Assembly: GCA_947445225.1 (NCBI GenBank)
Contig: CANFCX010000018.1
Span: forward strand, 1 to 33,091
Origin: Rhodospirillales bacterium
GTDB lineage: Bacteria; Pseudomonadota; Alphaproteobacteria; CACIAM-22H2
Length of the DNA stretch: 33,091 nucleotides
Reading direction: 5' to 3'
Both the position numbers and the translations under genes were made by a program. The notes below the pieces were generated by a model. The model made no database searches. It saw only the letters and a program-made list of their open reading frames with translations, and was not told the origin of the DNA. Positions 1-33,091 of this stretch are shown here, piece after piece (positions within the stretch are counted from its first letter, which is position 1; the number at the start of each line of letters is the position of its first letter).

Positions 1-666
1 AGTTTGGCTCACGCCCGCTTCACCGAGACCCTGCTGACCGCTATTCCACAAGAATGCCCGCGCATCGTGCTTACCGGCAGCACACGCAAGTTCACGCGGC
101 TACCGGACCCCGCCGCGGACGCCGTGCGTAAGGGCGAGGCAGCGTTCCTCGCCTCCGGACGGCCGGGAGTGATGTTGCACCCCACGATGATTTATGGCGC
201 TCCCGACGAGCGCAACGTCAACCGTATCCTGCGTTTGGCACGGGGCTGGCCGCGCTTTGTGCCTTTGATCCTGCCGCTGCCGGATGGGGGTAGAAACGTC
301 CTGCAGCCGATCTTCGTCGACGACATGGTTGAGGCCCTGGCGGCGGCGACGAGCCAGGTCCGGGCATTCGGCCCACCCATAATTGTCGCGGGTCCCGAGC
401 CGATCACCTATGCCGACATGGTCCGCGCCTGCGCCTGCGCCATGGGCAGAAAGGCGCGGGTTGTCGGGGTGCCGGTGAAATGGCTGGCGGCGATTGCCCG
501 CCTGGCGGCGCGATGGGGGATCCGACTGCCCTTCGATGCCGCGGAATTCGCCCGCGCCGGCGAGGATAAACGGTTCGACATTTCCGACATGCAGACGCGG
601 CTTGGCGTCAACCCACGTCCGTTCGCCGACGGATTGCGGCTGAAAGTCGAGCGAGGCTGGATGTAA
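1..666 (+). CDS. NAD-dependent epimerase/dehydratase family protein, 5'-truncated by window edge
   Basis: The frame is open from the first base, so this is the C-terminal two thirds of a larger protein. The N-terminal Rossmann part with the glycine-rich NAD motif lies outside the window. What remains resembles the substrate-binding half of extended/atypical SDR epimerases: a strand ending in LTGSTRKF, a helix with Lys and Glu (VRKGEAAFLASG), then HPTMIYGAPDERNVNRI, the usual place for the 'RP..iYG..D' segment, and the later FVDDMVEAL segment. A TTG near base 4 is not a believable start because the fold would lack its cofactor site. A strong terminator follows the stop, so the gene ends its own transcription unit. 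Neighbouring polysaccharide genes suggest a nucleotide-sugar epimerase, possibly WbpV-like, but a respiratory-complex-associated SDR cannot be excluded. Confidence 0.75.
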   Translation, partial: SLAHARFTETLLTAIPQECPRIVLTGSTRKFTRLPDPAADAVRKGEAAFLASGRPGVMLHPTMIYGAPDERNVNRILRLARGWPRFVPLILPLPDGGRNVLQPIFVDDMVEALAAATSQVRAFGPPIIVAGPEPITYADMVRACACAMGRKARVVGVPVKWLAAIARLAARWGIRLPFDAAEFARAGEDKRFDISDMQTRLGVNPRPFADGLRLKVERGWM

Positions 667-697
667 CCCGGTTATTGTTTGGACTGCCGACATGCGC

Positions 698-733
698 GCC
701 CTCCGTATCGTTCGATACGGGGGGCTTCTTTTT
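698..733 (+). terminator. Rho-independent terminator after the epimerase gene
   Basis: A 13-bp stem (698-710 with 713-725; one G.T wobble, tightest loop GTTC) is followed by TTCTTTTT. It sits 31 bases after the epimerase stop and before the ribosome-binding site of the next gene. It therefore argues against any start of that next gene at about base 692, which would put the hairpin inside coding sequence. Confidence 0.85.
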
Positions 734-817
734 GGCGTGACGGGGAGGGTATCCACGGGGATGATGTCGAGGATTCGGGCGGCGAGTGTTGTCCGCGCCC
801 GAAATAAGGAGCCACCG

Positions 818-2128
818 TTGGCGGAAGCCGCGTCATCTCACCCCACCAAATCCGCTGCCGGGCCGTTCGTGACCCAGGGCGGCGCGGCGCGTTTGCACGG
901 GGGGCACGCCTTGGGCTTGGCTGCCGCACTCCTGCTTCCCCTCGCAGTTCTGGCACCCAAGGGACTGAGTGTCCTGCTTCCGGCGACGGCATTGCTGGGT
1001 CTGGCGATGTTTTGGCATCGCCACCGCCATTTGCCCCGCATCCCCGCGACACCGGCATTGATCGTATTCGGCGTTGTCGTCTGGGGTGCGGTCAGCGCCG
1101 CGTGGTCGCCGCGCGCCGCGTCGAGCCTATCGTTAAGTATCGAACTTGGGGTTGAGTTTCTCAGTGGCCTCGTCGCCCTGGGGCTGGCGATGAGCCTCGC
1201 TGACGATGAACGGCGCGCCGTTGAACGGGGTGCGGTCATCGGATTGCTTGGCGGCCTTGCCCTGCTTTTCGTTGAGTGGGCGACATCCGGCGTCTTGAGC
1301 CACGCCTTTGGGTCCCTGACCGGCAGCGCGGGCGTGAGTTTTCCGACGGTTCTCAATCGCCCGGCCACGATCGTGGCGCTGGGCTTGTGGCCGGCAGGCC
1401 TGGCCCTGTGGAAGCGCTCTCCATGGCTTGGCGCCGCGGTTGCCGCGGGGGCCTTCGCTCTGGTGGCGCAAACCGAAAGCATGGCGGCGTTGGTAGCGCT
1501 TTTCGCCGGGGCCGGTGTCTTTGCCCTTGCCCGGCCCTGGCCCGCGCCGACGACCGCCTTTGTTGCCGCGACCCTGACCGCCGGCATTGTCCTGGCGCCG
1601 GCGCTGGCGACCTATGTTCTCCCGCCGCTTACCCAAATCCAGATGAGCCACTCGGTCTTGGCCTCGGTCTATCACCGCGTGCGGATTTGGGAGTTCTCCG
1701 GTCATGAGATCGCGGAGAGGCCGATTTCCGGTTGGGGATTGAACGCCTCGCGCCACATTGGCGAGGCCGGCGCCAAACTCCGCCTCGATCGGGAGGTTGC
1801 CGAAAGCGATCCGCGCTACCAGAGCCTGCGCCAGTGGTTTCAAGGCGAGGAAATCGACCTGATGCCCCTGCACCCCCACAATGCCCCTTTGCAGCTCTGG
1901 TTGGAGCTCGGCGCCGTGGGGGCCGCGCTGGGCTGCGCGCTGATCCTCGCCGTGACCGCCGCGGTTCGCAGGCAGTCCGATCGCGACGTCAAGGCGGCTT
2001 GGTTGGCGCAGATCACGGCCGCCCTGTTATTGGCATCGATTAGTTTCGGGCTGTGGCAGGCCTGGTGGCAGGGTGGCTTGTGGTTGACCGCGGTCTTTGC
2101 CGCCGCCATCGGCCGCGCAAGACGCTGA
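818..2128 (+). CDS. O-antigen ligase/polymerase-like membrane protein (Wzy_C/WaaL family)
   Basis: Predicted polytopic inner-membrane protein of 436 residues with about ten hydrophobic segments and a large periplasmic loop. The loop carries an Arg-rich start (YHRVRIWEFSGHEI), then RPISGWGLNASR, and ends in LHPHNAPLQLWLELGAVG. This P-x-x-G-x-G ... HPHN ... Q..E.G pattern is the signature of the Wzy_C domain found in WaaL ligases and some Wzy polymerases, which join or extend undecaprenyl-linked glycans. The start is chosen at TTG 818 because AAGGAG at 806-811 lies six bases ahead. The upstream in-frame start at 692 would span the terminator hairpin. The gene lies six bases before the phospho-sugar transferase gene, so the two are probably co-transcribed. 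Ligase and polymerase cannot be told apart from sequence alone. Confidence 0.82.
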   Translation: MAEAASSHPTKSAAGPFVTQGGAARLHGGHALGLAAALLLPLAVLAPKGLSVLLPATALLGLAMFWHRHRHLPRIPATPALIVFGVVVWGAVSAAWSPRAASSLSLSIELGVEFLSGLVALGLAMSLADDERRAVERGAVIGLLGGLALLFVEWATSGVLSHAFGSLTGSAGVSFPTVLNRPATIVALGLWPAGLALWKRSPWLGAAVAAGAFALVAQTESMAALVALFAGAGVFALARPWPAPTTAFVAATLTAGIVLAPALATYVLPPLTQIQMSHSVLASVYHRVRIWEFSGHEIAERPISGWGLNASRHIGEAGAKLRLDREVAESDPRYQSLRQWFQGEEIDLMPLHPHNAPLQLWLELGAVGAALGCALILAVTAAVRRQSDRDVKAAWLAQITAALLLASISFGLWQAWWQGGLWLTAVFAAAIGRARR

Positions 2129-2134
2129 CCGGCG

Positions 2135-3163
2135 ATGGCGTGGACAGTTGCGATAGGCGCCGCGGGATTGTGCGCCGTCCTGGCTTTCGCCGGCACCTGG
2201 TTCCTGATCCGGCTGCTGCGGCAGAAAGCCATCCTGGACCACCCGAATGAACGCAGTTCGCATCGCCAACCCACGCCGCGCGGCGGCGGCATCGCGGTCG
2301 TCGGCGCCATACTTGTCGTGTGGATTGGCTCGGCGTCTCTGGGGTTCGCGGAAGCCTTCGGATTCTGGTCGATCGTTGCCGCCACGTTGGGTCTTGCGGC
2401 CCTGAGCTGGTTCGACGACCTGCGCGGCCTGTCGCCGGCCTGGCGGCTGTTGGGGCAGGCAATCGCGGTTGCGGTCGGCCTCACGACCTTTGTCGATCAA
2501 CCGCCGATCTTTCAGGGATTGCTGCCGCCGGCCGTCGATATCGCCGTCACCGGCGTCTTGTGGGTTTGGTTTCTCAATCTTTTCAACTTCATGGATGGGA
2601 TCGACGGAATTTCGGGCGTTGAAACCTTGGCTTTGGGATCCGGCGTGGCGGCCGTGGCGGCGACTTTCGGACTGAGCGGCGCGTTGGTCTTCCACGGTGC
2701 CACCCTGGCCGGCGCGGCCGCCGGCTTTTTGTGGTGGAACTGGCACCCGGCCCGCATTTTTCTGGGCGATGTCGGAAGCGTAACGCTGGGTTATCTGCTC
2801 GGCTGGCTTCTTTTGTCGATGGCCAGCGAAGGGGCTTGGTGCGCGGCCGCGATTCTGCCCCTCTATTATCTTGCCGATGCCACACTTACTCTGCTGAAAC
2901 GCCTCGCGCGCGGTGAAAAGGTGTGGCGGGCCCACGCGCAGCATTTTTACCAAAAGGCGGTGCGCCGCGGGTTTACCCACGCTCAAACCGCCGGCGCCGT
3001 CCTTATCGCCAACCTCGTCTTGATTGGACTGTCGGTCTCGGCCGAGACCGGCGCCCGTTGGGCGGCACTAGCGGCCGCGACCTTCACCGTGGCCGCTCTT
3101 CTGTGGCACTTCTCGGATGGGCGGCTGCCCCGCGATCGGGGACCCGACCGCACGCAGCGATGA
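2135..3163 (+). CDS. WecA/WbpL-type undecaprenyl-phosphate glycosyl-1-phosphate transferase (MraY family)
   Basis: A 342-residue multi-spanning membrane enzyme of glycosyltransferase family 4. It is expected to transfer a sugar-1-phosphate from a UDP-sugar to undecaprenyl phosphate at the cytoplasmic face, starting a glycan repeat unit. Family hallmarks in order: DHPNERSSH with PRGGG near the N-terminus, the Mg-binding Asp pair in SWFDDLRGL (D94, D95), NFMDGIDG at about residues 151-158, FLGDVGSV, and the C-terminal loop HAQHFYQKAV. The last feature is typical of WecA/WbpL/TagO relatives rather than MraY itself. It follows the ligase-like gene by six bases and precedes a WbpM-type dehydratase, the same pairing as wbpL-wbpM at the end of Pseudomonas O-antigen clusters. 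The sugar substrate cannot be read from the sequence; N-acetylfucosamine-type sugars are a reasonable guess. Confidence 0.88.
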   Translation: MAWTVAIGAAGLCAVLAFAGTWFLIRLLRQKAILDHPNERSSHRQPTPRGGGIAVVGAILVVWIGSASLGFAEAFGFWSIVAATLGLAALSWFDDLRGLSPAWRLLGQAIAVAVGLTTFVDQPPIFQGLLPPAVDIAVTGVLWVWFLNLFNFMDGIDGISGVETLALGSGVAAVAATFGLSGALVFHGATLAGAAAGFLWWNWHPARIFLGDVGSVTLGYLLGWLLLSMASEGAWCAAAILPLYYLADATLTLLKRLARGEKVWRAHAQHFYQKAVRRGFTHAQTAGAVLIANLVLIGLSVSAETGARWAALAAATFTVAALLWHFSDGRLPRDRGPDRTQR

Positions 3164-3254
3164 TGCCAGCCGCCGGCTCGGTGTGTTAGTGTCGCGTTCG
3201 GGTTGAGTTGGCCTGCCCTGTAATCGCCGTCATCGTGAGCTACGGTCAAAATTC

Positions 3255-5183
3255 GTGAAATTTCCTAGCCGATATCTGCCTGTCGTCGCCTTTGCGCATG
3301 ACATGACGATGGCGGCAATTTCCTTTGTCCTGTCCCTTCGCCTGCGGCTGGGCGAGGATTTCCTGTTGGCCTCGCAGGACTTTCTGATCATCGGCACGGT
3401 CATGTTCACGCTGGTTTCCGCGAGCGTGTTCTGGTCGATGCGGCTTTACCGGGGCATCTGGCGTTACGCGTCCTTGAGCGATCTGGTCGCCATCGCCCGC
3501 GCGGTCACCTATTCGATCCTCATCTTTCTGCCGGTCATGTTTTTTCTGACCCGCCTGCAAGCAATGCCCCGATCGATGCTGGTCATCAATTGGTGTGTTC
3601 TGCTCATCCTGCTCGGCGGTCCGCGCGTTCTCTATCGGTTGATGAAGGATGGCCGGCTCGAACTGCGTTCCGGCGCGGATCAGACCGCGAATCGGCGGGT
3701 GCCGGTGCTTCTGGTCGGAATCGATAGCGGCGCCGAGATGTTCATTCGCGCCATGGATCACCGGCCGACCGCGCAATACCGCGTGGTTGGCATCATCGAC
3801 GATCGCGGCACGCATGTCGGCCGCAACATCCGCGGCATCGAAGTTTTGGGCACGCTGGACGATCTCCCTCAGGTTGTTGAAAAGCTCGACCGGTCCGGCC
3901 GCCGCCCCCGCCGCCTTATCCTGACCGGCAGCAAGATCGACGGCGCGAGGTTGCGTCGCCTTTTGGACGAGGGTGAACGTCTGGGCCTTTCGCTGGCCCG
4001 TGCGCCCAAAGCCACCGATTTCAAGCTCGGGTTGGGCGATGAATCCGAGATTCAGCCCGTCGCCATCGAGGATTTGTTGGGCCGCGCCCAAACCGTTCTC
4101 GACCGCGATGCCATGAGGGCGCTGGTCGCCGGCCGGCGCGTCATGGTGACGGGCGCCGGCGGGACCATCGGCTGCGAACTTGTGCGCCAGATCGCCGAAC
4201 TTGGACCCGCGCATGTGGCCTTGCTCGATGCCAGCGAATTCAATTTGTACTCGATCGACCTTGAACTTTCCGAACGGCAGTCGAATGTCTCGCGCCGCGC
4301 TTATTTCGCCGATGTGCGTGAGCGCGAACGTTTGGCCGCCATCGTTTCGGCGGAGCGCCCGGACCTGGTTTTTCATGCCGCGGCCATGAAACATCTACCG
4401 ATCGTCGAGGCTTTTCCCGATGACGGCGTGTTGACCAACGTGATCGGGACGCGAAACGTGGCCGAGGCTTGCCGCGCGGCCGGCGTCGCGGCGATGGTGT
4501 TGATCTCCACCGACAAGGCCGTCAACCCGACCAGCGTCATGGGGGCGTCCAAACGCCTCGCCGAGGCTTATTGCCAGACCCTCGACCAAATCGAACAGGG
4601 CCGCAGTGGCGGGACCCGTTTCGTCACCGTGCGCTTCGGCAATGTGTTGGGATCGACCGGATCGATCGTGCCGCTGTTTCAGCGCCAGGTCGCGGCCGGC
4701 GGCCCCTTAACCGTAACCCACCCGGATGTGAGGCGTTATTTCATGACGGTGCGGGAAGCCGTCGAGTTGGTGCTTCAGGCCACCGCTCTCGGCGTCAAGG
4801 GCGCGCATGACGGCGGGCGCATTTTCGTGCTCGACATGGGTGAGCCGGTTCGGATTCAGGACCTCGCGCGGCAGATGATCCTTCTCGCCGGGAAACATCC
4901 GGACACGGACATTCGCATCGTCTACACCGGGCTGCGGCCCGGCGAGAAGCTGGACGAGGAGCTTTTTCATCCCGGCGAGGCGCCGGCGCCGACCTCCGCG
5001 AAAGGTGTCCTCCTGGCCACGCCGCGGACCGCCAATCATGCCTTCATCGCCCGCGGAATCGAGGAATTGGAAGAAGCGAGCCGAGCCGGGCGCAGTCAGG
5101 CGGCGCTTGCCTTGTTGGCTCGACTCGTCCCCGAATACCAAACGACTCTCGCCGCGAATTCGCGCCTCGCGGCCACCCGCTAA
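3255..5183 (+). CDS. capD: Membrane-anchored nucleoside-diphosphate-sugar 4,6-dehydratase (CapD/WbpM/PglF family)
   Basis: A 642-residue protein in three parts: about four N-terminal membrane segments (roughly residues 10-130), a CoA-binding-like Rossmann domain (from about residue 148), and a C-terminal extended SDR domain. In the SDR domain the NAD motif VTGAGGTIG sits near residue 297 and the active-site stretch ISTDKAVNPTSVMGASKR near residue 417. The usual catalytic Tyr of YxxxK is Met here, as in WbpM-type large dehydratases, so the protein is not broken. Family members convert UDP-GlcNAc to the 4-keto-6-deoxy sugar for O-antigen or glycoprotein sugars. The start is a GTG, 91 bases after the upstream transferase stop. 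The C-terminus matches the family (TGLRPGEKLDEELF) and is complete. Confidence 0.9.
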   Translation: MKFPSRYLPVVAFAHDMTMAAISFVLSLRLRLGEDFLLASQDFLIIGTVMFTLVSASVFWSMRLYRGIWRYASLSDLVAIARAVTYSILIFLPVMFFLTRLQAMPRSMLVINWCVLLILLGGPRVLYRLMKDGRLELRSGADQTANRRVPVLLVGIDSGAEMFIRAMDHRPTAQYRVVGIIDDRGTHVGRNIRGIEVLGTLDDLPQVVEKLDRSGRRPRRLILTGSKIDGARLRRLLDEGERLGLSLARAPKATDFKLGLGDESEIQPVAIEDLLGRAQTVLDRDAMRALVAGRRVMVTGAGGTIGCELVRQIAELGPAHVALLDASEFNLYSIDLELSERQSNVSRRAYFADVRERERLAAIVSAERPDLVFHAAAMKHLPIVEAFPDDGVLTNVIGTRNVAEACRAAGVAAMVLISTDKAVNPTSVMGASKRLAEAYCQTLDQIEQGRSGGTRFVTVRFGNVLGSTGSIVPLFQRQVAAGGPLTVTHPDVRRYFMTVREAVELVLQATALGVKGAHDGGRIFVLDMGEPVRIQDLARQMILLAGKHPDTDIRIVYTGLRPGEKLDEELFHPGEAPAPTSAKGVLLATPRTANHAFIARGIEELEEASRAGRSQAALALLARLVPEYQTTLAANSRLAATR

Positions 5184-5210
5184 CCCAATCCAGAAGCTCC
5201 GAGAGAAAAC

Positions 5211-6806
5211 ATGACCGCCGAGATACGCGTGGCACGAGCCCTGATCTCCGTTTCCGACAAAACCGGAATCGTCGAGTTCGGACGTTTTCTTGCCGCGCGC
5301 GGTGTCGAGATCCTTTCAACGGGTGGCTCCGCCAAAACCCTGCGCGAAGCCGGCATCACCATCATCGAGGTCGCCGACCACACGGGTTTTCCGGAAATCA
5401 TGGATGGCCGCGTCAAGACCCTGCACCCGCGCATCCATGGCGGCATCCTCGGCCGTCGCGACGCCCCCGAACACGTCCAGGCGATGGCCACACACGGCAT
5501 TACCCCGATCGATCTGGTCATCGTGAATCTCTACCCTTTTGCCGCAACGGTGGCTTCCGGCGCTTCCTTTTCGGAATGCGTCGAGAACATCGATATCGGC
5601 GGGCCGGCCTTGATCCGCGCGGCGGCGAAGAACCACGATTTCGTCGCCGTCGTGACCAATCCCGCGGACTACGCGATGGTCATGGACGAGCTGAAGCGGC
5701 TTGAAGGCGGCACCGATCTCGCCTTGCGCGTCAGGCTGGCGGCGACCGCCTACGCCCACACCGCCGGCTACGATGCGGCGATCGCCGCGTGGTTCGGAAC
5801 GGCCCAACCCACAGTCTTCCCGGAAAAATTGGTGTTCACGGCGGAGAGGCGGCAGTCGTTGCGTTATGGCGAGAACCCGCATCAGCAGGCGGCTTTCTAC
5901 GTGGGCGCGATCGATATCGCCAGCCGCCAACGCCCCGGCCTGGCGACCGCCGTGCAGATCCAAGGCAAGGAATTAAGCTACAACAACCTCGGCGACACCG
6001 ATGCCGCTCTCGAATTGGCCGCCGAGTTCGCGCCGCCGGCCATTGCCATCATCAAACATGGCAATCCCTGCGGCGTGGCCGTGGGCGACAACCTCTTGGA
6101 GGCCTACAAGCGGGCCCTGGCTTGCGATCCGGTCAGCGCCTTTGGTGGGGTCATCGCGGCCAACCGCACGCTCGACGGTGACACCGCCGCGGAGATCGCG
6201 AAGATATTCACGGAAGTGATCGTCGCACCCGAGGCCGATGCGCGCGCACGCGCCGCTCTCGCGGCAAAGAAAAATCTAAGGCTGCTGATAACCGGGGGAA
6301 TGCCCGACCCTTCGGCGACAGGCATGACGCTGCGGAGCGTGGGCGGCGGGTTCTTGGTCCAGACTCGCGACAATGGCCGTGCATCGCGCGATGGCGTCAA
6401 AATCGTCACCAAACGGGCGCCGACGCCCGCCGAGATGGACGACCTGTTGTTCGCCTTCTCGGTTTGCAAACACGTCAAATCCAACGCCATCGTCTACGCC
6501 AAGAACGGGCGCACCGTCGGCATCGGCGCGGGACAGATGAGCCGCGTCGATTCCTCGCGTATCGCCGCCTGGAAGGCGGAGGAAACCGGGCATGCCGCCG
6601 GGGAAAGCGCACGCAGAACCAAAGGTTCCGTCGTGGCTTCGGACGCTTTTTTTCCTTTCGCCGACGGGCTGCTTGCCGCCGCCGCCGCGGGCGCGACCGC
6701 CGTGATTCAACCCGGCGGATCGGTCAAGGATGCCGACGTGATTGCGGCTGCGGACGAGGCCGGCCTCGCCATGGTGTTCACTGGCATCCGGCATTTCCGT
6801 CATTAA
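5211..6806 (+). CDS. purH: Bifunctional AICAR formyltransferase/IMP cyclohydrolase
   Basis: PurH catalyses the last two steps of de novo IMP synthesis in the cytoplasm: formylation of AICAR with 10-formyl-THF, then ring closure. The 531-residue length is normal. The N-terminal cyclohydrolase (MGS-like) domain starts with [16 protein letters not shown] and carries [13 protein letters not shown]. The transformylase domain has the catalytic Lys-His pair in IIKHGNPCG (about K282-H283), the SNAIVYAK stretch near residue 424, and a C-terminal substrate-binding end (FPFADGL ... [10 protein letters not shown]). It lies 27 bases behind the polysaccharide genes on the same strand, so it may be read from them or from a promoter inside capD. 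The next gene is convergent. The function is housekeeping and the sequence shows no oddity. Confidence 0.97.
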
Positions 6807-6818
6807 GCCGGCCGATGG

Positions 6819-8198
6819 CTAATCGCGGCTCTCGCGCACACCCAACAAGAGCACCCAGCCGGCGACCAAGAATACCAGGATGACAACGAGCCCCGCGCGC
6901 TGACTGTTGGCGACCTGCGTCACGACGGCGACGGTGAAGGGCGCCAGGAAGGCGGTAGCCTTTCCCGACAAGGCGAACAGGCCATAGAATTCGCCTATCA
7001 TTTCCGGCGGCGCGAGGCGGCCGATCATCGTCCGGCTTGCCGCCTGCATCGGCCCCATGCAGATGCCGAGCAGAATGGCGAAACCCAAGAAAACTTGCTC
7101 CTGCGTCGACGCAAAGATGGCGCCCGGGGCGCGCGGCGAAAGTTCGACGAAAAAGAGCACGCCATCACTCGTGACCGACAAGATGCCGAGTGTTGCTATC
7201 GCCACGCCGATGATCGTCGCCACGATCGTCGGCTTCGACCCCCACCGATCGTCGACGGATCCGCCCAGAAATGCACCAAGGGCGGCAAGTATCGTCAGGA
7301 TAATCCCGAAGGAACCGAGTTCCGTCGTCCCCCAGCCGAAAATCCCCGCGGCGTAGATGCCGCCGAAAGCGATCACGGCCGCCAGCCCGTCATTGTAGGC
7401 CATGAACGCCGCGAGAAAGAGCGCGGGGTTACGGTAGCGCCCGAGGTTACGGATCGTCGCGATCAGCCGATGAGTGCCCAAACGTACAGCCGCCGCTTGA
7501 CCATGCCCCGTGCGCACGACGTCTGGCACGAACAGAAACATCGGCATCACAAAAACGACCAGCCAAAGGGCCGACGCCGGACCGGTGAGACGTTCGGCCT
7601 CGAAGGTCGCCCGGTCCAGCCCAAAGAGGGCTTCGCCGGCAGGGACTGCGACGCCCAGCAGCTCGGGTCGCGTGACGATCAGGGTTATGAACAGCGCCAC
7701 AAGGCCACCGAGATAACCCATGGCCCAGCCAAAACCGGAAAGCCGCCCCATATGCGAGGGCGATACCAATGTGGGCAGGAGGGCATTGTTGAAGACGATC
7801 GAGAACTCCGCCCCGATCGTCGCCACGACGATGGCGAACATGACAAAGCCGATAAGATCGGGCCGCCCCGGCAGTGCCCACCACAGGAGCAGGCATCCGA
7901 TGACCGCGAGGGCTTGAAACGCGAAGATCCACGGTTTTCGTGGCCCGCCTGCGTCGGCGATCGCTCCCAAAAAAGGACTGAGAACAGCGATCACCACACC
8001 CGCGATTGATTGCGTGTAACCCCAAAGCGCCTGCCCCTCAATCGGATCGCCGACCATCTGCGCCGCAAAATAGGGCGCAAAAATGAAGGTCGTAACGACC
8101 GTAAAAAAGGGCTGGTTCGCCCAATCGAACATCGCCCAGGAGAAGCGCGCCGCCTTGGAGGCCGCGGGCCGCGAACTGCTTTCTGCCGCCCCCAACAT
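6819..8198 (-). CDS. MFS transporter, UMF1/Atg22-like family
   Basis: A 459-residue inner-membrane protein with about twelve hydrophobic segments. The N-terminal stretch FSWAMFDWANQPFFTVV followed by IFAPYFAAQM is the signature of the UMF1 subfamily, related to fungal Atg22 vacuolar amino-acid effluxers. Later landmarks include FLGAIADAGGPRKPW after the second segment and SRTMIGRLAPPEMIGEFYG in the C-terminal half. The substrate is unknown; export of amino acids or related small molecules is a family-based guess. ATG 8198 is preferred over the overlapping GTG at 8201. The ribosome-binding region is unusual: the only purine-rich stretch ahead of the start is a run of eight G inside a perfect hairpin. 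The gene is convergent with purH, with 12 bases between the stops. Confidence 0.85.
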   Translation of the reverse strand: MLGAAESSSRPAASKAARFSWAMFDWANQPFFTVVTTFIFAPYFAAQMVGDPIEGQALWGYTQSIAGVVIAVLSPFLGAIADAGGPRKPWIFAFQALAVIGCLLLWWALPGRPDLIGFVMFAIVVATIGAEFSIVFNNALLPTLVSPSHMGRLSGFGWAMGYLGGLVALFITLIVTRPELLGVAVPAGEALFGLDRATFEAERLTGPASALWLVVFVMPMFLFVPDVVRTGHGQAAAVRLGTHRLIATIRNLGRYRNPALFLAAFMAYNDGLAAVIAFGGIYAAGIFGWGTTELGSFGIILTILAALGAFLGGSVDDRWGSKPTIVATIIGVAIATLGILSVTSDGVLFFVELSPRAPGAIFASTQEQVFLGFAILLGICMGPMQAASRTMIGRLAPPEMIGEFYGLFALSGKATAFLAPFTVAVVTQVANSQRAGLVVILVFLVAGWVLLLGVRESRD

Positions 8199-8205
8199 CA
8201 CGCCA

Positions 8206-8231
8206 CCCCCCCCTTGCGCTCAAGGGGGGGG
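8206..8231. repeat. Perfect C8/G8 hairpin at the MFS gene start
   Basis: An 11-bp perfect inverted repeat, C8-TTG and CAA-G8, encloses a four-base loop (CGCT). It lies eight bases upstream of the MFS start codon on the minus strand. In the mRNA the G8 arm would be the only candidate Shine-Dalgarno region and would be paired in the hairpin. There is no T-run on either side, so it is not a typical terminator. Homopolymers of eight are also prone to slippage. Confidence 0.7.
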
Positions 8232-8305
8232 TTATACCTCGGGGATCGCGGGCAAGCGATGGCGCTCTGCCGAGAATCGAAGAGGTGGACGGCGGTTCGC
8301 ATTTC

Positions 8306-8334
8306 TTGCCGGCCCCGCCAGCGACGGATATAGT
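8306..8334 (+). promoter_or_regulatory. Sigma-70-type promoter of tRNA-Gly
   Basis: TTGCCG (8306-8311) and TATAGT (8329-8334) are separated by exactly 17 bases. The expected start near base 8341 is about 17 bases ahead of the tRNA. Confidence 0.65.
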
Positions 8335-8357
8335 TTTCGCTGCGGGGCTGTGTTGTT

Positions 8358-8431
8358 GCGGGTGTAGCTCAATGGTAGAGCAGAAGCTTCCCAAGCTTAC
8401 GACGAGGGTTCGATTCCCTTCACCCGCTCCA
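8358..8431 (+). tRNA. tRNA-Gly (anticodon CCC)
   Basis: A complete cloverleaf of 74 bases with encoded CCA. The acceptor arms GCGGGTG and CACCCGC pair perfectly. The D arm GCTC...GAGC, the anticodon loop TTCCCAA and the T loop TTCGATT are all present. It closely resembles E. coli glyU. The anticodon stem carries one weak outer pair. Decoding GGG is expected. A low-G+C gmd gene lies directly beyond its 3' end in opposite orientation, so this tRNA could mark an integration site, although no second copy of its 3' end is visible in the window. Confidence 0.95.
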
Positions 8432-8469
8432 TTTTCATTCGGGTATTTAAGCCTTCGCCGGTTCGGCCC

Positions 8470-9567
8470 TTAACCGAAATCGCCGGGCGAGCGAGCTGGA
8501 TGTCCGCTCTTTAGCTCGCGGTCTAATTGGGTTCGGTCCGCGGCGACCATTTCGCGAACCAATTCGTCGAAGGAAATTGATGGAACCCATCCGAGCGTTA
8601 GCCGGGCTTTTGTTGCATCGCCAAGCAGGTGGTCAACTTCCGTGGGCCGGAAATAACGTTTGTCTATTTTGACTCGCGTCTGCCCCGTTGACCGGTCAAT
8701 TCCAACCTCATCGACACCCGATCCTCGCCAAACTATTTCCATTGCGATCTGCTTGAACGCAACCTCAACGAATTCGCGCACTGAATGGGCCACGCCCGTG
8801 GCGAGCACATAATCATCTGCCCAGGGTTGTTGGACAATGCGCCACATCCCGTCGACATAATCCTTCGCGTGTCCCCAGTCTCGCCGTGCATTAAGGTTTC
8901 CCAAGTAAAGAACCTCTTGCAATCCCGCCCCGATAGCGGCGACCGCACGACTGATTTTTCGGGTGACAAACGTCTCGCCCCGCGTCGGACCCTCATGGTT
9001 GAATAAGATGCCGTTGGACGCGTGGATTCCGTATGCCTCGCGGTAGTTCACGGTGATCCAGTACCCATAGAGTTTGGCCACCGCATACGGACTGCGCGGT
9101 CGAAACGGCGTCTGCTCATTTTGAGGCGCGGGACTGTTGCCATACAACTCGGACGTTGCCGCTTGATAGAAGCGCGTTGTTTTTGTCATCCCCAATATTC
9201 GAATGGCCTCAAGCAAGCGCACCGTGCCAAGAGCGTCCGCATTGGCGGTATATTCGGGCGATTCAAAACTAACTTTTACGTGGCTTTGCGCCGCTAGGTT
9301 GTAGATTTCTTGTGGCTGCACTTCCTGGACGATTCGAATCAGATTAGTCGAATCCGTTAGGTCCCCGTAATGCAGAAAGAACCGCACATCAGCTTCGTGA
9401 GGATCGGCATAGATGTGCTCAATGCGGCTCGTATTGAAGGACGACGATCGTCTCTTTATTCCATGAACGACATAGCCCTTTTTCAGGAGAAATTCGGATA
9501 AATACGCCCCATCCTGTCCGGTAACACCTGTTATGAGCGCAATTGGCGGCTTAACATTGGACGGCAT
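8470..9567 (-). CDS. gmd: GDP-mannose 4,6-dehydratase
   Basis: This enzyme converts GDP-mannose to GDP-4-keto-6-deoxymannose, the precursor of GDP-fucose, GDP-rhamnose and GDP-perosamine for surface glycans. The 365-residue protein has the NADP motif [16 protein letters not shown] near residues 12-27, [10 protein letters not shown], the catalytic TSELYG (Glu near 140) and [10 protein letters not shown] (Tyr near 161, Lys near 165), then [13 protein letters not shown] 9567 is preferred to the TTG two codons earlier. No fucose synthase (fcl) or perosamine synthetase follows, so the next step must be encoded elsewhere. G+C is clearly lower than in neighbours: hand counts give 33/60 (9181-9240), 27/60 (9301-9360) and 28/60 (9421-9480), against 40/60 at 10561-10620. 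This, with the adjacent tRNA gene, suggests horizontal acquisition. Confidence 0.95.
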
Positions 9568-9648
9568 GGGCAAGCTCTAAGTACTTTTGATTGAGGGTTG
9601 GGCAGAAATGTAGCGCGCGCACCTTAATCCACACTCGTCTCCACGGCG

Positions 9649-10092
9649 CTACGGCGCCAATGGAGGATCCACCGCAGCTGGCAGCGCGTGCCAGATCGTG
9701 CCCATGTTTTCGCCGTTGACATCGCCGGGTTTTGCGTCCCTTGGGAACCGGTAAAGCGGCAAGTCGTTATAGGCCCATTGTTTGGTGCCATCGTCACGCG
9801 TGATGATGGTGAGTGGGCGGGTTGACTTGGCGTCCGGTGTGGCGAGAACTGGCGACCAGGTTCGTAGGCAATTGCTCACGCAATTGGATCTGCCGGGCGA
9901 GTCACGGTTGAAGGTATAAAGCGTCATTCCTTTGCGGTCGGCATACACTCTGCCGATTGGGGTTTCCTGAACCGTCAGATGAAGCGCCGATTCCGGCGTC
10001 TGGGCCCAGCCCGTGCCGGCGTGGAGGAAAATCGGGAGCGCCGCGGCGCTCACCGCCCAGACCAGTATCCTCATGCGCCATGCATTGGCCAT
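9649..10092 (-). CDS. Exported secreted-repeat protein (COG4315-like, PF03640)
   Basis: A 147-residue protein. An N-terminal signal peptide (MRILVWAVSAAALPIFLHAG, cleavage probable after GWAQ) is followed by one pair of the 'lipoprotein repeat of unknown function': GMTLYTFNRDSPGRSNC then CLRTWSPVLA, and DDGTKQWAYNDLPLYRFPRDAKPGDVNGE. These repeats occur in many bacterial exported proteins whose role is unknown. The family includes proteins called predicted lipoproteins, but there is no lipobox Cys at the cleavage site here, so this one is probably soluble in the periplasm. The two Cys of the SNCVSNC segment could bridge or bind metal. The start could be the first ATG or the second at 10074, nearer the signal peptide. 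It stands alone, divergent from the TRAP receptor gene. Confidence 0.78.
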   Translation of the reverse strand: MANAWRMRILVWAVSAAALPIFLHAGTGWAQTPESALHLTVQETPIGRVYADRKGMTLYTFNRDSPGRSNCVSNCLRTWSPVLATPDAKSTRPLTIITRDDGTKQWAYNDLPLYRFPRDAKPGDVNGENMGTIWHALPAAVDPPLAP

Positions 10093-10324
10093 GGCCGTAG
10101 ACTATCAAATTGCGCACCGGCTCGTCCTGAGCAAGTGGCAATCATCCGAATTCAACAGCCCGGCCGCCGCGGTCCCACGCGCCTCCAACAAGGCCGCCGA
10201 ACCAACTTGACGGACCCGATCCATCCTTGACATCTTTCCTTGTGGCCCTTCACCGCGTGGCCCGGAGCCCGCACGCCCCGTCTTTCGCCGTCGAAGGTGC
10301 AAATTTTTCAAATTGGGAGGCCCT

Positions 10325-11458
10325 ATGACCAAGAAAACCGACAAGCGAGTAGGCCGGCGTGAATTTTTGGGCAGCGCGGCCGCTGCCGGCGCCGGCGCCG
10401 TGGCCATTGCGGCGGCTACATCCTCATTCCCCGCTCCGGCGCTGTCGCAGGCCCGGGTGGAGTGGCGCATGGTCACGACCTGGCCGAAGAATCTTCCGGG
10501 TCTTGGCGTCGGCGCCGAACGGCTGGCCAAGCGCATCAACGATATGTCGGGCGGCCGCCTAACCGTACGTGTCTTTGCCGCCGGCGAACTCGTCCCGGCC
10601 CTGCAATCGCTGGACGCCGTGATCCAGGGCTCGGCCGAGATGAGCCATGGCGCCGCCTATTATTGGCAGGGCAAATCAACCGGGCTCTCGTTCTTCACGG
10701 GCGTGCCCTACGGCATGACCTCGCGCGAGCTTGCCGCGTGGGTGCGCTTCATGGGCGGGCAGCAGATCTGGGACGAGATTTATGACAAATTCGGCGTTAA
10801 GGGCTTCCTCGCCGGCGATACCGGAACGCAGGCGGGTGGCTGGTTCAAGAAGGAATTGACGAGCGTCAACGACATCAAAGGGCTCAAATTCCGCACACCG
10901 GGCCTCGGCGGCCAAACTTGGGAGAAGCTGGGCGCGGCGGTCGTCAATCTTCCGGCCGGCGAAATCTTCCCGGCGCTGCAGTCGGGCGCGCTCGACGCGG
11001 CGGAGTTCATCGGGCCGTTCAACGATCTGGCGCTTGGCTTCCACCAAGTGGCGAAAAACTACTATTTCCCGAGCTTCATCGAACCCGGCCTCGCCCTCGA
11101 ACTGGTCGTGGACAAGCGGAAATTTCTGGCTCTGTCGCCCGATCTGCAGGCTATCGTCGAAAGCGCCTGCCAGGCCGAATACGATCAAGTCGCGTCGGAT
11201 TTCTACGCCAACGATCCCATCGCCCTGAAGACGCTGGTCGAACAACATGGCGTGAAGGTCCACGCCTTCCCGGAGGAAATCCTCAAGGCCGGCGCCGACG
11301 CCGCACGCGAAATCGTAGGCGCCCTGCGGGCAAGCACCGATCCGCTCGTCAAGAAAACGACGGAAAGCTACATCGCCGCATTCAACACATTGCGGACCCG
11401 CACCCGCGCCGTCGACAGCGCCTTCCTGACCGCACGCGACAAGTATTTCAATTTGTGA
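10325..11458 (+). CDS. TRAP transporter substrate-binding protein, DctP/TakP-like
   Basis: Periplasmic receptor of a TRAP-type uptake system, 377 residues. The N-terminus carries a Tat signal (GRREFLGSAAAAGAG with Arg11-Arg12) and a cleavage site near ALSQA. The mature part begins WRMVTTWPKNLPGLGVGAER and continues GELVPALQSLDAVIQGSAEM, the conserved Arg motif GLKFRTPGLGGQ, and ALDAAEFIGPFNDLALGFH. This layout is that of the TakP subgroup, known to bind 2-oxo acids such as pyruvate in Rhodobacter. The Trp that usually precedes GP(Y/F)ND is Phe here, so ligand preference may differ. The start is fixed by GGGAGG at 10315-10320, four bases ahead of the ATG. Unusually, the gene is convergent with its presumed permease genes rather than in one operon with them. 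Confidence 0.92.
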   Translation: MTKKTDKRVGRREFLGSAAAAGAGAVAIAAATSSFPAPALSQARVEWRMVTTWPKNLPGLGVGAERLAKRINDMSGGRLTVRVFAAGELVPALQSLDAVIQGSAEMSHGAAYYWQGKSTGLSFFTGVPYGMTSRELAAWVRFMGGQQIWDEIYDKFGVKGFLAGDTGTQAGGWFKKELTSVNDIKGLKFRTPGLGGQTWEKLGAAVVNLPAGEIFPALQSGALDAAEFIGPFNDLALGFHQVAKNYYFPSFIEPGLALELVVDKRKFLALSPDLQAIVESACQAEYDQVASDFYANDPIALKTLVEQHGVKVHAFPEEILKAGADAAREIVGALRASTDPLVKKTTESYIAAFNTLRTRTRAVDSAFLTARDKYFNL

Positions 11459-11469
11459 CCTAGACCCGC

Positions 11470-11522
11470 GCCCTCTCTGGGGCATGGAGGAAAGAGGGCC
11501 GGCGCGATGCCGGGCCCCTTTT
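11470..11522 (+). terminator. Terminator region after the TRAP receptor gene
   Basis: A hairpin (GGGCCGGC at 11496-11503 with GCCGGGCCC at 11509-11517, one bulged G) is followed by CTTTT. A second, alternative stem of seven pairs (GCCCTCT 11470-11476 with AGAGGGC 11493-11499) overlaps its left arm, so the two cannot form together. It separates the convergent receptor and permease genes. Confidence 0.7.
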
Positions 11523-11538
11523 CGTTTGTCCCGCGGTC

Positions 11539-12930
11539 TCAGCCGAAGACGACTTTCGGCAACCAGGTGGCGAGACCGGGAAAAGTGAGCACGGCGGCGA
11601 GCCCGATGACCTGGAGGATCACGAACGGGATCACGCCGCGATAGATCTGCCCGGTCGTGATGCTGGGCGGCGCGACGCCCCGCAAATAGAAGAGCGTAAA
11701 GCCGAAGGGCGGCGTCAGAAAACTCGTCTGCAAATTGACGCCGATCAAGACCCCCAGCCACACCGGGTTGATGTCCATCGCCAGCAGGATCGGTCCGGTG
11801 ATCGGAATCACGATGAAGATGATCTCGAAGGTGTCGAGGATGAACCCCAACACGAACATGATCGCCATCACGAAAATCAATGCGCCCATGGGACCGCCGG
11901 GCATGTTGGTGAGCAGATCGGCGACAACTCGATCGCCGCCCATCATGCGGAAGACGATCGAGAAGACGGACGCGCCGAGAATGATGACAAACACCATGCA
12001 GGTCATTTCCGCCGTGCCGGACATCACTTCCTTGAGGGATTGAAGCGTCAAGCGCCCTTTCGCAGCGGACATCAGCATGGCGCCCACCGCGCCAACCGAT
12101 GCCGCCTCGGTCGCGGTCGCGATGCCCCCCAGAATCGAGCCCAACACCGCCACGATCAACAGCAACGGCGGCACCAGCGCCACCATGACATCGCGCCCCA
12201 GTGTCCGCCGTTCTTCCGCCGTCACCACCAGCGCCGGACAGCTCTTCGGGTCGAACACGGCCTTGAACACCACCCAGGCCGCGTACAACGCGACCAGCAA
12301 TAATCCGGGAATAAAGGCACCGGCGAAGAGATCGCCGACCGAAACGATGGTGGGGGCGAAGTTGCCCTTGGCCATTTGCGCCTGGGCATTCATGCCCGAC
12401 AGCATGTCCCCGGTGAAGATGAGGATCGTGGATGGCGGGATGATCTGGCCAAGCGTGCCCGCCGCGCAGATGACCCCGGTCGCCAATTTCGGGTCATAAC
12501 CGGCGCGCATCATCGCCGGCAAGCTGAGCAGGCCCATGGTCACGACGGTTGCGCCGACCACCCCGGTCGAGGCCGCGAGCAGCGCGCCCACGAACACGAC
12601 CGACAAACCCAAGCCGCCGCGCAGCGCGCCGAAGGTTCGCCCCATCGTCACCAAAAGCTGTTCGGCGATCAACGACCGCTCGAGCATCACTCCCATGAAG
12701 ATGAACAAAGGTACGGAGACCAACACTTCGTTGATCATCGAACCCATGAAGCGGCTGGCGAGGCTGCCCAAATTCGACGGATCGAACGCGCCCACGAGAT
12801 AACCGATCCCGCCAAAAATGAGCGAGGTGCCGGCGAGACTGAACGCGACAGGATAACCCAGAAGCAAAACGCCAATGATGCCAAAGAACATCGTTATGGC
12901 GAGGACCTCGCCAACCAATGGAGTCGCCAT
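11539..12930 (-). CDS. dctM: TRAP transporter large permease (DctM)
   Basis: Large membrane subunit of a TRAP transporter, 463 residues with about twelve or more hydrophobic segments, slightly longer than the usual 425-440. The family core is visible in the first half: the segment around TGVVGATVVTMGLLSLPAM, then MRAGYDPKLATGVICAAGTL and GQIIPPSTILI. This corresponds to the conserved G...P.M...GY ... GxxGxxIPPS pattern of the ion-transporter superfamily. The C-terminal half repeats it less strictly (LDTFEIIFIVIPITGPI, TPPFGFTLFYLRGV). It should form the sodium-coupled channel for the substrate delivered by the TakP-like receptor. dctQ ends four bases upstream and the two are co-transcribed; GAAGG lies upstream of the start. 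Confidence 0.93.
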   Translation of the reverse strand: MATPLVGEVLAITMFFGIIGVLLLGYPVAFSLAGTSLIFGGIGYLVGAFDPSNLGSLASRFMGSMINEVLVSVPLFIFMGVMLERSLIAEQLLVTMGRTFGALRGGLGLSVVFVGALLAASTGVVGATVVTMGLLSLPAMMRAGYDPKLATGVICAAGTLGQIIPPSTILIFTGDMLSGMNAQAQMAKGNFAPTIVSVGDLFAGAFIPGLLLVALYAAWVVFKAVFDPKSCPALVVTAEERRTLGRDVMVALVPPLLLIVAVLGSILGGIATATEAASVGAVGAMLMSAAKGRLTLQSLKEVMSGTAEMTCMVFVIILGASVFSIVFRMMGGDRVVADLLTNMPGGPMGALIFVMAIMFVLGFILDTFEIIFIVIPITGPILLAMDINPVWLGVLIGVNLQTSFLTPPFGFTLFYLRGVAPPSITTGQIYRGVIPFVILQVIGLAAVLTFPGLATWLPKVVFG

Positions 12931-12934
12931 GGCT

Positions 12935-13483
12935 TCAGCCGCCTTCCGAATAACGAAGGGCGGGCGGCAAGAGGTCCTCTTGCCGGTTGAGCACCAGGAT
13001 GGCCCGCAGCGCCAAGGCGAGCCCCTGCAGGGCGATCACCGCGGCAAAGACCAGGATGAAACTCTTGACCACGAACAGACCCGGCATGCCACCGACGTTG
13101 AGGGAACTTTCGCCAATGCTCCACGAACGCGTGACGTAGCTCCACCCCCAATTGACCACGACGAAACAAAATGGCCCGAGCAGGAAGATCGTGCCGAGCA
13201 GATCGATCCACGCCTTGGTTCGTAATGTGGCGGGCCGATAGAAGATGTCGACGCGAACATGGCCATTACGCAGGAACACGTACCCAGCCATGCCGGTGAA
13301 CATGATCCCGTTCATCCAAACATACAGGTCCTGCAGCGGGGTGTAGCTGATCGAAAAGGCATACCGCAGCACAACAATGGAAAAGCAGACCAGGACGATG
13401 CCCAGGGTGAGCCAGGAAAGAGCTCGTCCGAGCACCGTGTTAATGAAGCTTATGCCTTTGATGACCTGGGCGATGGCGCGCAC
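12935..13483 (-). CDS. dctQ: TRAP transporter small permease (DctQ)
   Basis: Small membrane subunit, 182 residues with four hydrophobic helices. The first half has the DctQ pattern: LRYAFSISYTPLQDLYVWMN, then GMAGYVFLRNGHVRVDIFY, where the G-HVRVD-Y stretch is the family signature. It pairs with DctM to form the membrane part of the transporter. The start is a GTG with GAGAGG ahead of it. It is the first gene of the dctQM pair, whose promoter must lie in the 367-base gap shared with the divergent pterin dehydratase gene. Confidence 0.92.
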   Translation of the reverse strand: MRAIAQVIKGISFINTVLGRALSWLTLGIVLVCFSIVVLRYAFSISYTPLQDLYVWMNGIMFTGMAGYVFLRNGHVRVDIFYRPATLRTKAWIDLLGTIFLLGPFCFVVVNWGWSYVTRSWSIGESSLNVGGMPGLFVVKSFILVFAAVIALQGLALALRAILVLNRQEDLLPPALRYSEGG

Positions 13484-13850
13484 GGCAACCTCTCTTGGTT
13501 TTCGGGTGTCCTGACTAGCGGCGGGAACCGGGCAGGCCGAGAAAGACCGTCTTCCAATGCGGGGTCACGGGCAGCTTGCGCGCCCCCTTCGCAATAGGCC
13601 GTCTTGCCACTCTGATAGCTTCCCCCGCCTCTTGTTGGACTGCCTTCGGCGTGTCGGCACGCGCGGGCAGCACCTGTTTGCGGCACGATGGCATGGAGCG
13701 AGCCTGATCGCAATAATCGCGGGGGTTTGTGGCGCCCCGCCGCATTCGAGTGGGAGATCGGCCAACCGGTTGAACAGGCGCAGTGTCACGCTCACGACAA
13801 TTGAGTTAGAAATTAGATCATGCCGGACACGCCCGGCGAAGGAGACCGCG
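13484..13850. other. Intergenic region between dctQ and the pterin dehydratase gene
   Basis: 367 bases between divergent genes, which should hold both promoters. The 3' part turns A/T-richer (about 13785-13820, ACAATTGAGTTAGAAATTAG), a plausible promoter area for the pterin dehydratase. I could not find a clean -35/-10 pair for either gene. No gene, repeat or clear hairpin was seen. Long open frames entering here are extensions upstream of the true starts. Confidence 0.4.
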
Positions 13851-14216
13851 TTGGCAAACAACCAAAGTGGCGAAACATCCGATCTCGCCGGCAAGACCTG
13901 CACGCCGTGCCGGGGCGGCGTCCCGCCCCTGACCCGCGATGAGGCCGAGGCCTACAACCGCCAGGCACCTGGCTGGGCACTCCTCGACGATGGCCGCAGG
14001 ATCGAGCGCAGCTTCAAATTCCCGGATTTCAAGGCGGCCATGGCTTTTGTCGCGAGCGTCGGCGCCCTCGCCGAGGCGGAGGGTCACCACCCGGACATCA
14101 CCTTTGGATGGGGTCGCGCGACGATCTCCTGGCAGACCAAGAAGATCCGCGGTCTGCACGAGAACGACTTCATCATGGCGGCAAAAACCGACCTATTGGC
14201 CGGCGGCGCGACCTAG
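13851..14216 (+). CDS. phhB: 4a-hydroxytetrahydrobiopterin dehydratase (PCD/DCoH family)
   Basis: A small cytoplasmic enzyme of 121 residues that dehydrates 4a-hydroxytetrahydropterin, regenerating the pterin cofactor of aromatic amino-acid hydroxylases. The core is conserved: LTRDEAEAYN, WALLDDGRRIERSFKFPDF, and the active-site stretch EAEGHHPDITFGWG with the His-His-Pro motif. The C-terminal 'TH..GGLT..D' part is altered to SWQTKKIRGLHENDFIMA, so the later motif His is replaced by Trp. An N-terminal extension of about 25 residues carries CTPCRGG, a common feature of proteobacterial members. The start is TTG 13851, with AAGGAG at 13839-13844 six bases ahead. No phenylalanine hydroxylase is in the window, so this may serve moco-related or other pterins. 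Confidence 0.88.
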   Translation: MANNQSGETSDLAGKTCTPCRGGVPPLTRDEAEAYNRQAPGWALLDDGRRIERSFKFPDFKAAMAFVASVGALAEAEGHHPDITFGWGRATISWQTKKIRGLHENDFIMAAKTDLLAGGAT

Positions 14217-14235
14217 CAGCCTGGGCCGAGCGCAA

Positions 14236-14273
14236 AGAAAAAGGGGGCGGCCTTGCGGCGCGCCCCCTCGTTT
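14236..14273 (-). terminator. Terminator shared by the pterin dehydratase and YHS genes
   Basis: AGGGGGCG (14242-14249) pairs with CGCCCCCT (14261-14268), with GCC/GGC pairing inside and one bulged G. Read on the minus strand the stem is followed by TTTTTCTTT, a good signal for the YHS gene. On the plus strand CGTTTCT follows, so it is weaker for the pterin dehydratase. Confidence 0.75.
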
Positions 14274-14287
14274 CTACCGAAGGAAGA

Positions 14288-14761
14288 CTATTGAGCTTTG
14301 ACCTTGGGCCAGTTCTCCATGCCCTTGGCGATCGCTGCGGGCACATCCTTGGTCCAGTTGTTCAAGGCGCCTTCGCCCGACTGCAAATACAGCTTGCCGT
14401 CGACGATCCGCCATTGTGTCGGGTCCGGCTGAACCGGCCGCGCGACGGTCATGCCCCAGGCGCAATAGCCGCCGTATTCGGGCGCGTATTTCTCCGGCGC
14501 CATGGCGAACTTGTCGCGGTTGGCGGCGGACGCGAACTGCCACTCCGCGCCGTTCCAACTGTGCTTGAACAGCGGATTGCCCTTCACCGCCTTGCCGTCG
14601 GTCCAATAGGCAACGGTGTCGAAGCCCTTGATCGCCACGCCGTCCTGATTGGCGATCGGCGAAGTGGCGGCCACCGCCACGCCCGCGAGCATCAGGCCGC
14701 CCGCGGCAAGACCGAAAATGGCAAGCGCGGCGCGCCGGCCCAACATGCTGATCGTGCTCAT
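14288..14761 (-). CDS. Exported YHS-domain protein
   Basis: A 157-residue protein with an N-terminal signal sequence (Arg-Arg at residues 9-10 of MSTISMLGRRAALAIFG; cleavage likely near VAVAA). The exported domain is of YHS type: DGVAIKGFDTVAYWTDGKAV, FKHSWNGAEWQFASAANRDK, and FAMAPEKYAPEYGGYCAWGM. This is the exported YHS layout found beside metal-handling and oxidative-stress genes, in which the Cys (YCAWG) and nearby residues may bind metal; exact function is unknown. The start is set by AAGGAG nine bases ahead. A longer reading frame upstream has no ribosome-binding site. It lies on the same strand behind the sigma/anti-sigma genes, 142 bases after the anti-sigma stop, with its own promoter candidate. 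A link to the metal-stress locus is an inference from position. Confidence 0.82.
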   Translation of the reverse strand: MSTISMLGRRAALAIFGLAAGGLMLAGVAVAATSPIANQDGVAIKGFDTVAYWTDGKAVKGNPLFKHSWNGAEWQFASAANRDKFAMAPEKYAPEYGGYCAWGMTVARPVQPDPTQWRIVDGKLYLQSGEGALNNWTKDVPAAIAKGMENWPKVKAQ

Positions 14762-14818
14762 TCTGCTTCGCTCCTTTTCCAAGTGGTTAATCGTGCGTTC
14801 CGTGCGCAGATCCATCGT

Positions 14819-14848
14819 TATATACAATCGGGATCAACGATAACTCAA
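14819..14848 (-). promoter_or_regulatory. Possible promoter of the YHS gene
   Basis: On the minus strand TTGAGT (14848-14843) and TATATA (14824-14819) are 18 bases apart, giving a leader of about 50 bases. It resembles a sigma-70 promoter rather than the ECF type seen ahead of bufA. Confidence 0.45.
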
Positions 14849-14903
14849 ATCACGATGTCGCCATCGAACATCGAGACCCGATTTCTTGGGCGACGCGGCC
14901 CGT

Positions 14904-15572
14904 TCACATTGGCCGCGCCGGCGGCATGAATCCGCCTCTGCGCCGCGATAGACCCACCAAAGCGGAGCCGGCCGCCACCATGGCCCCCGCCGCCAGGTGA
15001 ACCGCCAAATCCAGGAAAGTGATGTCGAACGTATGGAAGAATTGCAGCAGAAAAGCCGCCATGGCCGCGACACCGAGACCGGCGATCGCGGCGACCCGGA
15101 TTGGCGCCAGCGGATGGGCGCGCCTCAAAATCAACAGAAGGCTAAGGGCGATCGGCACGCCGGTCATGAGGATGAAGCGAAAGCAAGCAAAGGATTCGCC
15201 CAAAGCCCATCCATCGGTGCCATGCACCAGCCAATCTTGGTAACAATTGTCGCCACTGCTGGCCATCCACAGCACGAAGAAAGGAATCGGGACCAAACCC
15301 CAGCGTGACGAACGGCCAGGCACACTTAGGTAAAACGCGGCGATAACCGCGCCGATTGCGGTGCCCAGAATGCCGATGAGTTCGGCCAACAGAAGCGGTT
15401 CGCTCAGGCGTCCGATGGTGACATCGAGATTCGAGAATAGGGCGATGGCCACACCGCCAACGCCGCCCATCCCCACCAGCCAAAGCACCGCGCGCACCAT
15501 GGGTGGCCGCAGGCGCCGAACCGGTCTGGCTTGTGCAGCCAGGCGTGTTATCAACTGCTCGGTGGTCTCCAC
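14904..15572 (-). CDS. nrsF: NrsF-like anti-sigma factor (DUF1109)
   Basis: A 222-residue inner-membrane protein with six hydrophobic segments and a short cytoplasmic N-terminus (VETTEQLITRLAAQARPVRR), the layout of the DUF1109/NrsF family. In Caulobacter NrsF holds sigma factor SigF inactive at the membrane and releases it under heavy-metal stress. Conserved Cys and Trp residues are visible: the DNCYQDW loop and the ESFACFRF segment, two periplasm-side Cys regions suited to metal or thiol sensing. The start is GTG 15572, one base after the sigma-factor stop, with AAGAGG upstream. This gives a two-gene operon with one transcript. An in-frame extension into the sigma gene is rejected because the family begins at this point. 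Confidence 0.88.
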   Translation of the reverse strand: METTEQLITRLAAQARPVRRLRPPMVRAVLWLVGMGGVGGVAIALFSNLDVTIGRLSEPLLLAELIGILGTAIGAVIAAFYLSVPGRSSRWGLVPIPFFVLWMASSGDNCYQDWLVHGTDGWALGESFACFRFILMTGVPIALSLLLILRRAHPLAPIRVAAIAGLGVAAMAAFLLQFFHTFDITFLDLAVHLAAGAMVAAGSALVGLSRRRGGFMPPARPM

Positions 15573-15573
15573 G

Positions 15574-16155
15574 TTATCGAACCTCTTTTCCAAGCCGGGC
15601 GCGCAGCGCCTTGATCGCGCGGTGCACGTTGACCTTGAGCGCGGCAATCGATTTCCCACTCTTGCCGGACGCTTCGGCCAATGACATTTCGCGCAGCTTC
15701 AACATCTCCACCGCCTGCCTCTGCTTTGCCGGCAGAGCCGCGATAGCGTCCCCCAGACCGGCAACACGATCGCTTGTCTCCGATTCCCTCTTCGCTCGGG
15801 GATCGGCAAAGGTTTCATAGGCCTGCTGATCGAACAATTCCGCCATGTCGGTGCGGCGCCACCGTCGAAGGCCATCGATCGATCGTCGGCGGGCGATGGC
15901 GGCGATCCATGGAACAAATGGGCGCGATGGGTCGTAAGTGTGGCGGACACGGTGAACCGTCAACAATACGTCCTGGACGATGTCCTCTATCCGATCAGCG
16001 GTGCGATGATGCGACCTGATGATGGCGCGAACGTAGGGAACAACATCATGGAGAAGGCGCGCATAGGCGTGTTGGTCCCCGGTTTGCGCCGCGGCCATCA
16101 ACCGCGACCAAACCTTGTCCCTCTCGGAGTCGTGAATGTCCTTGCCTGCCGCCAT
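15574..16155 (-). CDS. sigF: ECF RNA polymerase sigma factor, SigF/ECF16-like
   Basis: A 193-residue ECF sigma factor with only domains 2 and 4. Region 2 runs AYARLLHDVVPYVRAIIRSH, IEDIVQDVLLTVHRVRHTYD, then RPFVPWIAAIARRRSIDGLR. Region 4 runs AIAALPAKQRQAVEMLKLRE and SIAALKVNVHRAIKALRARL, ending in the DNA-binding helix. Pairing with a DUF1109 anti-sigma gene places it with the SigF group, whose Caulobacter member answers chromium, cadmium and copper stress and drives buf-type operons. It is divergent from bufA across a 183-base gap that contains an ECF-like promoter pointing to bufA. The ATG at 16155 has no strong ribosome-binding site, so a start at a later Met (about 16098) is possible. 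Its own promoter could not be recognised. Confidence 0.9.
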   Translation of the reverse strand: MAAGKDIHDSERDKVWSRLMAAAQTGDQHAYARLLHDVVPYVRAIIRSHHRTADRIEDIVQDVLLTVHRVRHTYDPSRPFVPWIAAIARRRSIDGLRRWRRTDMAELFDQQAYETFADPRAKRESETSDRVAGLGDAIAALPAKQRQAVEMLKLREMSLAEASGKSGKSIAALKVNVHRAIKALRARLGKEVR

Positions 16156-16178
16156 CGCAAGATTCCCGCCCCTGGCCT

Positions 16179-16203
16179 GTAACTAAATGTGCGGCACGCC
16201 GAA
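16179..16203 (+). promoter_or_regulatory. ECF-type promoter candidate for the buf operon
   Basis: GTAACT (16179-16184) and CGAA (16200-16203) have 16 bases between AAC and CGAA. This has the AAC -35 core and CGA -10 core of ECF promoters, and resembles the GTAAC...CGAA motif I recall for Caulobacter SigF targets. Transcription would begin near 16208, about 130 bases ahead of bufA. A second, worse-spaced candidate is GGAAC at 16262-16266 with CGT at 16286. Confidence 0.55.
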
Positions 16204-16338
16204 GTGAATGATACAGGCGTTTCCGCATACGCCGGTCCGGGCGGCTTCGTCAATTATCTTGGGAACGAACACACGTCCCGGATATCGTGCAATGGGCGCC
16301 ATCCTGAATCTGCGGTTGAGATGAGGAGATTTGTTGCA

Positions 16339-16623
16339 ATGAAAGACAACGGCAACCTTCACAAGGCAATGGCGACCTCGGCTCTCGTCGCGGCGCTTTC
16401 CTTGGCGACCGCGGGCGGCGTGCTCGCCCAGGCTAAAGTTGAAATGGAAGAGTGCTACGGTATCGTCAAGGCCGGGCAGAACGATTGTGCCGTCGAGTCC
16501 CTCGGCTCGACCTGCGCCGGAACCTCAAAGGTCGACCGCCAGGTCGATGCCTATCTGCTCGTACCCAAGGGCACCTGCGCGAAAATCGCTGGCGCCGCCC
16601 TGGCCCCGCCGAAAAAGGCCTGA
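16339..16623 (+). CDS. bufA: Bufferin-type peptide precursor (DUF2282, BufA1)
   Basis: A 94-residue precursor. A signal peptide covers about residues 1-32 (hydrophobic SALVAALSLATAGGVLAQA, cleavage after AQA), followed by a short cysteine-containing core. Four Cys stand at 39, 50, 59 and 80 in the order EECYGIVKAGQNDC, GSTCAG, VPKGTCAKIAG, matching the DUF2282 pattern with its conserved ECYG...NDC and PKGTC. In Caulobacter and relatives such peptides are exported, modified by a DUF692/MNIO enzyme on Cys residues to heterocycles, and bind copper, protecting against metal stress. ATG 16339 is chosen because AGGAGA at 16324-16329 lies nine bases ahead; ATG 16321 has no such site. The next gene starts 31 bases later. 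Modification and copper binding are inferred from the family. Confidence 0.9.
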   Translation: MKDNGNLHKAMATSALVAALSLATAGGVLAQAKVEMEECYGIVKAGQNDCAVESLGSTCAGTSKVDRQVDAYLLVPKGTCAKIAGAALAPPKKA

Positions 16624-16654
16624 CCAGCACTCAGCCCACACGCAGCACGGATCG

Positions 16655-17518
16655 ATGACGCCTCACGGTACGCTTCCGGCCGACAGGGCCGGTATCGGGC
16701 TGCGCGCCCCTCATTACCGCGACGTCATCGACTTCCGGCCGAATGTCGGGTGGTTCGAGGTTCACACCGAAAACTACCTCGGCGGCGGCGCCTGGCCGTC
16801 TTTCCTCGATGCGGTGCGGAAAGAGTATGCGGTTGCCTTCCATTGCGTTGGGCTTTCCCTGGGCAGCGCATCGCCGCCGGATTCGGTTCTGCTTGGCCGC
16901 ATCAAGACCTTGGCCGATCGCCTGGAACCGGCGATCGTCTCGGAGCATCTGTCCTGGAGCATCGTTGACGGCGCCTATCTCAACGACCTGCTCCCCTTGC
17001 CCTACACACCGGAATCGCTGGCGAATTTCAGCCGCAATGTCGATGCGATCCAGGCGACGCTCAAACGTCCCCTTCTGATCGAAAACCCCTCCGTCTATGT
17101 CGCGCTGTCGGGTGAGATGACGGAGCCGGAGTTCTTGAGCGAACTTGTCCGCGCCACCGGCTGCGGCATCCTGCTCGACGTCAACAACCTCCATGTTTGC
17201 GCCCACAATATCGGAATCGATCCCCTTTCTTACCTGAACGCGTTGCCGCGCGGGTCGGTGGGCGAGATCCATGTCGCCGGGCACAAACGTCAGCCCGAGA
17301 GCGATGGCGGCTCGATCCTGATCGACGATCACGGCTCGCCGGTGCCCGATCCGGTGTGGGACCTGTACGCTGCCGCCATTCGCCGCTTCGGGCGGGTGCC
17401 GACTCTGATCGAGCGCGACAATGACATCCCCGCGTTGCCGGTCTTGGTCGCGGAGGCCGCGCGCGCCGATGTGGTCGCAGCCAACGCCGAGGAGTTCCGT
17501 CATGCCGATGCTGCTTGA
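16655..17518 (+). CDS. bufB: MNIO-family peptide-modifying enzyme (DUF692, BufB)
   Basis: A 287-residue TIM-barrel enzyme of the multinuclear non-heme iron-dependent oxidase family, related to MbnB. It should act in the cytoplasm on the BufA precursor. Likely metal ligands are all visible: His63 (FHCVGLSLGS), Glu97-His98 (SEHLSW), Glu143 (LLIENP), Asp175 and His180 (LLDVNNLHVCAHN), His206 and His210 (EIHVAGHK), Asp224-Asp225 and His226 (LIDDHGSPV), and Glu253 (LIERDND). The N-terminal AGIGLRAPHYRDV and FEVHTENYLG are typical of the family. ATG 16655 is the sensible start, since a longer frame runs through bufA. Its 3' end overlaps bufC by 17 bases, so the two are translationally coupled. No key residue is missing, so the enzyme looks active. 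Confidence 0.93.
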   Translation: MTPHGTLPADRAGIGLRAPHYRDVIDFRPNVGWFEVHTENYLGGGAWPSFLDAVRKEYAVAFHCVGLSLGSASPPDSVLLGRIKTLADRLEPAIVSEHLSWSIVDGAYLNDLLPLPYTPESLANFSRNVDAIQATLKRPLLIENPSVYVALSGEMTEPEFLSELVRATGCGILLDVNNLHVCAHNIGIDPLSYLNALPRGSVGEIHVAGHKRQPESDGGSILIDDHGSPVPDPVWDLYAAAIRRFGRVPTLIERDNDIPALPVLVAEAARADVVAANAEEFRHADAA

Positions 17519-18284
17519 GGTTCAGCGGGCGATCGGCCGGTTTGTTCTCGATCGCGATCCGAGTGCGAAAGGCGGCGACCTCGCGGGCATGGTCAAGCCG
17601 TTTCATCGGCTCGCGGTCTATCGCAACAACACCTTCGTTCTTTTGACCGAATCGCTCCGCGGAATTTTCCCGGTCGTGAACCGCTTGGTCGATGCGCGTT
17701 TCTTCGACTACGCGGCCCATGAATTCATCGGCACCCAGCCACCGGTTGGCCCGTGCCTGTTCGAATATGGCGGGGCATTTCCGGCGTTTCTTGCCGGATT
17801 CGAGCCGTGCCGCGAACTAACCTATCTTCCGGACGTGGCCCGGTTTGAGTGGGCGCTTCATGAATGCGCGCACGCTCCGGAGGCCTCGGTGGTCGACGCG
17901 GCGACCGTTCGGCGCGTTCCGCCAGAGGACTATCCCAATTTGGTTTTCAGACTCAATCCGGCCTGCCGAATGTTCGCCTCAATCTACCCGATCGACACCA
18001 TCTGGCGTGCCAACCAAGCCGAAGGCGACGTCGGGAAGGTGAACCTCGACGAAGGTCCGGCGCGGCTGCTCGTCCGCCGCGACGGCTTCGCCGTCGGCTT
18101 CGATCGGCTGACTCCTGGAGAGTTTGATTTGCTCGCCGCGCTGGCCGTGGGACAGACCTTGGAGCAGGCATGCGCAACCGCGCTTGCCGCCTCACCGGTT
18201 GATTTAGGCGGTGCGTTGGCGCGGTTCCTGGCCAATGGCTTCCTGGCCGATGCGGGGCCGGGAAAAAGCGGGTATCCATCGTGA
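17502..18284 (+). CDS. bufC: DUF2063 partner protein (BufC)
   Basis: A 260-residue soluble protein of the DNA-binding-domain-like DUF2063 family, always found beside DUF692 genes. The N-terminal part has the typical QRAIGRFVLDRDP and FHRLAVYRNNTFVLLTESLR, followed by FPVVNRLVDARFFDYAAHEF and LPDVARFEWALHECAHAPE. The C-terminal part (about residues 140-250) is less conserved. In buf systems this protein is thought to deliver the precursor to the MNIO enzyme, acting like a RiPP recognition element; that role is family knowledge, not visible in the sequence. ATG 17502 lies seven bases after AGGAG (17490-17494), inside the 3' end of bufB. The stop overlaps the next start by four bases. Confidence 0.9.
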   Translation: MPMLLEVQRAIGRFVLDRDPSAKGGDLAGMVKPFHRLAVYRNNTFVLLTESLRGIFPVVNRLVDARFFDYAAHEFIGTQPPVGPCLFEYGGAFPAFLAGFEPCRELTYLPDVARFEWALHECAHAPEASVVDAATVRRVPPEDYPNLVFRLNPACRMFASIYPIDTIWRANQAEGDVGKVNLDEGPARLLVRRDGFAVGFDRLTPGEFDLLAALAVGQTLEQACATALAASPVDLGGALARFLANGFLADAGPGKSGYPS

Positions 18285-18772
18285 CGCCCGGTGTGAATGG
18301 CGGATCGCCTTTCGGCAAGGCTGTCTCCGTTTGCCTTGCCGCGCTTGACCGCTTTCCCACGTCCTTGCTCGCGCTTATCTTTCGGCTGGCGGCCGCGGGT
18401 GTGTTTTTCAAATCGGGGCTGACCAAGGTGACGGGGTTTCCGCCCCAGTTGACCCAGTCGACTTTATTCCTTTTTGAAAATCGCTATCCGGTGCCGCTGT
18501 TGTCGCCGGAATTGGCGGCGCAACTCGCCACGACGTTTGAACTTGTCTGTCCGGTGTTGCTTGTCTTGGGCCTAGCGGCGCGATTGGCCACCTTGCCGCT
18601 GCTGGCGATGACGGCTGTGATCGAAGTCTTTGTTTATCCGCTCGCCTGGGCCGACCATTTGCAATGGACTGCCCTGCTGCTTTTCATTTTGGTGCGCGGA
18701 CCCGGGCGGCTGTCGCTTGATGCCCTGATCGCCCCCGCATTCTTCGCGCGCCTCGGCATTCTTCGCCGCTGA
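18281..18772 (+). CDS. bufD: DoxX-family membrane protein (BufD)
   Basis: A 163-residue inner-membrane protein with four hydrophobic segments and the DoxX pattern: IFRLAAAGVFFKSGLTKVTG near the start, then a Glu-containing helix (TTFELVCPVLLVLGLAARLA) and AMTAVIEVFVYPLAWADHLQ. DoxX proteins are common fourth members of buf operons. Their role there is unclear; a redox or quinone-linked function at the membrane is often suggested. The start is GTG 18281, overlapping the bufC stop in GTGA, so translation is coupled. The gene ends the operon, 11 bases before the convergent tctA stop, with only a weak five-pair stem (18773-18786) between them. Confidence 0.88.
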   Translation: MTPGVNGGSPFGKAVSVCLAALDRFPTSLLALIFRLAAAGVFFKSGLTKVTGFPPQLTQSTLFLFENRYPVPLLSPELAAQLATTFELVCPVLLVLGLAARLATLPLLAMTAVIEVFVYPLAWADHLQWTALLLFILVRGPGRLSLDALIAPAFFARLGILRR

Positions 18773-18783
18773 TAGCCCGGCGG

Positions 18784-20364
18784 CTATTTCGCCCGGGATT
18801 TGCCACTTCCGGCCTCTGTTCGGCCATCCGTCGGGGCGACATCTTCTTGAACCCGGCGCCGTACGAAAAAGCGCTTTTCGGTGAGCCACAGGCGGAGCCT
18901 GGACAATAAGGGCCAGAACAACAGAACGACAGCCAGGCCCGAGATGCTGGCAACCAGTCCGTTCGCCCAGAAAATCGACAAATCGCCCTGGGACATCAGC
19001 ATGGCCTGTCGGAACGAACTCTCCGCGCGATCCCCAAGCACGATGGCGAGTACCATCGGGGCCAACGGATAGTCGAGCTTCTTGAAGATGTAACCAACCA
19101 CGCCGAACAGAAGCACGAACCAGACGTCCAGGATGGCGTTGTGAACGGTGTAGGCACCGATGGCACACAACACCAGGATCACGGAGGCGATGATGCTGAA
19201 CGGAATGCGCAGGATCGCGGCGAACCACGGCACCGCCGCCAGAACAACGATGAGGCCCACGATATTGCCGAGATACATGCTGGCGATCAGGCCCCAGACA
19301 AATTCCTTCTGCTCCACGAACAGCATGGGCCCAGGCTGGAGCCCCCAGATCAGCAAGCCGCCCAGCAGAACCGCGGCCGTCGGCGAACCCGGGATGCCGA
19401 GGGTGAGCATGGGCAGCAAGGCGCTGGTTCCCGCGGCATGGGCGGCGGTCTCCGGCGCCACCACACCCTCGATGCGGCCGGTTCCGAAGGCGTCCCCGTC
19501 CTTGGACATCCGCTTGGCGATGCCATAACTCATGAAGGAGGCGGGCGTCGCGCCGGCCGGCGTGATCCCGAGCCAGCAGCCGATGATCGCGGACCGCAAC
19601 GACGTGGCCCAGTATTTCGGAAGCTCCTTCCAGGTCTCCAGCACGATGCGCGGATTGATGCGTGCGTTTTTCCCCTTGAAGGTTAGCCCTTCCTCGATCG
19701 TCAGGAGAATCTCGCCGATGCCGAACAAACCGATGACCACGACCAGGAAATCGACGCCGCGCATAAGTTCGTAGGAGCCGAAGGTCAGCCGCAGCCGGCC
19801 GGTGATGCTGTCGAGCCCGATGGCCGCGAGCCAGAAGCCGATCATCATCGAGGCGACGGTCTTGAAAGGTGATCCGCGGCCAAGCCCCACGAAGCTGCAA
19901 AAGGCCAGGAACATGACCGAAAACAGCTCCGGCGGCCCGAATCTCAACGCAAACTGCGCGACCAGCGGCGCCAGAAAGGTGATCAGCACGACCGCGAACA
20001 ACGCGCCAACAAAGGAAGAGGTGAAGGCGGCGGTCAGGGCCTCGGCGGCTTGTCCCTTTTGCGCCATGGGGTAACCGTCGAAGGTGGTCGCCACCGACCA
20101 CGGTTCACCCGGAATGTTGAATAGAATCGACGTGATGGCGCCGCCGAACAGAGCGCCCCAATAGATGCAGGACAACATGATGATCGCCGAAGTCGGCGAC
20201 ATCGAAAAGGTGAGCGGCAGCAGGATCGCCACGCCATTGGCGCCGCCGAGGCCGGGCAGGACGCCGATGATGACTCCCAACACGATCCCCACGACCATGA
20301 GGACAAGGTTGTAGGGCTGGAGGACGGTGGCGAAGCCGCCAATAAGCGATGAAATTTCATCCAT
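18784..20364 (-). CDS. tctA: Tripartite tricarboxylate transporter large permease (TctA)
   Basis: Main membrane subunit of a TTT-type uptake system, 526 residues with about eleven or twelve hydrophobic segments. Family motifs are clear: GVLPGLGGANGVAILLPLTF near the N-terminus, then GGAITSILFNIPGEP, the G-A-x-x-S-I-L-x-N-x-P-G signature; both recur in the second half (ITPAGATPASFMSY, LTLGIPGSPTAAVLLGG). The system imports citrate or other di- and tricarboxylates with a periplasmic Bug receptor. The C-terminal tail is charged and extends some 20 residues past the last helix, which accounts for the length. It follows tctB by 21 bases. A large shifted frame on the same strand is a shadow. Confidence 0.95.
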   Translation of the reverse strand: MDEISSLIGGFATVLQPYNLVLMVVGIVLGVIIGVLPGLGGANGVAILLPLTFSMSPTSAIIMLSCIYWGALFGGAITSILFNIPGEPWSVATTFDGYPMAQKGQAAEALTAAFTSSFVGALFAVVLITFLAPLVAQFALRFGPPELFSVMFLAFCSFVGLGRGSPFKTVASMMIGFWLAAIGLDSITGRLRLTFGSYELMRGVDFLVVVIGLFGIGEILLTIEEGLTFKGKNARINPRIVLETWKELPKYWATSLRSAIIGCWLGITPAGATPASFMSYGIAKRMSKDGDAFGTGRIEGVVAPETAAHAAGTSALLPMLTLGIPGSPTAAVLLGGLLIWGLQPGPMLFVEQKEFVWGLIASMYLGNIVGLIVVLAAVPWFAAILRIPFSIIASVILVLCAIGAYTVHNAILDVWFVLLFGVVGYIFKKLDYPLAPMVLAIVLGDRAESSFRQAMLMSQGDLSIFWANGLVASISGLAVVLLFWPLLSRLRLWLTEKRFFVRRRVQEDVAPTDGRTEAGSGKSRAK

Positions 20365-20385
20365 GGACGATGCCGTTTTCTTGGC

Positions 20386-20886
20386 TCAGTAACCGAGCAT
20401 CGTTTCGATCGGTCCCTTCGGCAGGGGCACCAGAAACCAGATTTCAAAGACACAAAACGTGGCCAACGGCACACCCACCGCGACGGGGAGTATCGTCCAG
20501 TCGCGATAGCCGCCGATCCACCACATGAAATAGGCGATGAAGAGAGCGGTGGCGAAATAGATCCCTATCCAGGGAATGACGAGGACGAATATCGTCGTGG
20601 GAATAAAAACGGACAGCACCGGACCGAATTGGCGCCGCTCCACAAAGACCCGGCGATCGTTGCCGATCGCGGCCTGCACGAAAACGACGAGACTGGAAAG
20701 TATGAGGAGGAGACTCACATAAAAGGGGAAGTAACCCGATCTCGGGCCGTCTGACGCCCATCCCGCGCCGATCCGCACGCTGTCCCACATGACGACCGCG
20801 CCGATGGCGATCAGGAACGCGGCGACAATCATCTCCGCGATACGCATAGATGATCCACGCGCCGCCGAGGGCGTATCATCGGTCAC
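20386..20886 (-). CDS. tctB: Tripartite tricarboxylate transporter small subunit (TctB)
   Basis: A 166-residue small membrane protein with four hydrophobic segments. The TctB layout is visible: an initial helix (MIVAAFLIAIGAVVMWDSVR), the G-P..GYFPFYVSLLLIL segment that marks the family, and a C-terminal FVLVIPWIGIYFATALFIAY pair. It is poorly conserved in general, so the call rests partly on its place between tctC and tctA. GTG 20886 has GGGGGAG some 13 bases upstream. ATG 20844 is an alternative at the first helix but lacks a ribosome-binding site. Confidence 0.88.
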   Translation of the reverse strand: MTDDTPSAARGSSMRIAEMIVAAFLIAIGAVVMWDSVRIGAGWASDGPRSGYFPFYVSLLLILSSLVVFVQAAIGNDRRVFVERRQFGPVLSVFIPTTIFVLVIPWIGIYFATALFIAYFMWWIGGYRDWTILPVAVGVPLATFCVFEIWFLVPLPKGPIETMLGY

Positions 20887-20920
20887 GTTTATTGTTTCTC
20901 CCCCAACCCCGGTGCGCCCG

Positions 20921-20947
20921 CAAGGGCGGCCGCTCGGGCCGCCCTTG
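20921..20947 (-). terminator. Strong hairpin between tctC and tctB
   Basis: CAAGGGCGGCC (20921-20931) and GGCCGCCCTTG (20937-20947) form a perfect 11-bp stem with a five-base loop. No T-run follows on the minus strand, so it is probably a partial terminator or a 3'-end stabiliser giving more tctC than tctBA mRNA, not a full stop. Confidence 0.6.
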
Positions 20948-20959
20948 TACCATTGATTA

Positions 20960-21970
20960 TTAGTTTGCGAGGAACCCGGCCTCTTTCATGAGGTTGAAGT
21001 GAACGGCTTCTTCGCGCGACACCCAGTTCCGGTACTCATCGCCGATCATGAACGTGGTGTTGAAGGCGCCGCTCTTCATAAGGTCCAGCCATTCCGGAGT
21101 CTCCCGCACCTTACGCATCACGCCGACATAATAATCGACCGCTGCTTGGGGAACGCCGGGTGAGGTAAAGACGCCGCGCAACATCACATATTCCACATCC
21201 AGCCCGGATTCCTTGCAGGTTGGAATATCGCTCCAGGCCATCGTCGCGGTCACCTTCTCGGTGATCGGCAGGCGTTTGCTGTCGAACACGCAGAGCGGCC
21301 GCAAAGTGCCCGCCTTCCAGTGGGAAACCGCTTCGTTCGGATTGTTGACGGTCGAATCGACATGTTTGCCCACCAGCTCGGTCGCGACCTGACCACCGCC
21401 GGCGAAAGGCACATAGGTCAGTTTCTGGCCGGCAGCCTTTTCGACGGCCACGGTGATGATCTGGTCTTCCTGCTTGGCCCCGGTGCCGCCCATTTTGAAC
21501 TTGTTCGGGCCGCCGGCCTTGATGGCGGCGAGATATTCCCCGGCGGTCTTGTAGGGAGAGTCGGCGTTGACCCAGAGGACGAACTCATCGAGCGCCAGCA
21601 TCGCCACCGGCGTCATGTCCTTCCAATTGAACGGTATGCCCGTCGCCAACGGTGTCGTGAACAGACTCGAGAGCGTGATGATCAGCTTGTGCGGGTCAGC
21701 TTTGGAGTCCTTCACATCGAGGAACCCTTCGCCACCGGAGCCACCGGCTTTGTTGACGACCTGCATCGGCTGTTTCATCAGGTTGTTCTTGGCAATGGTC
21801 CCCTGAATAACGCGCGCCATCAAATCGGCGCCGCCCCCGGTGCCCGCCGGCACGATGAATTGGACAGGCCGGGTGGGCTCCCAGGCCTGAGCAACGGCAT
21901 CGCCGCCGAACGAGGCAGCCAGCATCGCCGCGCCGGACAACGCTACAAACCCCTCAACGATTCTGCGCAT
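20960..21970 (-). CDS. tctC: Tct/Bug-family periplasmic solute receptor (TctC)
   Basis: A 336-residue receptor with a Sec signal peptide (cleavage near DAVAQA). The mature part starts WEPTRPVQFIVPAGTGGGAD, the Bug-family beginning with the ligand-contacting first loop. It continues MQVVNKAGGSGGEGFLDVKD, KMGGTGAKQEDQI with the second ligand loop, YVPFAGGGQVATELVGKHVD and RGVFTSPGVPQAAVDYY. It should bind a carboxylate and hand it to TctAB. Bug proteins vary widely in ligand, so the substrate is open. AGGGAGG lies ahead of the ATG. It is first in tctC-tctB-tctA, the usual order, and is probably the most abundant product. Confidence 0.94.
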   Translation of the reverse strand: MRRIVEGFVALSGAAMLAASFGGDAVAQAWEPTRPVQFIVPAGTGGGADLMARVIQGTIAKNNLMKQPMQVVNKAGGSGGEGFLDVKDSKADPHKLIITLSSLFTTPLATGIPFNWKDMTPVAMLALDEFVLWVNADSPYKTAGEYLAAIKAGGPNKFKMGGTGAKQEDQIITVAVEKAAGQKLTYVPFAGGGQVATELVGKHVDSTVNNPNEAVSHWKAGTLRPLCVFDSKRLPITEKVTATMAWSDIPTCKESGLDVEYVMLRGVFTSPGVPQAAVDYYVGVMRKVRETPEWLDLMKSGAFNTTFMIGDEYRNWVSREEAVHFNLMKEAGFLAN

Positions 21971-22069
21971 GTGCGCCTCCCTTTCGATCCATGTTTGTTA
22001 CTTATCCACAATAATAGGGCAACACTAGAAGCGATCCGAAGGCGCCGTCAACTGACGGATTGGTTAGAG

Positions 22070-22690
22070 CTACGACCGCGACCGCGCGGCCTTGGGGATA
22101 ACCAGTTTGAGCGCGGTGTGGGTCGCCGAGAAACTCGCGACCTTGGTATCGACCAGTCCGGCCGTCTTCGCGCACGCCATGACCTGAACATCCTTGATCG
22201 TCGCGGCCTTTCCCTTTTTCGAGACGACCCAGAGGGCGCCATCGGCCTCCAGACGGCCCTTTAGCGCATCGAGCCGGACAAGTTCGGCTTCCGTATCGGC
22301 GGCAAAAAAGATGATGTCTTCTTTCGCACTGGGCCGGCCCAAGCGAAACGCCCCCACCCGCCGCGTCAGGTCGGCGAGAAAGCTCTCGTCATCGACCCCG
22401 ATCACACACAGCCGAGACTGTGGCGTCACGCCCAGTTTATCCAGCAGGCTCTTGGGGTTGCGGATCTTCTCCGCCCATTTAGCCGCCGCCTCGCCAAGAT
22501 CGAAGACGGCCTTACCGCCGACGAAGGACAAGGCCAACGCGCCCTCTTTGGCCTCGATCGTGCGGATCTCCGTAAATGGAATATCCAGCCGGAAAGCGCC
22601 GCGAAAGGTGACGCGGTCGGAACCCAGATAGGCGCGACCTTCCCCGGCCTCGCGTCCCATCCGGCCGACGCAGCGAACTTCCTGCCCCAT
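22070..22690 (-). CDS. DUF3052-domain protein with an N-terminal beta domain
   Basis: A 206-residue cytoplasmic protein in two parts. The first 75 residues (GRAYLGSDRVTFRGAFRLDI, IRTIEAKEGALALSFVGGKA) look like a small all-beta, PH-like domain. The rest, from SLLDKLGVTPQSRLCVIGVD, matches DUF3052: IIFFAADTEAELVRLDALKG, GALWVVSKKGKAATIKDVQV, CAKTAGLVDTKVASFSATHT and LKLVIPKA. Actinobacterial DUF3052 proteins have this same plan ('G.VW...PK', 'AGL..T...S...W...RLV.PK'). No function is known. ATG 22690 has GGGAGG seven bases ahead; a longer frame to 22762 has no such site. It is divergent from the DUF255 gene, whose promoter must share the 93-base gap. Confidence 0.72.
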   Translation of the reverse strand: MGQEVRCVGRMGREAGEGRAYLGSDRVTFRGAFRLDIPFTEIRTIEAKEGALALSFVGGKAVFDLGEAAAKWAEKIRNPKSLLDKLGVTPQSRLCVIGVDDESFLADLTRRVGAFRLGRPSAKEDIIFFAADTEAELVRLDALKGRLEADGALWVVSKKGKAATIKDVQVMACAKTAGLVDTKVASFSATHTALKLVIPKAARSRS

Positions 22691-22783
22691 GTCCCCGCCT
22701 CCCAGCAACCTTACCTTCCCAAAACTATGATATGGGTCGGGCGGGTGCAACGGGCGACGCAAAGCTATTCAAGACGGGCATCG

Positions 22784-24820
22784 ATGAACAAAGCGCAATC
22801 CCAGGGCAATCTTCTCGGCCTTGAGACCAGCCCCTATCTCTTGCAGCATCGTGACAATCCCGTTCATTGGCGGGCCTGGTCGACGGAGACGCTCGCGCTG
22901 GCGCAAAGCCAAGACCGGCCGATTCTGCTCTCGATTGGCTACGCCGCGTGCCACTGGTGCCACGTCATGGCCCATGAAAGCTTCGAGGACGAAGAGACGG
23001 CTTCGGTCATGAACCAGCTCTTCGTCAACATCAAGGTGGATCGGGAGGAGCGGCCCGATCTCGACGCCATCTACCAATCGGCCCTAGCCCTTCTGGGCGA
23101 GCAGGGCGGTTGGCCTCTCACGATGTTCCTGACGCCGCGGGGTGAGCCGTTCTGGGGCGGCACCTATTTTCCCAAGGAACCCCGATACGGCCGGCCGGCC
23201 TTCAAAGACGTGCTGACCAGCCTGTCGGAAGCCTACCGGACGCGGCGCGAAGCGATTGCGAAGAACGTGGATGCGCTTGCCTCCGCCCTCGCGGAAATGT
23301 CGCAGCCGCGCGCCGGCGGCGACATCACGACGGCGACCATGGACGAAGCCGCGCGCCGGCTGCTTCAGGCAATCGATTTCACCCATGGCGGCATGGGCGG
23401 CGCGCCCAAATTTCCCCAGCCGTCCCTGTTCCAGCTTTTGTGGCGAGCCTATCGGCGGACCGGCGACGTCCAATACAAATCAGCCGTGACGCTGACCCTC
23501 GACCGCATGAGCCAGGGCGGCATCTACGACCATTTGGGTGGCGGCTTCGCACGGTATGCCACCGACGACCGCTGGCTGGTCCCGCATTTCGAAAAGATGC
23601 TTTATGACAACGCCCAGCTTATGGACCTGCTGACGCTGGTTTGGCAGGAAACCAAGAACCCGCTTTATAGCGCGCGCATCGAAGAAACGGTGAATTGGCT
23701 CCTGCGCGAAATGATCGCCGAGGGTAATGCCTTCGCCGCCTCGCTCGACGCCGACAGCGAAGGTGAGGAGGGCAAGTTCTACGTCTGGACGGAAGCCGAC
23801 ATCGACCGCCTGTTGGGCGACGATGCGGCCTTTTTCAAAGATGCCTACGACGTGACCTCCGATGGCAATTGGGAGGGGCATACCATTCTCAACCGCAGCC
23901 GCCGCATGTTGCTCGGCGATGCGGGCCGCGAGGCCCGTCTGGCGCGGTGCCGCACCCTTCTGCTCGCCGAACGCGAAACGCGCGAGCGGCCCGAGCGCGA
24001 CGACAAGGTCTTGGCCGATTGGAACGGTTTGATGATCGCCGCCCTTGCCAATGCCGGCGCCGTGTTCGGCAAAGACGCCTGGACCCAGTCCGCGCGGACG
24101 GCGTTTTCCTTTGTCGCCGCCACGATGACCGGACCGGACGGCCGCCTGCGCCACGCCTTCCGCAGCGGTCGGCTCAACCATCCGGCGACCCTCAACGATT
24201 ACGCCGACCTCTCCCGCGCCGCCTTGGCTTTGTTCGAGGCCACGGGTGACAGCACCTACATCCAGCGCGCCGAGGCCCTGGTGGCGACGGCCGACCGGCA
24301 TTATTGGGACCATGAGTCAGGAGGCTATTTCTTTACCGCCGACGACGCCGATGACGTCATCGCCCGAACGAAATCCGCCACCGACAATGCCGTGCCTCCC
24401 GGCAACGCGACGCTCGTCGGGGTTTTGGCTCGCCTCTTTTACCTGACCGGAAAGGACGCCTATCGCGAGCGTGCCGCGGCGACGCTCGCCGCCTTCGCCG
24501 GAGAGGCCGCGCGTAATCCTTTCGCTTATCCGACATTGCTGAACGCGGCTGAGTTTCTGAATGGCGCGGTTCAGATCGTCATCATTGGGGATCGAGCGGA
24601 CGCTGGAACAGAAGCCCTGATGGCCACCGTCCACGACGCCGCGCTCCCCGACCGCGTGTTGCAGGTCTTGGCGCCGGGGACGTCGCTGCCGCAAAGCCAT
24701 CCCGCCGCCGGCAAGGACCGCATTGGCGGACAGCCAACGGCCTATGTCTGCCATGGACCGAGTTGCTCGCCACCCCATACGGAACCAAAGGCGCTGTTAG
24801 AGGCACTGGTTCGGCGTTAG
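22784..24820 (+). CDS. DUF255/YyaL-like thioredoxin-fold protein (SSP411/SPATA20 family)
   Basis: A 678-residue soluble protein. The N-terminal 160 residues are a DUF255 thioredoxin-like domain: [18 protein letters not shown], then [20 protein letters not shown] with C56-H-W-C59 in the thioredoxin-motif position, and [20 protein letters not shown]. The remainder is an (alpha/alpha)6-barrel of the six-hairpin glycosidase type ([50 protein letters not shown]). The family is widespread from bacteria to humans, yet its reaction is unknown. Length is as usual. The start is ATG 22784; a longer frame from 22727 includes poorly conserved sequence. A rho-independent terminator follows the stop. Confidence 0.93.
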
Positions 24821-24867
24821 GCCGCTGACAGGGCGCGACGGCCACGGTATCGTCGCCGCCGAAACAT

Positions 24868-24896
24868 GGCGCCTTCCCGTGAGGCGCCTCATTTTT
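24868..24896 (+). terminator. Rho-independent terminator after the DUF255 gene
   Basis: GGCGCCT (24868-24874) pairs perfectly with AGGCGCC (24882-24888), and TCATTTTT follows. It lies 47 bases after the stop and separates the DUF255 gene from the quinone oxidoreductase gene. Confidence 0.82.
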
Positions 24897-24918
24897 CCAA
24901 ACGAGATTGGTCCGATCA

Positions 24919-25893
24919 ATGCCGAAAGCGATCCGCATCCACAGCCATGGCGGCCCGGAAGTTCTGAAATGGGAGTCGGTCACGCTGGAGAAACCCTCGG
25001 CGGGCCAGGTCCATGTCCGGCACATGGCGGTCGGCCTCAACTACATCGATGTCTACCACCGCACGGGTCTCTATCCGCTTCCCTCATTGCCGGCCGTGAT
25101 CGGGATGGAGGCCGCGGGAATCGTGGAAGGGGTCGGCGAAGGCGTCACCGGTTTCGCCCCGGGCGACCGCGTTGCCTATGCCCAGCCGATGGGATCGTAT
25201 TGCGAGGAACGCCTTATTCCCGCCGATCGCCTCATGCGCCTGCCGGCAAGCATCACGGACCATCAAGCCGCCTCGATGATGCTGAAGGGCATGACCGCCC
25301 AATATTTGCTGCGGCGAACCTATCCCGTGAAAAAAGGCGACGCCATCCTGGTGCACGCGGCGGCTGGCGGCGTTGGGCTCATCCTTTGCCAATGGGCACG
25401 GCATCTCGGCGCCATCGTGATCGGAACCGTCGGCAGCGAGGCAAAAGCGGAACTCGCCAAGGCCCATGGTTGCGCGCATCCGATCATCTATTCCCGGGAG
25501 AATTTCGTCGAACGCGTGCGCGCCATCACCGATGGCGCCGGCGTTGCGGTGGTCTACGACGCGGTGGGCAAGGACACCTTCATGGGTTCGCTAGATTGCC
25601 TTCGTCCACTCGGCCTCATGGTCAGTTTCGGCAACGCCTCGGGTCCCGCGCCGGCATTCGAACCGGCCCTTCTTGCGCAAAAGGGGTCGCTGTACCTGAC
25701 CCGCCCGACATTGATGACCTATGTCGCCCAGCGCGCCGATTTGTTGGCGACCGCCAGCGAGTTATTCAGCGTCGTGGGCAGTGGCGCGGTCCGCATCGAA
25801 ACCAACCAGACCTATCCGCTCAAGGATGCCGCCCGCGCCCATCGCGATCTTGAGGCTCGCAAGACCACCGGTTCCACGCTGCTGCTTCCCTAA
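24919..25893 (+). CDS. Zinc-free quinone oxidoreductase (Qor-like MDR family)
   Basis: A 324-residue NAD(P)H-dependent medium-chain reductase. E. coli Qor has nearly the same length. N-terminal GroES-like domain: MPKAIRIHSHGGPEVLKWES, VGLNYIDVYHRTGLY and VIGMEAAGIVEGVGEGVTGF. Cofactor domain: VHAAAGGVGLILCQWA (near residues 143-158) and GTVGSEAKAELAKAHGCAHP, then VYDAVGKDTFMGSL. Zinc-site Cys are absent, which favours the quinone reductase branch over alcohol dehydrogenases. It should reduce quinones one electron at a time or reduce similar enones. ATG 24919 is the natural family start, with a TTG four codons upstream as an alternative. The next gene is convergent, 12 bases away. Confidence 0.92.
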   Translation: MPKAIRIHSHGGPEVLKWESVTLEKPSAGQVHVRHMAVGLNYIDVYHRTGLYPLPSLPAVIGMEAAGIVEGVGEGVTGFAPGDRVAYAQPMGSYCEERLIPADRLMRLPASITDHQAASMMLKGMTAQYLLRRTYPVKKGDAILVHAAAGGVGLILCQWARHLGAIVIGTVGSEAKAELAKAHGCAHPIIYSRENFVERVRAITDGAGVAVVYDAVGKDTFMGSLDCLRPLGLMVSFGNASGPAPAFEPALLAQKGSLYLTRPTLMTYVAQRADLLATASELFSVVGSGAVRIETNQTYPLKDAARAHRDLEARKTTGSTLLLP

Positions 25894-25905
25894 GGGGACC
25901 GGAAT

Positions 25906-26739
25906 CTACTCGCCGCTTTTCAACAACAGGCCGCGGATGCGGGCGAGCCGGAAGGCGTAGAGAAACGCCCCGGCGCCGAGGGCGATGTAGAAAAGGTTGA
26001 GCAACACCGCCATCGCCAGGAGGTCGTAGCGAAAGACGCCCTCGAACATGACCGCCCGCATGCCCTCGAAAACATGGCTGGATGGCAACGCCCAGGCGAC
26101 GTATTGCAGCCAAGGCGGCAGCACTGAAATCGGGTAATAGATGCCGCTGAGCGGCGCCAAGGCGAAGACCGCGACCCAGGCGAGGCTTTCCGCGGCGAGC
26201 CCGTGGCGCATCACCAGCCCCGAAATCAACAGGCCCATGCCCCAGCCCATCATCAGCAGATTGACGAAAAAGGCGAGCAAGGGCAGGCCCATCGAAAAGA
26301 CGGAGTAGTGGTACATGGGAATGGCCAGCAACGCGGGCGGCACCACGCCGATCAGGGTGCGTATCGTGCTCATCACCAACAATCCCAGAACCATTTCATA
26401 GGGGCGCAGCGGGCTAACGAAAAGGCTGGCGAGATTGCGCGACCACAACTCCTCGAGAAAACTGATGGAGACACCGAGTTGGCCCCGGAAAACGACATCC
26501 CACAACAGGACGGCGGCGATCAACACGCCAGCGGCCTGCGCCACCCAGGTGCTGTTGGTGACGAAAAACTGGCTGATGAAGCCCCAAAGGATCATCTGCA
26601 TGGTCGGCCAATAGGCCAATTCCAGAATTCGCGTCCACGATCCGCGCAGCAAATAGAGGTGGCGGAGCACCAAGGCGGCGACCCGTTGCGCCGAGAAGGC
26701 GGCGGCGGCGGCCGGCGAGAGCACGGGCAAGGCCGTCAT
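25906..26739 (-). CDS. ABC-2 type exporter permease
   Basis: A 277-residue membrane protein with six hydrophobic segments and an N-terminal cytoplasmic stretch of the NodJ/ABC-2 type (ALVLRHLYLLRGSWTRILEL, then AYWPTMQMILWGFISQFFV). A typical ABC-2 segment is LVMRHGLAAESLAWVAVFAL with PLSGIYYPISVLPPWLQYVA, the conserved 'P.sgi.yP...lP..l' motif before the last helices. It forms the transport path for the neighbouring ATPase. Substrate unknown; lipids, glycans or drugs are typical. The start ATG overlaps the ATPase stop as ATGA, so translation is coupled. An apparent extension of the frame to 26973 lies within the ATPase gene and is not used. Confidence 0.88.
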   Translation of the reverse strand: MTALPVLSPAAAAAFSAQRVAALVLRHLYLLRGSWTRILELAYWPTMQMILWGFISQFFVTNSTWVAQAAGVLIAAVLLWDVVFRGQLGVSISFLEELWSRNLASLFVSPLRPYEMVLGLLVMSTIRTLIGVVPPALLAIPMYHYSVFSMGLPLLAFFVNLLMMGWGMGLLISGLVMRHGLAAESLAWVAVFALAPLSGIYYPISVLPPWLQYVAWALPSSHVFEGMRAVMFEGVFRYDLLAMAVLLNLFYIALGAGAFLYAFRLARIRGLLLKSGE

Positions 26740-27485
26740 TGCGCGACCGCGGCGGCGGACGGTTGACGCGCGATATGGAGAAAAACCTCTTCCATGTTCT
26801 GCCGGCCGTATCGCGAAATCAGTTCGGCGGGCGATCCGCGGTCGACAATCCGCCCTTCCTTCATCATCAGGATGCCGCCACACATTCTCTCGACCTCGCC
26901 CATGTTGTGCGACGCGAGCAGGATCGTGGCACCGGCGCGGCGTTGATAATCCTGAAGATAGGTGCGGACCCAATCGGCGGTGTCGGGATCTAGGGATGCG
27001 GTCGGCTCGTCGAGAAGCAGGAGTTGGGGACGATTGAGCAATGCCTTCGCGAGGGCGACGCGCGTCTTCTGGCCCGATGACAAATCTCCGGTCTCCCGCT
27101 TCAGCAGCGAATCAATGGCGAGGTCGGCCGCGACCTCCCGCAGCCGCGCCCGCGGCCTGACCACGCCGTAGAGCCAGCCATAGACCATGAGATTTTGCTC
27201 GACCGTCAATCGGTGCGGCAGGTCGACATAGGGCGACGAAAAATTCATGTGCGGCAGGACGCGGTGACGGTGGCGCAACATGTCCTCGCCGAGCACCTCG
27301 ATGGTCCCGGCGCTGGGCAGCAGCAATCCAAGCAACATGGACAACGTCGTGGTCTTACCGGCGCCGTTGCCACCCAGCAAAGCGACAGTGGAGCCGCCGG
27401 GGATATCGAAATCGACGCCATCGACCGCCGCTACCGCGCCAAATCGCTTGGTCAGACCGCGCACTTTGATGACAGAACCGGACAT
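26736..27485 (-). CDS. ABC-2 type exporter ATP-binding protein
   Basis: A 249-residue ATPase with all motifs: Walker A GGNGAGKTT (residues 38-46), the signature LSSGQKTRVALAKALL, Walker B LLLLDEPTASLDPD, and the H-loop in LLASHNMGEVERM. This class drives ABC-2 exporters. ATG 27485 is chosen; a TTG at 27503 (six codons earlier) is possible but neither has a good ribosome-binding site. It heads a two-gene operon with the permease and is divergent from regB, sharing a 92-base gap. Only the ATPase and one permease gene are present, so the transporter would be a homodimer of each. Confidence 0.94.
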   Translation of the reverse strand: MSGSVIKVRGLTKRFGAVAAVDGVDFDIPGGSTVALLGGNGAGKTTTLSMLLGLLLPSAGTIEVLGEDMLRHRHRVLPHMNFSSPYVDLPHRLTVEQNLMVYGWLYGVVRPRARLREVAADLAIDSLLKRETGDLSSGQKTRVALAKALLNRPQLLLLDEPTASLDPDTADWVRTYLQDYQRRAGATILLASHNMGEVERMCGGILMMKEGRIVDRGSPAELISRYGRQNMEEVFLHIARQPSAAAVAQ

Positions 27486-27577
27486 CCCGTCTATATGGGC
27501 CAAAACCGCACAGCAGGCCAGGGGAAGGCCACGCCGCCCCGCCCGGTTGCCCGGGCTCCCCTGCCAGGAGGGTTCAG

Positions 27578-28888
27578 ATGTCGGAAACGCGCCCGATTAT
27601 TGGTGGTGCCGGAGTCGGCGGCCCCGTCCGCGCCCGTACGTTAATCTTCCTTCGTTGGGTGGCGATCGCCGGACAATTGTCGGCCTTGGTTATCGCCCAG
27701 GTCGGGCTGGGCGTCAGCCTGCCCATGGATGCCGCGCTGGCGGCGATCGTGGCTTCGGTCATCGTTAATCTGGCAAGCGCCTGGGGCTCGTCGTCCGCAA
27801 GCCGGCTGACCGACAACGAAGCGGCGCTTTATCTGGGTTATGACCTCATCCAGTTGACGGGCCTGCTGCATCTGACCGGCGGCCTCACCAACCCGTTTGC
27901 CCTGTTGGCATTGGCGCCGGTCACGATTTCCGCCACCGTATTGTCGCGCCGCAGCACGGCCTTTCTATTCGGGCTGGTCATCATCAGTGTCACGATTCTG
28001 GCCCTATGGCGCCGGCCGTTGGCCTGGGTGGGCGGCGGCATCGCCCTGCCGCTGGAATATGAGATCGGGATATGGGCCGCCCTCGTCGTGGGCGCCACTT
28101 TCATGACGGTCTACGCAAGCAGCGTGGCCGAGGAAGCGCGCCGGATGTCCGACGCCCTCGCCGCGACTCATATGGCTCTGGCTCGCGAACAACGTTTGTC
28201 CGCCCTGGGCGCGCTCGCGGCGGCGGCGGCGCACGAATTGGGCAGCCCCTTGGCGACGATAGCGGTCGTGGCGAAGGATCTTGCGCGCGATCTGCCGGCG
28301 GACAGCTTCCTGGCGGAAGATGCCGCACTCCTGTTGAGCCAAACCGAACGTTGCCGGGATATCCTGGCCCGGCTGGCGGCGCGGCCCGAACCCGGGGAAC
28401 GGTCGCCTTTTTCGAATTTGCCGATCGGGGCCCTCGTTGAAGAATCGGCGGCGCCGCATCGCGGCGGCCGCATCCAGATCGAGTTTCGCAAAGGCCCCAG
28501 CGCGGGCCGCGAATCACGAGAAGCCGAACCGGTCGTGGAGCGTAGCCCGGAAGTCCTGCACGGCCTGGGCAGCCTTATCGAAAACGCCGTGCAGTTCGCG
28601 AGCGGGCGTGTAACCATACGGGCGGAATGGGGCCGCGGAATTGCTGTTGTTATCGCCGATGACGGACCCGGATTCGACCCCGTGGTTCTGGACCGGATCG
28701 GCGAGCCTTACATTTCGAGCCGCGGCGAAGAGGGCATGCATATGGGGCTTGGCATTTTCATCGCCAAGAATTTGCTGGAGAGGACCGGGGCGACGGTGAC
28801 ATTCGGCAATCGCGCCGATGGCGGCGCCGAAGCCACCGTGAGGTGGCCGCGCGCCGAGGTCATGTCCCGGCCGGAGGATACGCCGTGA
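27578..28888 (+). CDS. regB: Redox-sensing histidine kinase RegB/PrrB-like
   Basis: A 436-residue membrane kinase with six N-terminal hydrophobic segments. The quinone-binding motif GGLTNPF is at residues 101-107. The phospho-acceptor region LGALAAAAAHELGSPLATIA places the His at 219. The redox-active Cys is at 259 in RCRDILARL; the His-to-Cys distance of 40 is the same as in Rhodobacter RegB (H225, C265). The ATPase domain has LIENAVQFASG (N box), VVIADDGPGFDP (G1) and GLGIFIAKNLLE (G2). RegB activates genes for respiration, carbon and nitrogen fixation when the quinone pool and thiols become reduced. AGGAGG lies five bases before the ATG. The 3' end overlaps regA by four bases. No senC/prrC gene is present here. 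Confidence 0.95.
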   Translation: MSETRPIIGGAGVGGPVRARTLIFLRWVAIAGQLSALVIAQVGLGVSLPMDAALAAIVASVIVNLASAWGSSSASRLTDNEAALYLGYDLIQLTGLLHLTGGLTNPFALLALAPVTISATVLSRRSTAFLFGLVIISVTILALWRRPLAWVGGGIALPLEYEIGIWAALVVGATFMTVYASSVAEEARRMSDALAATHMALAREQRLSALGALAAAAAHELGSPLATIAVVAKDLARDLPADSFLAEDAALLLSQTERCRDILARLAARPEPGERSPFSNLPIGALVEESAAPHRGGRIQIEFRKGPSAGRESREAEPVVERSPEVLHGLGSLIENAVQFASGRVTIRAEWGRGIAVVIADDGPGFDPVVLDRIGEPYISSRGEEGMHMGLGIFIAKNLLERTGATVTFGNRADGGAEATVRWPRAEVMSRPEDTP

Positions 28889-29451
28889 CCACCGCAGACA
28901 TCGACATTGGAGAAGGAAGCGATCGACGATTGTTGCTCGTTGATGACGACGAACCGCTGCGAATCCGCCTGGCACAGGCCATGAAACGCCGCGGCTTCGT
29001 GGTAACCGCCGCCGACAGCGTGGCCGCCGGGATCGCGGCCGCGAAACGCGTGACGCCGCCTTATGCCGTGATCGATCTCAAGCTGGAAGACGGTAGCGGG
29101 CTCGATGTTGTGTCGGCGCTCCGCGAACGGCGCCCCGATGCACGCATTGTCATGCTGACCGGTTATGGCAATATCGCCACGGCGGTCGCCGCCATCAAAG
29201 CCGGTGCGGTGGATTATCTTCCCAAGCCAGCCGACGCCGACGCGATCGCCCAAGCGTTAATGTCGGAAGACCGGTCGCTGCCGCTGCCGCCCGAACAACC
29301 GATGACCGCTGACCGTGTGCGATGGGAACACATCTTGCGGGTGTTCGAGCAATGCGGGCGAAATGTTTCGGAGACCGCACGGCGCCTTAACATGCATCGC
29401 CGCACGTTGCAGCGCATCCTGGCCAAACACGCGCCCCGGGAACAGGGCTGA
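28885..29451 (+). CDS. regA: Redox response regulator RegA/PrrA-like
   Basis: A 188-residue regulator with receiver and Fis-type HTH domains. Receiver: LLLVDDDEPLRIRLAQAMKR with the acidic pair, phospho-acceptor Asp64 in VIDLKLEDGSGLDVV (Rhodobacter RegA uses Asp63), MLTGYGNIATAVAAIKAGA with the switch Thr, and YLPKP with the conserved Lys. The C-terminal HTH ends CGRNVSETARRLNMHRRTLQ, practically the family sequence. It is the DNA-binding partner of RegB. The start is GTG 28885, overlapping the regB stop (GTGA), with GGAGG seven bases ahead; it is translated in coupling with regB. An upstream extension is unneeded. Confidence 0.95.
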   Translation: MTTADIDIGEGSDRRLLLVDDDEPLRIRLAQAMKRRGFVVTAADSVAAGIAAAKRVTPPYAVIDLKLEDGSGLDVVSALRERRPDARIVMLTGYGNIATAVAAIKAGAVDYLPKPADADAIAQALMSEDRSLPLPPEQPMTADRVRWEHILRVFEQCGRNVSETARRLNMHRRTLQRILAKHAPREQG

Positions 29452-29455
29452 AGAC

Positions 29456-30734
29456 TCAGCGCATGCCCGGTTTGCCCAGCGCCTGTTTCATCGTCATGCT
29501 GGACGAGCTCTTGGCTTTTTCCTCGGCGATCATGGCGTCGATATGACGCCCCTGGAAATAATTGATTCCGATCGAATGTCCGACTTCGATGGCATCGGGG
29601 CTGTCGCAGCGCGACATAATGGTGCGCGCCGGGCCCAGCCGCTTGACCTGAGCCGCTAGATCTTCGCGCCTCTTGCCGCCGGGATCCTCGGCCATTTCCG
29701 CCGACCATTGCAGCTTGATCAAGTCTATGCCCAGGCGATCGCGGTCGATGAAGGGCAGGACCATGTGGGTCAGCCCATCGAGGCAAAGCCGGTAGCCGCG
29801 CTCACGCACGAAATCGCGGGCGAACACAAACGAGCCCAGATCCGCGAAGACATCGACCATCGACATTTCGATGACCACGGTTCCACGGGCGCCGGCCTTC
29901 AGCCCCGAATCAAAACCGAGGAAATCCTGGGTCAACAAGGTCGCCACATTCAGGTTCAAGCTGAAATGGGTCGAAATCGAGGTGTCTTCATAGTTACGCA
30001 GCAGCGCCAGCATGCGCCGATCGAGAAATTCAGTGAGGTGCTGGAAGAGCCAACGGCTGGAGGCGATATTGATGTTCGGCGCCAGCGCACGCTGCATGTC
30101 CTGGATGGAGATGAACAGCTCGGGTAAACACCATCTGCGGCGGAGCGCCGGCCTGAACGGCGCAAACCGGCTGGCGGCGCATCAGATTGGAAAGATCGGC
30201 ACGAGCGATCGTCTTCTCGATGCGGTCCAGCTCGATTGGCTCGAGCATGGCGCCGGTCTTGGCGCGTTTTAGACCGACTTGCTGTTGGTTTCGGCGCCGC
30301 TCCTCATCCGCCGCCAAACGGTCGACGGCTTGCTTGAGCTCGTCATACTGCTCTTCGATGTCGTACCACGTGCAGAGGTTGGCTCGGGCGACGGCGTCAT
30401 CACCTTCGAAAAGCGGATCGTCGCTGAAAAGCACGCCCAACTTTTGGACGGCCTCTTCGATATCCTCGACATTGGCGTTCTTGCAGACGAACATCATGTC
30501 GGCGTTGCCAAGCTGGAACAGCTGGCCTTCGTATTTCTTCACCAACTGGCGAAAGGTATCGGCGGCGATGCGGATATGCATCTCCTTGCGGTTCGCCGGC
30601 TTCAGCTTCGACAGCTGGATATGAATGGACACACGCCCCTCGCGGTGCCGATCGAGCCGCTCGATGAAATCGAGCAGGAGCCGTTCCTGGCTCATCGGTT
30701 GCGTGTCGCCCGCACCTCGTGGAGTCACCGCCAT
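29456..30734 (-). pseudogene. Degenerate GGDEF/EAL-like protein, split by a one-base frameshift
   Basis: Two overlapping frames carry the two halves of one protein. The first half ends in frame with QPVCAVQAGAPPQMVF; the second continues MQRALAPNINIASSRWLFQH. Removing one G from GGG at 30122-30124 (CCC in the coding strand) joins them as ...PPQMVFTELFISIQDMQRALAP..., giving about 425 residues. The N-terminal part looks like a worn GGDEF domain (QLFQLGNADMMFVCKNA, GNADM instead of GGDEF). The C-terminal part is EAL-like: SLNLNVATLL, VVIEMSMVDVF, RGYRLCLDGLTHMVLPFIDR, IKLQW and FQGRHID, but the EAL motif and several metal ligands are missing (LDG for LDD). It was probably a catalytically dead c-di-GMP receptor or scaffold. 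Sequencing error cannot be excluded. The gene is convergent with regA, four bases apart. Confidence 0.8.
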
Positions 30735-31056
30735 GATTCACCGCGCCTCGAAATTTGCCGAATAGTTCAATGCCGCCATTCCTTTACGTACGAACGGCAG
30801 AACCCTGCCGATCATCCAACCCGCTAACTTCTAACGATCCGTTAAGATGCGGCACTTCCTCGCGAGGTGTTATGGTTAACCTTTGTGATCGTTTGTGCGG
30901 GTCCGGTCCGACCGATGACAGGGGACCGTTGCCGAACTGCACGCGAAACGCAATATAATCTACTACAAGGGACTCACCGTTCAAGCGTCATCCGTCTTCC
31001 CTGGGGGAAGATGATGCCGGGCCGGGGGCGCAATAGGGCCGGGTAGCGGGCAAACC
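30735..31056. other. Intergenic region ahead of the phosphoesterase gene
   Basis: 322 bases between divergent genes. It holds an isolated GGTTAACC (30874-30881), a perfect TATAAT (30954-30959) and a leader hairpin: TCTTCCC (30995-31001) pairs with GGGAAGA (31005-31011), extended by CATC/GATG. Short frames here have no sign of being genes. A promoter for the degenerate GGDEF/EAL gene should also lie in the left half, but none was recognised. Confidence 0.45.
30929..30959 (+). promoter_or_regulatory. Possible promoter of the phosphoesterase gene
   Basis: TTGCCG (30929-30934), the same -35 as at tRNA-Gly, and a perfect TATAAT (30954-30959) are 19 bases apart, longer than ideal. Transcription near 30967 would give a 90-base leader containing the 7-bp hairpin. 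Confidence 0.4.
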
Positions 31057-31824
31057 GTGATAGCGAAATTTTTTGGGTTTGGCGCCCGCAAGGCGCCTGC
31101 GCAGCCGACGGTTCCGGCCGGACGGCGTCTTTACGCCATCGGTGACATCCATGGCCGCGCCGATCTATTGCGCGACCTTCACGGCCTTATCTTGAACGAC
31201 GCGGCCGGCGCCCCGGCCGCACACAAATCCGTCATCTATATTGGGGACTATGTCGATCGCGGCATCGAATCGCGGCAGGTCATCGACATGATCCTCGAGG
31301 GGCCGCTTCCCGGCTTCGATTGCATTCACCTTCTCGGCAACCACGAGAAGGCCATGATCGACTTCCTCGACGACATCGAAATCGGCCCCGACTGGCTGTC
31401 CTTTGGCGGGGATGCGACCCTGTACAGCTATGGAGTCGGGCTGAATTCCGGCGGTGATTCGGAGGAGCGCTTCCTCGCGCTCCAGGCGAGCCTGCGCCAA
31501 CGCCTACCCCCGGCGCATCTCGAATTTCTTAAGTCGCTCAAGCTGATGCATGTCGAGGATGACTATTGCTTCGTGCACGCCGGAGTCCGGCCTGGCATCA
31601 AGCTAGAGCGTCAACGGGAATACGACCTGCTCTGGATCCGCGACGAATTCCTTATGTCCTCGGAGGATCACGGCAAGGTCGTTGTCCATGGCCACAGCAT
31701 CTCGCGATCGCCGCAGGTTCGCCCGAACCGGATCGGGATCGACACCGGCGCTTTCGCCACCGGCCGACTCACCTGCCTGGTACTTGACGGCACCTCGCAA
31801 AACTTCCTCCAAACCGGCGGATAG
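31057..31824 (+). CDS. Metallophosphoesterase, PPP-like serine/threonine phosphatase family
   Basis: A 255-residue soluble protein with the full set of calcineurin-like metal ligands: GDIHG (residues 29-33), GDYVDRG (63-69), GNHE (94-97), then HAGVRPGI and VVHGHSIS near the C-terminus. These give a two-metal phosphoesterase of the bacterial PPP type, like PrpA/PrpE or ApaH-related proteins; substrates may be phosphoproteins or dinucleoside polyphosphates. The GTG 31057 start lacks a strong ribosome-binding site. The C-terminus GIDTGAFATGRLTCLVLDG is typical of the family. A tRNA gene follows 81 bases on. Confidence 0.92.
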   Translation: MIAKFFGFGARKAPAQPTVPAGRRLYAIGDIHGRADLLRDLHGLILNDAAGAPAAHKSVIYIGDYVDRGIESRQVIDMILEGPLPGFDCIHLLGNHEKAMIDFLDDIEIGPDWLSFGGDATLYSYGVGLNSGGDSEERFLALQASLRQRLPPAHLEFLKSLKLMHVEDDYCFVHAGVRPGIKLERQREYDLLWIRDEFLMSSEDHGKVVVHGHSISRSPQVRPNRIGIDTGAFATGRLTCLVLDGTSQNFLQTGG

Positions 31825-31829
31825 GCTCC

Positions 31830-31858
31830 TTGTCAGGGAGAACCGAGTCCAGTACTGT
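31830..31858 (+). promoter_or_regulatory. Promoter of tRNA-Arg
   Basis: TTGTCA (31830-31835) and TACTGT (31853-31858) are separated by 17 bases. Transcription near 31865 would leave a 5' leader of about 40 bases for RNase P removal. Confidence 0.55.
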
Positions 31859-31905
31859 CCCACGCTTCCAAGAACCGGACGGATCGGCAACGCCGTCGAA
31901 ATCGC

Positions 31906-31982
31906 GCGCCCGTAGCTCAACTGGATAGAGCATCAGACTACGGATCTGAGGGTTAGGGGTTCGAATCCCTTCGGGCGCGCCA
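31906..31982 (+). tRNA. tRNA-Arg (anticodon ACG)
   Basis: A complete 77-base tRNA with encoded CCA. Acceptor arms GCGCCCG and CGGGCGC pair, the D arm is GCTC...GAGC with a long loop, the anticodon loop reads CTACGGA (ACG at 34-36), and the T loop is TTCGAAT. The A34 would be edited to inosine, reading CGU, CGC and CGA. G at position 37 differs from the A in E. coli. The region beyond its 3' end holds a damaged methyltransferase gene and an insertion sequence. Confidence 0.95.
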
Positions 31983-32150
31983 ATTTCCGTCGGATTTCCA
32001 ATTCTCTACGATGCGCTTCGCCGGGCCACGCCGGCAGTTATTCGTTGTCGTACGAGAGATGGTGTTCAGTGGTGTCCGCATCGGTGCATTGCTCTTCGAC
32101 GGCCAATGTCTTGACGGCAGACAAGCGCGAGATTCGGACATCATCATACC

Positions 32151-32180
32151 GGTCAGGGGAGACAAGTGTCTCCCCTGACC
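32151..32180. repeat. Perfect 30-base inverted repeat
   Basis: GGTCAGGGGAGACA and TGTCTCCCCTGACC flank just AG, so 14 of 14 positions match (13 pairs with a four-base loop as RNA). It lies 14 bases beyond the methyltransferase stop on that gene's downstream side. No T-run follows on either strand. It could be a terminator-like end or a remnant of a repeat element. Confidence 0.75.
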
Positions 32181-32194
32181 ATCAGCTGATTGGG

Positions 32195-32860
32195 TCACCG
32201 ACGGGCCTCGATAATCAGATTGAACGGCGTTTCCACCACCCTGCGCACCGTGCGGAGTCCGGCCGATTTCAGGACGGCCTCGAGCTGACGCGGTCCGGCC
32301 TGGGCCCCGAGAACGTGGGTGCCGTTCTCCGACATCGCGTGGGCGCAGCACATGGTGGTCGACCCGGCATAGTAGAGCCGGCCGATCGGATTGATGTTGT
32401 CCTCGACATGGTCTCCGGCGAACGGCTCGATCAGCATGAGGGCGCCATCCTTGGCCATGGCACTTGCCGCGTGCCGCGCTGCATCGACAGGCCGGCCCAT
32501 GTCGTGCAGGCAATCGAAGAAGCAGACGAGATCGTAGCCGCGCTTGGAACGAGATCGTAGCCGCGCTTGGAATAGGTATCTGCCTTGGCGACCTCGAAGC
32601 TGACCCGATCCTCGACACCAGCCGCGTGCGCCACCTTCCTGGCCGTCGCAATCGATTCCTCGTGAACATCGAAGCCCCAGAACCGACTCTTGGGAAAGGC
32701 CTTGGCCATCAGTACGGTCGAATGACCATGCCCGCATCCGACATCAGCAACCATGGCACCCTCCGAAAGCTTCTCGGTGACGCCGGTCAGCGCGGGCAGC
32801 CAGTCCTTGATCAGGTTCGCGCTGTAGGCGTTCCGATAGAATGCGGCGATGCCGCAAAAG
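32195..32860 (-). pseudogene. SAM-dependent methyltransferase, broken by tandem duplication and IS insertion
   Basis: The remaining reading covers a class I methyltransferase: AFYRNAYSANLIKDWLPALT, the SAM motif MVADVGCGHGHSTVLM, FWGFDVHEESIATARKVA, then FFDCLHDMG, GALMLIEPFA and a C-terminal FNLIIEARR. Within ADTYSKRGYDLV a 23-bp unit is present twice (32527-32549 and 32550-32572), shifting the frame; removing one copy restores ...RGYDLVCFFDCLHDMG.... On the upstream side the gene runs into an IS256-type end at about 32860 and meets an in-frame stop (TAG) within the element. The N-terminal part, normally around 150 residues, is missing. Relatives with this layout have an N-terminal winged-helix part and unknown substrates. 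Confidence 0.85.
32526..32572. repeat. 23-bp tandem duplication in the methyltransferase
   Basis: CGAGATCGTAGCCGCGCTTG plus GAA occurs twice directly in succession (32527-32549, 32550-32572), with the preceding A also matching. 23 is not a multiple of three, so the copy causes a frameshift. It has the look of a replication-slippage event or an assembly error. Confidence 0.95.
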
Positions 32861-33091
32861 AGGAGCTATTGCCGAATCTTGGTGACGGCCTGACGGATCA
32901 GGCGGCGGCTTGGGCTTGAGGCACGGCAGAATTGCCGATGACTTCGATCCCATCGGTGAACTTCACACCTTGGATCACCTTTGGCAACTGGTTGGGACCG
33001 TCGAGGCGGCGCCAGCTTTTCTGCGCGGCCTCGACGAGCTTAAAGACCATGGCGAGCGCGGTCTTGTTCGAGAGGCAGCCCTTCGAGCGGA
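32860..33091. mobile_element. IS256-family insertion sequence, one end only
   Basis: The element begins about base 32860-32862 with GGAGCTATTGCCGAATCTTG, a sequence resembling the terminal inverted repeats of alphaproteobacterial IS256-type elements. It continues through the transposase 3' end to the window edge. The other end and any 8-9 bp target duplication lie outside. It interrupts the methyltransferase gene on the left. Confidence 0.72.
32898..33091 (-). CDS. IS256-family transposase, C-terminal end (cut by window edge)
   Basis: Sixty-three residues followed by TGA: KGCLSNKTALAMVFKLVEAA, then QKSWRRLDGPNQLPKVIQGV and KFTDGIEVIGNSAV. The K-G..S.KTA..MVFKL..AA...WRRL.G.NQLP.VI.GV.F..GIE pattern is the highly conserved C-terminus of IS256/mutator-type DDE transposases. 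The catalytic Asp-Asp-Glu region lies beyond the window, so activity cannot be judged. A displaced frame starting at 32953 on the same strand is a shadow. Confidence 0.88.
   Translation of the reverse strand, partial: RSKGCLSNKTALAMVFKLVEAAQKSWRRLDGPNQLPKVIQGVKFTDGIEVIGNSAVPQAQAAA

Follow-up and report, generated by a model that had tools for sequence, protein, structure and literature searches.

A probable Buf1 bufferin locus with its own divergent ECF sigma/anti-sigma pair in a Rhodospirillales genome

Introduction

The DNA analysed here (the window, 33,091 nucleotides of a Rhodospirillales genome) raises the question as to whether six neighbouring genes form a functional bufferin system that is switched on by a sigma factor of its own and, if so, which of the known systems it most resembles. 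The original prediction, made from the sequence alone, had proposed a complete locus of this kind, making a modified, exported peptide against metal stress. Our analysis indicates that the locus is real and probably functional, and that it represents a further case of an already known system, its layout being that of Caulobacter CC3252-CC3257 and of gigPABT/rpoQ-rsqA of Cupriavidus. One more species is added to a widespread copper-peptide system; the main value of the locus is comparative, and lies in the promoter evidence and in the subtype of the anti-sigma factor NrsF.

Gene content and organization

The locus comprises two divergent units. On the minus strand (14904-16155), nrsF (14904..15572; 222 aa, GTG start) was assigned on the basis of its Pfam NrsF match (3.8e-16), its conserved residues and a structural model, while sigF (15574..16155; 193 aa) encodes an ECF sigma factor with Sigma70_r2 (1.9e-11) and Sigma70_r4_2 (4.2e-9) matches. 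On the plus strand (16339-18772), bufA (16339..16623; 94 aa) encodes a Buf1 (DUF2282) precursor (1.8e-22) and is followed by bufB (16655..17518; 287 aa), encoding an MNIO maturase (2.5e-96), bufC (17502..18284; 260 aa), a DUF2063 partner protein (1.3e-18), and bufD (18281..18772; 163 aa, GTG start), a DoxX-family membrane protein (2.6e-16). The Pfam matches of all six proteins lie above the curated cut-offs, and the core of a bufferin cluster, i.e. the precursor, MNIO, DUF2063 and DoxX genes, is complete. The predicted gene order and divergence, the single base (15573) that separates the stop of sigF from the start of nrsF, and the overlaps of bufB with bufC (17 bases) and of bufC with bufD (4 bases) were all borne out to the base. 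Furthermore, a comparison of neighbourhoods showed that dozens of other genomes have this gene set in an unchanged order, a recurrence far beyond chance.

The precursor and its predicted maturation machinery

BufA scored 79.5 bits against the DUF2282 family (Pfam cut-off 22.4), and its residues Cys39, Cys50, Cys59 and Cys80 correspond to the four conserved Buf1 cysteines. The gene is preceded by a ribosome-binding site, GAGGAG (16323..16328, plus strand), and the protein begins with a signal peptide whose likely cleavage site, judged by eye from the sequence, falls between VLA and QA. In Buf1 proteins it is the two central cysteines that undergo modification, and the outer pair is joined in a disulphide; in keeping with the background on which the original prediction drew, the Buf1 of Caulobacter bears Cys-derived thiooxazoles that bind copper (PMC12452194). 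The eight-residue loop between the middle cysteines of BufA seemed unique among 80 relatives, but 7 of 45 relatives from the class share it, and the idea of a unique core loop was discarded.

The MNIO enzyme BufB is recognized by the NCBIfam model MNIO_BufB (NF050167, named 'MNIO family bufferin maturase') with 346.9 bits (cut-off 310), and falls below the cut-offs of other MNIO families (HvfB, 214 vs 360; MbnB, 54 vs 325). Alignments to solved relatives, including the 3BWW, MbnB and TglH structures, identified H63, H98, E143, D175, N178, H206, D224, H226, E253 and D255 as the counterparts of the MNIO iron ligands and catalytic Asp, which were defined for VcMbnB (PMC8888699); these ten residues are nearly invariant among 83 relatives. 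The assertion that the key enzyme residues are all intact is correct for these MbnB-equivalent ligands and the catalytic Asp. Four other positions, each conserved in 95% or more of the same 83 relatives, differ in the window, where BufB carries C64 for Gly, L79 for His, G153 for Ser and I186 for His. As 3BWW has Leu at position 79 and MbnB has Ile at position 186, these two positions are not general ligands. The BufB tree did not resolve the place of the window protein among the BufB proteins of Buf1 loci and, consequently, we make no claim of a transfer from Burkholderiales.

The promoter upstream of bufA

A putative SigF-type promoter, TGTAAC-N16-CGAA (16178..16203, plus strand), faces bufA; it was recognized with the help of the Caulobacter SigF site, GTAACC-N16-CGAA (PMC3511200), and of the ECF16 consensus, (T/C)GTAAC-N17-CGAA (PMC8315932). 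Transcription is predicted to start near 16210, which would give a leader of approximately 130 bases. An Rfam scan returned two tRNAs only, and no known RNA element in this leader.

In order to place this motif in context, the 450 bases upstream of bufA were scanned on the bufA strand for GTAAC-N16/17-CGAA with at most one mismatch. The motif was present in 43 of 43 rows with a divergent sigF (approximately 1.9 in shuffled sequence), three of which are copies of the window. The remaining 40 of 40 loci were gathered by BufB similarity and include many close kin (Burkholderiaceae), so they do not amount to 40 independent cases. Only 5 of 32 loci without sigF carried the motif before bufA. Within the class, the corresponding figures were 14 of 15 genomes with sigF (17 of 18 rows, three genomes being represented twice) and 2 of 27 genomes without it. 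The motif usually ends approximately 50 bases 5' of a bufA start that has a good ribosome site; the window departs from this pattern, with a spacer of 16 and a leader of approximately 130 bases as against 17 and approximately 50 in most relatives. A motif facing sigF was found as well in 7 of the 15 class genomes with sigF. For the window, a SigF motif in that direction was considered and rejected, as only weak matches occur there.

The sigma factor itself is up to 57% identical to the divergent sigma factors of Paraburkholderia buf loci, and has regions 2 and 4, an NrsF/DUF1109 partner and the target motif (with a spacer of 16), features by which, rather than by an ECF16-specific model, it is assigned to ECF16. 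It might nevertheless be argued that bufA is transcribed by a housekeeping or other sigma factor and that sigF-nrsF controls other genes. The 2023 Gig study states that there is no evidence linking gig transcription to the adjacent sigma factor, and gig was still expressed after rpoQ had been deleted (PMC10304878); the window motif is itself off in spacer and distance. We consider this explanation improbable, as the motif is strictly paired with a divergent sigF across loci. Moreover, exact matches across the window's own genome number four, no more than in a reversed-pattern control (12 in all), and with so few a chance occurrence in the 183-base intergenic stretch is unlikely. The adjacent SigF probably switches the locus on. 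The pairing of the GTAAC/CGAA motif with a divergent sigF over 40 loci also makes sigma control of gig directly testable.

The NrsF subtype

NrsF, whose gene adjoins sigF, matches PF06532 with 60 bits (vs 26.8), and its AlphaFold model (mean pLDDT 78.5, only 62 in the block 101-110) contains six membrane helices; a search of PDB structures with this model gave no match at E<=0.001. The NrsF of Caulobacter relies on C131 and C181 (PMC3511200), and AbcS of Brucella carries C129 and C179 (PMC8315932). In the window protein, C130 is the equivalent of C131, His180 stands at the place of C181, and there is an extra cysteine, Cys110; the two-Cys pair of the Caulobacter-type sensor (C131 and C181 equivalents) is incomplete here. 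All of 39 NrsF proteins encoded next to a BufB relative have Cys110 and Cys130, nearly all have His180, and none has Cys at position 180. In a tree of 77 NrsF proteins, the 31 that possess the Caulobacter pair stand apart from all others (support 99/94), and the window protein groups with that of the alphaproteobacterial MAG L071 (100/96) on the C110/C130 side, which holds 41 rows in all. The Cys110/Cys130/His180 set is common to the window and 40 relatives, mostly Burkholderiales, and marks a subtype of this likely metal sensor that has received less study. A third flavour was observed in a small group (L157, L158, L159 and L161), with CxxC at the first Cys and Glu replacing C181.

Hydropathy and the AlphaFold model put C110 and C130 on either side of the loop that connects helices 3 and 4, and H180 at the start of the one that connects helices 5 and 6. 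This topology would probably place all three residues in the periplasm, where they may make up one site. Perhaps, then, NrsF is here a distinct sensor type common to Gig-type loci, in which Cys110, Cys130 and His180 form a single metal-binding or redox site replacing C131/C181 and the sigma operon is not self-activated; we put this forward tentatively and with more doubt than conviction. Since the window NrsF is of the Gig-like Burkholderiales type, C131/C181 sensing as described for Caulobacter is not simply transferable to it. The C. metallidurans ortholog treated in PMC3511200 is said to have both C131 and C181, and Cupriavidus may carry both NrsF types. The existence of two types provides a clear basis for mutagenesis on anti-sigma metal sensing.

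Distribution, and probable loss in a sister genome

Besides the window's own genome, no fewer than 24 in the class have NrsF and DUF2282 genes in divergent orientation on one contig, within approximately 1.5 kb; this is a lower bound, counted by hand among the matches listed for a sample of 385 genomes, 134 of which have DUF2282. Genome G006 has the identical six-gene layout with a Caulobacter-type NrsF and different neighbours. Within the family, DUF2282 was found in 2 and MNIO in 3 of 23 genomes, the window's own included. Another family genome, G007, has two divergent MNIO genes (L090 and L091) and no DUF2282 match.

The window's own genome (2.6 Mb, 157 contigs, 97.5% complete) holds one MNIO, one DUF2063 and one NrsF gene, and two DUF2282 genes. 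The second bufA (L092, contig C118, 5553-5825; 90 aa, four Cys) is unlinked, lies downstream of a cation-diffusion-facilitator-like gene and ends 28 bases from the contig end; the SigF motif is absent there. A second full buf operon at this site was considered and rejected, given the single MNIO, DUF2063 and NrsF matches in the genome, although a missing stretch may lie beyond the end of C118, 28 bases past bufA. One BufB may serve two BufA precursors.

A genome of the same genus, G009, is 90-93% identical to the flanks of the window over 15 kb; there, the nrsF end is joined to the bufC end, and sigF, bufA and bufB are missing. The junction (L102, contig C27, 7372-8318) corresponds to a deletion of approximately 2.9 kb, from window position 15164 to approximately 18095, and bufD is intact with 82% identity. 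The nrsF-bufC fusion could be a true loss or an assembly error. As both ends of the locus and the scar are retained in G009, the locus was probably present in the common ancestor; it is thus probably older than the split from G009, which would have lost it afterwards if its assembly is correct. The notion of a recently inserted island was rejected on the same grounds, and because GC is flat across the window.

Such a loss suggests that the window locus might itself be a decaying relic, as it would be in G009, and most genomes of the family do lack DUF2282 and MNIO. However, all six reading frames are open, and the ribosome site, active-site residues and cysteines are intact, and we regard this scenario as very improbable.

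Transporter genes flank the region on both sides, with TRAP-type genes (DctQ match) at 11539-13483 and tripartite tricarboxylate transporter genes (TctA match) at 18784-21970, all on the minus strand; the TctA of G009 is 96% identical. A YHS-domain (seleno)protein gene (14288-14761, minus strand) lies downstream of nrsF, and its copy in G009 has an in-frame TAG. Membership of this gene in the unit was rejected, as it occurs in 0 of 80 related loci.

Proposed mode of action

Taken together, the evidence suggests, with fairly high probability in our judgement, a Buf1 bufferin locus controlled by an ECF sigma/anti-sigma switch of its own, of a regulatory type nearest to gigPABT/rpoQ-rsqA of Cupriavidus. 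The self-regulated bufferin reading of the original prediction agrees with the protein families and operon layout, with a four-Cys precursor that carries an export signal, with an enzyme whose active site is intact and with the sigma-type promoter before bufA. What the sequences themselves show are the six genes, their intact sites and the promoter motif, together with the association of this motif with sigF from locus to locus. In unstressed cells, the membrane protein NrsF would keep SigF bound. Thiophilic metal ions, most likely copper, arriving at the periplasmic face of NrsF would release SigF, which would then transcribe from the GTAAC/CGAA promoter before bufA. BufB and BufC would convert the central C50 and C59 of BufA to thiooxazoles prior to Sec export, and the mature peptide would chelate copper in the periplasm, with BufD in some supporting role at the membrane. 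The thiooxazole chemistry and copper binding are carried over from Caulobacter Buf1; that SigF is released, and that Cu, Cr, Cd or Au act as inducers, likewise comes from other species. By this analogy, metal induction and cysteine modification would be expected in the present organism. The explanation is weakened by the 16-base spacer and long leader, by an NrsF without the Caulobacter C181, by gig expression despite the rpoQ deletion, and by G009 living without most of the locus.

The same machinery might also respond to another main signal, with Cr, Cd, Au/Ag or hypochlorite coming first and copper being secondary. Cr and Cd trigger SigF of Caulobacter (PMC3511200), the name gig stands for gold-induced (PMC8224329, PMC10304878) and HOCl triggers the related Brucella switch (PMC8315932); the different Cys/His set of NrsF here means that the signal may differ as well. 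Copper is, however, the inducer common to Caulobacter and Cupriavidus, and the Buf1 product binds copper, which leaves another main signal a rather unlikely, if quite conceivable, option beside the copper-led switch.

Comparison with known systems

The Hvf/oxazolin clusters (HvfABC; PMC13097082, PMC13419390) employ an MNIO enzyme and a DUF2063 partner to form Cys thiooxazoles, as proposed for the window. Their precursors are of the EGKCG type, whereas that of the window is DUF2282, and the window BufB, BufC and BufD remain under the Hvf family cut-offs (NCBIfam). As a class, the locus is no different from the Buf1 clusters of Antoine et al. (PMC12452194), which combine DUF2282, MNIO, DUF2063 and DoxX genes with sigma/NrsF companions; these companions occur in Buf1 and not in Buf2 clusters.

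The nrsF-sigF/CC3254-CC3257 locus of Caulobacter crescentus (PMC3511200, PMC8224329) has all six genes in an identical divergent arrangement, and its DUF2282 gene is likewise preceded by a GTAACC-N16-CGAA promoter. SigF controls the buf operons in that organism, Cr, Cd and Cu all induce its regulon, and mutation of sigF makes the cells sensitive to Cu (PMC3511200, PMC8224329). The two loci differ in the sensor, C131 and C181 in Caulobacter being set against His at the second place and the extra Cys110 in the window, and in that sigF of Caulobacter is itself preceded by a SigF-like promoter, whereas the window has its weak sigF-facing matches only.

Closest in regulatory type is gigPABT/rpoQ-rsqA of Cupriavidus metallidurans (PMC10304878, PMC5413113), described as being 'in a divergon situation' with rpoQ and the gene of a putative antisigma factor, and induced by Cu and Au (PMC10304878). 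Its gene order and divergent sigma/anti-sigma pair are those of the window, as are a precursor of 94 aa with four Cys and the DUF692, DUF2063 and DoxX genes. By its genome kin the window belongs to another class, its spacer is 16 and its leader longer, and its NrsF is at most 42% identical to any relative. The Cupriavidus loci L029 and L038, which serve as stand-ins for C. metallidurans RsqA, have the same NrsF Cys110/Cys130/His180 set. The window shares with the Gig divergon its divergence, the P-A-B-T order, this residue set (via L029 and L038) and a motif on the buf side only.
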